64,000 nucleotides of DNA. Source: Gymnodinialimonas sp. 202GB13-11. Its GTDB lineage: Bacteria; Pseudomonadota; Alphaproteobacteria; Rhodobacterales; Rhodobacteraceae. Of the stretch, positions 1 through 64,000 are shown piece by piece. Below the pieces are notes generated by a model. It made no database searches. It was not told where the DNA came from and saw nothing but the letters and a program-made list of their open reading frames with translations. Location: NCBI RefSeq assembly GCF_040932485.1, contig NZ_JBFRBH010000001.1, positions 3,646,212 through 3,710,211 on the forward strand, written 5' to 3'. Made by a program: the position numbers and the translations under genes. Position 1 is the first letter of the stretch; every line of letters begins with the position of its first letter.

Positions 1-159
1 GACGAACTGAAATTCACTTCCGGTATGCTTACCGCTGATGGAGATGGCATAGGTCGCTATCCTCTTGGTTGGGAGGACTATTTTTCAAGTCGTACCGAGG
101 TGCTTTGTCGTCCAGCAATCCTGGGTCTCGCGCCCTGTTCTACTTCAAGTGGTCAATAA
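1..159 (+). CDS. possible 3' end of an unidentified gene (partial)
   Basis: Frame 1 is open from the window edge to a TAA at 157-159 and would encode 52 residues ending in ..CSTSSGQ. It contains DGDGIGRYPLGW, which is not low-complexity, so it may be the C-terminus of a gene starting outside the window. It would overlap the end of the convergent LysR gene by 20 bp. I recognise no family, and an open frame of this length can occur by chance in GC-rich DNA. Confidence 0.25.
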   Translation, partial: DELKFTSGMLTADGDGIGRYPLGWEDYFSSRTEVLCRPAILGLAPCSTSSGQ

Positions 160-1021
160 ACAACCTGAGCGGCGTCATGTTTCGGTATTCCCGCGGGAAG
201 TAGATGAACAAACCGGGCACATTTCGAGAGAATGGTGACAGGACTTGTTCCAATTCACCGCTCTCCAGACTGTCTGCAATGTAATCGCGAAAGGTGTGGA
301 TCAGCCCATTGCCGCGCTTGGCCATATCTACCAACACAGGCAGATCGTCAGCCAGCAATTTGCCGGCCACAGCCACCTCCTCCTCGCCTTCGGCGCCTTC
401 AAACAACCAAGGTGCGGTTTGGCGCGAGCTACGGAACCGATAGCGGATGCATTCATGCGCCAGCAGATCTGCGGGCGTGTCTGGTCGCCCTGCTCGGTCA
501 AGGTAGCCGGGGCTTGCGACAGTCGCGATAGGGAGGGGGGCGGTCAGCCGGACAGCAATCATATCTTGCGCCACGACGTTTCCCAATCGGAAGCCTGCGT
601 GAAACCCCTCTTCCAAGATATCCACCAACGCATCGGAAAGCGAAATCTCAACCTCAATCTCGGGATACACTGACCGAAAAGTGGGCAGCTTGTCGGCGAT
701 GATGGTGTGATATGCGTGTTCAGCGGCGGTCAGTCGCAACGTCCCACGCGCGCTGTCGCCTGTTGTTCGCGCGGCTTCGACCGCCTCTCCAAGCTGTTCG
801 AAGGCGGGGGCTGATCCGCGATGCAAAGCGCGACCTGCTTCTGTGAAGCTGATGGAGCGTGTGGTCCGGATGAACAGGTCAACGTCCAACCGTTCTTCAA
901 GGCTCTTGAGTTGATGGCTGACCGTGGAGGCTTTCAACCCCAGCCGGTCCGCCGCGCCGCGCAGACTGCCCTCCCGCGCTATCGCGTCGAACACTTCAAG
1001 CATGGCGAAGGGCAGTCTCAT
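140..1021 (-). CDS. LysR family transcriptional regulator
   Basis: A 293-residue protein of normal LysR length. The N-terminal winged helix-turn-helix (about residues 1-60) reads LEVFDAIAREGSLRGAADRL, then LKASTVSHQLKSLEERL, which is classic for the family. The remainder is the periplasmic-binding-protein-like effector domain (about 90-290). It resembles the GcvA/AmpR-like branch, but the effector cannot be told from sequence. The gene is divergent from a short-chain dehydrogenase with about 105 bp between the starts. That is the usual arrangement for a LysR regulator and its target, so it probably controls that gene and itself. Confidence 0.93.
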   Translation of the reverse strand: MRLPFAMLEVFDAIAREGSLRGAADRLGLKASTVSHQLKSLEERLDVDLFIRTTRSISFTEAGRALHRGSAPAFEQLGEAVEAARTTGDSARGTLRLTAAEHAYHTIIADKLPTFRSVYPEIEVEISLSDALVDILEEGFHAGFRLGNVVAQDMIAVRLTAPLPIATVASPGYLDRAGRPDTPADLLAHECIRYRFRSSRQTAPWLFEGAEGEEEVAVAGKLLADDLPVLVDMAKRGNGLIHTFRDYIADSLESGELEQVLSPFSRNVPGLFIYFPREYRNMTPLRLFIDHLK

Positions 1022-1035
1022 TATTCGATTTTATA

Positions 1036-1051
1036 CATGAGAGTCATGAGA
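1036..1051. promoter_or_regulatory. 7-bp direct repeat between divergent LysR and SDR genes
   Basis: CATGAGA occurs twice with a 2-bp spacer (1036-1042 and 1045-1051), directly upstream of the LysR start and in the shared promoter region. A palindromic CATTAATG lies slightly further toward the dehydrogenase. Either could be part of the LysR binding region. This is positional inference only. Confidence 0.3.
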
Positions 1052-1126
1052 AAATAGGGCATTAATGAATCTTTGATCGCTGCCTACATCTGGGTCATCG
1101 AAACACAAGCCCGATTGGAGGCGATC

Positions 1127-1786
1127 ATGACCCGCACAGCACTCGTGACCGGAGGCAACCGAGGCATCGGCTTTGCCATTGCCTCCGGCCTGACTTCAAA
1201 AGGCATCGATGTTGTCATCGGGTCGCGTGACGCAGTGGCGGGCCGCGATGCAGCGCACCGGATCGGCGCCCGATCCGTTCAACTCGACCTCCAGGACCGA
1301 GCATCAACAGAAGCGGCAATATCCCAAATCGACGATGTCGAAATCCTCGTCAACAACGCGGGCGTTTTGGGAACCGGCGATCTTTTCAGCGACGACGCGC
1401 AGTTCAAAGCTTCCATGGAGGTGATGGTTGACGGGCCTTACCACCTCCTAAAGGCGGTAACTCCCTACATGAAACGCAACGGCTACGGGCGCATCGTCAA
1501 CGTATCATCTGGCTGGGGGGCATTCTCGGATGGTGTCGCAGGGCCCGGTGCTTATGGCGTTGCCAAGGCTGCGCTGAATGCACTGACCGTTTCCGCCGCG
1601 CGCGCCTTGCCGGAAACGATCAAAATCAATGCCATGTGTCCGGGCTGGGTGCGCACGCGCATGGGCGGATCCAGTGCCTCGCTATCCGCCGAGGAAGGCG
1701 CGGATACCGCGATTTGGCTGGCAACACTGCCTGAAACCGGGCCGACTGGGATGTTCTTCCGGGACCGCGAGAGAATTGGATGGTGA
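1127..1786 (+). CDS. short-chain dehydrogenase/reductase (SDR)
   Basis: A 219-residue NAD(P)-dependent SDR. The nucleotide-binding motif TGGNRGIG is at about residues 8-15. NNAGVLG follows, with a catalytic Ser in NVSSGWG and YGVAKAAL as YxxxK. The C-terminus FRDRERIGW is typical of the carbonyl-reductase-like SDRs. I start at ATG 1127 because GGAG lies 6 bp upstream. A longer in-frame start at 1073 has no ribosome site and lengthens the protein beyond the usual fold. The substrate is unknown. It is the likely target of the divergent LysR gene. Confidence 0.92.
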   Translation: MTRTALVTGGNRGIGFAIASGLTSKGIDVVIGSRDAVAGRDAAHRIGARSVQLDLQDRASTEAAISQIDDVEILVNNAGVLGTGDLFSDDAQFKASMEVMVDGPYHLLKAVTPYMKRNGYGRIVNVSSGWGAFSDGVAGPGAYGVAKAALNALTVSAARALPETIKINAMCPGWVRTRMGGSSASLSAEEGADTAIWLATLPETGPTGMFFRDRERIGW

Positions 1787-1817
1787 GTGGACGCATATCA
1801 TGGACAGTCGTGCGACT

Positions 1818-1860
1818 GAGCCAAGGTTTGGTTTTGTGCTTGTAGCGCACGGCTTGGCTC
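1818..1860. other. inverted repeat between convergent genes
   Basis: GAGCCAAG (1818-1825) and CTTGGCTC (1853-1860) are perfect inverted arms separated by 27 bases, in the 245-bp gap between the SDR and the convergent glycosyltransferase. There is no T-run directly after either arm, so intrinsic termination is possible but not clear. I see nothing else in this gap. Confidence 0.35.
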
Positions 1861-2031
1861 AAAGCAGGTTTTCGAGATGGGCAACTGCGCCGCAGGGAAG
1901 CGTTTCCTGAAGCAGGAGCCGGTAATTGACGCAGCCGGCCGGGCGTTCAGAGCTCAAAAGCTGACCTTGATACTATTTGCGCCCCGCAAAGTTCCTCCAT
2001 CGATGTGTGCGATGCAGTCCAGAGCCTTCAT

Positions 2032-3867
2032 TTATGCCACACGAACCGGGCCTGTTGGTGTGACGTTCTTCTTGGTCGCTAATTCGAGATCTTCTCCTTG
2101 ATGGCCCACCAAGATGCTCATCATGGACTCAAGCGTGAAATAGGCGCGCAGGACGCGAAAGATAAGGTATTCCGGCAAGGCGAGGATACCCTTAGGCACG
2201 CCGTTAAGGAGCGACGCAATCACGGCCATGATCGCAGGCGCGCCGGTTGTGACCGCAACGACCGCTTGCCACACGATGGGGCTGTTGGGGTTGAAGGCAA
2301 ACACGCACTCCAGCGCGCCATAGATTATCAATGGAACGAGCATCGCGCGTCGGGCGGAATTAACCAGCATGTAGGGCAGGATGATCTTGCCCCTGAGCGA
2401 GCCATTGCCGGAATAGATCAGGTCCCGACAGCGCGACGAGATGTGGTAGATGGATCGGAACCAACGCATCCTCTGTTCGCGCATATGCTCGTAGGCCGAC
2501 GGCACTTCGGAGATATAGCGGATCTTGGGATCGACCACGGAATGGTAGCCAAGCTCTCCGATGCGCAGGGACACGTCTGTGTCTTCGCCGTTCATCCCCT
2601 CCACGAAGCCGCCGAGGTAGCGCGGGTGTTCGGTGCGGTAGACCACGAACATGCCGGGAATACCGACGACCCCGTTCACCGCGCCCATGGCGACGGAATA
2701 AAACCCGTGTTTCACCAGCACCTCCAGAAGCCGCGCGCGATCGAACAGCGCGCCACCGGGCGGTACGGGGACGCCGCCGACAACGCCGACGGCGGGATTT
2801 GTGAAGTAGGGCATGGCGCGGGTGAGGTTGTCTTCGCCAACCAACGTGTCTGCGTCGACGCGGACAAGGAATTCGGTCTCGGCCGCGTCGAGGCCCGCGT
2901 TCAAGGCGTTGGACTTGCCGGGTTTTGGTACGTTAATCACACGACCCAAAGCGGCCTCGCAGGAGGCGAGCGTGGCATTCGCGATCTCTTCGGTGGCGTC
3001 GGTGGAGTTGTTGTTCATGATCAGGATGTGCACCTCACCGCCGTAATGGGCGGCGGCGCGGTCCATGACCCGGACCGTGTTCTCGATGATATATTCCTCG
3101 TTATGGGCGGGCACGATGATGGAGACAGGCGGGTTGAATTTGGGTGTTTTCGCCGTTTTCACATCCCAGATCGCGAGCGCGTAAAGCTGCGCGAAGAGGA
3201 CCGGGAGAACGAGAAACACGCCCGGCCCGATGCCACCCAGAAGGGTCCAGCTGCGCAGGCGCTCGACCAGTTCAAGCTGTAACGACGTGACCCAAATCGA
3301 GGTCGCGATGGCGATGGCGATGGTGACGAGCAGCCGGATGATGGCGCGACGGTTGCTGACGGGGCGATGTTCAACGGGGATGCGCACAGGCATCAGGCCA
3401 CGCTCGAGCAATTTCCAAGAATAGATGCAAAAGCCCAGAAGGCCGGACGCGATGGCGCTGAAATGCAGGGAAAAGGCCAGATCGAGGGCCAAGTGGCCCG
3501 CCACGTTCGCCAGATCGAAGATGGCGCAGATCAGGGCATAGGTGAGGACCATATCGAGGCCGAAAAAGAGTTTTCCCTTCCAATCGGCCGAGGAAAAGGC
3601 CGCGAAGCTGATGAAGAAGGCGATTAGAAAGATGCGGATCGCGATGGAGTGCCGCCCCTCGTAAGGGGAGAATACGAGGTCGCGGTTGGGAAAGATCGCC
3701 GCCCCGGTGGGGGAGTTGACGGCCAGCAGCATGGCGACGGCAAGCAACGTGAACAGGGCCAGCATGGCAGGGCCACGCCATTGCGGGATAAAGCCCGCGA
3801 ACCGCTTGGGCGCGCTGTCGACTGAGATGAAGGCGATCTTGTCGCGGTTGTCTTCGGCCTCGCTCAT
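2032..3867 (-). CDS. membrane GT2 polysaccharide synthase (cellulose-synthase-like)
   Basis: A 611-residue processive-type family 2 glycosyltransferase. About six hydrophobic segments occupy residues 30-230. The catalytic domain begins near residue 240 with VSIIVPAHNEE. It carries RVDADTLV (D,D of the DxD pair), NGEDTDVSL (acceptor-site Asp) and QRMRW, the QxxRW signature of cellulose, hyaluronan and PNAG synthases. Three more membrane segments follow. No PilZ domain is visible at the C-terminus, unlike BcsA. The start is ATG 3867, because it forms an ATGA overlap with the upstream gene; 38 upstream in-frame codons look like readthrough of that gene. It is probably the polymerase and export pore of an extracellular glycan. 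The product sugar is not determined by sequence. Confidence 0.88.
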   Translation of the reverse strand: MSEAEDNRDKIAFISVDSAPKRFAGFIPQWRGPAMLALFTLLAVAMLLAVNSPTGAAIFPNRDLVFSPYEGRHSIAIRIFLIAFFISFAAFSSADWKGKLFFGLDMVLTYALICAIFDLANVAGHLALDLAFSLHFSAIASGLLGFCIYSWKLLERGLMPVRIPVEHRPVSNRRAIIRLLVTIAIAIATSIWVTSLQLELVERLRSWTLLGGIGPGVFLVLPVLFAQLYALAIWDVKTAKTPKFNPPVSIIVPAHNEEYIIENTVRVMDRAAAHYGGEVHILIMNNNSTDATEEIANATLASCEAALGRVINVPKPGKSNALNAGLDAAETEFLVRVDADTLVGEDNLTRAMPYFTNPAVGVVGGVPVPPGGALFDRARLLEVLVKHGFYSVAMGAVNGVVGIPGMFVVYRTEHPRYLGGFVEGMNGEDTDVSLRIGELGYHSVVDPKIRYISEVPSAYEHMREQRMRWFRSIYHISSRCRDLIYSGNGSLRGKIILPYMLVNSARRAMLVPLIIYGALECVFAFNPNSPIVWQAVVAVTTGAPAIMAVIASLLNGVPKGILALPEYLIFRVLRAYFTLESMMSILVGHQGEDLELATKKNVTPTGPVRVA

Positions 3868-5354
3868 GCCGCGTCCTCCGGCACATGCACGAGGAGGGAA
3901 ACGGCCTGTATCTCTCGCCCCGCGAACTCTGCGGCGGGTTGCGCCGAGAGGGTGCCGGCAGCGTCCCGGAAGACCAGCCAATAGCTTTCGCTCACCGCGA
4001 CCCGCGCCCCGCGTGGAAGGATTGTTACCGTCGCGTTGGCCTGCGCTGCGCTGATGGGCGTATGGGGCAGGAGGGCCACGAGAAGCTCTGCGGCGACGTT
4101 CGCCTCTGCGCTATTGAGCGATTGTGGGGACGCGACAGAGATATCCGAGGTCAACGCGAGGCTGAGCGCGCGGATGGGATCGTCGAAGAGCGCGCTGGAG
4201 GGCACGATCTGTGTCTCTGGCAGGATTTCGGCGAGGAGTTCAGGACCATCGTTGCATTCGCCATCCCGCAGGAAGGCGGAGGTCAGGGTGATTTCAATCG
4301 TGTGGGCAGGGCCAAGGTCGGCGGGGATCGCGATGCGCGCGCCGATCCGCGTCTGGTCGGCAGTGCCAGAGAAATGGCTGAGCAGGCGGTCATTTTGCGT
4401 GACCGTGATCTGCCAATCCGCGCCCAAGGGGTGGGCGGGGACAAGCATGGCAAGGTCCAACACGCTGGGCCGGTTTGCGTGCTCCGCCCGCGTGAGATCA
4501 TAGCGCAGACGCCATGTGTGGCTGTGCTGGAAGCGGCGGAGGCCGAACAGACCACCCTCGGGCGCCATCGCGTCGGACCATGCGTATTGCGGGCGGGACA
4601 CGGCTGCGGCGGTGGGATCAATGGCCGCCTGCGCCTCTTGAGGGTTGAGGCCCATCTCTGGCACGATCAGGGCGTTCGTTCCAAGGCGCGCGGCGTTGAC
4701 CGCGTGGATCAACGTCTCTGTCGTGCCTGTCCATTCCAGTCGCACCTGATCCCCCCAGGCCGCGACGCGGTCACGCGGGCTTTCAAGCGGTGCGTCGAGG
4801 GACAAGTAAACAGCGCTGGTCGTCTCGATCTCGACCACAGCCTCAATTGAAGTGTCGTTGGTGCAGACGAGGTTGGCACCCGTCCCCTGCAGCGAGAAAG
4901 AGACGACCAGCTGTGCCCGTGCGATATCGGCTGGGGTCAGCTCGATCCGTACGGCGCGCACCGCCTCACCTCGATGCAGCAACACCTCAGCCCGGCGGGT
5001 GTTGTCGATGGAGATGCGCAGCACCCCTTCGACCCCGTCCAACACTTGCGATGTCGCATCGATTTGGAGGTATCCAGATGTCGGGCGTGCGTCGATTGGC
5101 ATATGAAACACAGCACCCTGATAGGCGGGAAATCCAGAAAGAATGAGCGGCGCGGAGGCGCCCGCCCGCAAAATGATGGCCTGATCCGCACCGCGTTGGG
5201 CCTCAGCAGCCATCGGGGTTTCAAAGCGCAGTTGCGGCCCGTCCATCAGGGTCCGCGCGGCGCGAAAGGTTTGGCCGACCATTTCGGATCGCGCCAGCAG
5301 GAGGGCCAAACCTGCAAGAAGAAATGCCAACAGCCCGATGCCAATCAGTCTCAT
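3864..5354 (-). CDS. BcsB-like periplasmic partner of the GT2 synthase
   Basis: About 496 residues with an N-terminal signal or anchor (LIGIGLLAFLLAGLALLLA) and a largely beta-rich periplasmic body. The segment around residues 140-190 (VSFSLQGTGANLVCTND) and a later CNDG resemble the Cys-containing jelly-roll modules of BcsB. Unlike BcsB, no C-terminal membrane helix is seen and the protein is shorter. It overlaps the GT2 gene by ATGA, so the two are probably translationally coupled and form a complex. I use ATG 5354, which has AAGG 8 bp upstream; an ATG two codons earlier is too close to that site. The family call is moderate and the pairing with a GT2 synthase is the main support. Confidence 0.65.
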   Translation of the reverse strand: MRLIGIGLLAFLLAGLALLLARSEMVGQTFRAARTLMDGPQLRFETPMAAEAQRGADQAIILRAGASAPLILSGFPAYQGAVFHMPIDARPTSGYLQIDATSQVLDGVEGVLRISIDNTRRAEVLLHRGEAVRAVRIELTPADIARAQLVVSFSLQGTGANLVCTNDTSIEAVVEIETTSAVYLSLDAPLESPRDRVAAWGDQVRLEWTGTTETLIHAVNAARLGTNALIVPEMGLNPQEAQAAIDPTAAAVSRPQYAWSDAMAPEGGLFGLRRFQHSHTWRLRYDLTRAEHANRPSVLDLAMLVPAHPLGADWQITVTQNDRLLSHFSGTADQTRIGARIAIPADLGPAHTIEITLTSAFLRDGECNDGPELLAEILPETQIVPSSALFDDPIRALSLALTSDISVASPQSLNSAEANVAAELLVALLPHTPISAAQANATVTILPRGARVAVSESYWLVFRDAAGTLSAQPAAEFAGREIQAVSLLVHVPEDAA

Positions 5355-5390
5355 CGTCATTGCCTTTCTGCAAAAGACCCGACCGCGGTT

Positions 5391-5434
5391 GAGCGCCGGT
5401 CAGCCCCACCTCCACGCGGGGCTGACCGGTGCTC
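5391..5434 (-). other. strong intercistronic hairpin
   Basis: CCGGTCAGCCCC and GGGGCTGACCGG pair perfectly over 12 bp, extended by GAGC/GCTC, around a 10-base loop. The hairpin lies in the gap between the sqdB-like stop and the BcsB-like start on the minus strand. No T-run follows directly. It is more likely an attenuator or an mRNA-stability or processing element than a full terminator. Confidence 0.6.
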
Positions 5435-5443
5435 AGTTCGGGG

Positions 5444-6655
5444 TTAGGCGGCGACCTTTTCGGGGGTGACGACGCCGGGGCGCTGGTTCTCCGTCCAGGT
5501 GGAGACACACGGGATCATGTGCATGATGCAGCGATCCGCGTATTTGGCGGCGATTTCCTGCGTTTCTTCCATCAGGCCATAGGCCAGCGTGACCGGTTCG
5601 AGCCCGAGGTCGATGAACGACGCGTTCGACACGCGCAGGCCATTCTCGGCCGCCTCGTTGCGGGGATTGTCGACCATCGCGATCTGGGCTCCGGTGTTGG
5701 CCGCAACCAGTTGGGCGAGAGACCGCACTGTGTGCGTCTCGGTCATCTGATTCATGATCTTGACCTTGCCGTCTTTGGCCGGCGGATTGTCGACCGCCAG
5801 GGCGATGCATTTCACCGTGTCCTTGACGTGGATGAATGCGCGGGTCTGGCCGCCGGTGCCATGGACGGTCAGCGGGTGGCCAACGGCGGCCTGCATCAGG
5901 AAGCGGTTCAGGACGGTGCCGTAGTCACCATCGTAGTCGAACCGGTTGATCAGACGCTCATCAAGGCGCGTCTCATCGGTTTGCGTTCCCCAGACGATGC
6001 CCTGGTGTAGGTCGGTGATCCGCAGGCGGTCGTTCTTGGCGTAGAATTGGAACAGCAGCTGATCCATCGATTTGGTCATGTGATACACGCTGCCCGGGTT
6101 GGTCGGGTAGAGGATGTCACGCTGGAAGATCTGCTTGTTGTCGCCGGGCACGAAGACGCGCAGGTAGCCTTCGGGGATTTCCATCCCGTCATCGTCGTAG
6201 CCGTAGACGCCCATGGTGCCGAGGTGGATCATATGCGGGTCGAGGCCCAGTTCGATCACAGCGGCCAGAAGATTGTGCGTGGCCGAGATGTTGTTGTCGA
6301 CGGTGTAACGCTTTTCCTCGATGCCCTTCATCGAATAGGGCGCGGCGCGCTGTTCGCCGAAGTGGATGATCGTGTCAGGCTTGAGCGCGGCCAGAAGGCC
6401 CGTCAGGCGGTCGAATTCACGCGCCACGTCGATGCATTCGAAATTGATCGTCAGGCCGGTGACGTCGTGCCAGGCCTCAAGCCGCTCTTCCACGGTTGCG
6501 ATCGGCGTCAGGCTGTCGGCGCCCATTTTCTTGTCGATCCAGCGGCGCGAGAGGTTGTCGACGATGGTCACGTTGTGACCCAGTTTCGACAGGTGCAGGG
6601 CCGTGGGCCAGCCACAGAAACCATCGCCACCGATTACCAGAATTTCCTTCGTCAT
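5444..6655 (-). CDS. sqdB: UDP-sulfoquinovose synthase-like NAD-dependent epimerase
   Basis: A 403-residue extended-SDR protein matching the SQD1/SqdB group. Visible signatures are the dinucleotide motif GGDGFCGWPTALHLS, the post-strand SRR, HFGEQRAAPYSM, GTMGVYG and the catalytic YHMTK (YxxxK). LHQGIVWGTQTDET is near-diagnostic of the family. Known members make UDP-sulfoquinovose from UDP-glucose and sulfite. None of the usual sulfolipid partners (sqdC, sqdD or an SQDG glycosyltransferase) is adjacent. Instead the gene precedes a BcsB-like/GT2 pair, so the sugar may go into an extracellular polysaccharide. It has an AAGGAC ribosome site. A related but different epimerase activity cannot be excluded. 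Confidence 0.85.
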   Translation of the reverse strand: MTKEILVIGGDGFCGWPTALHLSKLGHNVTIVDNLSRRWIDKKMGADSLTPIATVEERLEAWHDVTGLTINFECIDVAREFDRLTGLLAALKPDTIIHFGEQRAAPYSMKGIEEKRYTVDNNISATHNLLAAVIELGLDPHMIHLGTMGVYGYDDDGMEIPEGYLRVFVPGDNKQIFQRDILYPTNPGSVYHMTKSMDQLLFQFYAKNDRLRITDLHQGIVWGTQTDETRLDERLINRFDYDGDYGTVLNRFLMQAAVGHPLTVHGTGGQTRAFIHVKDTVKCIALAVDNPPAKDGKVKIMNQMTETHTVRSLAQLVAANTGAQIAMVDNPRNEAAENGLRVSNASFIDLGLEPVTLAYGLMEETQEIAAKYADRCIMHMIPCVSTWTENQRPGVVTPEKVAA

Positions 6656-6789
6656 AGTCTTTGTCCTTTTGGTCAGGTGGGCCGCCTCCGTGGACGTGCC
6701 CTCGTTTCGATGACCAAGGATTTACGGACGATTTCGCTCGAATTGCGCACTCCGAGGGATAGGAAACCGGGGAGATGGAAGGGGGCATC

Positions 6790-6803
6790 TATCCTTTTGG
6801 ATA
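6790..6803. promoter_or_regulatory. 14-bp inverted repeat upstream of sqdB-like gene
   Basis: TATCC-TTTT-GGATA is a perfect 5-4-5 inverted repeat about 135 bp before the sqdB-like start. It matches the TATAC-TTTG-GTATA repeat at 9913-9926 in arm length, spacer length and most positions. I infer a binding site for the LuxR-type response regulator encoded nearby. Confidence 0.5.
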
Positions 6804-6809
6804 TGCGTG

Positions 6810-9305
6810 CTAGCCGGTCGGATCGGTCTGCTGAAGTCGATCGGTCAGATCTTTACGTCCGGCAGAAATCGCCCCCTGCAGGGCCGCCACCGCCTGTCGG
6901 TTCATGGTGGCGCCGTCCAGTGCATCAATCTGCGTGATAACGGATTTCAATCCCAAGAGTGCCGCCCCGCCTCGCATCTTGTGCAAGATTGCGGCAACAT
7001 CGCTTTCGGGCGAAGACAGCACGTCCAGTTGCGTTTCACTTTCCGCGAAGAACGCATCGGCCGTCGCTTTGACCTTTTCCGGCCCGAGAACGTCGATCAG
7101 ATCATCGATCACCTCGGCGTCCAGTCCGGCAGGTGAGGCCGATTGTGCATCGGCAGAAACGACGTCATGCAAAGCAGAGAACCGGATGGGTTTGGTGAAA
7201 AAGCCGTCCATGCCCGCCCGAATGGCGCGGTCGCGGTATTCTTCGCGCCCATGGGCCGTAAGCCCCACGATGCGGGTTCTTTGGTTTGGCCCGGCCTCCG
7301 CCCTGATCCGCCGCGCGGTTTCGATGCCATCCATGACGGGCATCGAGACATCCATGATGATCAGGTCGAAGGCGGACTGTTGTGCTTGATGCAAACCGTC
7401 CAGCCCATCGGAGGCCTCCGTCACGCTGTGGCCAAGCCTCTCCAGCATGTCGCGCAGGACCGAGCGGTTGATGGCGTTATCCTCGACAACCAGAATGTGT
7501 TTCGTTTGCGCTGTGTCTGCCAGTCTTTCATCGGCAATTTCGTTCGATGCTGCCTCGGCCACGGCTTTTGCGCGGGCCAAGGGGATGCGCAGAGTGAAGA
7601 CGCTGCCTTGGCCAATGGTCGATTGCACCGACAGCTCACCGCCCATCAGCCGCGCCACCTTGCGCGAGATCGACAATCCCAGCCCATCGCCGCGCGCCTG
7701 GCGGCCTTCGGAATGCGCCAGGGCGACGAAATCCTCGAACACGTCTTCCAGCCGGTCTTCGGGGATCCCGCGACCCGTATCTGAGACGGTGATTGTCGCA
7801 TTGGTGAGGTCAGCGCCGTGAATGCCGGAAACGGACACCACGATCTGGCCATCTTCCGTGAATTTGATGGCGTTGCCGATGAGGTTCGTCAGGATTTGGC
7901 CGATGCGCGCGCCGTCCCCGTCGAAGATCCGGTCCATGCCGGGGTCGAAGTCCAGCGAAAGAGACAGGCCCTTTTCCTGCGCCAGCGGGGTGAGCACGTC
8001 GCAGACACTTTGAACCGCAGGCCGCATCTCGAACGGGTGTGGCGACAACTGCATCGACCCCATTTCGATCCGCGTGATGTCGAGCGCCTCGTTCACATGT
8101 TCCAGCAGGATCTCACCCGATGCAGAGGCGACGCGCATGTACCGGTCCTGCTGTTTTGTCAGGCGGGTTTGCCGCATCAGGTCGAGCACGCCGAGGATAC
8201 CGTTCAGAGGCGTGCGCATTTCGTGGCTCATCACGGCCAGGAATTGCGACTTCGCACGGTCCATAGCTTCGGCCTTGTCGCGTGCGTCGATCAGCTTCTG
8301 CTCGTTGATCTTTCGCTGCGAGATGTCTCGCAGATAGGCAATAAAGAGCTCTCCATTGGCGCTTTCAACGGAGGTGATGTTGAGCTCTACCGGGAATTCC
8401 TCACCCGATTTGCGCAGGGCCGAAAGCTCCACCCGTCCGGCATCGACGACATGGGGTTCGTGGGTCGCCAGATAACGCTCCATCCCGGCGGCGTGCGCTT
8501 TGCGGTGCTGGTGGGGGATGATGGTTGCTTCCATTTTCTGCCCGAGGATCTCTTCCCGCGACCACCCGAAAATCCGCTCTGCCGAGGCGTTGAATTCGAT
8601 AATCTCGCCAGCTTCATTCGCAGTGACGATTGCGTCGAGTGACGCCGTAACGGTCGAGGCAAGCCGTGAGCTGGAGTTCAGCAGCTCCGTATCTCGCTGA
8701 TCCGCGCGTGCTAGCAATCGATCAAGGACGACCAAGACAGCAGAGAGGCCAACGATCACGGCAATTGCGATGGCGCCAGTTATGGTAAGTTGGCGTGCAA
8801 ACCCGGCGCGCCGCGCCGATGCGCGGTTGGTACCGGCCTCAAGCCCCAAAAGAACAAGGTCGCGGATATCCGGGCGGATGTCGCGGGTCAGATCGCGTAG
8901 AGCGATGATGTCGTTCTCCGACAGGCCAGGGTCGGCATCCAGCACCGCGATCATATCGTCTTGATAGGCGTTCACCCGAGCCAGAAGATCTGCAGCGTCA
9001 CCGGGAAAAAGATCGCGTGCCTCGCCGCGCCCGACGATCAACAGGCGGCTGAGCGCGATGTCAGCCCGCAGGCGCACAGCATCGACATCAGGGGAGGGGT
9101 CGTTGGCGGCCTCGCTCAAGGTCGCGTTGAGGTTGGCGATCTCGGTTTCGACCTGAAGGATTGTCCATTGCAGATTGTCGGCATCCGCGGTGGAGAGGCC
9201 CCGCAGCTCCCGCAACAGATTGCCGCCCAACACGCCCAACAGGACGATCAGCAGCGGCACGACGATCAGCACGCCAATGCGTCTGCGGCCCTTTTTGTCG
9301 GTCAC
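6810..9305 (-). CDS. hybrid sensor histidine kinase (PAS-HisKA-HATPase-REC-Hpt)
   Basis: An 831-residue membrane kinase. TM1 (about 10-30) and TM2 (about 172-195) flank a helical periplasmic sensor region. A PAS domain (about 210-330) has an IEFNASAERIFGW core. HisKA has SHEMRTPLNGILG, and the ATPase has NAIKFTED, DTGRGIPED and GLGLSISR. The receiver has IMDVSMPVMDG. The C-terminal Hpt has HKMRGGAALLG with its phospho-accepting His. All phosphorelay elements are present, so the output is probably the divergent LuxR-type regulator, which lacks its own kinase. It lies 48 bp after the exported oxidoreductase-fold gene, suggesting they are sensed and transcribed together. Confidence 0.93.
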   Translation of the reverse strand: MTDKKGRRRIGVLIVVPLLIVLLGVLGGNLLRELRGLSTADADNLQWTILQVETEIANLNATLSEAANDPSPDVDAVRLRADIALSRLLIVGRGEARDLFPGDAADLLARVNAYQDDMIAVLDADPGLSENDIIALRDLTRDIRPDIRDLVLLGLEAGTNRASARRAGFARQLTITGAIAIAVIVGLSAVLVVLDRLLARADQRDTELLNSSSRLASTVTASLDAIVTANEAGEIIEFNASAERIFGWSREEILGQKMEATIIPHQHRKAHAAGMERYLATHEPHVVDAGRVELSALRKSGEEFPVELNITSVESANGELFIAYLRDISQRKINEQKLIDARDKAEAMDRAKSQFLAVMSHEMRTPLNGILGVLDLMRQTRLTKQQDRYMRVASASGEILLEHVNEALDITRIEMGSMQLSPHPFEMRPAVQSVCDVLTPLAQEKGLSLSLDFDPGMDRIFDGDGARIGQILTNLIGNAIKFTEDGQIVVSVSGIHGADLTNATITVSDTGRGIPEDRLEDVFEDFVALAHSEGRQARGDGLGLSISRKVARLMGGELSVQSTIGQGSVFTLRIPLARAKAVAEAASNEIADERLADTAQTKHILVVEDNAINRSVLRDMLERLGHSVTEASDGLDGLHQAQQSAFDLIIMDVSMPVMDGIETARRIRAEAGPNQRTRIVGLTAHGREEYRDRAIRAGMDGFFTKPIRFSALHDVVSADAQSASPAGLDAEVIDDLIDVLGPEKVKATADAFFAESETQLDVLSSPESDVAAILHKMRGGAALLGLKSVITQIDALDGATMNRQAVAALQGAISAGRKDLTDRLQQTDPTG

Positions 9306-9353
9306 GGCGCGCCTTTCATTTGCTCCGGCCCGACCAATACCGCTGACAAGGTG

Positions 9354-9827
9354 TCATTCCAACACTTCGATCCGGTCCAGTTGCCAGATGCTTTGCGCAT
9401 AGACCTCTTCCGTCTGGTAAGCCGCATCGCTGTCATATGGAAAGACGATCCAGTACGGGCCCTTGTCGCGTACGGACATTGGTGCTCCGTCCATCCGCGT
9501 CGCGATGATCGGATAGGTCGCGCCGGTTTCGGGTGCGGGCATTTCAATGGCGTAGTCATTCAATGCCGTCAGGGTCAGGTCCGCGCCCTCTGCACCGGCG
9601 GCATCCAGAACGCTTGCCAGGGATGGCCCAGTGAACGTCACTTCGCCTTCCGTCCAGATCGTCGTGGTGGTGACCGTGACCTGATCGAGCGCATCCAGAT
9701 CCGCGAGCGAAAGAGACATTTGCTCGCCACCTTCCGGCGTGATCTGAAGGGCGGTCGGATCCTGTGCGATCGCAGGGCATGTCATCGAAATCGCCAGAAG
9801 GGCTGCACAGACGAAGGAGCGAAGCAT
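9354..9827 (-). CDS. exported small molybdopterin-oxidoreductase-fold protein
   Basis: A 157-residue secreted protein with the signal peptide MLRSFVCAALLAISMTCPAIAQ. The mature part has a compact beta domain with FTGPSLASVLDAAGAEG and DKGPYWIVFPYD. These are typical of the short stand-alone members of the sulfite-oxidase-type molybdopterin-binding fold. I see no cofactor-ligating Cys, so it may be a binding or sensing protein rather than an enzyme. The start at 9827 has AAAGG 8 bp upstream; ATG 9845 is an alternative. It lies directly before the hybrid kinase, which suggests an accessory sensing role. Confidence 0.65.
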   Translation of the reverse strand: MLRSFVCAALLAISMTCPAIAQDPTALQITPEGGEQMSLSLADLDALDQVTVTTTTIWTEGEVTFTGPSLASVLDAAGAEGADLTLTALNDYAIEMPAPETGATYPIIATRMDGAPMSVRDKGPYWIVFPYDSDAAYQTEEVYAQSIWQLDRIEVLE

Positions 9828-9912
9828 GTCAGATACCTTTTGCATCACGTGGTTGCCCCGATCTCTAACATTGGGCGCAGGCCGGCATCGTACGGGGATA
9901 GGGATAGGTGTA

Positions 9913-9926
9913 TATACTTTGGTATA
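9913..9926. promoter_or_regulatory. 14-bp inverted repeat in sensor/regulator divergent promoter
   Basis: TATAC-TTTG-GTATA lies between the divergent oxidoreductase-fold gene and the response-regulator gene, about 67 bp before the latter. It is flanked by GGGATAGG-type repeats. It is the counterpart of the 6790-6803 repeat and suits autoregulation by the LuxR-type protein. Confidence 0.5.
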
Positions 9927-9992
9927 GGTCTGCCTCGCCCGAGCCACATTTTCCCCCTAGGCACTTGAGACAACTTCGGAAAAGATTGCGCC

Positions 9993-10604
9993 ATGCCAAA
10001 CATTCTTGTTGCTGACGATCATGATCTGGTGCGTGACACGATTGCGGCCTACCTCGGCCAGCAGGACGATTTTCACGTAGAAACCGCCGATGATCTGGCC
10101 GAAGCGCGCGCACTATTGGAAGGCGTCGTCCCGTTCGATCTGGTCATCCTCGATTACAACATGCCGGGCATGGATGGCCTTGAGGGGATGGAAAGCGTCA
10201 TCAAGGGCTATCCCCATATCAAGGTGGTCTTGATGTCCGGCGTCGCCAAGCCCGATGTCGCGCGCGAGGCGATGACACGCGGGGCCAACGGCTTCCTTCC
10301 GAAATCCGCGACCGCGAAATCGATGGTGAATGCGATCCGGTTTGTTCTGGCGGGCGAGCAGTACTTTCCCTTTGATCTCGCCGAGGCGAAACCCGAGACG
10401 CCCGAAAGTTTCAAGGGGCTGTCCTCCCGAGAAATGGAGACGTTGGAGTTTCTATGCCGCGGCGCGTCCAACAAGGAAATCGCGCGGGCCCTCGATCTGG
10501 CGGAAGTCACGATCAAGCTTCACGTGAAGAACATTCTCGCCAAACTGGGCGTGAGCAACCGGACGCAAGCTGCTTTGCTGGCGAAGGAACAGAATTTGTT
10601 CTGA
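9993..10604 (+). CDS. LuxR/NarL-type response regulator
   Basis: A 203-residue two-domain regulator. The receiver has acidic residues in VADDHD, the phospho-acceptor Asp54 in VILDYNMPGMDG, and LPKSAT carrying the conserved Lys. The C-terminal LuxR-type helix-turn-helix (about 140-200) has LSSREMETLEFLCRGASNKE and AEVTIKLHVKNILAKLGV. It is divergent from the kinase operon and is the obvious partner of the hybrid kinase. It probably regulates the sqdB-like/BcsB-like/GT2 genes and itself through the 14-bp inverted repeats. The 178-bp gap after it, before the convergent btuC, shows no recognised feature. Confidence 0.95.
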   Translation: MPNILVADDHDLVRDTIAAYLGQQDDFHVETADDLAEARALLEGVVPFDLVILDYNMPGMDGLEGMESVIKGYPHIKVVLMSGVAKPDVAREAMTRGANGFLPKSATAKSMVNAIRFVLAGEQYFPFDLAEAKPETPESFKGLSSREMETLEFLCRGASNKEIARALDLAEVTIKLHVKNILAKLGVSNRTQAALLAKEQNLF

Positions 10605-10782
10605 GTGGTCGATAACGCCACTTTTTTAGCGGCGAAAGAACGTCATACCTTCTGCAATGGCTTGATTTCGAGGCAAAAAGACTTCTTTGCGGAAAGTGGA
10701 TGGCAGCGCATCGGTCAGCTTCGTTGATAGCGCGACGACACTAAGCAGGGACAGCCAGGGACCGCTTTGGGCCGAACGCTCT

Positions 10783-11829
10783 TCACCCTCTCCGTCTCAG
10801 CAACGCCACGAAGAACACACCTCCGATTAGCCCGGTGACAATCCCGATCGGCATGTCTTCAGGGGCCATGATGGTGCGCGCGACGATGTCCGCCCAGAGC
10901 AAAAAAATGGCTCCGGCAAGGGCAGACCACGGCAACACGCGGGTGTAGTCGCCACCGACCACCACACGCACAATGTGCGGGATCATCAAACCGACAAACC
11001 CGATCATCCCTGAAAAGGCCACCATCACACCGGTGATCAGTGCTCCTGCAATGAACACCATGCGGCGGAATCGGACCACGGAGATACCAAGCGACGTTGC
11101 GGTTTCATCACCGATTGTCATTGCATTGAGGTCGGCAGCCCGGCGCCAAAGCCAAAGGACGCACGGGATCAAAACGCCAAGCGGGTAGATGAGATGGTTC
11201 CATTGCGCGAGGCCAAGCCCACCCAGCATCCAGAAGACAACCGTATGGGCAGCGCGGGGATCGCCCAGAAAAATCAGTAGGTTGGCAAGCGCCATAATGA
11301 CGAAAGAGACAGCGACGCCCGTCAGAACCAAGCGGTCTGCGCTGCTGGCTCCGGCAAAACGAGAAACCGCCAACACCGCCCCCGTGGCTGCCAACGCACC
11401 AAGGAATGCCAGGACCGGAACCGTCAACAAGCCTAGGAAAAGGCCGGTGTGAAGTAGGGCGAGGATGGCACCAAATGCCCCACCCGATGAGATCCCCAGC
11501 AAATGCGGATCGGCGAGCGGGTTGCGGGTAACGGCCTGTAGGCTGGCGCCAACTACAGCGAGACCCGCGCCGACAATCGCCGCCAGCAAAGCGCGCGGGA
11601 AACGGATCTCCCATACAACTGCTGCTTGGCCCTGGCTCCAATCCGGCGTGACCAAGCCAAAACCGATCTGCTCGGACAAGACCCCCCAAACTGTACGGAA
11701 TGGCACCGAAACGGCACCGACGGAGATGGCAGCGCTGATCGAAAACACCAACGCCACCATACCAATGCCGATCAGGAGGGGCAGATTTCCCCTCCGCCCA
11801 ATTGCCCGATCTCCGGACGAGACGCTCAT
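10783..11829 (-). CDS. btuC: cobalamin ABC transporter permease (FecCD family)
   Basis: A 348-residue permease with about ten membrane helices. It has FecCD/BtuC hallmarks such as WEIRFPRALLAAIVGAGLAVVG, NPLADPHLLGISSGGAFGAI and the cytoplasmic coupling-helix region GFVGLMIPHIVR. It is the last gene of a four-gene minus-strand operon and overlaps the binding-protein gene by ATGA. The family also serves iron-siderophores. The cobalamin assignment rests on the riboswitch at the head of the operon. Confidence 0.9.
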   Translation of the reverse strand: MSVSSGDRAIGRRGNLPLLIGIGMVALVFSISAAISVGAVSVPFRTVWGVLSEQIGFGLVTPDWSQGQAAVVWEIRFPRALLAAIVGAGLAVVGASLQAVTRNPLADPHLLGISSGGAFGAILALLHTGLFLGLLTVPVLAFLGALAATGAVLAVSRFAGASSADRLVLTGVAVSFVIMALANLLIFLGDPRAAHTVVFWMLGGLGLAQWNHLIYPLGVLIPCVLWLWRRAADLNAMTIGDETATSLGISVVRFRRMVFIAGALITGVMVAFSGMIGFVGLMIPHIVRVVVGGDYTRVLPWSALAGAIFLLWADIVARTIMAPEDMPIGIVTGLIGGVFFVALLRRRG

Positions 11830-12761
11830 TCCGGCCAGAACGCTTCGGCCAAGCGGGCCACGGCATTGATGTTTCGCGGCCCAGGCGTGGCTTCGACATA
11901 TTCCAGCACGACGAAGCGGTTGTTCTGAACAGCACTAATCCCCGAAAGGGCCGGGCTGTTGCGCAGGAACTCCATCTTCTGTTCGGCGGTAACTTCACCA
12001 TAGTTTACGATAATGATGACCTCAGGGTCCCGCTCCACCACGGCTTCCCAGCTGACCGTGCCCCAGCTTTCGCGGAAGTCATCCATGATGTTCACGCCGC
12101 CAGCCGCTTCGATCATTGCGGTCGGGATTGCAAAATGGCCCGCCGTGAAGGGGGTATCTTCGCCGCTGTCATAGACAAACACACGCGGTGCTTCGCCTTC
12201 GGTGTTAAGGCCTGCGATGATCTCGGTCAGTTCCGCCTGATAGCCCGAAATCAATGTCTCCGCGCGCTCTTCGACGCCGAAGATTGCACCAAGGTTGCGC
12301 AGGTCATTGTACATCAGATCAAGCGTGACCTCCTGTTCCATCCCAACGTGAATACAGCTTTCGCTCAACTCGTAGACATTGATGCCAAATCGTTCGAGCG
12401 TCTCAGGTGTCACTTCACCGCCGACCCTCATGCCGTAATTCCAACCGGCAAAGAAGAAATCCGCCTCGGCCCCTACCAGCACTTCCGTTGTCGGGTAACG
12501 CTCGGCCAGTTCGGGCAATTCCTCGACCCCTGCGCGCATTTCTTCGTCCAACTTGTTCCAGCCGGAAATGCCAGTATAGCCGATCATCTGGTCGGTCAGC
12601 CCAAGAACCAGCATCATCTCGGTGAGGTTGATGTCGTGGGAAACCGCTGCCTGCGGCACGCCTTCGAATGCAACCTCGCGCTCGCAGGACTGCACAATGG
12701 TCTGTGCCAGTGCGACTGTGCCGATAAGGCTGAAGACTGCGGATAGGGTGAGCGTTTTCAT
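11826..12761 (-). CDS. btuF: cobalamin ABC transporter substrate-binding protein
   Basis: A 311-residue class III binding protein. It has the signal peptide MKTLTLSAVFSLIGTVALAQ, a first lobe with LTEMMLVLGLTDQMIGYTG, a long backbone helix around EERAETLISGYQAEL, and a second lobe ending in ISAVQNNRFVVLEY. I start at 12761, which makes an ATGA overlap with the ATPase gene and begins a clean signal peptide. The 60 extra upstream codons are out-of-frame readthrough of that gene. It sits between the ATPase and permease genes. The ligand is inferred from the riboswitch, not from residues. Confidence 0.87.
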   Translation of the reverse strand: MKTLTLSAVFSLIGTVALAQTIVQSCEREVAFEGVPQAAVSHDINLTEMMLVLGLTDQMIGYTGISGWNKLDEEMRAGVEELPELAERYPTTEVLVGAEADFFFAGWNYGMRVGGEVTPETLERFGINVYELSESCIHVGMEQEVTLDLMYNDLRNLGAIFGVEERAETLISGYQAELTEIIAGLNTEGEAPRVFVYDSGEDTPFTAGHFAIPTAMIEAAGGVNIMDDFRESWGTVSWEAVVERDPEVIIIVNYGEVTAEQKMEFLRNSPALSGISAVQNNRFVVLEYVEATPGPRNINAVARLAEAFWPE

Positions 12762-13558
12762 TGCAGGGGAGTCCTTTTGGTTTGCAAATGGAAGGTGAAG
12801 TGGCGCGTGTCTGAACGGTTGAGCCAATCGGCCCTTGCATCGACGTGAAAGGCGCTGGTGACAAGATCTTCGGTCAGAACCTCTGCAGGGGTTCCAAACG
12901 CTAGTGCCTTGCCCTGTTTGAGGATGAGCAGGTCGTCGCACAGCCCAGCCGCAAGGTTCAGATCGTGCAGACTGGTCACAACTGTCAGGTCGAGGTTTCG
13001 GATCAGATCCAGCACTTCAAGCTGATGCCGGATATCGAGGTGATTTGTCGGTTCATCAAGGATCAGCACCTGCGGTTGCTGAGCCAAGGCTCGGGCAACC
13101 ATCACGCGCTGCCGTTCCCCGCCAGAAAGGGTGCCCATTTGGCGAAACGCCAAGTGAGCGAGATCAAGCTTCAGTAATGCCGCTTCAATTATCGCAGTTT
13201 CCGCTGCGCCGCCTGCGCTGAACCCGTCGCGATGGGGAACCCGGCCCAAAGCCACGACCTCGCCAACTGTCAGGGCGAAATCGGTGGGCTGTTCCTGCAA
13301 GACTGCAGCAACCTTCCGAGCAGCCTTGCGCGGCGGCATCGCCCAGATGTCGTCGCCCCCCACCATGATCCGACCTGTTGCGGGCATGTTGTAGCGATAG
13401 AGCAGCCGCAAAAGGGTCGACTTTCCAGCGCCGTTTGGCCCGACAATGCCCAAAAGCCGACCAGCCGCGACCGAGAAACTGGTGGCGTGTAGTGAAAATC
13501 CTTCTGCCCCGCGCGACGCCCAGGAGGCGTTTTCGACAACCAAATCCGCCGCCCTCAT
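12758..13558 (-). CDS. btuD: cobalamin ABC transporter ATP-binding protein
   Basis: A 266-residue ATPase with Walker A GPNGAGKST, Q-loop LQEQPTDFALTVGEV, signature LSGGERQRVMVARAL, Walker B VLILDEPTNHLD and H-loop TSLHDLNLA. It resembles the FecE/BtuD group that pairs with FecCD-type permeases. It overlaps the DUF1636 gene upstream and the binding-protein gene downstream by ATGA, so the operon is tightly coupled. Confidence 0.93.
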   Translation of the reverse strand: MRAADLVVENASWASRGAEGFSLHATSFSVAAGRLLGIVGPNGAGKSTLLRLLYRYNMPATGRIMVGGDDIWAMPPRKAARKVAAVLQEQPTDFALTVGEVVALGRVPHRDGFSAGGAAETAIIEAALLKLDLAHLAFRQMGTLSGGERQRVMVARALAQQPQVLILDEPTNHLDIRHQLEVLDLIRNLDLTVVTSLHDLNLAAGLCDDLLILKQGKALAFGTPAEVLTEDLVTSAFHVDARADWLNRSDTRHFTFHLQTKRTPLQ

Positions 13559-13965
13559 TGCACAGGCTCCGGGCTGTGCTCAACGATGGTTATGGCCGCA
13601 GGAACACGGGCCAAAGTGGTCCGGCGCAATTTGCCCGGTCGGTCGACCGAACTGCACCATCCATCATGCAGAACTGAATATTGGCGTGCGAAAGCAACAA
13701 GCGCCTCGATATCCTCGTCGGCATCAATGTCGCCAAACAAGTAGGTCGCCTTGCGTGTGCCATGGTAGGCGATTGTGCAAGGCCGGTCGCAGCCCGCCAT
13801 GCAGGCCACACCAGATATCTCGAATGCCTCGGGGATCGCGTCTCCGGCCGCATCAATCGCCTCGCGCAGGCGTTTGATCAGGTCATATCCCGGCTCGCAC
13901 GTGGCCCCTTTGTGCTTGCAAGATGTGCAAACCGAGATGCGGTGATTGGGTGTTGTCCGGTGCAT
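13555..13965 (-). CDS. DUF1636 predicted metal-binding protein
   Basis: A 136-residue protein of the DUF1636 family. It has an N-terminal ICVCTSC-like pair (VCTSCKHKG), then GVACMAGCDRPCTIAY, giving a Cys cluster like a thioredoxin-fold 2Fe-2S or metal site. It is the first gene of the riboswitch-controlled operon and has GGAGG 5 bp before its ATG. The function is unknown. The context suggests a role in handling cobalamin or cobalt after uptake, but this is inference. Confidence 0.85.
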   Translation of the reverse strand: MHRTTPNHRISVCTSCKHKGATCEPGYDLIKRLREAIDAAGDAIPEAFEISGVACMAGCDRPCTIAYHGTRKATYLFGDIDADEDIEALVAFARQYSVLHDGWCSSVDRPGKLRRTTLARVPAAITIVEHSPEPVQ

Positions 13966-14087
13966 GTCGCCCTCCGCGCATATGCGGGCGCATCGGGGAA
14001 CCGGATCGGTCAGCGGCGAATGCCGTCGGTGCCATACCTGTCTCCTCCACCGGGCGCCCCGCCCGAGTTAGGGTTGAAACAAGCAAA

Positions 14088-14262
14088 AGGCAGGTCTCCT
14101 GACTTCGCGGGTCTGGGCGTTCTTGCGGCCTTCCCGGGGCGGGCCCAGTGACCATATGCAAAACACTCACCGCTTACAGTTGCGGGGGCAGTCACGGACT
14201 TGGCACATATCAAGGCACCGCACCGTGTTCCCTATTAACCCACAAGGCGTGGGACCAATTGC
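14088..14262 (-). promoter_or_regulatory. cobalamin (AdoCbl) riboswitch
   Basis: Read on the minus strand, all conserved blocks are present in order. GCCCCCGCAACTGTAAGCGG with GTGAG maps to 14166-14189, GTCACTGGG to 14144-14152, and GGGAAGGC near 14128-14135. The B12 box AGTCAGGAGACCTGCCT is at 14088-14104. The 5' end near 14262 is approximate. The element precedes DUF1636-btuDFC by about 120 bases, which leaves room for an expression platform. Binding of adenosylcobalamin would be expected to repress uptake genes. Confidence 0.95.
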
Positions 14263-14564
14263 GCCGTAACCCGTAGGTTGATTCCGTCTGCCGTGCAATA
14301 GAGTTGGTTCATCTTTGGGATCACAGCAGCGCTCTGAGCAGTCTTTCGTAGTTCCTATTGGTTTGGTGTGAATAGTCACGAGCTTGAAAGTCGGCGAAGC
14401 GGGACACGCCTGCAGCATCCAGAGTACGGCTCGAAGGTCTGGAATAGGCCGTCGCCTCACACCGATTGATTGCGTCTCGTCAGCGGTGTTCGAAGCCGAC
14501 CCGTCAAACGCCACGACACCAAGTCCGGGCAGAACCATGATTTACCGTAGGTCGAAGGATCTTT
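14263..14564. other. 302-bp region without a recognised gene
   Basis: This lies between the riboswitch and the convergent end of the quinone-oxidoreductase-like gene. A minus-strand open frame (14167-14538) crosses it but runs into the riboswitch and has no recognisable domain. I treat it as non-coding. The promoter for the B12 operon should lie at about 14265-14310, but no clear -35/-10 pair stands out. Confidence 0.5.
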
Positions 14565-15572
14565 TCATCGAATGCGGACGACGATTTTTCCCAGGTGACG
14601 ATTGCTTGCCATGTAAGCGTAGGCATCAGACACTTCATCGAGTGGAAAGATGCGATCGATCACCGGTTTCAGTTTTCCTGTCGCCCAGAGCGGCATCAGG
14701 AAATCCACAGCTGCTTTCCTTCGATCGGCATTGTCCAGCAAGTGCCAAACAAGGTGAAACCCTTTGATGGCAATGCCCTTCGTGAGGATGGGATAGAAAG
14801 GAAGCCCAGGGATTTCGCCTGATTGAAACCCCATCAACACCATTGTGCCTTCAGGAACCAATGCTTCGGCGGCGGGGGCAATCATGTCTCCAATAACAGA
14901 GTCGCAAACGAGATCGACCCCCTTGCCAGCTGTGATCGTACCAACTCGCTCAGCAAGATCTTCAACGTCGGTGACGACGACATGATCCGCGCCTGCATCT
15001 TGCAATGCTGGCGCTTTCATTTGGGTGCGCGTCGTCGCGATACTGGTCGCCCCGATTTCGGTAAGGATTTGGAACGCTGCTGTCCCAACACTGGAGCTTG
15101 CACCCGTAATTAACGCGACCCTACCATCTGCCTCTTTCGGCATACCACCTTTGTCGAGGATCATGCCGTATGCAGTGGCAAATGCCATCCAGAACGCGGC
15201 CGCGTCTTCAAAGCTTACGCCCTCAGGAATTGTCTCCAATGCCTCAGCCGGGACGTTCACAACCTCGGCAAGTGTCCCGTATTTCGCCCAGTCCATCATT
15301 GGAAGAATGCAGACTCTGTCACCTACCATAAAGTTCGAAACGCCATTGCCCACAGCCAAAATCTCACCTGCGCCTTCCGCACCCAAGGGGGCCGCCGGGA
15401 TGGGAGGCTCAACAAGATAGTTTCCGGCTACATAGAGAAGCTCAGCACGGTTGAGACCTGCAGCACGCATGCGCACCTGAACCTCACCTGGTCCGGGTTG
15501 CTTCACGGGCAGGTCCACAAGATTGATGTTCTCGGGTCCACCGAGGGCGTCAAATTGAGCTGTGAGAGGCAT
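14565..15572 (-). CDS. zinc-independent alcohol dehydrogenase / quinone oxidoreductase family
   Basis: A 335-residue medium-chain dehydrogenase/reductase. The N-terminal GroES-like domain has AAGLNRAELLYVAGNY and PLGAEGAGEILAVG. The cofactor-binding Rossmann half has ALITGASSSVGTAAFQ, and a C-terminal LGKIVVRI closes the fold. The Cys zinc ligands of classical alcohol dehydrogenases are missing, as in NADPH:quinone reductases. It is divergent from a LysR gene, which probably regulates it. The physiological substrate is unknown. Confidence 0.9.
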   Translation of the reverse strand: MPLTAQFDALGGPENINLVDLPVKQPGPGEVQVRMRAAGLNRAELLYVAGNYLVEPPIPAAPLGAEGAGEILAVGNGVSNFMVGDRVCILPMMDWAKYGTLAEVVNVPAEALETIPEGVSFEDAAAFWMAFATAYGMILDKGGMPKEADGRVALITGASSSVGTAAFQILTEIGATSIATTRTQMKAPALQDAGADHVVVTDVEDLAERVGTITAGKGVDLVCDSVIGDMIAPAAEALVPEGTMVLMGFQSGEIPGLPFYPILTKGIAIKGFHLVWHLLDNADRRKAAVDFLMPLWATGKLKPVIDRIFPLDEVSDAYAYMASNRHLGKIVVRIR

Positions 15573-15674
15573 CAGGTCATCCTTAAAGCTTGCTTCACAG
15601 GAAGCTTACTGGTGCCTTTTCGCGTAATCATGTAGTGAATTATCATCTGGTTGGTGCGTATTTGCGAGGCAAGA

Positions 15675-16538
15675 GTGGACTGGGAAGAGATCAAAACGCT
15701 CCGGGCCGTGGTCCAGCATAGAACAGTCCGCGGCGCCGGGCATGCACTCGGCGTGCACCACACAACGATTGGCCGACGGATCGACTCGTTGGAGGCCAGC
15801 ATTGGGACCAACCTATTCAATCGCACTCCCGATGGGCTGTTGCTCACCTCCGCCGGAGAGCGACTGTTTGCGGTTGCGCAGGATTTTGACGAAGCCCTCA
15901 TTGATGCAGAACGCAGCATTGTAGGTTTGGATGATGAACTGGCGGGGTCTTTGGCTGTCACGATGCCAGAGCCGTTATTGAACGCGCTTTTCATTCCGGA
16001 ATTGCCGGAATTCGTCGCGAACAACCCGTCCGTGGAACTCCGATTTGATACCTCGCTGTCCATCCGAGACGTTGCGCGACGTGAAGCGGACTTTGCAGTG
16101 AGGCTGGATAATAACCCACCCGAAACGTTGGTCGGAAAACGGCTCTTCGCCTATACCGAGGCCGTCTATGCGACGTCCGAATACTTGGCCCGTGACCCCA
16201 AAAATCGTCGATGGCTCGGATGGGGGCATGGCACGCAAGGCGCGCCAGAGTGGGTCCAATCATCTGAGTTTCCCGACCTTCCGATTTGGGGAGTCTTTCC
16301 GACGATCCCGTCACAACAAGCGGCAGCACGGCAAGGCCTCGGTTTCGCGATACTTCCGTGCCTATTCGGGGATGCAGACCCTGAACTACAGCGTGTCGGC
16401 AAGAGACCTCCTACAAAGAGCCGGGACATCTGGCTCCTGACGCATAACGATTTACGCAAGACCGCCCGCGTGCAGGCCTTCATGAGCTTTGCCGAAGACC
16501 TCCTCCGCCGAAAGAAATCCGTCATCCAAGGAAGTTGA
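15675..16538 (+). CDS. LysR family transcriptional regulator
   Basis: About 287 residues. The N-terminal HTH (EEIKTLRAVVQHRTVRGAG, then VHHTTIGRRIDSLE) is followed by a substrate-binding domain with VRLDNNPPETLVGKRLF and GLGFAILPCL. I choose GTG 15675 (VDWEEIKTL) because GAGG lies 5 bp upstream and homologous proteins begin at this point; the frame also opens at TTG 15651. It lies divergent to the oxidoreductase gene and upstream of the dehalogenase cluster, so it could control either or both. Confidence 0.88.
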   Translation: MDWEEIKTLRAVVQHRTVRGAGHALGVHHTTIGRRIDSLEASIGTNLFNRTPDGLLLTSAGERLFAVAQDFDEALIDAERSIVGLDDELAGSLAVTMPEPLLNALFIPELPEFVANNPSVELRFDTSLSIRDVARREADFAVRLDNNPPETLVGKRLFAYTEAVYATSEYLARDPKNRRWLGWGHGTQGAPEWVQSSEFPDLPIWGVFPTIPSQQAAARQGLGFAILPCLFGDADPELQRVGKRPPTKSRDIWLLTHNDLRKTARVQAFMSFAEDLLRRKKSVIQGS

Positions 16539-16554
16539 TGCGCTATCTGCAAAA

Positions 16555-16573
16555 TTGCACCAACTTGATGCAA
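16555..16573. promoter_or_regulatory. LysR-type inverted repeat before the dehalogenase cluster
   Basis: TTGCA-N9-TGCAA is a perfect inverted repeat of the T-N11-A type preferred by LysR proteins. It lies 75-93 bp before the first hydrolase start. A further TTGCG-AAA-TTGCG direct repeat follows within about 30 bp. It is a candidate operator for the LysR protein just upstream. Confidence 0.45.
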
Positions 16574-16647
16574 ACACACTTCGTGATGTTGCGAAATTGC
16601 GATGCTACCTCTGAACCAACGCGACAGACAGTGGTTCGGAGACTTCC

Positions 16648-17592
16648 ATGCTTGACACAGCGGCACAGGTGCACCCCCGCATCAAAGAGCTAGGGCTGCA
16701 AGACGAGTATCCGTTTGCCTCTCACTTCATCGATACTCCGATGGGGCGAATGCACTATCTGGACGAAGGCGCACACACCGGCGGGTCCACCGTTCTTGCG
16801 GTTCATGGCAACCCGTCTTGGTCCTTTCTCTATCGTGTATTGGTCAAAGGCTTATCGTCAGATCGGCGCGTAGTCGTTCCAGACCACATCGGTTTTGGGC
16901 TTTCCGACAAGCCAGACGACGAGCACGCCTACACGCTCAAAGCCCATATCGACCATTTGGAGGATTTGGTCCTCAAGCTGGACCTGACCAACATAACGCT
17001 TGTGATGCAGGACTGGGGTGGGCCGATTGGCTTGGGCGTAGCGGCTCGGCATCCCGACCGCATCAAGGCACTGGTTGTCATGAACACGTTTGGGTTCTAC
17101 CCGCCCGTCGACGGTATGGACCCCGAAGCGCTGAAGCTTCCACCTCCCCTATTGATGATGCGGTCCAAGGGTTTGGGTGATTTCATGGTCCGGCGGCTTG
17201 GCTTTTTCGAACGGCAAGTGATGACGATGGCCACTGCAACGAGGCGCAATGGGCCAGTGAAAGCTGCCTACCGGGATGTTTTCAGAAGCTCGGCGGATCG
17301 TGCAGGCGTCATGGCGTTCCCCCGCATGATCCCCACGAACACGCGCCATCCGGCCGCCAAGATCCTGCTCGAAGAAACAGGTCCGTATGTCGAACAGTTC
17401 GACGGCCCGGCCCATATTTTTTGGGGCTTGAAGGATCCGCTCATTCCCATCGGCGCATTGGCTGCTTGGAAAAAACGCCTGCCGCAGGCCGGTGTCACAG
17501 AGTTCGAGACCGCCCGCCATTACCTCCAAGATGATGAGCCTGAGGCTCTGGTGCACCACCTTCGCACCTTCCTGACGTCCAAAGTCGACTGA
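16648..17592 (+). CDS. haloalkane dehalogenase-like alpha/beta hydrolase (cytoplasmic)
   Basis: A 314-residue alpha/beta hydrolase without a signal peptide. HGNPSWSFLYR carries the halide/oxyanion Asn. VMQDWGGPIG has the nucleophile Asp followed by the halide-binding Trp. The catalytic Asp is in WGLKDPLIP after strand 7, and the His is in ARHYLQDDEPEAL. This acid position fits HLD-I/III-type haloalkane dehalogenases. Some haloacetate and epoxide hydrolases share much of this pattern, so the substrate is unproven. It is followed after 30 bp by a second, differently built dehalogenase-like gene. Confidence 0.82.
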   Translation: MLDTAAQVHPRIKELGLQDEYPFASHFIDTPMGRMHYLDEGAHTGGSTVLAVHGNPSWSFLYRVLVKGLSSDRRVVVPDHIGFGLSDKPDDEHAYTLKAHIDHLEDLVLKLDLTNITLVMQDWGGPIGLGVAARHPDRIKALVVMNTFGFYPPVDGMDPEALKLPPPLLMMRSKGLGDFMVRRLGFFERQVMTMATATRRNGPVKAAYRDVFRSSADRAGVMAFPRMIPTNTRHPAAKILLEETGPYVEQFDGPAHIFWGLKDPLIPIGALAAWKKRLPQAGVTEFETARHYLQDDEPEALVHHLRTFLTSKVD

Positions 17593-17622
17593 CCCACCCT
17601 TCACCAAAGACTGGAGAGCAAT

Positions 17623-18624
17623 ATGAGAGTTCGCGTTTCCCGCCGAACAGTCCTGCTAGGATCGGTGGCTGCCTTGGCCATTGCAACGGGGCTTCCTGCA
17701 TCTGCACAAGACTTCACTCCGAGCGCAGAAATGCCTTTCGAAAAGAACTTCGTGGAGGTGAACGGTTCAAGGATGGCCTATGTGGATGAAGGTGAAGGAC
17801 CAGTCGTTCTTTTCCTGCATGGCAACCCGACCTCATCGTACCTTTGGCGCAACATTATTCCGTTCGTTCTGGACGATGTTACTGGCGCCACGACCCGATA
17901 CCGCGCGATTGCGCCTGACCTGATCGGCATGGGCGACAGCGACAAACCAGACATTGGGTACACATTCGCAGAGCACGCCGAGTATCTAGATGGCTTCATT
18001 GAAGCTTTGGGCTTGGAGGATATTACTCTCGTCATTCATGACTGGGGATCTGTCCTCGGAATGCGCTACGCCCGCATGAACGAGAACAACGTCAAGGCCG
18101 TTGCCTTCATGGAAGCTGGAATTCCGCCAGCCCTTCCAGCCCCCAGCCTTGAGGCGATGGGCGAGGCGAATGCACAACTCTTCGGAATGCTCAGGTCAGA
18201 AGCAGGCGAGGTTGCCGTTCTGCAGAACAACTTCTTTGTGGAAGAGGTTCTCGGTCGGCTGGCCGTCGCAACGCCGCTCTCCGAAGATGTCCTCGATCAT
18301 TATCGCGCACCATTCCCAACACCAGAAAGCCGTCTGCCAACTTTGGTTTGGCCGCGTCAGGTGCCGATCGCCGGGGAGCCAGCAGATACTGCAGCCGTCA
18401 TCACAGAGAACGGCGCGTGGCTCTACTCAACCGATCTGCCCAAATTGATGCTGCACGTGGCGCCGGGCGCCCTCATGCCTCCTCCCGTTGTTGAATACGT
18501 GAGAGCGAACGCCTCCAATCTGGAAGACGTCTTCCTCGGACCGGGTGTGCATTTCGTTCAAGAAGATCATCCCGAAGCCATTGGTCGCTCATTGCGCGAT
18601 TGGATGGACCGGCTAGCGGCCTGA
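17623..18624 (+). CDS. exported haloalkane dehalogenase-like hydrolase (HLD-II type)
   Basis: A 333-residue protein with an N-terminal VSRRTVLLGSVAALAIATG export signal, Tat-like with twin Arg. The body has HGNPTSSYLWR (halide-binding Asn) and IHDWGSVLG (nucleophile Asp plus Trp). The Glu is after strand 6 in FMEAGI, and the His is in GVHFVQEDHPEAIG. The segment HVAPGALMPP replaces the strand-7 Asp. This is the HLD-II (LinB/DhaA) architecture, and a periplasmic location is unusual for that group. It has GGAGAG before the ATG and lies in one apparent operon with its neighbours. Confidence 0.87.
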   Translation: MRVRVSRRTVLLGSVAALAIATGLPASAQDFTPSAEMPFEKNFVEVNGSRMAYVDEGEGPVVLFLHGNPTSSYLWRNIIPFVLDDVTGATTRYRAIAPDLIGMGDSDKPDIGYTFAEHAEYLDGFIEALGLEDITLVIHDWGSVLGMRYARMNENNVKAVAFMEAGIPPALPAPSLEAMGEANAQLFGMLRSEAGEVAVLQNNFFVEEVLGRLAVATPLSEDVLDHYRAPFPTPESRLPTLVWPRQVPIAGEPADTAAVITENGAWLYSTDLPKLMLHVAPGALMPPPVVEYVRANASNLEDVFLGPGVHFVQEDHPEAIGRSLRDWMDRLAA

Positions 18625-18631
18625 GGAGAGC

Positions 18632-18949
18632 ATGATGGATTCCCCAAAACCGGTTTTTCTCATCGCGCTTCTAGAGGTCCAGGATATGGCCAGCTTTCAG
18701 GCTGGATATGTCGGGCCCCTAAAGGCAATCAATGACCGTCATGGCGTGGAGACCATCGTCGCCACTCCAATGCTTTCCGCGCTGGAGGGCGCGCCCACAG
18801 CCAATGTCGCAGCAGTCCTGCGGTTCGCTTCCCAGGCTGCGTTGGACGCTTGGTATACAGACCCGGATTACCAACCGCTGATCCATGCACGGCAATCGTC
18901 GACAGACCAGAGCAGCTCTCAACTCATCGCTTTGACGCCAGTGTCGTAA
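18632..18949 (+). CDS. DUF1330 family protein
   Basis: A 105-residue protein with the ferredoxin-like dimeric alpha/beta barrel pattern of DUF1330. It has VQDMASFQAGYVGPLKAIND near the N-terminus and LDAWYTDPDYQPLIHARQSS near the C-terminus. It starts 8 bp after the exported dehalogenase, with GAGGAGA before tandem ATGs (18632 or 18635). Proteins of this family often accompany catabolic or detoxification genes, but the function is not known. Confidence 0.8.
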   Translation: MMDSPKPVFLIALLEVQDMASFQAGYVGPLKAINDRHGVETIVATPMLSALEGAPTANVAAVLRFASQAALDAWYTDPDYQPLIHARQSSTDQSSSQLIALTPVS

Positions 18950-18980
18950 ATACGAAAATCAGAAGAAAGACCTTAAGAAC

Positions 18981-19385
18981 ATGACGTTTGAAACCGCCTT
19001 GATCGGCTTCGCACTTGTAACAATGACCGCGCTGACGGTCGAAATCGTCTACGCTTACGTGAGTCAGGGCTTCGGCTATGGCTTTTCTTCCAACCGGCCC
19101 ACGGTTGAGCGGGGTGCACTCGGGCTTCGCATACAGCGCGCCTATCAAAACCAGGTTGAGTCTTCGGCCTACATCGTTCCCGTTCTGGCGGGGGCAGCGT
19201 ATTTGGGTGTCTCCGGTGACGGTCCGGCGCTTGCCGCAGCGCTTATCGTGCTGGGCCGTGCTGCATTCGTGGTGCTGTACTACACCGGCATCCCTTTCAT
19301 CCGCATTTTGGGCTTCACCTGCGGGTCGCTCGGGTCGCTCTACTTGGCTGTCCAGTGTGTGCTCATGATGTCGGCTACAGCTTAA
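18981..19385 (+). CDS. MAPEG family membrane protein
   Basis: A 134-residue integral membrane protein with four hydrophobic segments. The MAPEG-type motif RGALGLRIQRAYQNQVESSA covers the conserved Arg/Gln/Asn glutathione-binding area. MAPEG proteins are glutathione transferases or peroxidases of membranes. It is the last gene of the dehalogenase-containing run, and a glutathione role in handling reactive products would fit. That link is inference. Confidence 0.82.
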   Translation: MTFETALIGFALVTMTALTVEIVYAYVSQGFGYGFSSNRPTVERGALGLRIQRAYQNQVESSAYIVPVLAGAAYLGVSGDGPALAAALIVLGRAAFVVLYYTGIPFIRILGFTCGSLGSLYLAVQCVLMMSATA

Positions 19386-19843
19386 GGGACCTCACGCTAT
19401 AGCGGTCCTTTGCGACCCCCTTGCTATGGTTCTGACTAGTGCTGGGTTTCTGTCTCGTCTTCACTCTTTAGCGGCACTGATGTGATAGGAACCCGCTCTC
19501 AAAATATGACCTTAAACGGGCCCATCGACGTCGACGTAAACAAGAAGGGACGGGGCGCATGTTGATCTCGACTGCTCACGTTCGTGATCATCCCCGTCCC
19601 ACTTCGCTCGTTTAAGCTGGAACGGCCCACGCTGAAGCAGCGTTGGTCGAAATTCACGAAATCTGCGCAACGGTCCATCTATAAGCAGGAAGATGATCGA
19701 GGTGGCCAAACGGGTCTTCCGCGTTCGACGCCGCATAGCGGACACACATTTCATACTCAGCACGGATTGCACTACGCTTTCGCGCCGCGAGGTGGTCCGG
19801 CCAGCGGCCAGTTCACACTGGTTCAATCGCCCTGCAATTGGTT
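19386..19843. other. 458-bp region without a recognised gene, with long inverted repeat
   Basis: No protein family is recognisable in either strand's open frames here. The notable structure is GGGACGGGG (19547-19555) with its perfect inverted partner CCCCGTCCC (19592-19600) and further partial pairing inside. It may be a terminator for the plus-strand run or the remnant of a mobile-element end. Base composition is less GC-rich than the core genes. Confidence 0.4.
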
Positions 19844-20443
19844 TCAAGCTTTGATGCGCCAGCTGTCAATGACTGCGTTGCCAACTGCGGCTACATCTTT
19901 GGCAGCGGTCGTGTTGCCTTCTACGCGTATCATCGCGAGGGCCCCCCAGAGCAAACCAAGAAGATAAGTTGCACGCTGGTTCAGGAGTTGGTCATCCGCA
20001 ATCATCTGGCCGCTTGACCGTGCATTCGTTAGCGCTGAAACGAAGGAACGCTTTAGCAAATTGCGGTAACTCTCGATCCGCTCTTTGACCTCCTCCGAGG
20101 CGCGGCGCACGTCCAGCACCGTATTCACCATCAGACACCCTGAATGAGCAGGCGCGTCCGAATCCGCCGGTGCACTCATGGCCTTGAAGAGGTTCTGGAT
20201 GGCGTCCAATTCGCCCTTTGCGACCGTGCCCTCATACACTTCGACAGCTCCCAAATGGTAGCGATCCAATGCGGCGAGGAACAAACCCTCCTTGTCACCG
20301 AACGCGTTGTAGAGACTGATCCGTTTCACGCCCGTGGCTTGTTCAAGCGCGTTGATGGGGGTGTCATCAAACCCCGTACGCCAAAAGGCCACCATTGCGG
20401 CATCTACCACCGTATCTTCGTCAAAACTTCTTGGGCGGGCCAT
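19844..20443 (-). CDS. TetR family transcriptional regulator
   Basis: A 199-residue TetR-type repressor. The N-terminal HTH (about 1-50) reads VVDAAMVAFWRTGFDDTPIN, then TGVKRISLYNAFGDKEGLF. The C-terminal ligand domain has a GCLMVNTVLD motif common in the AcrR/YcdC-like branch. It is divergent from a small-protein cluster, and two matching 20-bp AT-rich inverted repeats lie in the shared promoter. It therefore likely represses both its own gene and the cluster until an unknown small ligand binds. Confidence 0.93.
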   Translation of the reverse strand: MARPRSFDEDTVVDAAMVAFWRTGFDDTPINALEQATGVKRISLYNAFGDKEGLFLAALDRYHLGAVEVYEGTVAKGELDAIQNLFKAMSAPADSDAPAHSGCLMVNTVLDVRRASEEVKERIESYRNLLKRSFVSALTNARSSGQMIADDQLLNQRATYLLGLLWGALAMIRVEGNTTAAKDVAAVGNAVIDSWRIKA

Positions 20444-20455
20444 ATCACACCAATT

Positions 20456-20475
20456 TTATAATGTGAGGTATATAA
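20456..20475. promoter_or_regulatory. putative TetR operator O1
   Basis: This 20-bp element begins TTATAA and ends TATATAA, with inverted TTATA/TATAA ends. It is 13 bp upstream of the TetR start. It shares length and ends with the copy at 20508-20527. Confidence 0.5.
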
Positions 20476-20507
20476 CTCTGGACAGGCGGTTTGGCAAACA
20501 GTAGGAA

Positions 20508-20527
20508 TTATATAACGTAAGTTATAA
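20508..20527. promoter_or_regulatory. putative TetR operator O2
   Basis: TTATATAACGTAAGTTATAA contains TATAAC-GTAA-GTTATA, a perfect 6-4-6 inverted repeat, 28 bp before the first cluster gene. With the 20456 copy it forms a twin-operator layout suited to repression of both divergent promoters. Confidence 0.55.
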
Positions 20528-20554
20528 AACGATTCTTACCGCAGGAGCATCCCC

Positions 20555-21145
20555 ATGCGTGCCGCACTCAGTAACGTCGCCCTCTTGGCGGCGATCATCC
20601 TCTCTTTGCCTGCTCCCACCCCGGCGCAGGATTGGGCGGGGTCATTTGATGCAGCCATTGTTGACGATATCACGCTCCGGCGCACGATTGAGCTTCAGTT
20701 CCGCAGCCCTCCGGAGGAGATCTTCCCACAACTTCTCACACGGGTGGACCTTTACGATCCCAACGTGATCGAAGTGCGTTTTGATCATTCTCAAAGTGAG
20801 AATCCGGGTCAGTTTGGCGTCGGGTCGCTTCGCATTTGCGTCTTCGCTGATGGTCGCGAGTTGGTTGAACCGATTGTCATCTACGATCCACCATATTCCT
20901 ACGGCTACACGGTGGATCACGAAGCGTCGACAATGTCGCTTCCCGTCAGTGACATCGTCCTCATTTACTCGTTTCGGCCCGCAGAAAGCGCCGCGACACA
21001 TCTGAATGTGCAGGCGTTTTACGATCCCCGCATTCCCGGCACCGTGCCGGTCATTGAGCCAGTCCTGACCGGCACGTTGCGCCGCACCTTCCAAACCGCC
21101 GTTGACGTCTTCGGCGGCACCTATCTCGGCGACGAGAGACCCTGA
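20555..21145 (+). CDS. exported SRPBCC-like lipid/ligand-binding protein
   Basis: A 196-residue protein with a signal peptide (SNVALLAAIILSLPAPTPAQ). The mature region runs as alternating strands with a helix early on, as in the SRPBCC/START-like fold. It includes FRSPPEEIFPQLL, then GVGSLRICVF and TVDHEASTMSLPVSDI. It is first in the TetR-controlled run, with GGAG before the ATG. No enzymatic motif is visible. The fold call is by pattern and needs structure comparison. Confidence 0.6.
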   Translation: MRAALSNVALLAAIILSLPAPTPAQDWAGSFDAAIVDDITLRRTIELQFRSPPEEIFPQLLTRVDLYDPNVIEVRFDHSQSENPGQFGVGSLRICVFADGRELVEPIVIYDPPYSYGYTVDHEASTMSLPVSDIVLIYSFRPAESAATHLNVQAFYDPRIPGTVPVIEPVLTGTLRRTFQTAVDVFGGTYLGDERP

Positions 21146-21183
21146 GGCAAACCGCCTTTTTCCCAAAAACAAGGAGACCTACC

Positions 21184-21573
21184 ATGACCGCCAAATCAAC
21201 CCTGCGCTCCCTCATTGCATCCGCTTTATTCCTGGCACCTGCTGTGGCGTTTGCGGATAGCGCAACCGTTGTCGAGATCGTGACGTTTCAAGCCCAAGCC
21301 GACGCAGATTCTGCTGCCGTAACTGCAGCACTTGATCCAATCGCTGAGCAGATGGGCCAGTATGGAACGCTCGTTGCGCGTTCTGTCGCTGAAGGTCCCG
21401 ACGGGACGTGGACAATGGTCAACTATTGGACGGACCGTGATGCAATGAACCGCATCAACGAGGAAGCCCTGACATGGCCAGAGTTTGCTGCATTGCCCGG
21501 TGTGGCGAACCTCGAAACACTTCAAATGCAGCAACTCGACATTCAGTCGTCTGTCGGTCTGGACGTTGAGTAA
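21184..21573 (+). CDS. exported ABM-like dimeric barrel protein
   Basis: A 129-residue protein with the signal peptide STLRSLIASALFLAPAVAFA. The mature 100 residues have the pattern of small dimeric alpha/beta-barrel proteins: VVEIVTFQAQADADS, then WTMVNYWTDRDAMNRINEEA. It lies 38 bp after the previous gene with AAGGAG before the ATG. Its stop overlaps the next start by one base (TAATG). The role is unknown; stress or quinone-related monooxygenase homologues have this fold. Confidence 0.6.
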   Translation: MTAKSTLRSLIASALFLAPAVAFADSATVVEIVTFQAQADADSAAVTAALDPIAEQMGQYGTLVARSVAEGPDGTWTMVNYWTDRDAMNRINEEALTWPEFAALPGVANLETLQMQQLDIQSSVGLDVE

Positions 21574-22061
21574 TGCAAATCGCGAGATCAATGACTGTGG
21601 CAACAAAGGTGGATCACGTGTGGTCCATCCTTGCGACTGATTATGCTAAAGTTGGCAAATGGGCGCGTGCAGTGCAGGCGTCCGAGGCGAAGGAAACAGG
21701 CACTCCGGTCAACGGCGCGCCAGTGACGGGTCGTGTGTGTACCGCATCCATCGGCGACGTGACGGAGACAATCCGCATCTTCGACCCCGCGTATCACATC
21801 CTTGCCTATGACGCCAAGGCGAAGGCCATGCCATTTTTTGTGCGTAACTTGAGTGGCCGGTGGAAGCTGCACGGCATCGGAGATGAGACTGAAGTCGATC
21901 TCTCTTTCGTCGCAGATCTGATGCCGCCCTTCCGCACACTGATGGGTTGGGCAATGCGACGCCAGTTCAGCACAGCCATCGACGAAACGCTCGAGGACCT
22001 CAAACTCTTCGCCGAGACAGGCAAGATTCATCCTGACAAAGCCGCTGCCTTGGCAGCCTGA
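21573..22061 (+). CDS. SRPBCC family (polyketide cyclase/dehydrase-like) protein
   Basis: A 162-residue cytoplasmic protein. It begins with the strand-helix pattern ARSMTVATKVDHVWSILATD typical of START/Bet v1-like ligand binders. It later has VNGAPVTGRVCTASIGDVTE and a long C-terminal helix MRRQFSTAIDETLEDLKLFA. It is coupled to the preceding gene by a one-base stop/start overlap. The ligand is unknown, but co-location with MAPEG and methyltransferase genes suggests modification of a hydrophobic compound. Confidence 0.75.
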   Translation: MQIARSMTVATKVDHVWSILATDYAKVGKWARAVQASEAKETGTPVNGAPVTGRVCTASIGDVTETIRIFDPAYHILAYDAKAKAMPFFVRNLSGRWKLHGIGDETEVDLSFVADLMPPFRTLMGWAMRRQFSTAIDETLEDLKLFAETGKIHPDKAAALAA

Positions 22062-22078
22062 AACCTAGGAAAACTTCT

Positions 22079-22501
22079 ATGACACTCGAACTCTGGTCCG
22101 CATTCGTGACCGGTGGCATGCTTTGGCTGTCCATCGTCGTACAACAGCTTCACCTCGATAAAATCGGGGGCACGGCATACGCACTTTCAAATCGCGTTGA
22201 TCCGCCGCCCGACTCTCCGGCACAAGGCCGTCTCTTGCGCGCCGTGCGGAACCAGAGCGACGTGGCTGCTGTTTGGATCACCCTTGTCGTTGTCCAGCAG
22301 ATCACTGGATCATCTGGCGCTCTCACCTATTGGGCCTCGCTGGCCATGATCGTGTCCCGCATTTTCTATTTGCCGCTTTACGCATTCGGGATCACGCCGT
22401 TTCGCAGCCTGAGTTGGGCGTTGTTCCTGTTTGCGGCACCTGTCTTCGGCGTTGGGATCATCTTGGGTCTTGATACTGTCGGTGTGGCGGTCAATCCATG
22501 A
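22079..22501 (+). CDS. MAPEG family membrane protein
   Basis: A 140-residue protein with four membrane segments. Its loop PAQGRLLRAVRNQSDVAAVW holds the MAPEG-type Arg and Asn residues. It is related in architecture to the gene at 18981 but is clearly a different paralogue. It overlaps the methyltransferase-like gene by ATGA. Glutathione-dependent membrane detoxification is the known family role. Confidence 0.8.
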   Translation: MTLELWSAFVTGGMLWLSIVVQQLHLDKIGGTAYALSNRVDPPPDSPAQGRLLRAVRNQSDVAAVWITLVVVQQITGSSGALTYWASLAMIVSRIFYLPLYAFGITPFRSLSWALFLFAAPVFGVGIILGLDTVGVAVNP

Positions 22502-23181
22502 GCTGGTTATCTAAACTGATCGCGTCTGAAGGGCGGTCCCGCGCGGACCGTGCCTTCGACGAGAGGCGCCGCGCCGCAGATACTCTTTCCCTTGCAGAGC
22601 TGGATCCAAGTCATTCAATCCTGGAGCTTGAACCGGGAAAGGGCTGGTTCAGTGGACTGCTGCTTGAGCTCATTAATCCGTTAGGCAGCCTGGTAGTTCA
22701 ACAGCCCGCGGAATTGGACGGCTTCTTCGGGAAGGAGGCCCGAAAACGCATTGAACGTTCAGCGAATTCGAATGCGCGTTACAGCGCTGCGTCTTGGGAA
22801 ACCCTGGATTCAGACGGCCACTCAATAGATCGTGTCGTGTGGTTGCAGGGGCCACATGAACTTTGGTTCACACCGCAACCGGGCGTCAGTTTTGGCAAGC
22901 CGAGCAAAGTGTTTGCCGAAATCGCTCGGGTCCTGAAACCGGGCGGGAAGTTCCTACTTATCGACAATCTGGCGCCACCCGGCGTGGACCAAGCCTCGGC
23001 CGGTGCATTGCATAGAAGCGTGCCAAATGAATTGAGCGCGCTCGTCGAAGAAACTGGCCTGCGCCTTGAGCATGAAGATCGGGACTGGATCTGTGATACG
23101 AACGATCCGCTTGATATCCCCACCTACGATCCCAAAGTGCATCTGAAGACTAGGCAGTTTGCGCAGGTCTTCATGAAGTGA
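22498..23181 (+). CDS. SAM-dependent methyltransferase-like protein (COG4798 type)
   Basis: A 227-residue protein. The nucleotide-binding loop ILELEPGKGWFSGLL stands in place of the usual E-x-G-x-G motif, and a later ARVLKPGGKFLLIDN is the typical post-motif strand. The closest group by pattern is the predicted methyltransferase family COG4798. Its substrate is unknown. It is last in the TetR-controlled run and overlaps the MAPEG gene by ATGA. The 200 bp after it contain no recognised feature. Confidence 0.75.
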   Translation: MSWLSKLIASEGRSRADRAFDERRRAADTLSLAELDPSHSILELEPGKGWFSGLLLELINPLGSLVVQQPAELDGFFGKEARKRIERSANSNARYSAASWETLDSDGHSIDRVVWLQGPHELWFTPQPGVSFGKPSKVFAEIARVLKPGGKFLLIDNLAPPGVDQASAGALHRSVPNELSALVEETGLRLEHEDRDWICDTNDPLDIPTYDPKVHLKTRQFAQVFMK

Positions 23182-23381
23182 GCACAACCGCCTTTAGTGG
23201 CCGTCCTCCGAGGGCAGTGATGGCTTCCGGTACGACAGCACTGGCGCGCTGTGTCCCCAATCATCGAGTGCGACCAACTCTATGCTTTGAAACTGCAGCG
23301 AACGGCGGAAATGCTCGCTGTGGTCACGGCCTTTCGAACCTTCTTCGCAAGGGCCAATCCAAGCCCGGCGCACACCAAAGG

Positions 23382-24197
23382 TTAGCCTTCTATCTGGCTC
23401 GCCATAATCGCGATGGCGCGTTGATAAACCGGCGCCGCATTCCATGCTTGGATTGCGCTAAAATTGCGCTGGCCTTCTTGATAGCCTTGGCCTGGCCGCC
23501 AGCCATTCTGGCGCAAAAAATTCGCAGTCGAAGCCATGGCATCTGTAAGGTTATTCAAGTCAACACGCCCGTCACCGTTACCATCGACGCCGTAGCGCAG
23601 AACGTTGCCCGGCAAGAATTGCGTATGTCCCAGCTCTCCATGCATCGCGCCGACCGAATTCGGGCTGATGATACCGCGATCCACCAGGGTGAGCGCTGCA
23701 AGCGCATGTTCGCTGAAAAAGGCTGTGCGGCGGCAGTCATAGGCAAGTGTTGCAATGGCCGAGAGGACGTTTGCATCGCCCATGAAATTCCCAAACCCGG
23801 TTTCCATTCCATGAATCGCGACGATCACCGCTGCTGGAACGCCATATGCACGCTCGAGCGAGTCGTAAAACGCAGGGTTTGCAGCGATCCGTTGCCGGCC
23901 TTGCCGCACAATCGTGTCTGCACCACGAACGCGCATGAACTCTTCAAGAGAATAGCTAAAGGAGCGCTGGTTGCGGTCTGCCGAAATCGTCCGCGTGGCG
24001 TATGTCGTGGCAGCCAGAGCTTGCAGCCCGGCCGGACCGATACCCGCGGCGGCAGCTTCTGCAGCGAATTCCTGCTGCCAGCGAGAGAAACCGGACGCGT
24101 CATTGCCGCAGGTCGCGGCCATAGCCGAGGAGGGCACACCGAGTAGAAGGCAGATCACTGTGGCACGGCGGATGGAATTGATCAGGCCTATGTGCAT
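23382..24197 (-). CDS. lytic murein transglycosylase (MltB-like)
   Basis: A 271-residue exported protein. The signal peptide (residues 1-30) ends near VPSSAMAA and leads into the MltB-type domain. The catalytic Glu is in HGMETGFGN, with GELGHTQFLPGNVLRYGVDG and a C-terminal AIQAWNAAPVYQRAIAIMA. The C-terminal peptidoglycan-binding domain of many homologues is absent. I start at ATG 24197, where a GGAAG site and a clean signal peptide are found; about 100 upstream in-frame codons look non-coding. It would cleave glycan strands of peptidoglycan. Confidence 0.87.
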   Translation of the reverse strand: MHIGLINSIRRATVICLLLGVPSSAMAATCGNDASGFSRWQQEFAAEAAAAGIGPAGLQALAATTYATRTISADRNQRSFSYSLEEFMRVRGADTIVRQGRQRIAANPAFYDSLERAYGVPAAVIVAIHGMETGFGNFMGDANVLSAIATLAYDCRRTAFFSEHALAALTLVDRGIISPNSVGAMHGELGHTQFLPGNVLRYGVDGNGDGRVDLNNLTDAMASTANFLRQNGWRPGQGYQEGQRNFSAIQAWNAAPVYQRAIAIMASQIEG

Positions 24198-24496
24198 GGT
24201 GTCTTCCCACAGTGATTGGATGGCTTCAGCAACTTGCGAAAATCCTAGCATGGGCGAAGCGCGGGGAGGCAAGAAATCTTTCCGCGAATGCAGCACCCGC
24301 CAAAACATGCCTTTCGCATATTGCTGCCAGAGTTGAAATTCGTGACGCTGCCCGGAACCAGATTCCCAGTTACAATGGCGTTCGGTCCCGTCGAGATGGC
24401 GCATTTGCGGCGCATGTCCGCAACTAGGGTTGTGACGGCAGCGTCCTTGCTTACCGACCAATGCCGCCTTTGAGTCGGAAAGCCCGGTTTTCCCAT

Positions 24497-24880
24497 TCAT
24501 TGAAAAGCATTCGATTTTCGGATCAACACCGCTCGCAGAACCTGAGAGTCCGATAAGGAGGCTCCCACGGCAGTCACTTCGCTGTCGTGTCCGATGCTTT
24601 GCGAGAACGCCTTGAACGCCTCGCGCGATTTGTAGTGGCCGTCGCTCCGTTTAACGACGGTCCTGTGAAGGCTTTGCGGCCCGAAAGCCGGCAACTCTGC
24701 ATTGACGAACGCGGTCTTGAACAGCGCGCGAAGTGTGCTGGTGTGGTTGTATGGCTCGCGCTCCAACCCGGTAACCGAGAAGCCTCCGGCGATGCACCCT
24801 TACTTGTGTACATGGAAGAACGCGGCATCCAGTGTTCGCGTCTTACGCGATGTTCTCGCGAAAGCGCCCAAGTGGGGGCA
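24497..24880 (-). pseudogene. decayed phage-type integrase (C-terminal fragment)
   Basis: On the minus strand one frame reads RKTRTLDAAFFHV, then a TAA stop (24800-24802). It continues GCIAGGFSVTGLEREPYNHT, PAFGPQSLHRTVV, EAFKAFSQSIGHDSEVTAV to a TGA at 24497. This matches the C-terminal catalytic region of site-specific integrases: the FxxHxxRK-like SLHRT and the Gly-His box SIGHDSE. The N-terminal half is missing and the internal stop disrupts what remains. It lies about 100 bp from the 3' end of tRNA-Thr, the usual place for such an integrase. It is the relic of an integrated element. Confidence 0.72.
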
Positions 24881-24979
24881 CTCCACCGGATGTGATTGGA
24901 TCAAGCCCGTCAATCCTACATCGCCAAGCCCTTATAAAAGGGCCTACGGGATGTCTCTAACCATATTCGGGAGGAGAAG

Positions 24980-25055
24980 TGGTGCCGCTGAAGGGACTCG
25001 AACCCCCGACCCCATCATTACGAATGACGTGCTCTACCAGCTGAGCTACAGCGGC
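24980..25055 (-). tRNA. tRNA-Thr (anticodon CGT)
   Basis: A complete 76-nt cloverleaf on the minus strand. The acceptor arm GCCGCTG pairs with CAGCGGC, with an A discriminator and an encoded CCA. The D-arm is AGCTCAGCTGGTAGAGC. The anticodon loop TTCGTAA carries CGT, which reads ACG codons, and the T-arm has GGTTCGAGTCC. Its 3' end faces the integrase relic, so it probably served as an attachment site. Confidence 0.97.
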
Positions 25056-25099
25056 TTACCGGCGGCGCTCATAGCAAGGCGCGCGCCGGTTGAATAGAC

Positions 25100-26617
25100 C
25101 TAATTTCGGGATTCCTCGGCCACTTCGACCTCGACCGCGGCGGACGGTGATGACCCCTCATCCACAACGGTGACGTCAACCTCATCCACTGGCCCGTCCT
25201 GAACGACGTCAGCGTCTTCGGGTGTGTCGCGCTGGTCTTCCAATGCGCCCACGATCAAAGGCAGCATTTGAGTGGGTCCAGCCAATGCCGCCTCGGATTG
25301 CCGGACTTCGGACCATTCCAGCGTGTCGAAGCTGTCGCAATTCGCGCAGACCGGGCGCCAGTCTTCGTGGACGTGGCCACAATTGCCGCAAACCCATTGG
25401 TTCCCGCGTGATGCTGTAACGGCGCGCGCCAGCCAGCCGCGCACCACGCGGTCTTCGGCGCCTTCGCCACGCTCGATGGCCGCCATCAATGTCAGGGACC
25501 GCGCTGTCGGGCTTGTTTCCGCCAGATTGCCAAGCGCCTTGCGCGCTTCCGGGAAATCCTCGGCTGCGATCTGCAACTCCGCCTCCAGCATCTTGGTCTC
25601 GGGATGTCCGCGATGCTTGCCCAGCAGCGGCCGGAACCGGCGCAGACGCAGCGCAGGGGTTTCATCGGGTTCAATATCGGCAAAGGCTGCGGCCAGATCC
25701 GGATGCGGGGCCTGATCCCAGGCTTTGCGGATGGTTTTGACGGCTTGGCGCTTGTTACCCGCCTCGGTCGCCAGACGTGCCGACATCACGGAGGCCGGCA
25801 CAAGGCCCGGGGCCAGTCGGCTGGCCTCGGCCACATCGCGGGTGGCGGTGACAACCTGACCATCGGCCATCGCTTCACGCGCATGGGCCAGCGCCAGAAC
25901 GGCATCGCGGCGACGGTGCAGGTCACGCGGCACATTGCCTGACTTCAACGCCTGCGCCAGCGTTCCGCGCGCACCTTGCCAATCTTCATGCTTGGATTGC
26001 AGCGAGATCAGCGTGGTTTGCACTTCGGCATTTTTGGGGCGCAGCGCCAGCGCCTTCTCCCCAAGCTTGAGGGCCGTGTCGGTATCACCCTCTTCAAGCC
26101 GTTGCTTCATCAAGCCGCGCACGCCAACGAACCGGGTGCGATCATCCTGGACAAGCGCCTTGAACGTTTCGGTCGCCAGCGCCTTGTCGCCAACCATCTC
26201 CGCACCCTGCGCCTTGACCAGATTGGTCAACTCAGGCCGGTTGAGGTACTTGCCAGCACGCTCCGCCTTGCGGATTGCCAAGCGCCCTTCGCCAGCGGCC
26301 AATGCCATCATGCCGTCGCCCAAAGCCTCGAACCCCTTCCGCTCCGAGCGGCGGTCAAAATAGCGGCTGACCGCAGTCTCATCGCCGTTCAGGAACCGCA
26401 GCGTGGCGACCAAAAAGCCCACGACCTTGAAGAGGATCCACACGGCCAACAGCAGCACGAGCGCACCAATCACGGCCTTCACTGGCGTGATGATGTATTC
26501 CGTACCCAACACGATCAGTGTGCCGAGATTGTCCATCTCGAACAAAGCCGTCACGCCAAGCGTCAGCCCGACGACAATCATGATGAAAAGGATGATTTTC
26601 AGTAGCGACCAGAGCAT
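25100..26617 (-). CDS. hemY: HemY-family TPR membrane protein with C-terminal zinc ribbon
   Basis: A 505-residue protein. Two N-terminal membrane helices (about 5-25 and 45-70) belong to the HemY_N region. A TPR-rich cytoplasmic domain follows, with AIRKAERAGKYLNRPELTNL. Near residues 410-440 a CGNC...CANC rubredoxin-like ribbon is present, followed by an acidic tail. It is located 12 bp after the mitofilin-like gene and downstream of hemD, the common alphaproteobacterial order. Its biochemical role is not established; a scaffold in haem or envelope biogenesis is assumed from its name and position. Confidence 0.88.
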   Translation of the reverse strand: MLWSLLKIILFIMIVVGLTLGVTALFEMDNLGTLIVLGTEYIITPVKAVIGALVLLLAVWILFKVVGFLVATLRFLNGDETAVSRYFDRRSERKGFEALGDGMMALAAGEGRLAIRKAERAGKYLNRPELTNLVKAQGAEMVGDKALATETFKALVQDDRTRFVGVRGLMKQRLEEGDTDTALKLGEKALALRPKNAEVQTTLISLQSKHEDWQGARGTLAQALKSGNVPRDLHRRRDAVLALAHAREAMADGQVVTATRDVAEASRLAPGLVPASVMSARLATEAGNKRQAVKTIRKAWDQAPHPDLAAAFADIEPDETPALRLRRFRPLLGKHRGHPETKMLEAELQIAAEDFPEARKALGNLAETSPTARSLTLMAAIERGEGAEDRVVRGWLARAVTASRGNQWVCGNCGHVHEDWRPVCANCDSFDTLEWSEVRQSEAALAGPTQMLPLIVGALEDQRDTPEDADVVQDGPVDEVDVTVVDEGSSPSAAVEVEVAEESRN

Positions 26618-26629
26618 GTCCCGCTCTCC

Positions 26630-27997
26630 TTAATTGTCGAGCGTGGCGGCAAGCTCCGCCAGGGCTGCATCTGCTTCGGCGCGGGTCTGAACCTGAGTGA
26701 CCCAGTCGGCCAAGAGGCTGCGCGCGCCTTCGGGCAGGCTTTCGATTTCGGTCAGTGCAGAGGACAGATCACCGGCCTCAACAGCGGCCCCGACACGGCT
26801 GAGCACGGCATCAGGATCATCACCTTCGCGAGGCACAACGGACCGTCCGCCAAGCTGGTTCTGCAAGAAGGCACCCAGCCCGCCCATCACGCCATCTTCG
26901 GCGGTTTCGCGGTTGGCCTCTGCCAGTGCCGCGCGGGCTGCAGCCGGGTAGGCGGCTTGCAACTCTTCCAGCGTCGGCACACCTGCCTCGGCGACGGCTT
27001 GCAATTCATCCGGCACCTCAACGTCCATACCCGACAGCGCCTCGGCAAATGGATCACCGGCGGCCATTGCGATCTGCACACGGCTCAGCGCGGCCTGCGC
27101 TTGCGTTGCGGCAGCCGTGGCCTGCGCTTCGGCCTGCGCCTCGGCGATTGCGGCCTGCGCGGCGTCAGATGCGGCTTGCAATTCGGCAGCGGCGGCAGCC
27201 TGCGCGGCTTCTGCGGCGGCCACGGCCTCAGCGGCCGCGTTGCGTTCTTCCGCCAGCCGGCCTTCCAGCGCTTCCACGGCGGCAGCCATCGCGGCGCTGT
27301 CTTCGTCCACTTCGCCGGTGAAGACGGGGCGCTCCTCAAGGGCCACAACACGTCCCGTCAGCGCTTCAACCGCCGTGCCAACGCCTGCGACGTCAGACGC
27401 CACACCTTCAATCGCGCTCTCTACGCTAGACAGATCCACCTCAGGTGCTGCCGGCGGTTCAGCGGCGGCCAAGGCAGCAACCTGCTCCTGCAATCCGGCA
27501 ATGGTGCCTTGCTGCGCCTCGATTTGCTCAAGGGCTGCCGTCAGGGCGGGGTCAACTTCAGGCGCTTCGCTGGGGCGCAGGCCGAACAAGGCTGCGCCAT
27601 AGCCCAGAGCCGCTGCAACAACGCCGCCAATCAGAAGGGGGCCAAACCCGGGGCCGGTGCGTTCCACCACCCGTTCAACAGTGACGGGCGCGGGTTCGGC
27701 GGGTGTATCCTCCACCGGGGCGGTCTCTTCCACAATCTCGGTTTGGGCAGGGTCGTCCTCAACAGTTTCCGCTGCCGTCGTATCGCCCGGCTCAATCGTC
27801 ACGCGGTCGCCCGGATCGGGTTCCGCCGCGACGGCGTCCTCGCCTAACGTGTCATCCCCCAGCAGAACCGTGTCGCCGCCCAACTCTTCACCTGAAGTCT
27901 CCGCAGCCACGCTCTCCGCTTCGGGCGAAACACTTTCTTCTGCGTCCGACTTGCGCGATTTCCGGCTGCCCGAACGGGAGGAAGTTTGCTTCGCCAT
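26630..27997 (-). CDS. mitofilin/Mic60-like inner-membrane protein (COG4223)
   Basis: A 455-residue protein. It has a basic Ser/Arg-rich start and a disordered acidic Pro/Glu/Thr segment (about 15-125). A single membrane helix (GPLLIGGVVAAALGYGAALF, about 135-155) follows. Then comes a long Ala/Glu/Gln coiled coil (about 160-320) and a compact helical C-terminal domain. This is the architecture of alphaproteobacterial homologues of mitochondrial Mic60, which shape intracytoplasmic membranes. It sits between hemD and hemY, as commonly found in this lineage. The very GC- and Ala-rich coiled coil produces many spurious open frames on the other strand. Confidence 0.85.
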   Translation of the reverse strand: MAKQTSSRSGSRKSRKSDAEESVSPEAESVAAETSGEELGGDTVLLGDDTLGEDAVAAEPDPGDRVTIEPGDTTAAETVEDDPAQTEIVEETAPVEDTPAEPAPVTVERVVERTGPGFGPLLIGGVVAAALGYGAALFGLRPSEAPEVDPALTAALEQIEAQQGTIAGLQEQVAALAAAEPPAAPEVDLSSVESAIEGVASDVAGVGTAVEALTGRVVALEERPVFTGEVDEDSAAMAAAVEALEGRLAEERNAAAEAVAAAEAAQAAAAAELQAASDAAQAAIAEAQAEAQATAAATQAQAALSRVQIAMAAGDPFAEALSGMDVEVPDELQAVAEAGVPTLEELQAAYPAAARAALAEANRETAEDGVMGGLGAFLQNQLGGRSVVPREGDDPDAVLSRVGAAVEAGDLSSALTEIESLPEGARSLLADWVTQVQTRAEADAALAELAATLDN

Positions 27998-28098
27998 ATG
28001 CTGAGGCCCCTCATCTCTGTCATATTCAAGCTGTCAACGTACCGTGACAGGGGCTCCGAGTCAGCCCGGTTCAAACTGTCACGACGCAGCAGCGGCTT

Positions 28099-28794
28099 CT
28101 AGGGGGAATTCCGCCGCATTCCAAACGGTTCCAATGCCTTGCGCATTTCTGCGCCATTGGGGTGCGCAATCACCTGCGTGCGGGGCTGCATCGCTTCAGG
28201 AAGCGCGGCCTTCACGGCCTCGCTGAGCGCGAAAAGTATTGTGTTTTCAGAAGCTTCAGTGGCGGCCTCCGCAAACAGGGCCGCACTGCGCGGGGAGAAC
28301 AGGGGCACAATCACCTGCGACTGCTCCAAAGCGCGGCGCAAGGCATCATTGGCTGGCACCTGGTTTTGCGCGTAGGCGGCAATCCCGCGCGCATCCAGGC
28401 CCGCGCGTTGCAGATGCCCCACCACATCGCCCCTCGTGTGCCGCCCATGCACATGCAAGAGAGGCCCCGCAGGGCGGCGGGCAATCAGAGCGTCAATCAA
28501 ACCTTCCGCATTTGGCCCGACCACCTCCGCTGCAAATCCTGCATCTGTTGCGGACTCTGCGGTTCGCGGGCCGACGCAATAAGCGGGGAGGTCTGATTTT
28601 GGCAGGAACGGAACGGCGTTTTCAGAAGTCAGGATCAGGGCCGAAATGCCGTCCAACGAAACCGGTTCGTCTGTTGGCGCAATCTCCATTAGCGGTGCGA
28701 TCACCACATCGAAGCCGTCCAACCCTTCCGCAAATCTCTCCGACGCCGCGCGCGGGCGGGTCAGCAGTAGGGTGGGGCGCGAGTGGACAGCCAT
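28099..28794 (-). CDS. hemD: uroporphyrinogen-III synthase
   Basis: A 231-residue protein of the HemD family. It has the N-terminal [19 protein letters not shown], a first lobe with [15 protein letters not shown] and [16 protein letters not shown], and a second lobe with [18 protein letters not shown] and [15 protein letters not shown]. It cyclises hydroxymethylbilane to uroporphyrinogen III in haem and cobalamin synthesis. I choose ATG 28794; longer starts would extend into the tsaD start region. It is divergent from tsaD with about 50 bp between starts and is followed by mic60-like and hemY. Confidence 0.88.
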
Positions 28795-28846
28795 GGGGCA
28801 GGGTGTTACCCCGCATGGGCTTGGCAGACAACGGCAGCCCGCCCCC

Positions 28847-29911
28847 ATGACCCTGACCATCCTCGGCATCGAAAGCTCTTGCGATGACACCGCCGCCGCG
28901 GTCCTGCGTGGTTCAGGCGATGCGCCGCAAATTCTGTCGAACGCCGTCCGCAGTCAGACCGACCTGCACGCAGCCTTTGGCGGCGTCGTGCCTGAGATCG
29001 CTGCCCGCGCCCATGCAGAAGCGCTCGACCTGATGGTCGAACAGGCGCTGACACAGGCGGAGGTTTCATTGCCTGAGATCAATGCAATCGCCGTCACAGC
29101 TGGCCCCGGTTTGATTGGCGGCGTCCTTTCCGGTGTGATGGCCGCGAAAGGTCTGGCGATGGGTCTGGGCAAGCCGCTGATCGGCGTGAACCACCTGGCC
29201 GGTCATGCGCTCACCCCACGTCTTACGGATGGGATTGAGTTTCCTTACCTCCTCCTGCTCGTGTCTGGCGGCCATTGCCAATTCCTGCGGGTCGACGGGC
29301 CGGAGTCCTTCACGCGCCTTGGCGGCACCATCGACGACGCGCCGGGGGAGGCCTTCGATAAGGTCGCCCGCCTTCTGGGCCTGCCACAACCCGGCGGACC
29401 TTCGGTGGAAGGCGCCGCGAAGAACGGTGACCCGACCCGCTTCAAACTCCCCCGCCCCTTGCTGGATCGCCCCGGTTGCGACCTCAGCTTCTCTGGCCTC
29501 AAAACCGCTGTCCTGCGTGCCCGCGATGATCTGGTCACTGAGAAGGGCGGCATGACGGAACAGGACCGATCAGACCTCTGCGCCAGCTTCCAATTGGCCG
29601 TAGCAGACGTGCTGGCCGAGAAATCCCGCCGCGCGCTGGCCGAAGCAGACGTCACTGCCTTCGCCGTTGCCGGAGGCGTCGCCGCCAACAAGACCCTGCG
29701 CGCGCGGTTGGAAGGAGTCACCGACCTCCCATTCATCGCCCCGCCCATGGCACTTTGCACAGACAATGCCGCGATGATCGCCTATGCCGGGATGCTCGCG
29801 TTTGAGGTCGGGCGCACGGACGACATGACGCTCAAGGCGCGCCCCCGCTGGCCATTGGACGAAGCGGCAGCGCCCATGATCGGGTCAGGCAAGAAGGGGG
29901 CCAAGGCATGA
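28847..29911 (+). CDS. tsaD: tRNA threonylcarbamoyladenosine biosynthesis protein TsaD
   Basis: A 354-residue ASKHA-fold protein. It has [16 protein letters not shown] at the start and the metal-binding HLAGHALT motif. [29 protein letters not shown] and [12 protein letters not shown] follow, then [12 protein letters not shown]. It transfers the threonylcarbamoyl group to A37 of ANN-decoding tRNAs together with TsaB/TsaE; tsaE is also in this window. The start is ATG 28847, which gives the normal family length. It overlaps gpsA by ATGA. Confidence 0.97.
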
Positions 29912-30831
29912 GGTTGGATGTCATCGGGGCAGGGGCGTTCGGCACGGGCCTGGCCATCGCATTCGCTGAGGGCGGGATCGACGTGACTCTCTGGGCGCGC
30001 GACATCGAGACATTTGCGGGCGGCGAAAGCCACCGATTGCCAGGTCACAAACTGCCCATGAACATCCGCACGACCGACGATCTTGCGACTTGCACTGCGG
30101 AGACCGCTGTATTCGCGCTGCCGACCCAGACGCTCGGCGGCTTCCTGTCAGCCAATCGCCTTACCGCTCAAACAGCCATCTCCTGCGCGAAGGGCATCGA
30201 CCGCGCCACCGGCCTAGGTCCAACGTCCCTCATCGCAGCTCATATCCCGCAGGTCGCGCAACTGACCGGTCCCAGCTTCGCCGCCGACATCGCCAAGGGT
30301 CTGCCCACTGCGCTCACGCTCGCCTGCGCCGATGATGCCCTCGGCGCGCATCTGCAAACTGCACTCAGCACGCCCGCTTTGCGCATCTATCGCACCACCG
30401 ACGTGATCGGGGCGGAACTTGGCGGTGCGCTCAAAAACGTCATCGCAATCGCCGCCGGCGCCGTGATCGGCGCAGGTCTGGGCGAGTCCGCCCGTGCGGC
30501 CCTCATCGCCCGTGGCTTTGCCGAGATGACCCGCTATGCGACCGAAAAGGGGGCGCAGGCCGAAACGCTCACGGGCCTCTCCGGCCTGGGCGATCTGATC
30601 CTAACCTGCGGGTCCGAGCAATCGCGGAACTTTCGTTTCGGCCTAGCCTTGGCACGCGGCGAAACGCTCCCCGAAGGGACCACCGTCGAGGGCTTGCACA
30701 CCGCCCGCCAACTCAGTGAAAGCGCCGCCGATACGCCCATTGCTGATACTGTCGCCGCCCTTGCTGACGGCAAACTCGACATCACTGGCGCGCTCGATCA
30801 TCTTCTCAACCGTCCCCTCAAACCGGAGTAA
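29908..30831 (+). CDS. gpsA: glycerol-3-phosphate dehydrogenase [NAD(P)+]
   Basis: A 307-residue enzyme, slightly shorter than many homologues. It has an N-terminal [18 protein letters not shown] Rossmann loop, [28 protein letters not shown], and [15 protein letters not shown] with the catalytic Lys. [14 protein letters not shown] and [13 protein letters not shown] follow. It reduces dihydroxyacetone phosphate to sn-glycerol-3-phosphate for phospholipids. It is coupled to tsaD by ATGA and is followed after 3 bp by the YciI gene. Confidence 0.96.
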
Positions 30832-30834
30832 GCC

Positions 30835-31107
30835 ATGCTTGTTGCCATCATCGCCACCGACAAACCGGGCCACCTTCAGACCCGCCTCGACAACCGCGAC
30901 GCGCATCTCGCCTATGGCAAGGACAGCGGCAAATTGGTGATGGCGGGGCCGATGCTGGATGACGACGATCAGATGTCCGGCAGCCTTCTGGTGATCGAGG
31001 TCGACACCATGCAAGACGCCTACGATTTCGCCGACAACGACCCCTACGCCAAGGCCGGTCTGTTCGAGAAGGTGAGGATCGAAAAGTGGAAGAAGGTGAT
31101 CGGCTGA
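30835..31107 (+). CDS. YciI family protein
   Basis: A 90-residue single-domain protein with the YciI/DGPF-like dimeric barrel. It has MLVAIIATDKPGHLQTRLDN at the N-terminus, a conserved His in RDAHLAY, and a C-terminal FADNDPYAKAGLFEKVRI. Family members have a buried His-Asp pair suggesting catalysis, but no common reaction is established. It lies between gpsA and the EVE gene with TGATG coupling, an arrangement common in alphaproteobacteria. Confidence 0.9.
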   Translation: MLVAIIATDKPGHLQTRLDNRDAHLAYGKDSGKLVMAGPMLDDDDQMSGSLLVIEVDTMQDAYDFADNDPYAKAGLFEKVRIEKWKKVIG

Positions 31108-31520
31108 TGCGCTACTGGCTGTTCAAGTCCGAACCTTCAACGTGGAGCTGGGATCAACAGGTCGCCAAAGGCGAGGCAGGTGAAGAATGGGACGGCGTTC
31201 GCAACTACCAAGCCCGCAATTTCATGCGTGAGATGGCAGTGGGCGACCGGGGCTTCTTCTACCATTCACAAAAGGAAAAGGCCGTTGTCGGCATCGTTGA
31301 GGTTTGTGCCGAGGCGCACCCCGACAGCACAACGGACGATGACCGTTGGGAATGCGTGGACATCAAGGCAATTGAACCTGTGCCGACGCCAGTGACGCTC
31401 GATCAGATCAAGGCCGACGAGCGGCTGGCGGACATGGTTCTGGTGAAGAATTCCCGCCTATCCGTCCAGCCCGTGACCGAGGATGAGTTCAAGATAATCT
31501 GCACCCTCGGCGGTCTGTAG
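31107..31520 (+). CDS. EVE domain protein
   Basis: A 137-residue stand-alone EVE (PUA-like) protein with the canonical start RYWLFKSEPSTWSWDQ, EWDGVRNYQARNFMREM, and DRGFFYHSQKEKAVVGIVEV. EVE domains bind modified bases in DNA or RNA in characterised cases. Here it ends the tsaD-gpsA-yciI run, which suggests a housekeeping role rather than restriction. The start at 31107 overlaps the YciI stop. Confidence 0.93.
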   Translation: MRYWLFKSEPSTWSWDQQVAKGEAGEEWDGVRNYQARNFMREMAVGDRGFFYHSQKEKAVVGIVEVCAEAHPDSTTDDDRWECVDIKAIEPVPTPVTLDQIKADERLADMVLVKNSRLSVQPVTEDEFKIICTLGGL

Positions 31521-31527
31521 GCAGCGC

Positions 31528-31959
31528 TCAGTTCAACGAGGCTGTGGCGAACAAAACGCTGAAATCCTCGCACCAAATGACGATCGAGCCATAGGCGCTC
31601 GCGTCGACATTTGCAGGCACTTCGTACACCTGCGTGCCCTGTGGCGATTGCAGGGATCCCAGCGAAACCCACTGGCTTGCAAGAACTGCGCCGCTGGTCG
31701 CAGGGGAGCCGTCCACCACCAGCCAGACCTCGAGGTCCGGGCCCGGCGTAACCGAGAATTCGCTTAGCTGCAGGACAGTGCGGCCATCGGAGGTTTGTGC
31801 AAGCGTGGCCGTCCCATCACCTTGATGGCGTGCGTCAGCGTCCACGAATTGACCTGACGCAATCGCGGTTGCGGTGCTTTGCGCCTCCGCAGGCGGTGTC
31901 AAACCACCAAGACCGGCAAGGCCGACGCATAGGGCAAGGGAAAGGGTGAAAACGCGCAT
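31528..31959 (-). CDS. exported DM13-domain protein
   Basis: A 143-residue protein with the signal peptide VFTLSLALCVGLAGLGGLTP followed by one DM13 domain. It has ASGQFVDADARHQGDGTATL, LQLSEFSVTPGPDLEVWLV, and YGSIVIWCEDFSVLFATASL with the conserved Cys. DM13 domains are proposed redox or electron-transfer domains in animals and bacteria. The gene is convergent with the EVE gene, 7 bp away, and stands alone. Confidence 0.88.
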   Translation of the reverse strand: MRVFTLSLALCVGLAGLGGLTPPAEAQSTATAIASGQFVDADARHQGDGTATLAQTSDGRTVLQLSEFSVTPGPDLEVWLVVDGSPATSGAVLASQWVSLGSLQSPQGTQVYEVPANVDASAYGSIVIWCEDFSVLFATASLN

Positions 31960-32066
31960 GGCTTGTCCTCCGGCACGAGATGAGTTGCCGGAAGCCTAGT
32001 CGCGTGTGGGATGAAAAAGAAAATCACGTTCCCGGCAAACTTGCGTGAGCAGGCCGATCTTAGACA

Positions 32067-32104
32067 CAAAAAATGGGGGGTTCCGACCCCTTGGAACCCC
32101 CCAT
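32067..32104 (-). terminator. intrinsic terminator
   Basis: ATGGGGGGTTCC and GGAACCCCCCAT form a perfect 12-bp stem around an 8-base loop. On the minus strand it is followed by TTTTTT. It lies downstream of the DUF1272 gene and most likely ends its transcript. Confidence 0.85.
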
Positions 32105-32233
32105 CCACCCACGCGCGGCCTCGCTCCGCTGGTGTAACTGAATCTTGGGTCCGCCTTCCTGGCCGGACACGCGCGTTATGGCAGCTTCGCCGCTTTGCAG
32201 CAAAGAAATAGCCCGTGGCATTTGACCTAAATG

Positions 32234-32548
32234 CTAGCGCTCAGCGGGCGGAATATGCGCCAATCGATCCGACATGTCCGCCACCTGTTCTGCGCTCCAC
32301 TGCGAATGCACCCGCACCGTGCTGGCGGGTTGATGCCCCAACCCAAGTGTCTTGCCCGCGCGATGCGCCCCACGGGGCCGGATCGGGCGCGGCTGAAACC
32401 CTCCACCGCAGGTCGGGCAGACGTTACGCAGAACCTTCTCCACGCATTCCGCGCAATAGGTGCATTCGTAAGAGCATATACGCGCCTCCGCGGTATCTGG
32501 CGGCAGGTCCTTGTCACACCATTCGCAATTCGGTCTCAACTCCAGCAT
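32234..32548 (-). CDS. DUF1272 family zinc-ribbon-like protein
   Basis: A 104-residue protein. The first 50 residues carry the DUF1272 Cys pattern: CEWCDKDLPP, then ICSYECTYCAECVEKVL and CPTCGGGF. This is likely a two-zinc ribbon. The C-terminal half is extended relative to the usual 60-80 residue family members. I start at ATG 32548 with GAGGAGGG upstream; a longer frame opens at 32605 inside the preceding terminator. The function is unknown. Confidence 0.85.
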   Translation of the reverse strand: MLELRPNCEWCDKDLPPDTAEARICSYECTYCAECVEKVLRNVCPTCGGGFQPRPIRPRGAHRAGKTLGLGHQPASTVRVHSQWSAEQVADMSDRLAHIPPAER

Positions 32549-32570
32549 CGCGCCCTCCTCAAACGAAAAA

Positions 32571-32593
32571 GGCCCGCCCGATTTGGGCAGGCC
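32571..32593 (-). terminator. intrinsic terminator of DUF2853 gene
   Basis: GGCCTGCCC and GGGCGGGCC (minus strand) form a stem with one mismatch around AAATC and are followed by TTTTTC. It stands 25 bp after the DUF2853 stop. Confidence 0.8.
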
Positions 32594-32617
32594 CTGCATC
32601 TGCATAAAGCGTTACGC

Positions 32618-32959
32618 TTAGCTGTAGACGCTCTCTTTGCCGAAATGCTTGGTCAGCATGTAGTAGACCACGGCGCGGTACTTGTTGCGCTCGGAACGGC
32701 CATAGGTCTCGATCACCGAGTTGATCGCGTTCATCAGATCGGGGCTGTCGGGCAAACCCAGCTTCTTCATCAGGAAATTGTTCTTCACCGTTTCCAGTTC
32801 GCCTTCCTGGGTCGCTGCCACAGTCGATGCATCTGCGTCGTAGATCGACGGGCCGCAGCCGATGGTGACTTTTGTCAGCAGCGCCATGTCCGGCTCCATG
32901 CCGCACTTGTTCTTCAGATCGTCTGCATATTGCGCGATCAGATCGTCACGTTTGCCCAT
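32618..32959 (-). CDS. DUF2853 family protein
   Basis: A 113-residue, mostly helical cytoplasmic protein of the DUF2853 family, starting GKRDDLIAQYADDLKNKCG and ending in YYMLTKHFGKESVYS. Known structures of the family are all-helical, without an assigned function. It is monocistronic, with its own terminator. Confidence 0.88.
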   Translation of the reverse strand: MGKRDDLIAQYADDLKNKCGMEPDMALLTKVTIGCGPSIYDADASTVAATQEGELETVKNNFLMKKLGLPDSPDLMNAINSVIETYGRSERNKYRAVVYYMLTKHFGKESVYS

Positions 32960-33096
32960 GGGTTGGTTTCTCCCCCGTTAGTGTTTTCATGTCTCGCACC
33001 GGACCTTCCGGTCTGGCTCGCGCGGAGGTTAAACGCGGCCACCCTATTGAAGGAAGAAAAAGTTGCAGGGAAAAACGTCCCGGCGGTCCCCTGCGC

Positions 33097-33699
33097 TTAT
33101 GCTGCAACAAGCGGCGAGACTTCGCCTTCACGCAAAACATCCGCCGCGTAGGCCTTGCGGCCAAAGACTTCGCGGACCATCGGCTCAAAATATTCCAAGG
33201 GTTTGCTGTCATAGTCAGGATCGAAACTCGACTGATCCCAGCGCTCGCAAAAGGTCGCGCAGCTCTCGAAACAAGGATGGTCCCGGTAGCGGTCCCGCGC
33301 ATTGCGGTCCCAACCGTAGTGGTGACCGTAATAGAGCATCTGGAACAGTCCGTGATGCTCGACCACCCAGGCCACATCCCACCGCACGAAAGGCCGGATC
33401 ACCTCCGCCGACATGCGGTCATGGTTTTGCGGCGCAAGGCCGTCGCCAATGTCATGCAAAAGCGCGCCGACGATCCAGTCGATATCCGCCCCGTCCCGTT
33501 CCGCGCGCGTGGCGCTCTGCAGGGCGTGCTCCAGCCGCGTGATGCGATAGCCTTCCAGCGTGACCTCTCCCTGACGGCGCAACTCGTCCATCACCCGGTC
33601 ACCGGTCAGGGCAAGGAACGGCTTTTCCTTACGCTCAAGAAGCTCGTAGTCTTCTTTGGTCCCGTCCCTCATCTGGGTGAAGCTGACTGTCTCGGTCAT
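33097..33699 (-). CDS. HD-domain protein of the PhnZ-like mixed-valence oxygenase group
   Basis: A 200-residue HD-fold protein. The segment ITRLEHALQSATRAERDGAD, then IVGALLHDIGD, gives His, HD and further ligands (EHHGLF, with H, near residue 115). The C-terminal CERWDQSSFDPDYDSKPLE parallels the CxxxxWD region of PhnZ. This pattern places it with HD-domain diiron oxygenases (PhnZ/TmpB type) rather than nucleotide phosphohydrolases. No phosphonate genes adjoin it, so the substrate is open. Annotation as plain phosphohydrolase remains possible. Confidence 0.7.
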   Translation of the reverse strand: MTETVSFTQMRDGTKEDYELLERKEKPFLALTGDRVMDELRRQGEVTLEGYRITRLEHALQSATRAERDGADIDWIVGALLHDIGDGLAPQNHDRMSAEVIRPFVRWDVAWVVEHHGLFQMLYYGHHYGWDRNARDRYRDHPCFESCATFCERWDQSSFDPDYDSKPLEYFEPMVREVFGRKAYAADVLREGEVSPLVAA

Positions 33700-34048
33700 C
33701 TCGCGATTCTCCTCCGCCGTGACCGGATCGTTTCATGTTTTCTGCATTGCGTTAACCCATTCGCAACCCTGCCATAGGACACCATATGGCGGTTAACCCC
33801 TGCAAGCCGCGTCACCCGCGGTTTGCATGCTCAAGATGACAGTCTCTGTCAGAGGTCCCAAGACCACCCCCTCATTGGGTGCAGGATGTCTGGCTCGGAT
33901 GCGCAACGTTCCGGGCGTGTCGGGTGAAATCCGGCGCGTCAGCGACTGCCGCTCAGCGCGGCGCCGCGTCTTCTTTCGTGTCTCGCGGCCCTCTTTGCGC
34001 CGCTCCCCAGTCCGAGGTTCCCTTCAACGCCCGTCAAACACGACGGAA
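33700..34048. other. 349-bp region without a recognised gene
   Basis: This lies between the PhnZ-like gene's start and the terminator of the PRC-barrel gene. Two GTTAACCC elements occur at 33751 and about 33792, upstream of the PhnZ-like start. They resemble CtrA half-sites but lack the 7-bp spacing. No plausible coding frame is seen. Confidence 0.4.
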
Positions 34049-34072
34049 CCCGGACGCATCACTGCATCCGGG
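34049..34072 (-). terminator. probable terminator of PRC-barrel gene
   Basis: CCCGGATGCA and TGCGTCCGGG (minus strand) pair with one mismatch around a 4-base loop, 35 bp after the PRC-barrel stop. No T-run follows, so efficiency is uncertain. Confidence 0.5.
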
Positions 34073-34107
34073 CCCCCGTCGACGTGTGGTCTGACGAAAG
34101 ATTGGCG

Positions 34108-34695
34108 TTAGCCGATGACGTGATCGTCCGGCAGCGCTTCAAGGTCGCTTTCATCGGTCTCCGGCATGGCTTCCAGCTCTTCTTCGGTGAAGCCATCCAG
34201 CAGCAGCGTCTCGTCTCCGCCCATGGAGAATGCGCCAAGCGGAAGGGCCACCGTGTATTCGCCCAGACCAAGGAAGCCACCGATACCGATAACGGCTTCG
34301 TAGCCGTCGGCGGTTTCGATGATGTAGTCGATCTCGCCCACGTCATCTTCGTCCTCGCCAGCGATGGAATGCACGTCCATGCCGATGATGTCACCGACGG
34401 TCATGCCACTGAACATGGACGTGTCGCGCACGTCGCGGTCTGTGATGAGGCCTGCGGTTGCAAGATCGGACTCGGTCTCAGTCTCCGTATCCATGTCCGC
34501 ATCGGCCGCTGCCTCAGCGTCTTCATCCGTGTCCATATCGGTTTCAGCGTCGGTGTCCGTCTCCGCGTCAACAACGGGGGTTTCAACAACGACTTCAGCG
34601 TCAGTTTCCGTATCCGTGTCAGTGGATTGCGCGAAAGCGGCGCCGGACAGAGCGACAAGGGCAACGGTTCCAAGAAGGGTGTGCTTGAGGGTCAT
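34108..34695 (-). CDS. exported PRC-barrel protein with acidic Asp/Thr-rich region
   Basis: A 195-residue protein. It has a signal peptide (KHTLLGTVALVALSGAAFAQ) and a strongly acidic low-complexity stretch (about 22-78) rich in TDTD, ETDA and DMDT units. A PRC-barrel-like domain (about 85-175) follows with MTVGDIIGMDVHSI, VGEIDYIIETADGYEAVIGI and EYTVALPLGAFSM. PRC-barrel proteins of Rhodobacterales are often periplasmic. The acidic stretch would bind cations, but this is not shown. It is monocistronic. Confidence 0.82.
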   Translation of the reverse strand: MTLKHTLLGTVALVALSGAAFAQSTDTDTETDAEVVVETPVVDAETDTDAETDMDTDEDAEAAADADMDTETETESDLATAGLITDRDVRDTSMFSGMTVGDIIGMDVHSIAGEDEDDVGEIDYIIETADGYEAVIGIGGFLGLGEYTVALPLGAFSMGGDETLLLDGFTEEELEAMPETDESDLEALPDDHVIG

Positions 34696-34805
34696 GGTTC
34701 TCTCCGAAATGTGGGTGCCAGCCGGCGGCCGGCGATGCTTTTCAAACCCGCCGCCCGACCGATAGGTTCCCAGTATCAGTAGAAATTCGCTATATTTTTC
34801 AGTGA

Positions 34806-34821
34806 ATTAAACTAGTTTAAT
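34806..34821. promoter_or_regulatory. 16-bp perfect palindrome upstream of PRC-barrel gene
   Basis: ATTAAACTAGTTTAAT reads identically on both strands. It is about 110 bp upstream of the PRC-barrel start and just after the ahcY terminator. It is a likely repressor or activator site; no known consensus is recognised. Confidence 0.5.
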
Positions 34822-34865
34822 CGGACCGTTCAACGCGGCGAACACGTCGAGGGTTCCACAAAAAA

Positions 34866-34895
34866 GCGCCGCGCCCCGGATGTGGGGCGCGGCGC
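34866..34895 (-). terminator. intrinsic terminator of ahcY
   Basis: GCGCCGCGCCCC and GGGGCGCGGCGC form a perfect 12-bp stem with a 6-base loop followed by TTTTTT on the minus strand, 26 bp after the ahcY stop. Confidence 0.93.
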
Positions 34896-34920
34896 GCAAG
34901 AAGTCGCCGATGGCGAGTGG

Positions 34921-36303
34921 TCAGTAGCGGTAATGCTCTGGCTTGAACGGCCCGTCCTGCGGCACGCCGATATAGTCGGCCTGTTCCTTGTCCAGCTGGG
35001 TCAGCTTCACACCGATCTTTTTCAGGTGCAGCATCGCTACTTTCTCATCCAGCTTCTTGGGCAGGATGTAGACCTGATTGTCGTAGGCGGCTGTGTTGTT
35101 CCACAGCTCCATCTGCGCGAGCACTTGGTTGGTGAAAGACGCCGACATCACAAACGACGGATGGCCGGTGGCGTTGCCGAGGTTCAGAAGACGGCCTTCG
35201 GACAGCAGGATAAGACGATTGCCGTTCGGCATCTCGATCATGTCCACCTGGTCCTTGATGTTGGTCCATTTGTGGTTTTTCAGCGCTGCGACCTGAATCT
35301 CGTTATCGAAGTGACCGATGTTGCCGACAATCGCCATGTCCTTCATCTCGCGCATATGCTCGATGCGGATCACGTCCTTGTTGCCAGTCGTTGTGATGAA
35401 GATGTCGGCGTCCAGGTTCTCTTCCAGCAGCACAACTTCGAACCCGTCCATCGCCGCCTGAAGCGCGCAGATCGGGTCGGCTTCCGTCACTTTCACGCGG
35501 GCACCTGCACCACGCAAGGAAGCGGCAGAGCCTTTGCCCACATCGCCGTAACCCATGACGACGGCGACCTTACCGGCCATCATCGTGTCGGTGGCGCGGC
35601 GGATGCCGTCGACCAGCGACTCCTTACAGCCGTACTTGTTGTCGAACTTCGACTTGGTGACAGAGTCGTTCACGTTGATCGCGGGGAACGGAAGCTGGCC
35701 GTTCTTCTGCAGATCATAGAGGCGATGCACGCCTGTCGTGGTCTCTTCCGACACGCCTTTGATCTGGTCACGCATCTTGGTGAACCAACCGGGGCTGGCT
35801 TCCATGCGCTTCTTGATCTGCGCCTTGATGACCTCTTCTTCTTCGGATTGCGGGACGGGGATAATCTCTTCGCCCGCCTCGGCGCGCGCGCCCAAAAGAA
35901 TGTAAAGTGTCGCGTCGCCGCCATCGTCGAGGATCAGGTTCGGCCCGTCGGGGAACATGAACGACTGGTCCAGGTAATCCCAATGCTCTTCCAGCGACTG
36001 GCCCTTCACCGCAAAAACCGGGATGCCCGCCTTGGCAATCGCCGCCGCCGCATGGTCCTGGGTCGAGAAGATGTTGCACGAAGCCCAACGGACATCCGCG
36101 CCCAGATCCACCAGCGTCTCGATCAACACTGCCGTCTGAATGGTCATATGCAAGGATCCGACAATCCGCGCGCCGGCCAGAGGCTTCTCCGCGCCGTATT
36201 CCTCACGCAGGGCCATCAGGCCCGGCATTTCGGTCTCGGCAATGTCGAGTTCCTTGCGGCCAAACTCGGCCAGTGCGATGTCCTTGACGACGTAATCACT
36301 CAT
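34921..36303 (-). CDS. ahcY: adenosylhomocysteinase
   Basis: A 460-residue S-adenosylhomocysteine hydrolase. It has [56 protein letters not shown] and the NAD loop [13 protein letters not shown]. It then has [19 protein letters not shown] and the C-terminal KPEHYRY. It hydrolyses S-adenosylhomocysteine to adenosine and homocysteine. It contains the roughly 40-residue insertion of the long bacterial form (around [20 protein letters not shown]). I start at 36303, which has AGGAGG upstream; an earlier in-frame ATG lies in the leader. No SAH riboswitch was recognised in the leader. Confidence 0.97.
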
Positions 36304-36413
36304 ATATCCTGCCTCCTGTGGGCCGCGTCCAAAATCGGAATTCGACGCCCCCATAACAGCGCCGCGAATATTGAGCAATGCGGCGTGCTGGACTGCCGAG
36401 AATTGCACAGAAA

Positions 36414-36443
36414 AGGGCCGCCCCACAGCTTGGGGGCGACCCT
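36414..36443 (-). terminator. intrinsic terminator after small 40-aa gene
   Basis: AGGGTCGCCCC and GGGGCGGCCCT (minus strand) pair with one mismatch around a short loop and are followed by TTTTC. It lies 26 bp after the stop of the 40-codon gene and separates it from ahcY. Confidence 0.7.
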
Positions 36444-36468
36444 CAACGATCTCGCAATTCAGCCGGAC

Positions 36469-36591
36469 TTACTTGTCGCTGGCTGGCCCTTCCTGCGTGT
36501 TGGGGCCCTTGGGGCCACCTGCGCCGGGGGGCGGTGTCGTGGTCGGCGTCTGGCCGGGGCCTGCGCCGTCGCCTTTTCCTGTTTTACTCAT
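36469..36591 (-). CDS. small Gly/Pro-rich protein (40 aa)
   Basis: ATG at 36591 to TAA at 36469, encoding 40 residues that begin MSKTGKGDGAGPGQTP and end in NTQEGPASDK. It has GGAGGA about 8 bp upstream and its own terminator downstream, which argues that it is expressed. It is rich in Gly and Pro, without hydrophobic segments, and probably disordered. No family is recognised. Confidence 0.6.
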   Translation of the reverse strand: MSKTGKGDGAGPGQTPTTTPPPGAGGPKGPNTQEGPASDK

Positions 36592-36775
36592 AAACAAATT
36601 CCTCCGTTCAATCAGTGGTTGCGTTTGAAGGCTAACCCGACCCACGCGAAATTGCCTAGAACTTTCCGAAAAGGCCCCGAGCCCCTTTCATCTTGCCAGA
36701 AAAACCTCGGGGGCTTGGGGGCTGGCCCCCAAACCGGACTTTGATAAAACGCTGTGACGCCAATCGGAGCGCCCC

Positions 36776-37372
36776 ATGCCCAAACAACAACCCCGCGCCT
36801 GGCAGCGTATGCTGTCCGGCCGCCGCCTTGATCTTTTGGACCCTACGCCCGTGGATATCGAGATTGAGGATATCGCCCACGGGCTAGCCTTCGTCGCGCG
36901 CTGGAACGGGCAGACCCATGGCGATTACGCTTATTCCGTGGCCGAGCATTCGATCCTTGTGACCGACATTCACGCTCGATTGGCCCCCGGCGCGCCGGTG
37001 AAATGGAGGTTGGCGGCGTTGCTGCATGACGCGCCGGAATATGTAATCGGTGATATGATCAGCCCGGTGAAAGCCGCCGTTGGCCCCGGCTACGGCGCGT
37101 TGGACGACAGGCTCACCGCAGCGATCCATTTACGCTTTGGCCTGCCTGCCGCGCTGCCTAAGGCGGTGAAGGCCGCGATCAAACGGGCGGACAAAGTCTC
37201 GGCCTGGCTGGAGGCCACGCAACTGGCCGGTTTCACGCAGGCCGAAGCTGACAAGTTCTTTGGCAAGCCTGACCCCGCCGTGATCGACGGCCTGACCCTG
37301 CGCCTGCGCCCCCCGTCCGAGGTGCGTGCCGAATTCACCGCGCGCCACGCGGCGTTGATGGAGGCCTTATGA
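36776..37372 (+). CDS. HD-domain hydrolase (YfbR-like)
   Basis: A 198-residue HD-domain protein. VAEHSILVTDI supplies the first His, AALLHDAPEYVIGDM the HD and following Glu, and KRADKVSAWLEATQLAGF the last Asp. This spacing resembles YfbR-type 5'-nucleotidases and related phosphohydrolases. The domain order gives no clue to the nucleotide. It overlaps the GNAT gene by ATGA. Confidence 0.88.
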   Translation: MPKQQPRAWQRMLSGRRLDLLDPTPVDIEIEDIAHGLAFVARWNGQTHGDYAYSVAEHSILVTDIHARLAPGAPVKWRLAALLHDAPEYVIGDMISPVKAAVGPGYGALDDRLTAAIHLRFGLPAALPKAVKAAIKRADKVSAWLEATQLAGFTQAEADKFFGKPDPAVIDGLTLRLRPPSEVRAEFTARHAALMEAL

Positions 37373-37857
37373 TAACTGTCCGCAAAGCCCATGACCTAGA
37401 CGCGCGCGAGATGGCGGAGATCCTGAACGAAGTGATCCAGATCGGCGGCACAACTGCACTGACCGGCGAGATCGAGGCGCAGTATTTCATCGACCGTATG
37501 AAAACGGACCCCGAGACATCTTCCTGGCTGGTCGCTGAAACGGCAGAAGGGGCGATCGTGGGCTTTCAATGGTTCACGAAAGGCGAGGGGTATCTGCCGC
37601 CCGAGGCCGCCGAGATTGCGACCTTTGCAAAGCCGGGCCAGCAGGGACTTGGCATCGGTTCAAAGCTGATGGATGCGACGAAAGCCGCCGCGAAAGCGCA
37701 GGGCTATAAATGGATCAACGCCAATATCCGCGCCGATAATGAAAGTGGGCTGACGTACTACCAGTCCCGCGGGTTCGAGGATTATGGCAAGATCGAAGGC
37801 TATCAGATGGCCGACGGGAGACGTGTCGACAAGATCCTCAAGCGCTTCGATCTCTAG
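37369..37857 (+). CDS. GNAT family N-acetyltransferase
   Basis: A 162-residue acetyltransferase. It has ITVRKAHDLDAREMAEILNE at the start, the acetyl-CoA loop QQGLGIGSKLMDATKAAAKA, and the C-terminal NESGLTYYQSRGFEDYGKI typical of phosphinothricin-acetyltransferase-like GNATs. The substrate is unknown. It is translationally coupled to the HD-domain gene, suggesting a shared function. Confidence 0.92.
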   Translation: MITVRKAHDLDAREMAEILNEVIQIGGTTALTGEIEAQYFIDRMKTDPETSSWLVAETAEGAIVGFQWFTKGEGYLPPEAAEIATFAKPGQQGLGIGSKLMDATKAAAKAQGYKWINANIRADNESGLTYYQSRGFEDYGKIEGYQMADGRRVDKILKRFDL

Positions 37858-37906
37858 AGCGTTTCGTGCAGGAAAGGGATTTGGGCCTGCACACCTGAGA
37901 CGCTTT
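37858..37906 (+). terminator. probable terminator after GNAT gene
   Basis: Nested arms AGCGTTTC/GAGACGCT (one G-T pair) and GTGCAGG/CCTGCAC fold directly after the TAG stop and are followed by TT. The long structure without a strong T-run makes this moderate. Confidence 0.5.
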
Positions 37907-37920
37907 ACTTATACCCTGCT

Positions 37921-38082
37921 TCACAGGATGCCGGTCTGGCGCAACCACCGCCGGCGGTCTTGTTCATCCCGCTGGCGTTGCGCGGATGTGCGATGATCAT
38001 AGGTCGACCAATGGTCAGGCGCATCCCAGTTACGCTCCTGCCGCGTTGCGATTTTCAGTGAGTTTGCGAGAATTCCAAACAT
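37921..38082 (-). CDS. small basic protein (53 aa)
   Basis: ATG 38082 to TGA 37921, 53 residues starting MFGILANSLKIATRQERNWD and ending in RRWLRQTGIL. AAAGGAA precedes the ATG. The sequence is Arg/Asp/Gln-rich after a short hydrophobic start, and its composition is unlike random translation. It is divergent from the LysR gene at 38177. No domain is recognised. Confidence 0.55.
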   Translation of the reverse strand: MFGILANSLKIATRQERNWDAPDHWSTYDHRTSAQRQRDEQDRRRWLRQTGIL

Positions 38083-38176
38083 GGCGTGTTCCTTTCGGGT
38101 TCATGCCATCTTGATATCCCCTTGCGCCGTTTGGGCCGAATCTGCAATCCTGACAATATATCAGATGAGGTAACAT

Positions 38177-39079
38177 ATGGATTGGCGTGACATCCCCTCC
38201 CTCTCGGCGCTGCGCGCGTTTGAGGCCGCTGCGCGCCTCGGCTCGCTGTCCGAGGCGGCGCGCACGCTGAACGTGACCCATGCGGCTGTCGCGGCCCATG
38301 TCCGCACGTTGGAGGCCGAGTTCGGCCAACCCCTGCTGACGCGGTCGGGCCGTGGAATGGTGCCAACGCAGGCCGGTGCCGAACTGGCCCGCGATCTTGG
38401 CACTGGCTTTGCAGAGATTGCTGCAGGCGTCCGCGCCGCGCGGCAGGGGCGGGAGGATCGCCCCGTGATCCTGACCACGACACCCAGCTTCGCGCAAAGC
38501 TGGCTGATGCCACGCCTTGCGGCTTTCTGGTCCGACCATCCGGATGTGCCGCTGACCGTGCAAACCGATCATTCCATGATCGACCTGCGCCGGGAGGGCG
38601 TGGACCTAGCCATTCGCCACGGCAAAGGGCCTTGGCCGGGTTTGGAGGGAACCGTCCTCACCCGCGCGTCCATGGTGATCGTCGCGCAGCCTGGCCGTTT
38701 CGAGATGCCTTTTGAATGCTGCTCGCCTGAGGCCTGGGCCCATGTGAAGACGCTGCCCTGGCTTCACGACATGTCACATTCGGAGTTCAACAAGCGTCTG
38801 ATCCGCCTCGGCATCGAACCGGAAAAGCTGAAGATGACAAAACTGCAATCCAATGCCCTGATCCTGCCTGCCTGTCGCGCGGGCGCGGGCGTTTCAGCGC
38901 AACCCGCGGCCTTGGTCGAACAGGACATCGAAGAGGGAAGGCTGGAGGTTTTGGCCGAAGAAACCATGAGCGATATGGCCTATCACTTGTTGCACTTGCC
39001 CGGTCCACTCAGCCGCCGCGCGCAGACATTCGTGACCTGGTTGAAACGGGACTTGAAGCGCGCGTCGAAAGCGGGCTGA
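38177..39079 (+). CDS. LysR family regulator (GcvA-like)
   Basis: A 300-residue LysR protein. The HTH region is IPSLSALRAFEAAARLGSLS, then LNVTHAAVAAHVRTLEAEFG. The effector domain has DHSMIDLRREGVDLAIRHGK and CRAGAGVSAQP. The pattern LSALRAFEAAAR is typical of the GcvA subfamily, whose members often control amino-acid or beta-lactamase genes. No obvious divergent enzyme gene is present, only a 53-residue small protein. Confidence 0.93.
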   Translation: MDWRDIPSLSALRAFEAAARLGSLSEAARTLNVTHAAVAAHVRTLEAEFGQPLLTRSGRGMVPTQAGAELARDLGTGFAEIAAGVRAARQGREDRPVILTTTPSFAQSWLMPRLAAFWSDHPDVPLTVQTDHSMIDLRREGVDLAIRHGKGPWPGLEGTVLTRASMVIVAQPGRFEMPFECCSPEAWAHVKTLPWLHDMSHSEFNKRLIRLGIEPEKLKMTKLQSNALILPACRAGAGVSAQPAALVEQDIEEGRLEVLAEETMSDMAYHLLHLPGPLSRRAQTFVTWLKRDLKRASKAG

Positions 39080-39103
39080 CTGGGCGGAACAACAGGAGCA
39101 GAC

Positions 39104-39514
39104 ATGGCCAAATTCAAAGGTTTCGTGCGGATCGCCTCCAGCTACGATCTCATGGAGGTGCGCATGGCCGTCGCCGCATTGGAAGGTGCGGACATCATGG
39201 CGATTGCGCCCGGCACAGAGCTTTCAAACACCATGCTCCACGCAAGTCTCGCCTTCGGGCCGATGGAAATCCACGTTCCGGCCGACAAAGCGGATGAGGC
39301 TGCGGCCCTTCTGAACGCGGTTGCGGCGGGCACCGTTATTCCGCACGATCAACGCGACCTTGTGGAAGACCCCGAAGACCCGCCCGAACCCCTGCGCACG
39401 GATGCCACGATTGGCGACAAGATCCGCAATCTGCTTGGCTTTCTTGTCGGCGGTGTCTCGCAACCCTTGAAGGGAATGCTTGTCGAAAAGCGCGAGCGAA
39501 ATCGCCGCGATTAA
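39104..39514 (+). CDS. DUF2007-type putative signal-transducing protein
   Basis: A 136-residue protein. Its first 75 residues match the DUF2007 pattern: RIASSYDLMEVRMAVAALEG, then MEIHVPADKADEAAALLNAV. The domain resembles a PII-like ferredoxin fold. The C-terminus is acidic, then amphipathic. It follows the LysR gene by 24 bp, so it may be cotranscribed. The function is unknown. It ends within the 3' end of the convergent lipoprotein gene. Confidence 0.8.
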   Translation: MAKFKGFVRIASSYDLMEVRMAVAALEGADIMAIAPGTELSNTMLHASLAFGPMEIHVPADKADEAAALLNAVAAGTVIPHDQRDLVEDPEDPPEPLRTDATIGDKIRNLLGFLVGGVSQPLKGMLVEKRERNRRD

Positions 39515-39864
39515 TTGACGGCCAGCGGTGCGCAGGTTTCCCCGGCCTGGCCCGGTGATCCGGGCGAGCCGTGGCCCACAAAAGACCCGTTCCGGAACAC
39601 CAGAAGCGGTCCGTCTCGCCACCGTGCAGCGGTCACATTGGAGCGGTCGCAGGGAAGCAGGGTCGGCGCGCTGCCTTGAAGGCGTGTCATCGTTTCAATC
39701 ACTCCGGCCTGTGCCCGCCCGAAGTCGATCCGCTGGCCGGAGCCAACAACATCGATCCCGCGTGCATCAAAGGCAACGGGATAGACGGGGCCATCGGGCA
39801 CAGAGGGCGCCGCACCACCGATGCAGGCGCCCAGAAGCAGGGGAAAGGCGTATGCGACCCTCAC
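39511..39864 (-). CDS. small putative lipoprotein
   Basis: A 117-residue protein. The short hydrophobic N-terminus VRVAYAFPLLLGAC has an LLGAC lipobox, so it is probably a lipoprotein. The mature part contains FDARGIDVVGSGQRIDFGRA and a conserved-looking C-terminal GSPGSPGQAGETC. I choose the GTG start at 39864 because it overlaps the regA stop as GTGA and begins the signal directly. It is probably cotranscribed with regA. The function is unknown. Confidence 0.7.
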   Translation of the reverse strand: MRVAYAFPLLLGACIGGAAPSVPDGPVYPVAFDARGIDVVGSGQRIDFGRAQAGVIETMTRLQGSAPTLLPCDRSNVTAARWRDGPLLVFRNGSFVGHGSPGSPGQAGETCAPLAVN

Positions 39865-40421
39865 CGGGGGGAGCGTTTTGCGAGGATGCGCTGCAATGTC
39901 CGGCGATGCATGTTCAGCCGCCGCGCCGTCTCGGACACGTTTCGGTCGCACAACTCATAGACACGCTGAATATGCTCCCACCGCACGCGATCCGCGCTCA
40001 TCGGGTTCTCTGGCGGCGGGGGCATTTCCTCTTCCTCGGCGAGAAGGGCGAAGGTGATGTCGTTGGCGTCGGCGGGCTTTGACAGGTAATCCGTCGCGCC
40101 CATCTTCACCGCAGCCACGGCGGTCGCAATCGCGCCATAGCCGGTCAGCACGACGATCCGCGCATCCGGGCGCTTTTCGCGCAGGCGTTCCACGACATCG
40201 AGGCCGTTGCCATCCTCAAGCCGCAAATCAACCACGGCATAGGCAGGCGGACGGGCGGTTGCGATGGCCGATCCCGCCGCGACGGAACCGGCGGCCTCAA
40301 CCTCGAAACCCCGCTTCTCCATCGCCCGCTCAAGGCGGCGCAGAAACGGTTCGTCATCATCAACGATCAGCAGTGATTTATCTGGGCCGATGTCCCGGAG
40401 GCTGCGGTCGGTCGTGGCCAT
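39861..40421 (-). CDS. regA: redox response regulator RegA/PrrA/ActR
   Basis: A 186-residue response regulator. The receiver has IVDDDEPFLRRL and the phosphorylated Asp65 in YAVVDLRLEDGNG, then LTGYGAIATAV and KMGATDYLSKPAD. A proline-rich linker leads to a Fis-type HTH with VYELCDRNVSETARRLNMHR. This compact architecture and the linker are diagnostic of the RegA/PrrA/ActR group that controls photosynthesis, respiration, and carbon and nitrogen fixation genes. Its kinase RegB is about 11 kb upstream on the same strand. It has its own promoter and is not read from the trxA terminator side. Confidence 0.95.
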   Translation of the reverse strand: MATTDRSLRDIGPDKSLLIVDDDEPFLRRLERAMEKRGFEVEAAGSVAAGSAIATARPPAYAVVDLRLEDGNGLDVVERLREKRPDARIVVLTGYGAIATAVAAVKMGATDYLSKPADANDITFALLAEEEEMPPPPENPMSADRVRWEHIQRVYELCDRNVSETARRLNMHRRTLQRILAKRSPR

Positions 40422-40452
40422 TGCGGTCGTCTCCTCTCATCCCTCCCTCTAA

Positions 40453-40480
40453 GTTATAGGAATATCGGGAAAATGGTCAA
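40453..40480 (-). promoter_or_regulatory. sigma-70-type promoter of regA
   Basis: On the minus strand TTGACC and TATAAC are separated by 16 bp, about 30 bp before the regA start. The match to consensus is good for both boxes. It lies after the trxA terminator, so regA should be transcribed independently. Confidence 0.6.
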
Positions 40481-40500
40481 ACGGTCGCAGGTGAAAAGAC

Positions 40501-40514
40501 TGTTTGCGCAAACA
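40501..40514. promoter_or_regulatory. 14-bp perfect palindrome upstream of regA promoter
   Basis: TGTTTGCGCAAACA is identical on both strands and lies about 20 bp upstream of the -35 box. It is suitable for a dimeric regulator. It does not match the RegA or Fnr consensus that I know. Confidence 0.45.
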
Positions 40515-40517
40515 GAA

Positions 40518-40543
40518 AAAGGGCGCCGCGATGGGCGCCCTTT
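40518..40543 (-). terminator. intrinsic terminator of trxA operon
   Basis: AAAGGGCGCC and GGCGCCCTTT form a perfect 10-bp stem around a 6-base loop with TT following on the minus strand. It lies 20 bp after the trxA stop. Confidence 0.9.
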
Positions 40544-40563
40544 CTGGATCAGTTGCTGTAGGA

Positions 40564-40884
40564 TCAGACGGCTTCGTCGATCCACTTCTGAAGCGCGGCC
40601 TTGGGCGCGGCACCCACCTTGTTGGAGACGACTTCGCCGCCGTTGAACATAAACAACGCCGGGATGCCACGCACGCCAAGCTGCATCGGCGCGTTCGGGT
40701 TCTCGTCCACGTTGACCTTCACGATCTTCACGCGGCCTTCATATTCGGTGGAAAGCTCTTCCAGCGCGGGGCCGATCTGCTTGCAGGGGCCACACCATTC
40801 GGCCCAGAAATCGACAACGACAGGAATGTCGGACTGCTTCACTTCGGCGTCGAAGGTGGCGTCGGTGACGGCGGTGGTAGCCAT
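40564..40884 (-). CDS. trxA: thioredoxin
   Basis: A 106-residue thioredoxin. [14 protein letters not shown] places the redox Cys pair at 31 and 34, [20 protein letters not shown] holds the cis-Pro, and FNGGEVV follows. The start at ATG 40884 has GGAGGG upstream. It is last in the addA-addB run, 60 bp after addA, with a strong terminator. It reduces cytoplasmic disulfides. Confidence 0.97.
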
Positions 40885-40944
40885 GGTTTGCCCTCCAGGC
40901 ACATTTGAATCGGAGTCGGAAGCTATGGGTGGGGGTCGCTCGGG

Positions 40945-43900
40945 TCAAGCACCCCTAGCGCTTTTCAACGCGGCGGACACGAGATCGTGTGGCAGTTCCA
41001 TCAATACGCCAGTGCGCGACCAGAGGATCGCGGTGGCAATTTCCCGATCCGGATAAACGGCTTGCAGCAATTCTGCGTAGGCTCCCATCTGGCGCAGCAG
41101 GCCATCGGGAACGGCGTCGGCGCTGGTTGGGACGGTGGCGTTTGTCTTGAAATCCACCGCCATAACGCGGTGTGGCTCCACAACCAGCCTGTCGATGATT
41201 CCAAGCATTGGGGCGTCCAGCGTGGCCGAATAGCCGGTGATTTCAACCTCGGCCAATGTGTCCGGCGCGAAGATGTGAGACAGGCCGGGGTCGGTCAGAA
41301 CGCGCGTCGCCTCGTCCAGCATAGGGTGCAGTTCAGCCTCGGTCACGTCCGACGCATGCAGCGCGGCAATTCCCGGCGCTGCGGCTGGCCAAGCGGGCGC
41401 AGGCAGGCGCGGCAGATGTTCGAGCAGCAGATGCGTGATTGACCCGCGCCGCATCGCAACTGAGCTTTCATCACCCGCACCGGGCAGAGCCTTTGCCCCG
41501 CCCAGATCGGACGGCGTCCGCGCTTTTTTGTCTTTCGCGGGCTGTTTCACCCGCTCCGTCACCCAAGCTGGCAGGGCAACGCCCGTGTCATGGCTCTCGT
41601 CCGGTTGGGGCACAGAAGTCCAATCGCCCGTCTGGATGCGCAGGCCATGTCCGTCCAGCCCTGGCACCTCCAACGGTGCGGCACCACCAATCTGCATGGC
41701 GTCTTCGACGATTTTGTACCAGCAGGAGGCAGGCTTCTTTTCGCTGCCCAACTTGCCCGCCGCCGCCACGATCAGCCAGCTTTCGGCACGGGTCAGCGCG
41801 ACGTAGAGTAAGCGATTGGCCTCTTCTTCCTCGCGGATTTTGGCGGCTTCCTTGGCCTCCAACACACCGTCGCTTTCCTCACCGGATTTGGGCGACCAAA
41901 CCACTGGACCACCCTCGGGTGAAAGCAATCTGACCCGGCCACCCTGGCCCCGATATTCGGCACAATCGGGCAGGATAACCACGGGCGCTTCTAGGCCCTT
42001 GGCCCCGTGAACAGTCATCACGCGGATCTGCCCCTCGGCTTGGCTGAGGTCGCGCTTTACCTGCACGTCGCCGGATTCCAACCAACCCACAAAGCCCGTC
42101 AGGGAGGGCACTTCGCTGGCCTCATAGCTGAGCGCTTGGGCCAGCATTGCGTCCACCGCATCCTCGGCTTCTGGCCCCAAACGTGCGATCAGACGGCGGC
42201 GGCCATCATGGCGGATAAGGGCACGTTCCAGAAGGTCATAAGGGCGAAGAAAATCGGCCTGATTGAACAGATCCCGCAAGATTGCATGGGCTTCGGGGAA
42301 CTCATCTTTCCGGTCACGGAGGGCGGACCACAAATAGCCTGCTCGCCCATGGGCCAACTCGTAAAGCTCCGCCTCGCTCAGCCCGATCAGCGGCGAGCGC
42401 AATACGCAAGCCAGCGAAAGATCATCCTCGGGCGTGGCGAGGAACCGGCACAGGGCCAGCAAATCCTTCACGGCCAATGGTGAGGTCAATTGCGATCGGT
42501 CCACACCAGCGACGGGCAGGTCACGCGCTTTCAACTCAGCAATAATCTTGTGAAACAGCGGTGAACGGCGGCGCACGAGGATCAGGATATCGCCCGCCGT
42601 CACAGGCTTGCCCGGCGCGTATTCCACCGGATTCTCGATCATGTCCTTGATGCGGAGCGCGACATTTTCCGCGAGTTTGGAGGAATGGTGATCCTCGCTC
42701 ACCAAATCCTGCGGATCGTCCCAGTTGGGCTTCTCGACCTTCTCTGCCGGCGCGATGTGCGGCCAAAGATCGACCCGGCCCGGTTTGTCCGAGAAGAACG
42801 CTTCATGCTGAACCTGTTGCCCCAATCCCGGCGCGCCAAGTCGGGTGGCGACACGGTCAACGAGCGCAAGGATCGGCGGAGCCGAGCGGAAAGAGTGGAT
42901 CAACGCAGCGTCTTGAAACGGAGCTTCAATCGCGCTCAGGCGCGCCTCGAAGTAATCCCGCATCCGATCGAATTCATCCGGGTCCGCGCCCTGGAACGAA
43001 TAGATCGACTGCTTCTTGTCGCCCACGACGAAGATCGTGCGCTCCACATCCGTGCGCGCGCCTTCGCCTGCCGCGAAATCCTCTGCCAGACGTTTGACAA
43101 TGTCCCATTGGCGCGGCGACGTGTCTTGCGCTTCATCTACAAGAATATGGTCAATCCCACCGTCCAGCCGGAACAAAACCCATTGCGCCACACGCGGGTC
43201 CGAAAGAAGCGCGCGGGTCTTGTCGATCAGGTCGTCGAAGTCGAGCCACCCACGCGCCTGTTTGGCGGAGGCATAGGTGGGGAGGAAGACATCGGCGAAA
43301 CGATGCAGCGCGTTCGTGCGGATTGCAGTGAGATAGCCGGTGCGCAACGTGCGGGCCTCCGCCAGCCGCTCTGCCAGCGCGTTCACTTCCTCCATCGTGT
43401 CACCAATCGCACTGCGCACCTTTGCATTGGCGATGGCATCAATGCGCGGCTCACCCATTTTCGCGCCGGATTGGTAGACGAAGATCGCCTCAAGGGTTGC
43501 GATGGTTTCAAGTGTTGGCCTGCCCCAAGGGATGGCCTTCAACTTGTCAGAAAGGGCGACATGGGTCTTCGTGTTTGGATCGAGATGCGTGCAAATGACT
43601 TGCGCGATGTCTTCCTCATCACCCTGCAAAACGGACGAGATGATCTTCGTTTCCGTCAGGCCGGGATCAATGCCCACCCAATCGCAGATATCCTCCCAAC
43701 ACGCGGTCGGCGTCATCGTCTCTGCCTTACCCGCCACGGCGCGAGCCAATGTGATAGCGCCTTCATCGTCGGACAGATGTTCCGCAATCAGGCCTAGGGC
43801 GGCGCGCCCGTGATCGTCTTCGGCCATCTGATCAAGCAGGTTGGATAGAAGCCGCGTCTGCACCCGTTCGTCGATCTCGATGAAGGCCGGGCTGACCTGA

Positions 43901-44304
43901 GCCTCCAGCGGGAAGCGACGCAGCACAGACGAACAAAAGGAGTGGATGGTCTGAATTTTCAGTCCACCCGGCGCCTCAATCGCGCGGGCAAACAGCGTGC
44001 GCGCAGTGTCGAGGTGGTCGTCCGTCAGCGCATCCACACCGATATCGGCCAAGGTCTGGCGCAGCACTGCATCGTCTTTCATCGCCCACTCGCCGAGACG
44101 CTCAAACAGACGGTTCTGCATCTCCATCGCGGCGGCTTTGGTGTAGGTCAGGCACAGGATACGTTCGGGCCGCACGCCCGCCAGCAATAGCCGCGCCACG
44201 CGGTCTGTCAGAACGCGAGTCTTGCCGGACCCTGCATTGGCCCCCAGCCAGGTCGACATATCGGGTTGCGCTGCGCGGGTCTGGGCAAGGGTGGCATCAT
44301 CCAT
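40945..44304 (-). CDS. addA: double-strand break repair helicase AddA
   Basis: A 1119-residue UvrD-like helicase-nuclease. The Walker A GANAGSGKTRVLTDRVARLL is at about 20-40. It has the helicase motif LVDEAQDTSPRQWDI, VGDKKQSIYSFQGADPDEFD, VMTVHGAKGLEAPVV and ALTRAESWL. The C-terminal PD-(D/E)xK nuclease has VMAVDFKTNA. It processes broken DNA ends for RecA loading with AddB. Its start overlaps the addB stop by 8 bp. Confidence 0.97.
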   Translation of the reverse strand: MDDATLAQTRAAQPDMSTWLGANAGSGKTRVLTDRVARLLLAGVRPERILCLTYTKAAAMEMQNRLFERLGEWAMKDDAVLRQTLADIGVDALTDDHLDTARTLFARAIEAPGGLKIQTIHSFCSSVLRRFPLEAQVSPAFIEIDERVQTRLLSNLLDQMAEDDHGRAALGLIAEHLSDDEGAITLARAVAGKAETMTPTACWEDICDWVGIDPGLTETKIISSVLQGDEEDIAQVICTHLDPNTKTHVALSDKLKAIPWGRPTLETIATLEAIFVYQSGAKMGEPRIDAIANAKVRSAIGDTMEEVNALAERLAEARTLRTGYLTAIRTNALHRFADVFLPTYASAKQARGWLDFDDLIDKTRALLSDPRVAQWVLFRLDGGIDHILVDEAQDTSPRQWDIVKRLAEDFAAGEGARTDVERTIFVVGDKKQSIYSFQGADPDEFDRMRDYFEARLSAIEAPFQDAALIHSFRSAPPILALVDRVATRLGAPGLGQQVQHEAFFSDKPGRVDLWPHIAPAEKVEKPNWDDPQDLVSEDHHSSKLAENVALRIKDMIENPVEYAPGKPVTAGDILILVRRRSPLFHKIIAELKARDLPVAGVDRSQLTSPLAVKDLLALCRFLATPEDDLSLACVLRSPLIGLSEAELYELAHGRAGYLWSALRDRKDEFPEAHAILRDLFNQADFLRPYDLLERALIRHDGRRRLIARLGPEAEDAVDAMLAQALSYEASEVPSLTGFVGWLESGDVQVKRDLSQAEGQIRVMTVHGAKGLEAPVVILPDCAEYRGQGGRVRLLSPEGGPVVWSPKSGEESDGVLEAKEAAKIREEEEANRLLYVALTRAESWLIVAAAGKLGSEKKPASCWYKIVEDAMQIGGAAPLEVPGLDGHGLRIQTGDWTSVPQPDESHDTGVALPAWVTERVKQPAKDKKARTPSDLGGAKALPGAGDESSVAMRRGSITHLLLEHLPRLPAPAWPAAAPGIAALHASDVTEAELHPMLDEATRVLTDPGLSHIFAPDTLAEVEITGYSATLDAPMLGIIDRLVVEPHRVMAVDFKTNATVPTSADAVPDGLLRQMGAYAELLQAVYPDREIATAILWSRTGVLMELPHDLVSAALKSARGA

Positions 44305-47257
44305 CGCGCGCCCCTCCGACCGGGATCACCTTGGCCTCTTGCGTCTCGTCCCATTCGCCAAGCCGGGCGAGATGGTCGTAATCCCCCTCAAACCGCGTGT
44401 CCTTCACGGACCGTCGTGAGGGGAAGCCAACTTGCTTCAAACGGTAATGGGTTATGAGCGTTTTCAGCCCATCCATGACCTGCGCGAAGGTCTCATCATC
44501 GACGGGCTGCTCGCGGATTTCCGGCTTTGTGCCCAACCCGATATAGGCCAGCATTGCGACCTCTAGCGGACGTTCGGCAAAGGCCCCGCCACGGGCCATC
44601 AGCCCCTCGATCAGAAGCTGCTTGTTGTAGGCAATTTCCTGTTTGTCGGTCGGCAAGTTGCCGGTCTTGTAATCGTAGATCGCGACACGCCCGTCAGGCA
44701 GCCGGTCAATCCGGTCGCCCTTGCCGGTCAGACGCAGTGACAGGTCCGGAATATCCCAGTGCTTGGATTGCTCCAGCATCCAGGGCTCGGCCAGATCCCT
44801 TAGTTTCGCCTCCTGCTCCAGATACCACGGCAGGATGCGATGCAGCCGCGCGCGCCAGAATTGGCGAGTGGCGGGCCAAGGCGCGTCTTGTAGAAGAATT
44901 CGCTCTGCTATGTTGGAGAACTGCGCAGGCGCATCCTGTGTCAAAGCCTCGGACGTTTCGCGTACGAAATCCTCAAGGATGGCATGCACGACATTGCCCC
45001 GCAGCCGCGCATCCGGGCTGGCGCGCAGGGGATCAATCGGGCGCAGGTTTAGGATACGGCGGGCGTAGATCGCGTAGGGGTCGCGGATCAGGCGTTCGAT
45101 GTCTGTCACCGAAAGCTGCGTCAGGCGCGGACCTGTCTGCGGCGCGGGCGCGGGGCGTGGGGCCGGCGGCTCCGACGCCTCAGGGCGCGTGAGGGCGGCG
45201 GTTTTGGCAAGCCATTCTTCGCCACGGGCGCGCATGTCTGCCAAAGCCTGAGCAGACTCGGCGCTGGCCCCGCCGAGAAGGTTCACCAGCCGGTTGACCC
45301 AGCGGGCGGGAACCGTGTCCGTCTCATCATCGCGTTTGGAGCGGCTCAGCCAAACCTCGCCACCGGCGATGCCCTGCTGGAAATCATGCGCGCTCAGCCC
45401 GATCACCCGGTCGGGCAGGCGCAGCCCGGCCTCCGCCCGCAGCGGCCGGTTTAACCACGGATCCGCTTCCGCCGCGCCGGGCCATGTACCCTCGTTCAAC
45501 CCGGCGAGGATCGTGATGTCAGCCCCCTGAACGCGGGCTTCCTGCGTTCCCCAGATCAGCACATCTGCATGGGGGCGCAGCGCGAAACGAACCTCGCGGT
45601 CATGGGCGAGCGAGGTGAAGAAATCCGCATAGTCACGTGCCGACATTGCCCCGCCATAGGGTGCATCGGCGGTGAGGTCGGCCATCAATCGCGCGGCTTC
45701 CCGGCCCGCTTCCTTTTCGTAAAGCTCACCGCTTTCATCCGTTCCCGGGCCAGCGGCAAGGCTATGTGCAAGTGCCATATGCGCCTCAAGATGCTGCGCG
45801 ATGGGGCGCGGGCCTTGCCGTTCGTTTACGGAGAGAAAGGGGGCAAGCCATTCGGCCCAGGCGACGGCACCTTCGTCATCCTGCCGCTCATGCGCCCAAG
45901 ACAGCACGGCTTCGGGGGTCGGAAAGGCGAGGCCTTTGCGTAGCTTCTGCAACTCGAAATCGTTGACACGGCGGGTATGATCGCCGCGCTCCGCACCGGT
46001 ATGACACAGGGGATGTTTGAGCAAGGCGACGAGCGTTTCCGCTGTCATCGGTTCTGTCCGTGCCTCGGCGACTTGGCGCAGTAAGCGACCGGGTGCGGTT
46101 TGGGCCAGCACGTCGCCCGCGGAATCGTCGGGCTTTACCCGCCACCGATCAAGCTGAGCCGTGACCTTCCGCGCCAGCCGTCTATCGGGCGTGACAAGGG
46201 CGGCGCGCTGCCCGTGTTCAATCGCGTCGCGCAACCGCAAGGCAATCGCCGTTGCCTCGGCCTGGGGGGAGGGGGCCTCCAGTAATGTGACGCCTGCCAT
46301 CGCGCCAGTAATGTCGGGAAGTTTTGGGCCCTCCGTGCGCCATTGGTTGGTCACGGGCGCGGGTCGTAGCGCTAGCGAGACAACTGCATTCCGCGCGGGC
46401 TGGGCAGGCGCACTCTCGCCCCAAAGCGTGACGGCCGCCGGGTCAATCCCGGCCTCATCCAGCACGCGGGCAAGGCGGTATTGGGGATGATCTTCGCCCG
46501 CCAGTTCCCGCTTGCGATCCTCCAGCAGTCGTCGCCACACCGCGCGCGGCAGATCAGTATCAAGCCCCGGCAGGATTACAGCGCCTTGCGGCAGCGCTGC
46601 CACCGCCTGCATCAGCCGGAACGTTGCACGGCGTGAGCCGGTAGAGCCCGCAACAATCATCGGATGGTCCGGCGGGTCTTGCCGCCACTGGGCGATCAGT
46701 CGGTCCACCACCATGGCCTGCCGCGCTTCGGGGATCAGACGGTCATCTTGCGCCATCAGGGCCGAGGCGATGCCGAGGAACTCCCGCGCGCGGTCCCAAT
46801 GCTCAGAATGCCCACCCATATCGAGAGCCATCAGGTCGGCGGGGCTGGCACCTTCTTCCACCATCTCGCCCATGAAATCAGCAAGGCTGTCGGCCAGATC
46901 ATACAGCGCCGCGCGGGGGGCGAGGTCGGGGTTTGCGTCGATCAACTGGGCGATCAACTGCGCAAGCTCTAGCCGCACCTCAAGGGGCGATTTGACCGGG
47001 GGAAGCGCGTCCAGGTCAGCCGTTTCGGACAAGGACAGGATCGGCCGGATGCGCGGCAGCAGCCCCGGCCCACGCTGCATATAGAGCGCTTGAAGCCGCC
47101 TCTGCATACGGGCGTTTGCGACGAAAATCTCGACGCGGGCGAGTGCCTCTGGCCCCTGGCCCGCCAGACGCGCATCCACGCCGTCCATTAAGCTGGCGCA
47201 GAAATCGACGCCTAATGGTGTCGCGTAAATGCGGGGCGTGTCGCTGGGGTCAAACAT
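44297..47257 (-). CDS. addB: double-strand break repair protein AddB
   Basis: A 986-residue AddB of the alphaproteobacterial type. Its inactive helicase-like N-terminal half includes FVANARMQRRLQALYMQRGP and MIVAGSTGSRRATFRLMQAV. The central segment VQGADITILAGLNEGTWPGA is followed by a RecB-type nuclease domain at the C-terminus with RVAIYDYKTGNLPTDKQ. Together with AddA it forms the end-resection complex. It overlaps the murU stop by 8 bp upstream and addA downstream, so it is part of one operon. Confidence 0.96.
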   Translation of the reverse strand: MFDPSDTPRIYATPLGVDFCASLMDGVDARLAGQGPEALARVEIFVANARMQRRLQALYMQRGPGLLPRIRPILSLSETADLDALPPVKSPLEVRLELAQLIAQLIDANPDLAPRAALYDLADSLADFMGEMVEEGASPADLMALDMGGHSEHWDRAREFLGIASALMAQDDRLIPEARQAMVVDRLIAQWRQDPPDHPMIVAGSTGSRRATFRLMQAVAALPQGAVILPGLDTDLPRAVWRRLLEDRKRELAGEDHPQYRLARVLDEAGIDPAAVTLWGESAPAQPARNAVVSLALRPAPVTNQWRTEGPKLPDITGAMAGVTLLEAPSPQAEATAIALRLRDAIEHGQRAALVTPDRRLARKVTAQLDRWRVKPDDSAGDVLAQTAPGRLLRQVAEARTEPMTAETLVALLKHPLCHTGAERGDHTRRVNDFELQKLRKGLAFPTPEAVLSWAHERQDDEGAVAWAEWLAPFLSVNERQGPRPIAQHLEAHMALAHSLAAGPGTDESGELYEKEAGREAARLMADLTADAPYGGAMSARDYADFFTSLAHDREVRFALRPHADVLIWGTQEARVQGADITILAGLNEGTWPGAAEADPWLNRPLRAEAGLRLPDRVIGLSAHDFQQGIAGGEVWLSRSKRDDETDTVPARWVNRLVNLLGGASAESAQALADMRARGEEWLAKTAALTRPEASEPPAPRPAPAPQTGPRLTQLSVTDIERLIRDPYAIYARRILNLRPIDPLRASPDARLRGNVVHAILEDFVRETSEALTQDAPAQFSNIAERILLQDAPWPATRQFWRARLHRILPWYLEQEAKLRDLAEPWMLEQSKHWDIPDLSLRLTGKGDRIDRLPDGRVAIYDYKTGNLPTDKQEIAYNKQLLIEGLMARGGAFAERPLEVAMLAYIGLGTKPEIREQPVDDETFAQVMDGLKTLITHYRLKQVGFPSRRSVKDTRFEGDYDHLARLGEWDETQEAKVIPVGGARDG

Positions 47258-47945
47258 GGGGTGCCTCCAGCATGGCTTCTGCCAGAGCTATGCCTTCTGG
47301 GTGGCCGACATCGGCCCATTGCCCCTCGTACACTAGGCCAAAGAGCCGCCCCTGATCCTCTAGCCGCGCCCATACGTCCCTCAGCGAGAAGACGTCGCGC
47401 GGGTCGGTTGCGCAGGGCCTAGGGTCAAGCATTTGCGCGCCCAGATACACGTAGTCGCCGTTTGCTTTATCCAAGGTCAGGCGTCCATCGGCGTCCATGT
47501 TGAAATCCCCGCCCTCCTTGCGGCCCACGACCTTTTCGCGCGGCGACAGGAGCAGAAAAGCGCCCATACGCCCCGGGTCAAAGGCTGTGCTGAGGGCAGT
47601 CAGTGGGTTTGGTCCGCGCCAGACATTGTCGGCGTTCAGCGTCAGCATCGCATCGAGACCCAGCGTGTTTGCCGCGTTCTTTACCGCCCCGCCAGAATCC
47701 AGAATGTTGGGCGCTTCGATTAGAACGTGAACGTCTTCGGCCCCCGTCAGGTGACCCTCAATCTGGTCGGCCCGGTAGTGCGCATTCACTGCGATCTTGG
47801 GGCAAGCAGCCTCGCGGGCAAATCCCAAGGCATGGTCCAACAGGCTTTGGCCACCAACCTCGATCAGCGGTTTGGGGCGATTGGCCGTCAGCGCGCCCAT
47901 ACGCGTTCCGAACCCGGCGGCGAGGATGAGGCAGGGAGCGGTCAT
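47250..47945 (-). CDS. murU: N-acetylmuramate-1-phosphate uridylyltransferase
   Basis: A 231-residue sugar-phosphate nucleotidyltransferase with the signature LILAAGFGTRMGALTANRPKPL, NILDSGGAVKNAA, and LNADNVWRG with its metal Asp. WADVGHPEG is at the C-terminus. It directly follows an AmgK-type kinase with an ATGA overlap. This pair converts recycled MurNAc to UDP-MurNAc, bypassing de novo synthesis. I start at ATG 47945; the long upstream frame overlaps amgK. Confidence 0.9.
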   Translation of the reverse strand: MTAPCLILAAGFGTRMGALTANRPKPLIEVGGQSLLDHALGFAREAACPKIAVNAHYRADQIEGHLTGAEDVHVLIEAPNILDSGGAVKNAANTLGLDAMLTLNADNVWRGPNPLTALSTAFDPGRMGAFLLLSPREKVVGRKEGGDFNMDADGRLTLDKANGDYVYLGAQMLDPRPCATDPRDVFSLRDVWARLEDQGRLFGLVYEGQWADVGHPEGIALAEAMLEAPHV

Positions 47946-48841
47946 GGCGCGGCCCAATGGGCTGTCCGCTCCAGCAGCTCCGCCACCGGTACGCGCAATG
48001 CTGGCAAATCTTGCGCGGCGCGTTCCATCAGCGTGGCCGTGCGGGGCAGGAAAGTTCGGTAGTGCGGTTTGCCGTACTGCGTGGCGAGACGGTGGAAGAT
48101 GCCAAGGATGCGCAGATTGCGTTGCAGGGACAGTGTGGCGAACCTCGGGCGGTCGGTCACGAGCGCTGCCTTCCACGTCTCAGGCAAATCGCGGCGCGGA
48201 TCATCGAGGAGGGAGGCCAGATCATACCCGTCCGGCAACAACATCGCGTCCTGATAATCCAACAGGCCGATCCGGGCGGAACCGTCACGTTCCGGCAGCC
48301 AAATCAGGTTGTCCGCGTGCACATCGCGCAGGGACAGGACGGGCGGGCCAGCGGCGTGGCGGGCCAGTGCGTCGGCGAGGGCGGGCATGATCTTTTGCCG
48401 AAGCGCGTCACTGTCCGGCAGCAAATCGAAGGTCAGGCCCGTCATCGCGGCCATGCCGTCCGCGTCCGGCGCGTCGAGCCCGTTTGGCGGAGGGTTGGCA
48501 AGCAGCGGAAGCATGTCAGCGGTTGCGTGATAGGCTGTTTCCGCAATGCCGATATCCTCGGCCAGCAGACGGGAAAGGGTTTGATCGCCGAGATCTTCCA
48601 GCAGAAGCAGAGCATGTTCGTAATCGGCTGCGAGGCTTTGCGCCGCTGAGAGGCCGAGGTCACGCAGATGCGCGCCGATCTTTTGGAACCGTGCGAGGTT
48701 TGCCAGATCGGGATCCTCCATCAGGATCGCCTTTCGATCGCCTTCCTGCAGGCGCGTGTACCGACGGGTAGAGGCATCGCCTGCAAGCGGAGCGCGGGCT
48801 GCGTCGCCCCAGCCATGCCGTTCAAGGAAAGCGTCGATCAT
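47942..48841 (-). CDS. amgK: MurNAc/GlcNAc anomeric kinase (AmgK-like)
   Basis: A 299-residue aminoglycoside-phosphotransferase-fold kinase. It has AGDASTRRYTRLQ, LLLLEDLGDQTLSRLL, the catalytic loop LRDVHADNLIWLPERD, and IGLLDYQDAMLLPDGYDLA. Its pairing with MurU supports the AmgK role, phosphorylating MurNAc at C1 in peptidoglycan recycling. It overlaps both tsaE (upstream stop) and murU by ATGA. Confidence 0.88.
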   Translation of the reverse strand: MIDAFLERHGWGDAARAPLAGDASTRRYTRLQEGDRKAILMEDPDLANLARFQKIGAHLRDLGLSAAQSLAADYEHALLLLEDLGDQTLSRLLAEDIGIAETAYHATADMLPLLANPPPNGLDAPDADGMAAMTGLTFDLLPDSDALRQKIMPALADALARHAAGPPVLSLRDVHADNLIWLPERDGSARIGLLDYQDAMLLPDGYDLASLLDDPRRDLPETWKAALVTDRPRFATLSLQRNLRILGIFHRLATQYGKPHYRTFLPRTATLMERAAQDLPALRVPVAELLERTAHWAAP

Positions 48842-49368
48842 GCCGCGAATGCCTCGATCAGACGGGCAGCCATCGCTTTGCCTTCTGGGGCCAGCAGGAC
48901 CGCGCGGCGAGTATCATCTGGCTGGCGTTCCAGATGGAGTAGGCATGCATCCGGCCAATCGGGTGCGAGACGGTCGGGCCACTCGATCAGGCATAGGTCG
49001 GTGCCAAACGCCTCATCCAGCCCCAATTCATCAAGCTCCTGCGGGTCGGACAGACGATAGAGGTCTGCGTGCCAGATGTCGCCGCGTTTGGTCGCATAGG
49101 TCTGCACAAGGGTGAAGGTTGGGCTGGGAACGGGCTCGTCTGCTTTGCCCATCCAGCGTCGGATCAGCGCGCGGGCGATGTGGGTTTTGCCGGCCCCGAG
49201 CGCGCCTGACAGAAGCAGGGTATCTTCTGTTTCTAAAACGTCAGAAATACGCTGCGCCAATGCGTTTGATACGTCTTCATCTCCCAAATCAAGCTGTGCG
49301 GCAACGGGCCAATCTGGCAGGATCGGCGCATCGTCACTGGGCAGGGAGACTGGGTCGGCAGAGGTCAT
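48838..49368 (-). CDS. tsaE: tRNA threonylcarbamoyladenosine ATPase TsaE
   Basis: A 176-residue P-loop protein. It has LLSGALGAGKTHIARALI, PSPTFTLVQTYATKRGDIW, HADLYRLSDPQELDELGLDE and IEWPDRL. It energises TsaD during t6A synthesis; tsaD is also in this window. I start at ATG 49368, which gives the usual length, though GTG/ATG starts up to 49404 are possible. It overlaps amgK by ATGA and follows the DivL-like gene, an order also known from Caulobacter. Confidence 0.93.
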   Translation of the reverse strand: MTSADPVSLPSDDAPILPDWPVAAQLDLGDEDVSNALAQRISDVLETEDTLLLSGALGAGKTHIARALIRRWMGKADEPVPSPTFTLVQTYATKRGDIWHADLYRLSDPQELDELGLDEAFGTDLCLIEWPDRLAPDWPDACLLHLERQPDDTRRAVLLAPEGKAMAARLIEAFAA

Positions 49369-49449
49369 GGTTCGCCGGAGGTTAGAGCACTTTGGGCGGA
49401 ACATGAATCGGAAAAGGCAGGATGCGAAATGCTTCGTTCAGCCGAACGC

Positions 49450-51102
49450 TCAGGCCGTTTTTGCAGCGTCACTGCCCTCAGAAACAGCGCGCGCCGCGTC
49501 CAGCAGAGGTGTGGGTTCATTCTCCGCAAGCTCCGCCAACGGATCGCTCAGGCTTTCGTCCATTGGCACGAATTGCACGACCGTGGCGCGCCCCTTGGCA
49601 GGAACCATCCGCACCGAAAGGCGAACACCGGCGCGGGAACAGACCTCGTCCAGCCATGGCCCGCGTTCAACTTCGTGAGCAACAAAGGATCGGATGTCAG
49701 CCCAAACACCGGAGGGTTCACAATTGGCCGCCCAAAGCGCGGTGCATTCGCCGAGGCTTGGCATATGGTCAAGCGCCGTGGGATCCTGCCCCCAAAGGCG
49801 CGCATAGCCACTGTTGCAGCTGAGCATGGAGCCATCGGCTTTGAACACGGCAAGGCCAACGGGCAGTGTATCCAAAACGGCTTGGAACATTGCCAAATCA
49901 GCACGAAACTGCCGGGTCAGCGAAACCTCGGCGCTGATGTCTTCGAACATGAAGGCAATGGCCCCGTCAGGATGGGGACGGCCCAACACCCGGAAGGATT
50001 TGCCGTCGGGCAGTTCCCATAGCTCCTGATAGGTGCCGTTTTCGGCGCCTTCTTCGAGACGGGTAATCTCATTGCGCCAGGCTTTGTAATCGCGCGGCTC
50101 AGGAATGCGCTGGCGTTCGCGAAGGGCATCCAGAAAGCTGCTGAGATCGGGTCGGGTCGACAGGAAATCGAACGGAATCTCCGAAAGGTTCAGGAGGGCG
50201 GGGTTGAAAGTGACCAATTCGCGCCGCCTGTCGAATACTGCCAAACCGATGGGAAGGGCGGCGAAGGTCTTGGTGGAGGTTTGCAGAAAGGTCCTGAGTG
50301 AGGTCTCAGCGGCAATCAGGCGGTCAATCCGCTGTGCAGTAAACAGGGCTGTGCCACCCGAAAGCGCCTCACGGCTGACTTCGAACCATGCGGGGTCTTC
50401 CCTATCGGGAAGGTTCAGCTGACACCTGCGCAAAGTACCGTCTGACGGAGCAGGTTCCAGTTGATCGGCGAACAATTGCGGCAGCGGCCATCCCGGGGTT
50501 TCGCCATCACGCATCCGCTCGACCATGGTCACGTAAGCAGCATTGCCCCAGATCACGCGGCGACGCTCATCTTCGCGCCAGATCAGGGCTGAATTGCTGT
50601 CGAGCGTCGCCCGCAGATCAGCGAGTTCGGATTGTAGCGTTTCGAGTGTCGCTGTTTCCACAACTTGACGCCCGGCTGTTTCCCCCCCGGGGCCAACGGT
50701 CAGAACCAGTTCACCGCTTTCCTCACGCCCACCAATGGACACCAAGTCGGAGCCCATGCGCGCATCAAGCAAGAAAGGTTCACCCCGTTCCTGCAGGGCT
50801 TTGATCCGATCCGTCATCTCCGGATTGAGCGGTGTCAGCATGCTTAGGAGTTGTCGGAAGGTGTTCGAACGATCTGCGTCGGCATCCAGAAAGGGATCAT
50901 CCGGCGAAATATCGGACAGCAGATAGCCTTCGCGAAATTTGTAAGTGTGGAATAAACCGGTGGAGAGGCCCCCATGGCCCGTCGCGAAAGCCTTTGCATC
51001 GCGACGCCTCAAAAGGCGTGTCGTAAGCGCAACGGCCACAGCGGCTGTGCAAAGCACGATTGCCAGAAAGATGAGTGTCGCCGCATTGTCCAAGATCGGC
51101 AC
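49450..51102 (-). CDS. DivL-like multi-PAS membrane protein without kinase domain
   Basis: A 550-residue protein. It has an N-terminal membrane helix (ATLIFLAIVLCTAAVAVALT), then PAS-like domains around residues 160-250, 270-370 and 395-500. These include SALIWREDERRRVIWGNAAY, TFAALPIGLAVFDRRRELV and LDTLPVGLAVFKADGSMLS. It ends after the last PAS. No HisKA or HATPase domain follows, unlike Caulobacter DivL, which has both. The position directly before tsaE and the CtrA box upstream support the DivL relationship. In that case it would act on CckA through the PAS domains. Confidence 0.7.
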   Translation of the reverse strand: MPILDNAATLIFLAIVLCTAAVAVALTTRLLRRRDAKAFATGHGGLSTGLFHTYKFREGYLLSDISPDDPFLDADADRSNTFRQLLSMLTPLNPEMTDRIKALQERGEPFLLDARMGSDLVSIGGREESGELVLTVGPGGETAGRQVVETATLETLQSELADLRATLDSNSALIWREDERRRVIWGNAAYVTMVERMRDGETPGWPLPQLFADQLEPAPSDGTLRRCQLNLPDREDPAWFEVSREALSGGTALFTAQRIDRLIAAETSLRTFLQTSTKTFAALPIGLAVFDRRRELVTFNPALLNLSEIPFDFLSTRPDLSSFLDALRERQRIPEPRDYKAWRNEITRLEEGAENGTYQELWELPDGKSFRVLGRPHPDGAIAFMFEDISAEVSLTRQFRADLAMFQAVLDTLPVGLAVFKADGSMLSCNSGYARLWGQDPTALDHMPSLGECTALWAANCEPSGVWADIRSFVAHEVERGPWLDEVCSRAGVRLSVRMVPAKGRATVVQFVPMDESLSDPLAELAENEPTPLLDAARAVSEGSDAAKTA

Positions 51103-51139
51103 CGTTTTCTACCCCAATCCCGACCATGGGCAGAAACGG

Positions 51140-51155
51140 TTAATGGGTGGTTAAC
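51140..51155. promoter_or_regulatory. CtrA box (TTAA-N7-TTAAC)
   Basis: TTAATGGGTGGTTAAC exactly matches the CtrA consensus TTAA-N7-TTAAC. It lies 38-53 bp upstream of the DivL-like start, in the 108-bp gap after regB. It probably gives this gene a CtrA-regulated promoter separate from regB. Confidence 0.65.
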
Positions 51156-51210
51156 GCTGGAGCGTCGACGGCAAGTTCATTGTGCCGGAATTGGAAACAA
51201 TCCAACCGCC

Positions 51211-52629
51211 TCAGTTGATGATCTGCTCGTTCTCGCCGAGTGCCTCGACTGGTCGATCAGCGTCAAACGCGCCGTCCGGCCAAGTCACCTCAACCATGGC
51301 ACCGGTCAGCCCGGTCGCGTCATCATCGGTGAGGAACGGATCGCCCGCATTCAGGAAACGGACCTTCGCGCCGGATCTTTCGAGCAGTGTTTTTGCGATG
51401 AATAGCCCAAGGCCCATCCCCTCATAGCCCGGGCGTGCGTCACGCGGGCCGGGGCTGCGACGGCGCAGGAACGGGTCGCCCAATCGCCCCAGAAGGTCCG
51501 ATGGAAAGCCCTTGCCATCATCAGTGATGCGAAGCCGAAGCGACGTGTCATCCCATTCGCCCACGATCCAGACCTGATCCTGGGCAAAATCGACGGCGTT
51601 TTGCACCAGATTGCGGACACCGTGGATGACCTCGGGCTTGCGCCAGATATGTGGCTGCTGCGCCGGATCACCCGTGTCGTCCGCATCGACAGAGTGAAAG
51701 TCGTAGTGCAGTTCGATGCCCCGGTCGGAATGGGGATCGGCAGCCTCTTTAATCACAGCCCCGAAGGGCGCGCGGCGCAGATGCAGATCGTCTTTGCCCG
51801 CCCGCCCCATGGAGTGCAGGATGTCGCGACAGCGATCGGCCTGATCGCGGATCAACGCGGCATCCTCGGCCAGTTCCGGCTGGCCATCCAATTCATCCAA
51901 AAGCTCGGATGAGACGAGCTTAATGGTGGCCAGCGGGGTCCCCAACTCATGCGCTGCTGCGGCAACAACCCCGCCGAGATCGGTCAGTTTCTGCTCTCGC
52001 GCCAAGGCCATTTGGGTGGCGAGCAAGGCTTGGCTCATCCGGTGGGTTTCCAGCGCGACGCGGCGGGCATAGGCGGACAGGAAGAGGATGCCGATGACGA
52101 TTGAAGACCAGAAGCCGAGGATGAACAGGCTTGGCAATTGCAACACCTCCCCCGCAACGGTTGTCAGCGGCAAATACCAAAGGCCCAGGCAGGAGATCAG
52201 GAAGATCGCCAGTACACCAAGGATAAAGGTGGATCGCAGCGTGAGGGCCGTGGCCGAAATCGTGACGGGGGCGAGGATCAGCAAGGCGAAGGGATTGTTG
52301 AGGCCGCCCGTCAGGAACAGCAGGAAAGCCAGTTGTGACAGATCGAACAGCAAGGTCAGCATTGCGTCCCGGTCGCTGAGGCGCTGGTTTTCTGGGAAAA
52401 TCGTCATGGCAATCAGGTTCGACACGACCGACGCACCAATGGCCATGAAGCAAAGTCCCAGCTCCACCCGCAGCCCCAGATAGAAAGCGGCAATCACAAC
52501 GGCGATGGTCTGCCCAAGGATCGCCAGCCAACGCAGCACCAGAAGCGTGCGCAGGCGGACCCAATCCACGCGGCTTTCCTGCTGGACCAGCTTCAGGGCC
52601 GGATCGTTCAGAGGCTCGGTCACGGCCAT
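51211..52629 (-). CDS. regB: redox sensor kinase RegB/PrrB
   Basis: A 472-residue kinase with six N-terminal membrane helices (about 30-190). The quinone-binding GGLNNPFALLIL loop is present. The H-box AAAAHELGTPLATIKLVSSE carries the phosphorylated His, and DRCRDIL holds the redox-active Cys. The ATPase motifs are LVQNAVDFAQDQV, DDGKGFP and GMGLGLFIAK. These match RegB/PrrB, which phosphorylates RegA under reducing conditions. I use ATG 52629, with AGGA 8 bp upstream. It is divergent from senC. Confidence 0.95.
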   Translation of the reverse strand: MAVTEPLNDPALKLVQQESRVDWVRLRTLLVLRWLAILGQTIAVVIAAFYLGLRVELGLCFMAIGASVVSNLIAMTIFPENQRLSDRDAMLTLLFDLSQLAFLLFLTGGLNNPFALLILAPVTISATALTLRSTFILGVLAIFLISCLGLWYLPLTTVAGEVLQLPSLFILGFWSSIVIGILFLSAYARRVALETHRMSQALLATQMALAREQKLTDLGGVVAAAAHELGTPLATIKLVSSELLDELDGQPELAEDAALIRDQADRCRDILHSMGRAGKDDLHLRRAPFGAVIKEAADPHSDRGIELHYDFHSVDADDTGDPAQQPHIWRKPEVIHGVRNLVQNAVDFAQDQVWIVGEWDDTSLRLRITDDGKGFPSDLLGRLGDPFLRRRSPGPRDARPGYEGMGLGLFIAKTLLERSGAKVRFLNAGDPFLTDDDATGLTGAMVEVTWPDGAFDADRPVEALGENEQIIN

Positions 52630-52725
52630 GCGGGTCATCCTGTCACATCAACGGGTTCGTGAATTGATAGGGCGGCGTGCTTAGGTATTCAACGAAGCGA
52701 CACACATGACACGGGAGCGAAGCAG

Positions 52726-53358
52726 ATGACACGGACATATGCACTGGCCTCAGTCGCATTGATCGGCACGCTGTTGGTCGGGACGGGCACCGCGATCTAC
52801 ATGGCGCGGGCCGATGGTGATGATCAGTTCGCCCAATGCCGTCAGGGCGTGGTGGCCGGCGGGGCCGGCGCAATCGGCGGGCCGTTCACGCTGGTCAGCG
52901 AAACCGGAGAGACGGTGACGGATGCCGATGTCATCACGGAGCCTACGCTGATGTATTTCGGCTATACCTTCTGCCCCGATGTCTGCCCGCTCGACACGGT
53001 GCGCAACGCTGAGGCCGTCGATATTCTGGAAGGGCAGGGGATCAGCGTGCTGCCGACCTTTGTGACGGTGGATCCGAACCGTGACACGCCCGAAGTAGTC
53101 GCGGCCTTCACGGACAATATTCACGAGCGGATGTTGGGGCTGACCGGAACGCCGGAACAGACGGATGCCGCAGCAGATGCCTACCGCGTCTATTACCAGA
53201 ACCACGATGATGGGACCGACCCATATTACCTCGTGGATCACACGGCGTTCACCTATTTGATGTTGCCCGAGATTGGGTTTGTGGAGTTCTTCCCACGCGA
53301 AACATCACCTGCCGATATGGCAGCGCGCACGGCCTGCTTTGCGAATGCCGCAAGCTGA
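52726..53358 (+). CDS. senC: SCO1/SenC/PrrC copper-chaperone family protein
   Basis: A 210-residue protein. It has an N-terminal membrane anchor (ASVALIGTLLVGTGTAIYMA) and a thioredoxin-fold domain with copper ligands in YTFCPDVCP (CxxxC) and LVDHTAFTYL (His). It helps assemble the CuA or CuB centre of cytochrome oxidases. It is divergent from regB, the standard senC/regB arrangement in this group. The 97-bp promoter gap has no clear RegA box to my eye. Confidence 0.95.
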   Translation: MTRTYALASVALIGTLLVGTGTAIYMARADGDDQFAQCRQGVVAGGAGAIGGPFTLVSETGETVTDADVITEPTLMYFGYTFCPDVCPLDTVRNAEAVDILEGQGISVLPTFVTVDPNRDTPEVVAAFTDNIHERMLGLTGTPEQTDAAADAYRVYYQNHDDGTDPYYLVDHTAFTYLMLPEIGFVEFFPRETSPADMAARTACFANAAS

Positions 53359-53382
53359 TCCGTAGCACATCCCGGAACGAAA

Positions 53383-53409
53383 AAAGGGCGCCCGGTTGAG
53401 GCGCCCTTT
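53383..53409. terminator. bidirectional terminator between senC and amtB
   Basis: AAAGGGCGCC and GGCGCCCTTT form a perfect 10-bp stem around a 7-base loop between convergent senC and amtB. The minus-strand read has a TTTTTT tail, and the plus strand has TTT. Confidence 0.9.
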
Positions 53410-53459
53410 CAGTTTGATCCGGGCCACAGGGAGGAGTGGCCCGGAGGGTCTGTTTGACC

Positions 53460-54848
53460 TTAGCGGTTGGTGAAATCCGGATAGGCTTCCATACCAAGCT
53501 CGGTCACGTCGAGGCCGTTGATCTCTTCTTCCTCGCCCACACGGATGCCCATGATGGCTTTGAGGATGAACCAGATGATCAGCGAGGCGACGAAGACAAA
53601 GCCGCCGATGGCCGCAATGCCGAGGATCTGAGCGCCCCAGCCGCCGGTGTAGAAGGCGACGGCGAGCGTGCCCCAGATACCTGCGAAGAGGTGAACCGGG
53701 ATGGCACCGACCACATCGTCGATCTTCAGCTTGTCGAGAAGCGGAACGGTGAAGACCACGATCACGCCACCCACAGCACCGGTCAGGAGCGAACCGAAGA
53801 GCGACGGCGCAAGCGGTTCAGCGGTGATCGACACCAGGCCAGCCAGCGCGCCATTGAGCACCATGGTCAGGTCCGACTTGCCATACATGATCTGCGTGAG
53901 GATCAAGCAGGTCACGGCACCGGCGGCAGCCGCCATATTGGTGTTGGCAAAGATGCGCGAGACGTCAGTGACATCGTTGATCGTGCCCATGGCAAGCTGC
54001 GAGCCGCCATTGAAGCCGAACCAACCCAGCCACAGAATGAACGTACCCAGCGTGGCCAGCGGCATGTTGGAGCCCGGCATCGGGTTTACGCGGCCATCTT
54101 TGTACTTGCCCAGACGCGGGCCGAGGACGATGGCACCTGCGAGGGCTGCGAAGCCACCTGCGGCGTGCACCAGGGTCGAACCGGCGAAGTCCGAGAAGCC
54201 TGCAGCCGACAACCAGCCGCCGCCCCACTGCCAGGATGCCTCGATCGGGTAGATCAGGCCGGTCAGGACAAGAACGAAGATCAGGAAGGGCCACAGCTTA
54301 ATGCGTTCGGCCAAGGTGCCCGAGACGATCGACGCAGTGGTTGCGCAGAACATCAGCTGGAAGAAGAAGTCCGAACCATCGGAGGCGTAGGACAGATCCA
54401 CTTCGGTGGTGCCGACGGGCTGGAGTACAGCCGTGCCAAATGCACCAAGATAGCCGATGACGCTTACGGTGCCATCTTCGGCCTCGGACAGCGAATAGAG
54501 CGTCCAGTTGATCAGGCTTGTGTCGACCGCATCCATGCTTTCAAACGCCATCTCACCCAGCGGATACATGACATTGTAGCCGACCAGCCAGTACATGATG
54601 GCAGCCAGCGAGAAGAGCGCGATGTTCTTGGTCAGCTGCATTGTGACGTTCTTGGAGCGCACGAGGCCTGCTTCGAGCATCGCAAAGCCCGCAGCCATCC
54701 AGAACACGAGGAAGCCACCGATCAGGAACAGCAGGGTGGTGAAGATATAGCCTACATCATCAAGCGACGAGGGCGGGTCGTTGGCCCAGGCTGCAGCCGG
54801 AAACGCGGCGATTGCAGCGGCCAGCGGAAATAGAATTTTCTTGTTCAT
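53460..54848 (-). CDS. amtB: ammonium transporter
   Basis: A 462-residue Amt protein with a signal peptide (KKILFPLAAAIAAFPAAAWA) and eleven membrane helices. The pore gate is FFFQLMFCATTAS. The twin-His region has STLVHAAGGFAALAGA and IPVHLFAGIWGTLAVA, and the WQWGGGWLSAAGFSDFAGS segment is typical. I start at ATG 54848, with GGGG 10 bp upstream. It lies 35 bp after glnK, the usual glnK-amtB pair regulated by nitrogen. Confidence 0.95.
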   Translation of the reverse strand: MNKKILFPLAAAIAAFPAAAWANDPPSSLDDVGYIFTTLLFLIGGFLVFWMAAGFAMLEAGLVRSKNVTMQLTKNIALFSLAAIMYWLVGYNVMYPLGEMAFESMDAVDTSLINWTLYSLSEAEDGTVSVIGYLGAFGTAVLQPVGTTEVDLSYASDGSDFFFQLMFCATTASIVSGTLAERIKLWPFLIFVLVLTGLIYPIEASWQWGGGWLSAAGFSDFAGSTLVHAAGGFAALAGAIVLGPRLGKYKDGRVNPMPGSNMPLATLGTFILWLGWFGFNGGSQLAMGTINDVTDVSRIFANTNMAAAAGAVTCLILTQIMYGKSDLTMVLNGALAGLVSITAEPLAPSLFGSLLTGAVGGVIVVFTVPLLDKLKIDDVVGAIPVHLFAGIWGTLAVAFYTGGWGAQILGIAAIGGFVFVASLIIWFILKAIMGIRVGEEEEINGLDVTELGMEAYPDFTNR

Positions 54849-54883
54849 GTCTCTCATTCCCCTTGGAGAAATCCGGGCGCTGT

Positions 54884-55222
54884 TTACAGCGCGTCGTCGT
54901 TGGTCTCGCCGGTGCGCACGCGAACCGCGCTTTGCACATCGAGAACGAAGATCTTGCCGTCACCGATTTTGTCGGTCTTGGCGGTGGTCTGGATGGTTTC
55001 GACAACCTGATCGGCCATGGACGCAGCCACGACGATTTCCAGTTTCACCTTCGGCACGAAATTCACGGCATATTCGGCGCCGCGATAAATCTCGGTGTGG
55101 CCGGACTGAGAGCCGAAGCCCTTGATCTCGGTCACCATCATGCCGCGCACGCCGATGGCGGTCAGGGCTTCGCGGACCTCCTCCAGCTTGAACGGTTTGA
55201 TTGCTGCAATGATGAGTTTCAC
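54884..55222 (-). CDS. glnK: nitrogen regulatory PII protein GlnK
   Basis: A 112-residue PII protein. It has KLIIAAIKPFKLEEVREAL, a T-loop with the uridylylated Tyr51 in EIYRGAEYAVNFVPK, and the C-terminal GDGKIFVLDV. The Ser-rich T-loop entry GFGSQSGH, in place of the common GxGRQKGH, places it with the GlnK-type proteins next to amtB. It blocks AmtB and senses 2-oxoglutarate and ATP. Confidence 0.96.
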   Translation of the reverse strand: MKLIIAAIKPFKLEEVREALTAIGVRGMMVTEIKGFGSQSGHTEIYRGAEYAVNFVPKVKLEIVVAASMADQVVETIQTTAKTDKIGDGKIFVLDVQSAVRVRTGETNDDAL

Positions 55223-55554
55223 GTTTTGTCACCCCTTGCGGTTGTTGACTGTCCCCACGACCAGATGGTCGGGCCTTTTTGTGCGACCCAAGGACCGGGC
55301 CGGATACGTGGGTAAGTCAGGCCGATGGTGCGGGAAGGGCAACGAACGGCCCGTGTTTTTGCAGCGCTTCTGTGAGGCATTTGCAAAATTTTTGCGCAAA
55401 GAAGCGTAGATGCGTATTTTTTGTGCGACAGGTTAATCGAAGGGTTGGCCCTCCCCCCTTCGCAAGCGACTCGAATTTGCCTATCTTGATGCCCAAATGA
55501 GGTTGGCCCCGGCATATGCCGCAATCGGGCCCCCGACAGAGGCAAGAGACAAAC
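55223..55554. other. 332-bp leader/promoter region of glnK and the PBP gene
   Basis: It contains an AT-rich stretch with TTTGC...GCGCAAA and TTTTTTGTGCG near 55380-55430, and a 6-bp hairpin CGACCA/TGGTCG (55258-55271) in the glnK leader. On the minus strand GG-N10-GC occurs near 55340-55355, compatible with a sigma-54 -24/-12 element but too short a match to be sure. No gene is seen. Confidence 0.4.
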
Positions 55555-57837
55555 ATGAGCCCATCAGGAAATGGCAGGCGTCGGCTGGTGGCCGACCGCC
55601 GCAGCACACAGACCCCCAAGCGCCCTGCGAAGAAAAAGCGCGCCTCCTCGGGCGGGAGCGGCGGTGGCGGTCGTGGCTCGGGCAACGGCGGACGGCGGCG
55701 CAGGCAGCCGCGGCGCAAGGCTCCGCAGCGCGGCGGTATCATGGGGTTCTTCGCCCGCGTGATCCGTTTCTTTTTTCGCGTATTGTGGAGTGTGATCTGG
55801 CGCGGCGCTGTCGTTGTGACCCTGCTGGTCGCCATGGGGGTCGCCTACTACTATAGCCAGTTGCCCGAAGTGGACGAGCTGCTGGACGCCCGTGCGCGCG
55901 GCTCCGTCACGATGCTGGATCGACATGGAGAGATTTTCGCCTGGCGCGGGGAACAATTCGGCGGCGCGATTGATCCGACCAATACCTCCATCCATCTGGT
56001 CAACGCCGTGGTCGCCACAGAAGATCGCCGGTTCTGGTGGCATCTCGGCGTCAGCCCGCGCGGTATTGCCAGCGCCATGCGGATCAACATGCGCGAAGGG
56101 CGCAGCCCGTTACAGGGCCATGGCGGCTCCACCCTGACGCAGCAGACGGCCAAATTGATGTGTCTGGGCCGCGATTTCGACCAAGAGATCTGGGACAGCG
56201 AGGCCGCGTACGAGGCCGACTGTCGTCGCACGACCTTGTGGCGCAAGGTGCAGGAGATGGTCTTCGCCTTCGCGATGGAACTGCGGTACACGAAGTCGGA
56301 AATCCTCTCCATTTACCTCAACCGGGCCTATCTGGGCGCCGGTGCACGCGGGTTCGAAGCCGCATCGCAACGCTATTTCGGCATCTCCTCGACCGAGGTG
56401 AACCCGCAGCAGGCCGCGATGCTGGCGGGTCTGCTGGTCGCGCCGACGCGCTATGCGCCCACAAACAACCTCGAACGCAGTCAGGAACGGGCGAACCTCG
56501 TCCTCGGCCTGATGGAGCAGCAGGGCTATCTGAGCGAGGAGGCCGCGGACCGCGCCCGCGCCAACCCCGCAACGCTTTCAGCGGCGGCCCGGCAGGAAAC
56601 GGGCGGCTATTTCGCGGACTGGATCATGTCTGTTGGCCCTGATTTCCTGACTGGTGAAACAACCGAAGACGTCATCATCCGCACGACGTTCGACCCTGAG
56701 ATTCAGGCGGCGGCCGAGGCCGCGATTGCCAATGTGTTCGCAAATCAGGTGCGCGAAGGGTCCGAGGCGGAAGCCGCGATTGTGGTGATGAGTGCGGACG
56801 GCGCAGTGCGCGCCATGGTCGGCGGGCGTGATCTGGAAGGCGGTGGCGTGTTCAATCGCGCGGTGCAGGCGTTCAGGCAGACGGGATCGGCGTTCAAGCC
56901 GTTTGTCTATGCCACTGCTTTGGATCTGGGCTTCCGCTTTGACGATCTCGTGTTGGACGCAGAGCTGACGATCAATGTGCCGGGTTCCGGGCCGTACCGA
57001 CCTGAAAACTACGACGGCCAGTATCGCGGCGAAGTCACCCTAACTGATGCCTTGCGCCATTCGCTGAACACGCCTGCCGTGAGGTTGTCTGAAGAAGTGG
57101 GCCGCGATCTGGTGCGCACGGTCGCTTCTCAATTCGGGATCGAAAGCGATCTTGCGGCTGGCCCGGCGCTGGCGCTTGGTGCATCGGAATCGACGTTGAT
57201 CGAGATGACGGGCGCCTATGCGGGCATCCTCAATGGTGGCTCAGCCGTGCGGCCCTTTGGCCTGACGGAGCTGCGGTTGATGGGGGAAGACACCCCGATG
57301 TTCGAGCAAGACACGGGCATCCGCGAACGCGTGATCTCGGAATTCTCGGCACAGCAGCTGACCTACATGATGAGCCAGGTCACGGCAGCGGGTACCGGAA
57401 CGCGGGCGGCTTTGTCTGACCGGCCGACGGCTGGCAAGACCGGCACTACGAATTCGGCCCGTGATGCCTGGTTCGTTGGCTTCACCGCGGATTACGTCGC
57501 CGGTGTATGGATGGGATATGACGACAACCGCCCGCTAAGCGGCGTGACGGGCGGCGGCTTGCCTGCTGAAATCTGGCGACAGGCGATGGAGGAGATCCAC
57601 GCCGATCTTCCCCCGCGCCCGCTTCCGATGATCGACCCGATTGCCGAGGCCCGCCCGCCGGAACAGCCGCAGGTCTTGAACGCGGATGGCTTGGTGCGGG
57701 ACGGCACAGGTCAGTTGGTGGGGCCTGTCACGCCGCGCGGCACGCGCATCCCGATTGGGAATGCGCAAGGCCAAGGCAATCTGGGCAACGCAATCAATGA
57801 TGTGCTGAACCAGATCTTTGGGCCTCGGAACAACTAG
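55555..57837 (+). CDS. class A penicillin-binding protein (GT51 + transpeptidase)
   Basis: A 760-residue PBP1-type enzyme. It has a basic low-complexity cytoplasmic tail (about 1-60, Arg/Gly/Lys-rich) and a membrane helix (about 80-105). The GT51 domain has VVATEDRRFWWHLGVSPRGI and GGSTLTQQTAKLM. The transpeptidase has QTGSAFKPFVYATALDLGF (Ser-x-x-Lys), SLNTPAVRLSEEV (SxN-like), and AGKTGTTNSARDAWFVGFT (KTG). It polymerises and crosslinks peptidoglycan. I start at ATG 55555; an earlier ATG at 55516 is less supported. It is convergent with ggt. Confidence 0.93.
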   Translation: MSPSGNGRRRLVADRRSTQTPKRPAKKKRASSGGSGGGGRGSGNGGRRRRQPRRKAPQRGGIMGFFARVIRFFFRVLWSVIWRGAVVVTLLVAMGVAYYYSQLPEVDELLDARARGSVTMLDRHGEIFAWRGEQFGGAIDPTNTSIHLVNAVVATEDRRFWWHLGVSPRGIASAMRINMREGRSPLQGHGGSTLTQQTAKLMCLGRDFDQEIWDSEAAYEADCRRTTLWRKVQEMVFAFAMELRYTKSEILSIYLNRAYLGAGARGFEAASQRYFGISSTEVNPQQAAMLAGLLVAPTRYAPTNNLERSQERANLVLGLMEQQGYLSEEAADRARANPATLSAAARQETGGYFADWIMSVGPDFLTGETTEDVIIRTTFDPEIQAAAEAAIANVFANQVREGSEAEAAIVVMSADGAVRAMVGGRDLEGGGVFNRAVQAFRQTGSAFKPFVYATALDLGFRFDDLVLDAELTINVPGSGPYRPENYDGQYRGEVTLTDALRHSLNTPAVRLSEEVGRDLVRTVASQFGIESDLAAGPALALGASESTLIEMTGAYAGILNGGSAVRPFGLTELRLMGEDTPMFEQDTGIRERVISEFSAQQLTYMMSQVTAAGTGTRAALSDRPTAGKTGTTNSARDAWFVGFTADYVAGVWMGYDDNRPLSGVTGGGLPAEIWRQAMEEIHADLPPRPLPMIDPIAEARPPEQPQVLNADGLVRDGTGQLVGPVTPRGTRIPIGNAQGQGNLGNAINDVLNQIFGPRNN

Positions 57838-57846
57838 GCAGGCGTT

Positions 57847-59415
57847 TCAGTAACCCAGAGCGATCCCGTCCTTGCGGGGGTCGCTGCCGCCCTCCAGTAC
57901 GCCATCGGGCCGAATGCGGATCGCCTGCGCGCCGCCCACCGCTGTGGCCGGGATCTGCACGTCATGGCCTTTGGCCGCAAGCCCATCGTGAACAGCTTGC
58001 GCGTAGCCACGTTCCACCTTGATATGGCCCGCCTCCGCAAAGCTGCGCGGGGCGTCGATGGCGGCCTGCGGATCAAGCCCGTAATCGACCACGTTCGACA
58101 CGAAGCGCGCATGACCGGTCGATTGATAGGCGCCGCCCATGACGCCGAAGGGCATCAGGCTGCCATCGCCCAGTTTGAGCATGCCGGGAATGATGGTGTG
58201 CATCGGGCGTTTGCCGGGGCCGACCTCATTCGGGTGGCCTTTCTCAAGCGTGAAGCCGCCGCCACGGTTCTGGAACAGCACGCCGAATTTGTCCGAGGCA
58301 AAGCCGGACCCGAATGAATGGAAGATCGAATAGATCAAGCTGACCGCGCGGCGATCCTTGTCGACAACCGTGATGTAGACCGTGTCCTTGTGGACATTGT
58401 CGGAGGCCGCTCGCGCGTCTGGCATCGCGGCATTGCCGTCGATGAGACCGGCGAGTGATTTCGCGGTGTCCTTTGACAGCATGTGTTCCAGCCGCGTGAC
58501 ATGGTCCATATCCGCGATGAACCGGTCGCGCGCGTCGTAGCCAAGTTTCGTGGCCTCAGCCTCCAAGTGCGCGCGCATCGTGCCGAACGGATCGTCCTGC
58601 GGGTCCATCGTTTCGAGGATGTTGAGGATCAGCATGGCCGTCGCGCCTTGCCCATTGGGCGGGAGCTCCAGCAGTTCGGCGTCGCGGTAACTGGAGCGGA
58701 GCGGTTCGACGTAGTTGCTTTCGGTCGCCGCAAAATCCTCAAGCGTGTGGGTGCCACCCAGCGCACGAAGAGACGCAACCATGTCTTCGGCAACTTCGCC
58801 TTCATAGAACCCGGCCCGGCCTTCGGCGGCGACGCGGCGCAGGACCTCGGCCTGGCCGGGGGCCGTGAAGCGCGCGCCGACTGGTAGGGGCTTGTCGTCT
58901 TGCAGGAAGATGCTGCGAGCATGGCCAGAAAGGACGGAACTGCTTTGCTCATAATCGAACGCGACGCGCGGGGCGACGGGTATGCCGGCTTCGGCGTAGT
59001 GGATCGAAGGGGCCAGCACGCGGTCGAGCGGCAGTTGCCCGTGATCGGTGTGGAGGCGGCAGAACCCATCAACCGCACCCGGCACGGTGACGGCGGCGAC
59101 ATCATAAAGCGGCATCTCGTCGTGATTGGCCCGAATGGCGTCCGCGTCGATCCCGGCAGGCGCGCGGCCCGAGGCGTTCAGGCCGATGATGTCTCCATCG
59201 GGTTGGGCCACAAGCGCGAACATGTCGCCGCCAATGCCGGTGCTTTGCGGCTCGCACAGACCTAGAAGGATTGCAGCGCCGATAGCGGCGTCTACAGCGT
59301 TGCCACCTTCCTGAAGTAGGGCAATGGCCGTTTGCGCGGCCAGGGGGTGCGATGTGGCGCACATCCCTTGGTCGGCGTAAACGGTCGAGCGGCCCGGTTT
59401 GTGAAAATCGCGCAT
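57847..59415 (-). CDS. gamma-glutamyltransferase family protein
   Basis: A 522-residue Ntn-hydrolase of the GGT family with GMCATSHPLAAQTAIALLQE, GNAVDAAIGAAILLGLCEP, and SGRAPAGI. The self-processing Thr is in DTVYITVVDKD (around residue 350), and GGFTLEKGHPNE, KRPMHTIIPGM and MGGAYQSTGHARF follow. No signal peptide is visible, so it may act in the cytoplasm. It could be a cephalosporin acylase-like or glutathione-unrelated GGT. Monocistronic. Confidence 0.9.
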   Translation of the reverse strand: MRDFHKPGRSTVYADQGMCATSHPLAAQTAIALLQEGGNAVDAAIGAAILLGLCEPQSTGIGGDMFALVAQPDGDIIGLNASGRAPAGIDADAIRANHDEMPLYDVAAVTVPGAVDGFCRLHTDHGQLPLDRVLAPSIHYAEAGIPVAPRVAFDYEQSSSVLSGHARSIFLQDDKPLPVGARFTAPGQAEVLRRVAAEGRAGFYEGEVAEDMVASLRALGGTHTLEDFAATESNYVEPLRSSYRDAELLELPPNGQGATAMLILNILETMDPQDDPFGTMRAHLEAEATKLGYDARDRFIADMDHVTRLEHMLSKDTAKSLAGLIDGNAAMPDARAASDNVHKDTVYITVVDKDRRAVSLIYSIFHSFGSGFASDKFGVLFQNRGGGFTLEKGHPNEVGPGKRPMHTIIPGMLKLGDGSLMPFGVMGGAYQSTGHARFVSNVVDYGLDPQAAIDAPRSFAEAGHIKVERGYAQAVHDGLAAKGHDVQIPATAVGGAQAIRIRPDGVLEGGSDPRKDGIALGY

Positions 59416-59756
59416 GGTTTGTCCCCCTCTTTCAGGAGGGGAACCCTAGGCAGCGACGCGCAAAGGACAAGGGCAGAAACGCTTTTGCTGCGACCGAGGT
59501 CGCGCGTTGATTGGCGTTGGGGGGATTGTCGCCGCAGAGGACCTCGACGCCACGCACTGGGTGGGGGCTTTGACACGCGACGTCGAGGGAAGCCTCTGCA
59601 GCTACATGTCTGGTATCGACCGTCTTCGCGGCTTGCTTTTGCTCGAAATGGGGCATTCTCGTGTCGGGAGGACCGATCTTGTCGACAATGCCTCGCAATT
59701 CGCGGGATTGGCCATCAATATCGGCAAACACAGGTCTTTGAACCCGTTTGGCCGGG
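59416..59756. other. 341-bp region without a recognised gene
   Basis: This is the gap between the ggt start and the end of the anti-sigma factor gene. A minus-strand open frame (59432-59731) gives about 99 residues but shows no domain and no convincing ribosome site. No repeat or hairpin stands out. The ggt promoter should lie near 59420-59460. Confidence 0.4.
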
Positions 59757-60275
59757 TCAGTTCAGTGTATTGGGAATCGAAAAGAACAATTCATTGCACC
59801 CGTCTTTTCGGGTGTAAGATAGGCCATCAGTCATCATGTGGATCATGGCCCATCCAAAGCCGCCTTCCGGCAGATCGTCGGGGCTATTTGGGTCGATTTC
59901 GGGCATCCCACCGTTCGGTGGTTTTCCCTTGGGCATGGCAACACCTTGGTCCACCACGCGGCAGTTGAGCGCCTCTTCCGCAAACGAAAGCGTCACCTCG
60001 ATCGGGTGGCCGGGCTGAAACCGGTAGGCATGCTCCACGACGTTGTTCAGCACTTCCGCGAGGATGATCTGCGTCGTATCGCCGATGGCTTGGAACTCTG
60101 GCATTTCGTTCAGTTTGTCGCGCACATCGTCCAGGGCGCGACGCACATGGTCGGTCTCGGACGACAAAGTGGTGACAAGGTCAGGTCGGGCCAATCTGAA
60201 TGATCCTTCTTTGGCACCCGGTACGGGCAAACAATCACTCGGCAGCGTGGGGTGCCGCGGCGGCGGCAAGGGCAT
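59757..60275 (-). CDS. anti-sigma factor kinase (RsbW/SpoIIAB-like HATPase)
   Basis: About 172 residues. The HATPase_c_2 fold has QIILAEVLNNVVEHAYRF (N-box), DQGVAMPKGKPP (G1-like) and GGFGWAMIHMMTDGLSYTRK (G2). This is typical of serine kinases that bind sigma factors or STAS partners. It overlaps the STAS gene by about 40 bp if ATG 60275 is used. A TTG start at about 60229 would remove the overlap, so the start is uncertain. It is cotranscribed with the STAS gene. Confidence 0.85.
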   Translation of the reverse strand: MPLPPPRHPTLPSDCLPVPGAKEGSFRLARPDLVTTLSSETDHVRRALDDVRDKLNEMPEFQAIGDTTQIILAEVLNNVVEHAYRFQPGHPIEVTLSFAEEALNCRVVDQGVAMPKGKPPNGGMPEIDPNSPDDLPEGGFGWAMIHMMTDGLSYTRKDGCNELFFSIPNTLN

Positions 60276-60585
60276 CGTCCAGCGACGGGAAGATGGCAAA
60301 AACGGTATTCATCCGCGTCAGAGTCATCACTTTTTCAACGGCAGGCTGCAATCCGGCCAATGCCATGGCGCGATCCGGGCCCAGACCTTTGAACACCGCG
60401 ACGATGGAGCCAAGGCCGCTGGAATCGAGGAATTCCACCTGCGACATCTCAAGGATGATGTCGCCACCACCTTCCGTCAGATTGCGAAAGTCTTCCTTGA
60501 ACTGAATCGCGATGCTCGCGTCGAGCCGGGTGTCATCCACATGGACAACCTGTGCATAGTCATGATCACTGGACGAAAGAGGCAT
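60235..60585 (-). CDS. STAS-domain anti-sigma factor antagonist
   Basis: A 116-residue STAS protein with DASIAIQFKEDFRNLTEGGG and the phospho-acceptor region VEFLDSSGLGSIVAVFKGL. It is the expected antagonist of the HATPase encoded next to it. No PP2C phosphatase or sigma gene is visible in the neighbourhood, so the target of the pair is unknown. Confidence 0.93.
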   Translation of the reverse strand: MPLSSSDHDYAQVVHVDDTRLDASIAIQFKEDFRNLTEGGGDIILEMSQVEFLDSSGLGSIVAVFKGLGPDRAMALAGLQPAVEKVMTLTRMNTVFAIFPSLDDALAAAAAPHAAE

Positions 60586-60675
60586 GTCGTGTTCTCCAAC
60601 AAGTCGATTTGTTGGAAACGCTAGACGCCAAGTCTTACAAATTCGTTGTCATCCCCTCGAATGCAGGAGGCAAAC

Positions 60676-61848
60676 ATGGATCAAGTTGTCATTACCGGGG
60701 CGTCGCGCACGCCGATGGGCGGGTTTCAGGGAGGGCTGTCACCCCTGGCCGCGTCCGAGCTCGGCGGTGCCGCGATCCGGGCGGCCCTTGATGGCGCTGG
60801 CGCAAGCCAGGTTGACGAAGTGCTGATGGGATGTGTCCTGCCTGCGGGCCAAGGGCAGGCCCCGGCGCGTCAGGCCGGGTTCCATGCTGGCCTCGATGAC
60901 AGCGTGCCCGCCACGACGCTGAACAAAATGTGCGGTTCTGGCATGAAGGCTGCGATGATGGCGTTCGACACGCTGGCGCTCGGGCAATCAGACGTGATCG
61001 TGGCCGGTGGCATGGAATCGATGACGAATGCGCCCTACCTGATGCCGTCCATGCGGGGCGGCGCGCGGATCGGGCACCAGAAGACGCTCGATCATATGTT
61101 CCTCGACGGGTTGGAAGATGCCTATGACAAGGGCCGCCTGATGGGCACCTTTGCCGAGGATTGCGCCGAGGCGTTTCAGTTCACCCGTGAGGCGCAGGAC
61201 GGCTATGCGCTTGGGTCGCTGGAAAACGCCGTGCGGGCCATCGAAAGCGGGGCCTTTGAGGCGGAGGTCGCACCGGTCACCGTCACGACGCGCAAGGGTG
61301 CGATTGAGGTCGATGTCGATGAGCAGCCCGGCAATGCCCGCCCCGACAAAATCCCGCAGCTCAAGCCCGCGTTCCGCGAGGGTGGCACGGTCACGGCGGC
61401 GAATTCATCGTCGATCTCGGACGGTGCGGCGGCCCTGGTTCTGGCCCGTGCGGACGTGGCCGAGGCGCAAGGGCTTCCGGTGCGCGCGCGCATCCTTGGC
61501 CATGCCTCCCACGCCCATGCCCCGGCCCTGTTCCCGACGGCTCCGGTTCCGGCCGCGAAAAAGCTGCTCGACCGGTTGGGATGGCGCGTCGAGGACGTCG
61601 ATCTGTGGGAGGTGAACGAGGCCTTCGCCGTTGTCCCCATGGCCTTCATGCACGAGATGAATATCCCACGCGAGAAGGTGAACGTGAATGGCGGCGCCTG
61701 CGCTTTGGGTCATCCGATTGGGGCATCCGGCGCGCGGATCATGGTGACGCTACTGCACGCGTTAGAAGCGCGTGGCCTGAAGCGCGGGATCGCAGCGATC
61801 TGCATCGGCGGCGGCGAAGGGACAGCCATCGCGATGGAACGGGATTGA
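60676..61848 (+). CDS. acetyl-CoA C-acetyltransferase (thiolase)
   Basis: A 390-residue thiolase. TLNKMCGSGMKAAMMAF carries the acylated Cys86, VNEAFAVVPMAFMHE carries NEAF, and CALGHPIGASGARIMV holds the catalytic His. ICIGGGEGTAIAMERD holds the second Cys. The start at ATG 60676 has AGGAGG 5 bp upstream; an earlier in-frame ATG at 60646 lacks this. It condenses or cleaves acetoacetyl-CoA in ketone, PHB or beta-oxidation metabolism; the pathway cannot be told from neighbours. Confidence 0.95.
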   Translation: MDQVVITGASRTPMGGFQGGLSPLAASELGGAAIRAALDGAGASQVDEVLMGCVLPAGQGQAPARQAGFHAGLDDSVPATTLNKMCGSGMKAAMMAFDTLALGQSDVIVAGGMESMTNAPYLMPSMRGGARIGHQKTLDHMFLDGLEDAYDKGRLMGTFAEDCAEAFQFTREAQDGYALGSLENAVRAIESGAFEAEVAPVTVTTRKGAIEVDVDEQPGNARPDKIPQLKPAFREGGTVTAANSSSISDGAAALVLARADVAEAQGLPVRARILGHASHAHAPALFPTAPVPAAKKLLDRLGWRVEDVDLWEVNEAFAVVPMAFMHEMNIPREKVNVNGGACALGHPIGASGARIMVTLLHALEARGLKRGIAAICIGGGEGTAIAMERD

Positions 61849-61853
61849 AGGCC

Positions 61854-62303
61854 ATGGCCGATTACGCAACGCTTGCGAAAACCATCGCCGCGCTGACCGA
61901 AGGCGAAACCGACACGGTCGCGTTGATGGCAACCTTGGCCTGCGAATTGCACCACGCGGATGACCGGTTCGATTGGACCGGGTTTTACCGTGTGACGGCA
62001 CCGGGATTGCTCAAGATCGGCCCCTATCAGGGCGGTCATGGATGCCTGGTGATCCCATTCGACAAAGGCGTCTGTGGCGCGGCGGCGCGCACCGGCGAGG
62101 TGCAGTTGGTGCCGGATGTCGACGCGTTCCCGGGCCATATCGCCTGCGCGTCCTCCACCCGGTCCGAAATCGTCCTGCCTGTCCGCAACGCGGCGGGAGA
62201 AATCATCGCCGTGCTCGACATCGACAGCGACCAGCCCGACGCGTTCACCGAGGAAGATGCGACGGCGTTGGAGGCGATCCTAAGCGCGACCTTTGCGTCT
62301 TAG
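61854..62303 (+). CDS. free methionine-R-sulfoxide reductase (GAF domain)
   Basis: A 149-residue GAF-domain protein with the fRMsr pattern. FDWTGFYRV is followed by GPYQGGHGCLVIPFDKGVCG and FPGHIACASSTRSEIVLPV, which contains the three catalytic/resolving Cys. It then has GEIIAVLDIDSDQPDAF. It reduces free Met-R-SO with thioredoxin. It starts 5 bp after the thiolase stop. It is convergent with rmuC, with 2 bp between. Confidence 0.9.
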   Translation: MADYATLAKTIAALTEGETDTVALMATLACELHHADDRFDWTGFYRVTAPGLLKIGPYQGGHGCLVIPFDKGVCGAAARTGEVQLVPDVDAFPGHIACASSTRSEIVLPVRNAAGEIIAVLDIDSDQPDAFTEEDATALEAILSATFAS

Positions 62304-62305
62304 TC

Positions 62306-63793
62306 TTAGTCGTCGTCGCTGTTGACCACGGTCAGTTCCGGGGCCGATAGCGTGCGCGGGACAGCCTCCACCCTCGGCGCGTCCTTGAGGTCATCCGACG
62401 GCTCTTGCACCACCTGCATCGCCTCCAGTTTGCGGGCCGAGGGGAGTACCCGCGCCTCTAGCGAGCCCATGGCCTTGTTGTAGCTATCCACGGAGCGGTT
62501 CAGGTTGGTGCCGACCTTCTGCAAATTCGCTGCAAAGGTGGCCAAACGCCCATAAAGCTCTTTCGCTTCCTTGTGGATGGTGACCGCGTTTTCGGCAATC
62601 GCCTCCTGCTGCCAGCCGAAGGCAATGGTGCGAAAGAGCGCAACGAGGGTCGACGGCGTTGCGATGACCACACGGGCCTCCAGCGCGCGTTCGATCAGGT
62701 TCGGGTCGGCCTCGACCGCCGCAGACAGGAACACGTCGCCGGGGATAAACATCACCACGAAGTCTGGCGTGTTCTCTAGTAGGTCATGGTAGCGTTTCGA
62801 CGACAGCGCGCGGACATGGTCGGCCACCTGCCGCGCGTGGCGGGTGATGGCGAGGTCACGGGCCTCGGGCGTCTCCGCCTCCAGCGCATCGAGATAGCCG
62901 TCGAGCGAGGTCTTGGCGTCCACAACCAACGACCGCCCGCCGGGCATGTTCACGATGGCGTCGGGCCGTTGCAGGCCGTTGTCCGTCTGGTGGCTGACCT
63001 CGGTGTTGAAATCCACATGCTCGGTCATGCCCGCCATTTCGCAGACCTGCCGTAGCTGCATCTCACCCCAGCGACCCCGCGTCTTGGGCGCGCGCAGGGC
63101 TTGCACCAGCTTGCGCGTCTCACCGGTCAGCGCGGATTGGCCTAGCTTCAATTCTTCCACCTGCGTGCGGATGGTCGAATAGGCCTCCGTCCGTTTCTGT
63201 TCCATATCGCGCAGGACGGTGTCAAAGGCGCCGAGCTTTTCGTTCAATGGTTTGACCATGCCGTCGATGGCCTTCTGGCGCGCATCAAGCTCCGCCTTGG
63301 CAGTCTCGGAATGGGTCGCGAAGCGCTCAGACACACGGTCGAGGAAGGCCTTGGAATTGCCCTCCAACACCTCGCCCGCAAGGTTTTTGAACTGCGATTT
63401 CAGCGCCTCGTTCAACCCGTGCAACTCCTCCAGCCGCGCCTTGTGCGTGGCCTGCTCCGTCTCTAACCGCGCCTCGGCTTGGTTCAGTGCCCCAAGCAGG
63501 CGGTCGCGTTCCTCGCGCTCGTCGGACAGGGCCTGTTCCAATTGCGGCAACCGCTCTGCCCTAGCCTCCATCGCGGCCATATGGCGGCGCATATCTTCCA
63601 GCCCGGAGAGGTCGCGATTGGCCCGCCGCAAACGCGCCCCGCGCAGGATCCAGGCGACGAACAGAAACAGCGCGGCCAACAGCACCAGCAAAAGATAGGC
63701 CGGCAGCGGGTCGACCTCCGGCCCAAACGGGCTGGCGGCGCGCAGGCGGGTGGCGACGCCATCGAGGAAGGCAAAGAAGGGCGCGTTTTCCAT
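62306..63793 (-). CDS. rmuC: DNA recombination protein RmuC
   Basis: A 495-residue protein. It has an N-terminal membrane helix (LPAYLLLVLLAALFLFVAWI), a long coiled coil (about 60-200), and the RmuC nuclease-like domain with KTRGRWGEMQLRQVCEMAGM, VDAKTSLDGYLDALE and FVVMFIPGDVFLSAAVE. It is proposed to limit inversions and rearrangements at short repeats. It lies 3 bp downstream of mutL on the same strand, suggesting cotranscription with this mismatch-repair gene. Confidence 0.96.
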   Translation of the reverse strand: MENAPFFAFLDGVATRLRAASPFGPEVDPLPAYLLLVLLAALFLFVAWILRGARLRRANRDLSGLEDMRRHMAAMEARAERLPQLEQALSDEREERDRLLGALNQAEARLETEQATHKARLEELHGLNEALKSQFKNLAGEVLEGNSKAFLDRVSERFATHSETAKAELDARQKAIDGMVKPLNEKLGAFDTVLRDMEQKRTEAYSTIRTQVEELKLGQSALTGETRKLVQALRAPKTRGRWGEMQLRQVCEMAGMTEHVDFNTEVSHQTDNGLQRPDAIVNMPGGRSLVVDAKTSLDGYLDALEAETPEARDLAITRHARQVADHVRALSSKRYHDLLENTPDFVVMFIPGDVFLSAAVEADPNLIERALEARVVIATPSTLVALFRTIAFGWQQEAIAENAVTIHKEAKELYGRLATFAANLQKVGTNLNRSVDSYNKAMGSLEARVLPSARKLEAMQVVQEPSDDLKDAPRVEAVPRTLSAPELTVVNSDDD

Positions 63794-63796
63794 GGC

Positions 63797-64000
63797 TCAG
63801 GTCCGCCCGAACAGGCGTTCGATGTCGCTGAGTTTCAGCTCCACATAAGTCGGTCGCCCGTGGTTGCACTGGCCCGACATCGGCGTGGCCTCCATCTCGC
63901 GCAGAAGGGCGTTCATCTCATCGGCGCGCATCTGGCGGCCGGAGCGGATGGAGCCATGGCAGGCCACGCGGCTCAACACCGCCTCCACACGAGACTGCAG
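63797..64000 (-). CDS. mutL: DNA mismatch repair protein MutL (C-terminus, partial)
   Basis: The 3' end of a gene that runs off the right edge. The 67 visible residues are the MutL C-terminal dimerisation/endonuclease region. [12 protein letters not shown] is followed by [20 protein letters not shown] and [20 protein letters not shown]. The CxHGRP motif is conserved in MutL homologues with latent endonuclease activity. rmuC follows after 3 bp. Confidence 0.95.

Follow-up and report, generated by a model that had tools for sequence, protein, structure and literature searches.

Few organosulfur compounds are more abundant than sulfoquinovose, which is chiefly known as part of plant-type sulfolipids. 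In the DNA considered here (the window, a stretch of 64,000 nucleotides from Gymnodinialimonas sp. 202GB13-11), a gene of the UDP-sulfoquinovose synthase family, sqdB, is followed by genes for a BcsB-like protein and a cellulose-synthase-like GT2, which raises the question of whether this sugar can also be built into an exported bacterial glycan. A 2026 review places sulfoquinovose in sulfolipids and archaeal N-glycans, the word polysaccharide being absent from the portion of its text at hand (PMC12890257), and neither a bacterial sulfoquinovose polysaccharide nor an sqdB-BcsB-GT2 operon was found among the literature matches listed (titles and abstract starts, with few subscription papers covered). 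Gene content, linkage, predicted folds, motifs and a palindrome, all obtained by computation, indicate that the locus probably encodes a synthase-dependent glycan system using UDP-sulfoquinovose under the control of a phosphorelay. The product would most likely be an exported glycan containing sulfoquinovose, and perhaps a homopolymer.

The genes for an exported SUOX-fold protein, a hybrid kinase, SqdB, the BcsB-like protein and the GT2 lie on the minus strand, with a LuxR-type regulator gene diverging from them on the plus strand (Table 1). Sequence and Pfam checks found all these genes at the positions and in the order given in the earlier note, and also upheld its remarks that sqdC and sqdD do not adjoin the locus and that the bcsB-like and GT2 genes are coupled by ATGA, an overlap that reads ATGA or GTGA in 33/37 loci with both genes called. 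The ORF list starts the SUOX-fold gene at a GTG (9947), while the ATG at 9845 is likelier, as judged by eye. Downstream of the GT2 come genes for an SDR and a LysR regulator (Pfam).

Table 1. Features of the locus, in window positions, with the basis of each call.
Feature	Position	Strand	Basis and remarks
GT2 synthase, 611 aa	2032..3867	-	Pfam, motif residues, model and Foldseek; membrane nature by eye
BcsB-like partner, 498 aa	3864..5360	-	Pfam (weak), model (pLDDT 86.8), Foldseek
ATGA overlap, bcsB-like stop / GT2 start	3864..3867	-	Sequence; conserved in relatives
SqdB, UDP-sulfoquinovose synthase family, 403 aa	5444..6655	-	PDB SQD1 match, NF041015, motifs, trees
Palindrome copy, 1 mismatch	6789..6804	.	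About 135-150 nt upstream of sqdB, directly past the kinase stop codon
Hybrid histidine kinase	6810..9305	-	Pfam; Hpt-like tail by motif
Exported SUOX-fold (PF00174) protein	9354..9845	-	Pfam E 6e-6; start and signal by eye
Second palindrome copy, 1 mismatch	9912..9927	.	Between the regulator and SUOX-fold genes, 66 nt 5' of the regulator ATG
LuxR/NarL-type response regulator (receiver + GerE)	9993..10604	+	Pfam; co-conservation

The SqdB assignment relies on full-length homology to SQD1 in the PDB (phmmer E 1e-96 across residues 3-387), with which the window motifs HFGEQR, LGTMG and YHMTK align, the EQR stretch, the catalytic Thr and the Tyr-x3-Lys being present. In an alignment, the catalytic motifs HF[G/A]EQR, LGTMGVYG and YH-x2-K are common to the window SqdB and to 21 SqdD-linked SqdBs, which read HFAEQR and are 62-65% identical to the window protein. 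Two features could, nevertheless, suit a relative that makes another nucleotide sugar (a 5,6-ene intermediate or a 6-deoxy sugar) with no sulfonate involved. One is the score of 322 bits against NF041015, under the equivalog cut-off of 575; but two SqdD-adjacent SqdBs reach similar values (335 and 329 bits, also far under it), which leaves the cut-off no discriminating power in this case, and it was dropped as an argument against SqdB identity. The other is a Val at the position (after TMG) of Glu147 of Agl3, an enzyme that is strongly impaired by mutation of this residue according to the available excerpt of its description (PMC4388408). The same Val, however, is found in 60/60 other GT2-linked and 21/21 SqdD-linked rows, Glu occurring at this position in 3/131 rows of the alignment, all in the 38-42% group; and in Rhodobacter sphaeroides, whose operon is sqdBDC, deletion of sqdB abolishes SQDG, as given in an extract of that study (PMC11346425). 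A product without sulfonate is, on balance, highly improbable, and SqdB would convert UDP-glucose and sulfite into UDP-sulfoquinovose. As a side observation, one of the 60 GT2-linked rows (L036, a row assigned by its length) has a gap at the EQR stretch.

The earlier note proposed a search for conserved sqdB-bcsB-GT2 neighbourhoods with separate SQDG genes elsewhere, and the first part of this expectation is borne out. Within the family, the GT2 (E up to 1e-60) occurs in 15 of 394 genomes, and SqdB lies 57-2274 bp away in 15/15 of them; the two also adjoin in a genome of another family (G635) and on a Rhodococcus plasmid. Among 80 loci, a BcsB-like gene accompanies the GT2 in 38 of the 42 that carry it, and one locus (L051) has SqdB and the BcsB-like gene with no GT2 match in the locus DNA examined. 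The locus and genome sets overlap (L046/G257, L023/G195, L040/G032, L041/G211) and are, therefore, not summed; L004 and L005 do not differ in their SqdB or GT2 sequences. The second part was seen in a single genome (G025), which retains its GT2-linked SqdB and has a second SqdB with SqdD and SqdC elsewhere, in the order sqdB-sqdD-sqdC (L117), whereas the other 14/15 GT2-carrying family genomes have no SqdD match. This compares with SqdD in 54/76 other SqdB genomes (Fisher p 4e-6, uncorrected for relatedness). The window genome gives no SqdD (GT8) match at E up to 1, with a query that detects 59/394 family genomes. Four genomes, G053, G159, G330 and G374, contain an SqdD yet give no SqdB match at E 1e-60.

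In the trees, the SqdD-adjacent SqdBs form one clade, and the GT2-linked SqdBs fall outside it in several lineages, one of them on the Rhodococcus plasmid; the tree label 'SqdConly' is approximate, because SqdC belongs to a common type of SDR. A single clade of GT2-linked SqdBs is rejected by an AU test (p-AU 1e-45; long branches remain), for a clade defined after the first tree was inspected and on a tree from which 49/131 rows (near copies and the longest branches) were removed by hand. As the GT2-linked SqdBs are not one clade, their pairing with the GT2 has recurred or has outlasted changes of SqdB lineage.

These distributions bear on a conventional reading, in which SqdB serves SQDG synthesis through a non-SqdD transferase and its adjacency to the GT2 is incidental. 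SQDG transferases of another kind, the SqdX type, are known, and the transferase search covered SqdD. Moreover, the window SqdB is the only one in its genome (next match 39 bits), which is one half of what the earlier note named as damaging to its proposal, namely an only SqdB whose loss abolishes SQDG. Against this, no SqdD was detected in the window genome, the GT2 was not found without SqdB in any of the 15 family genomes that carry it, G025 keeps the GT2-linked copy despite its second SqdB, and the GT2-linked SqdBs stand apart from the SqdD-linked clade, all of which makes this conventional role quite unlikely.

The BcsB-like label holds at the level of the fold. Although the Pfam BcsB match is weak (23 bits, E 3e-5), each of the top 22 Foldseek matches of the model is a chain from a cellulose-synthase entry, with BcsB named in 18 of the titles, at E 1e-17 to 2e-12 and TM of about 0.4. 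The model shows an N-terminal helix, then alternating beta-rich and alpha/beta parts as in BcsB, without the long C-terminal helix. A PF03170 search of the window genome found nothing; because this first look missed the window's own BcsB-like protein, it says little on a canonical cellulose system. The protein would take over the growing chain at the inner membrane.

In the GT2, hydrophobic helices flank the GT-A domain on both sides, and the motifs D290, D338-x-D340, N426-G-E-D429 and Q465-R-x-R-W469 consist of residues invariant in 25/25 sequences and in a 19-sequence set including the Rhodococcus relative. No Pfam match to a PilZ domain was obtained at E 0.001, and, therefore, no c-di-GMP site is seen in it. 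The fold of its model is close to hyaluronan synthase and BcsA (Foldseek), the top match in both Foldseek and phmmer being the mannosyltransferase PcManGT. Sequence and model together suggest that this membrane enzyme, BcsA- or hyaluronan synthase-like, would extend a chain with sulfoquinovose and move it across the inner membrane. The match to PcManGT would also suit the transfer of one sulfoquinovose onto a lipid or protein carrier, with no polymer, but the invariant NGED and QRxRW, the helices flanking the GT domain and the BcsB-like partner make such a single transfer unlikely.

For the composition of the chain, two readings are considered. The GT2 might polymerise UDP-sulfoquinovose alone, giving polysulfoquinovose, a sulfonated cellulose-like homopolymer made by bacteria ranging from Roseobacters to one Rhodococcus that has its copy on a plasmid; this is put forward as a tentative proposal. 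Alternatively, the GT2 might polymerise glucose or another sugar, in which case the glycan would be mixed, with sulfoquinovose as one of its components or as a decoration. Two donors are used by hyaluronan synthases, which count among the closest folds, yet the gene clusters common to most GT2 loci include no second sugar-nucleotide gene or glycosyltransferase, and the mixed glycan is regarded as possible but doubtful.

The sulfonated acidic glycan would reach either the surface or the periplasm. Beside the window operon, no outer-membrane channel, porin, bcsC, bcsZ or hydrolase is coded, which would suit an acidic glycan similar to osmoregulated periplasmic glucans, staying between the membranes; a kinase whose N-terminal segment lay outside the membrane would likewise fit envelope or salt sensing. 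Nevertheless, the Foldseek matches of the partner are to BcsB, and loci of relatives have porin-type (L033, L038, L039, L042, L123, L139 and L140) or other barrel-like genes (L122, L127 and L138), so that retention in the periplasm appears improbable. In some of these relatives, the locus-encoded beta-barrel may provide an outer-membrane exit for the exported glycan favoured here; the L122 barrel, searched in the window genome as a single query without positive control, gave no match.

Regulation is the remaining component. The hybrid kinase comprises an N-terminal sensor segment, PAS, HisKA and HATPase domains, a receiver and an Hpt-like tail. The earlier note had described it as a hybrid kinase with Hpt, of which the kinase part is confirmed by Pfam, while the Hpt part has an HKMRGG-like motif in 9/12 kinases examined and no Pfam Hpt match at E 0.001. 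The exported SUOX-fold protein is probably a sensor accessory. Its assignment as a molybdoenzyme was rejected, as the window protein has no cysteine after the signal, and in 21 relatives no cysteine lies past residue 53 of the ORF as called. Together, this protein and the kinase would sense a signal.

A 16-base palindrome, CTATMC-N4-GKATAG, is found upstream of both sqdB and the regulator gene. In 24 six-gene loci it has 43 matches, all at the sqdB and regulator promoters, whereas simple block shuffles predict about 2.2; the consensus was derived by eye from the very promoters used for counting. It is missing from 12/18 GT2 loci with an incomplete six-gene set and from 10/16 GT2 loci of a second set. 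In the 4.0 Mb window genome it occurs at only 4 places, 2 of them at the window locus, and the switch, therefore, looks dedicated to one operon. It is proposed that the LuxR-type regulator binds both copies, as a candidate operator, and would thereby set transcription of sqdB and of its own gene. The gene set is probably switched on via a sensor with its own DNA site. A scan for sigma-70 promoters and terminators remained close to shuffle level.

Overall, most of the indirect tests (linkage in 15/15, SqdD unmatched in 14/15, BcsB fold, two-promoter palindrome) favour a glycan that is made by a synthase, separately from the SQDG route, under dedicated two-component control, which supports the interpretation in the earlier note; from these tests we infer the product chemistry, the polymer and its outer-membrane export. 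If true, such a glycan would represent a new marine sulfonate source and a new acidic polymer, on which sulfoquinovose degraders might feed; the homopolymer, in particular, would be a bacterial acidic polysaccharide charged by carbon-bound sulfonate and made on command of an operon-devoted phosphorelay. With a short gene list, a genome having both systems (G025) and a 16-base candidate operator, the question is testable at once.

Several known systems can be compared with this locus. Cellulose synthase BcsA-BcsB likewise couples a membrane GT2 with D, DxD, ED and QxxRW motifs to a BcsB-fold protein. It differs in that the window GT2 has no PilZ match and is of a type paired with SqdB in all 15 family genomes, that bcsC and bcsZ do not adjoin, and that the BcsB-like protein is shorter (498 aa), with only an N-terminal helix in the model. 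Hyaluronan synthase, a fold neighbour of the GT2 model, is a single membrane enzyme that both builds an acidic glycan and moves it across the membrane, without the need for a BcsB-like partner and with a carboxylate as the acid. The sqdBDC operon of Rhodobacter sphaeroides and rhizobia shares the UDP-sulfoquinovose synthase family and its catalytic motifs, whereas the window has no SqdD, its transferase is a GT2 with a BcsB-like partner, and the SqdB lineages are separate. Agl3 of Sulfolobus acidocaldarius offers a precedent for channelling UDP-sulfoquinovose into glycoconjugates, not lipid, according to the sections available of the two sources (PMC4388408, PMC12890257), although this archaeal N-glycan is short, protein-linked and made by another route. 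Finally, NarL/FixJ-type regulators with hybrid kinases also combine a receiver and a LuxR-type helix-turn-helix with an inverted-repeat DNA site, here a candidate site, the window system being distinguished by having half of the few genomic copies of its palindrome at its own locus.

The genes around the window's SqdB, a member of the UDP-sulfoquinovose synthase family, are arranged as the earlier note described them. Those for an exported SUOX-fold protein, a hybrid histidine kinase, SqdB, a BcsB-like protein and a GT2 all lie on the minus strand, a LuxR-type response regulator gene diverges from them on the plus strand, and the GT2 start overlaps the bcsB-like stop in ATGA. Downstream of GT2 come an SDR gene and a LysR regulator gene, neither being a polysaccharide gene. 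The locus set used for comparison comprises the best 80 of 481 relatives in the genome collection, among which the closest SqdBs are those of two uncultured Roseicyclus genomes (99% identical). GT2 is present in 42 of the 80 loci, 38 of which also have a BcsB-like gene, and all six genes occur in the window's order in 24. An ATGA or GTGA overlap between bcsB-like and GT2 is conserved in 33 of 37 loci. The small SUOX-fold protein, which contains no cysteine, is conserved together with the kinase that it precedes, an arrangement reminiscent of a sensor accessory.

The earlier note proposed looking for conserved sqdB-bcsB-GT2 neighbourhoods, and a survey of 394 genomes of the family bears this association out. 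SqdB was found in 91 genomes (E to 1e-60), the sulfolipid protein SqdD in 59 (E to 1e-20), and the GT2, again with E to 1e-60, in 15. Each of these 15 also encodes SqdB, with 57 to 2274 bp separating it from GT2, while SqdD is found in one of them versus 54 of the 76 genomes that have SqdB without GT2 (Fisher p 4e-6, uncorrected for relatedness). This one genome, G025, carries two SqdBs in separate loci, one with BcsB-like and GT2 (L116) and one elsewhere with SqdD and SqdC (L117). The window's own genome (4.0 Mb, two contigs) has one SqdB, and a search up to E 1 detected no SqdD in it. That the SqdB product ends in the sulfolipid SQDG is unlikely; of the SQDG transferases, the search covered SqdD. 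A draw of 289 genomes from across the class yielded GT2 (E to 1e-40) in three, namely the window genome, G210 and G635; in the last, which belongs to another family, SqdB and BcsB-like adjoin GT2 too.

A set of 131 SqdB rows was first placed in a quick tree, where the 21 SqdD-linked rows form one clade with full support and the window SqdB lies inside a 43-row clade (including some duplicates) in which every row is GT2-linked. When 82 of the rows were analysed in a careful tree, the GT2-linked ones required at least four changes, and their placement in a single group, chosen after the first tree, was rejected (p-AU 1e-45). This points to a GT2-BcsB unit that joined, or was retained with, SqdBs of several lineages, a pattern that would be hard to explain unless the GT2 requires the SqdB product.

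The window SqdB matches SQD1 over almost its full length (E 1e-96). It scores 322 bits, the NCBIfam cut-off being 575 bits, and two SqdBs adjoining SqdD reach similar scores, 335 and 329 bits. In the 131-row alignment, it shares the catalytic stretches HF[G/A]EQR, LGTMGVYG and YH-x2-K with the 21 SqdD-linked rows. The variable position of the first stretch is Ala in those 21 rows and Gly in the window SqdB and SQD1, and the position after TMG is Val in all GT2-linked and SqdD-linked rows versus Glu in SQD1 and the archaeal Agl3. In a related operon of R. sphaeroides, sqdB deletion abolishes SQDG, according to an excerpt of PMC11346425. Given the similar scores, the common catalytic stretches and this deletion, UDP-sulfoquinovose activity is predicted to be about as likely for the window SqdB as for SqdD-linked SqdBs.

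The likeness to BcsB put forward in the earlier note is also found in the protein model (pLDDT 86.8). The 22 best PDB matches are all chains of cellulose-synthase entries, 18 of them titled BcsB (E 1e-17 to 2e-12), and from rank 23 onwards unrelated beta-rich proteins appear (E 8e-10 and worse). Over the entire chain, TM is about 0.4 and rmsd 7-12, so the domains of the BcsB-like protein are arranged differently. The GT2 model (pLDDT 84.1) best matches PcManGT, followed by hyaluronan synthase and BcsA, and its synthase motifs are invariant (25 of 25 sequences). The enzyme may perform a single transfer, or its product may be a mixed polymer. No PilZ domain was found in GT2 by Pfam search, and c-di-GMP control through such a domain would thus not be expected.

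Reading the promoters revealed a palindrome, CTATMC-N4-GKATAG, in two places. When at most one mismatch is allowed, the 24 six-gene loci contain 43 matches (about 2.2 in all in block-shuffled loci), before sqdB in 20 loci, between the regulator and SUOX-fold genes in 23, at both positions in 19, and none outside these positions. As the palindrome was drawn from the same promoters, these counts are not independent, while its rarity away from these promoters is independent of its derivation. The whole window genome contains four places, two of them the window's; the reversed pattern, used as a control, has 21. The 38 loci with SqdB and without GT2 (578 kb) contain a single match, before the sqdB of L069, and 17 further such loci (269 kb) none. 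Among the 18 GT2 loci that lack one or more of the six genes, 12 have no match and six have one each, five at 124-162 bp before sqdB and one inside it. In a second, overlapping set of 16 GT2 loci, the palindrome is present in six and absent from ten, all nine of its matches lying, by coordinates, either ahead of sqdB or within the regulator region. Present in six-gene loci and absent from many other GT2 loci, the palindrome therefore accompanies the six-gene type and its closest relatives rather than GT2 loci in general. It is taken as a candidate site for the LuxR-type regulator; through it, that regulator would act on the sqdB operon as well as on its own locus.

Outside Proteobacteria, a Rhodococcus qingshengii plasmid carries consecutive genes for SqdB (63% identity), a protein of 639 aa whose BcsB match lies slightly under the Pfam cut-off, and GT2 (41%). 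A gene for a SulP-type sulfate transporter precedes them, and one for an alkyl-sulfatase lies downstream. The SqdB of locus L051 clusters with that of Rhodococcus in the 131-row tree. In the Shimia-type loci (L033, L038, L039, L042), a porin-type gene, checked by family search (Porin_4) for L033, precedes SqdB, and no BcsB-like match was found; L123 likewise has a porin-type gene, SqdB and GT2 but no such match. In L139 and L140, porin-type, BcsB-like and GT2 genes form a row that is faced by SqdB on the opposite strand. A different beta-barrel-like gene (by eye) abuts GT2 in L122 and L138, and a relative of it is located before SqdB in L127. Such barrel-type genes suggest outer-membrane exit in these relatives; none adjoins the window operon, and the glycan may remain periplasmic.

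Other loci have an RTX-type repeat protein (by eye) and a weak-Sel1-match protein downstream of GT2 (L014, L025, L026, L027), the former alone (L019, L021) or the latter alone (L018, L024, L028, L036); these are perhaps matrix proteins. In a third SqdB context, seen in Rhodobacteraceae, both SqdD and the GT2 are missing, and the neighbours are DUF4422-GT8 fusions, a sulfotransferase domain, or a large protein that combines GT2 and GT4 parts. As SqdB stands there beside other transferases, further sulfoquinovose glycans may exist.

Coordinates of features in the window and in related loci
Locus	Sequence	Coordinates	Feature
Window		9354-9845 (-)	SUOX-fold protein
Window		10783-13558	Apparent iron-siderophore or hemin ABC uptake set (permease, binding protein, ATPase) adjoining the regulator; translations judged by eye
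L134	NZ_CP054208.1	204186-211130	Rhodococcus qingshengii system, mobilizable plasmid
L033		6678-11181	Porin-type gene, SqdB, GT2
L051		1140-3154	SqdB, then BcsB-like match inside ~659-aa ORF; no GT2 match within locus DNA searched
L029		10832-11656	GT2 frame of just 274 aa, Amylibacter MAG
L043		10949-13708	GT2 frame of 919 aa, Marinicaulis MAG
L014		12738-15421	RTX-type and weak-Sel1 proteins
L145		805-4724	Third SqdB context
L130		5717-8773	Third SqdB context
L149		7314-11332	Third SqdB context

The most likely course starts, by homology, with SqdB, which would convert sulfite and UDP-glucose to UDP-sulfoquinovose. Judging by motifs, folds and linkage, GT2, aided by the BcsB-like protein, would then grow the chain and move it across the inner membrane. 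Finally, we infer that the sulfonated glycan would be released upon a signal that the SUOX-fold protein and kinase sense. No bacterial sulfoquinovose polysaccharide is among the matches listed from the open-licence literature; the places of sulfoquinovose named in an excerpt of a 2026 review are sulfolipids and archaeal N-glycans (PMC12890257).
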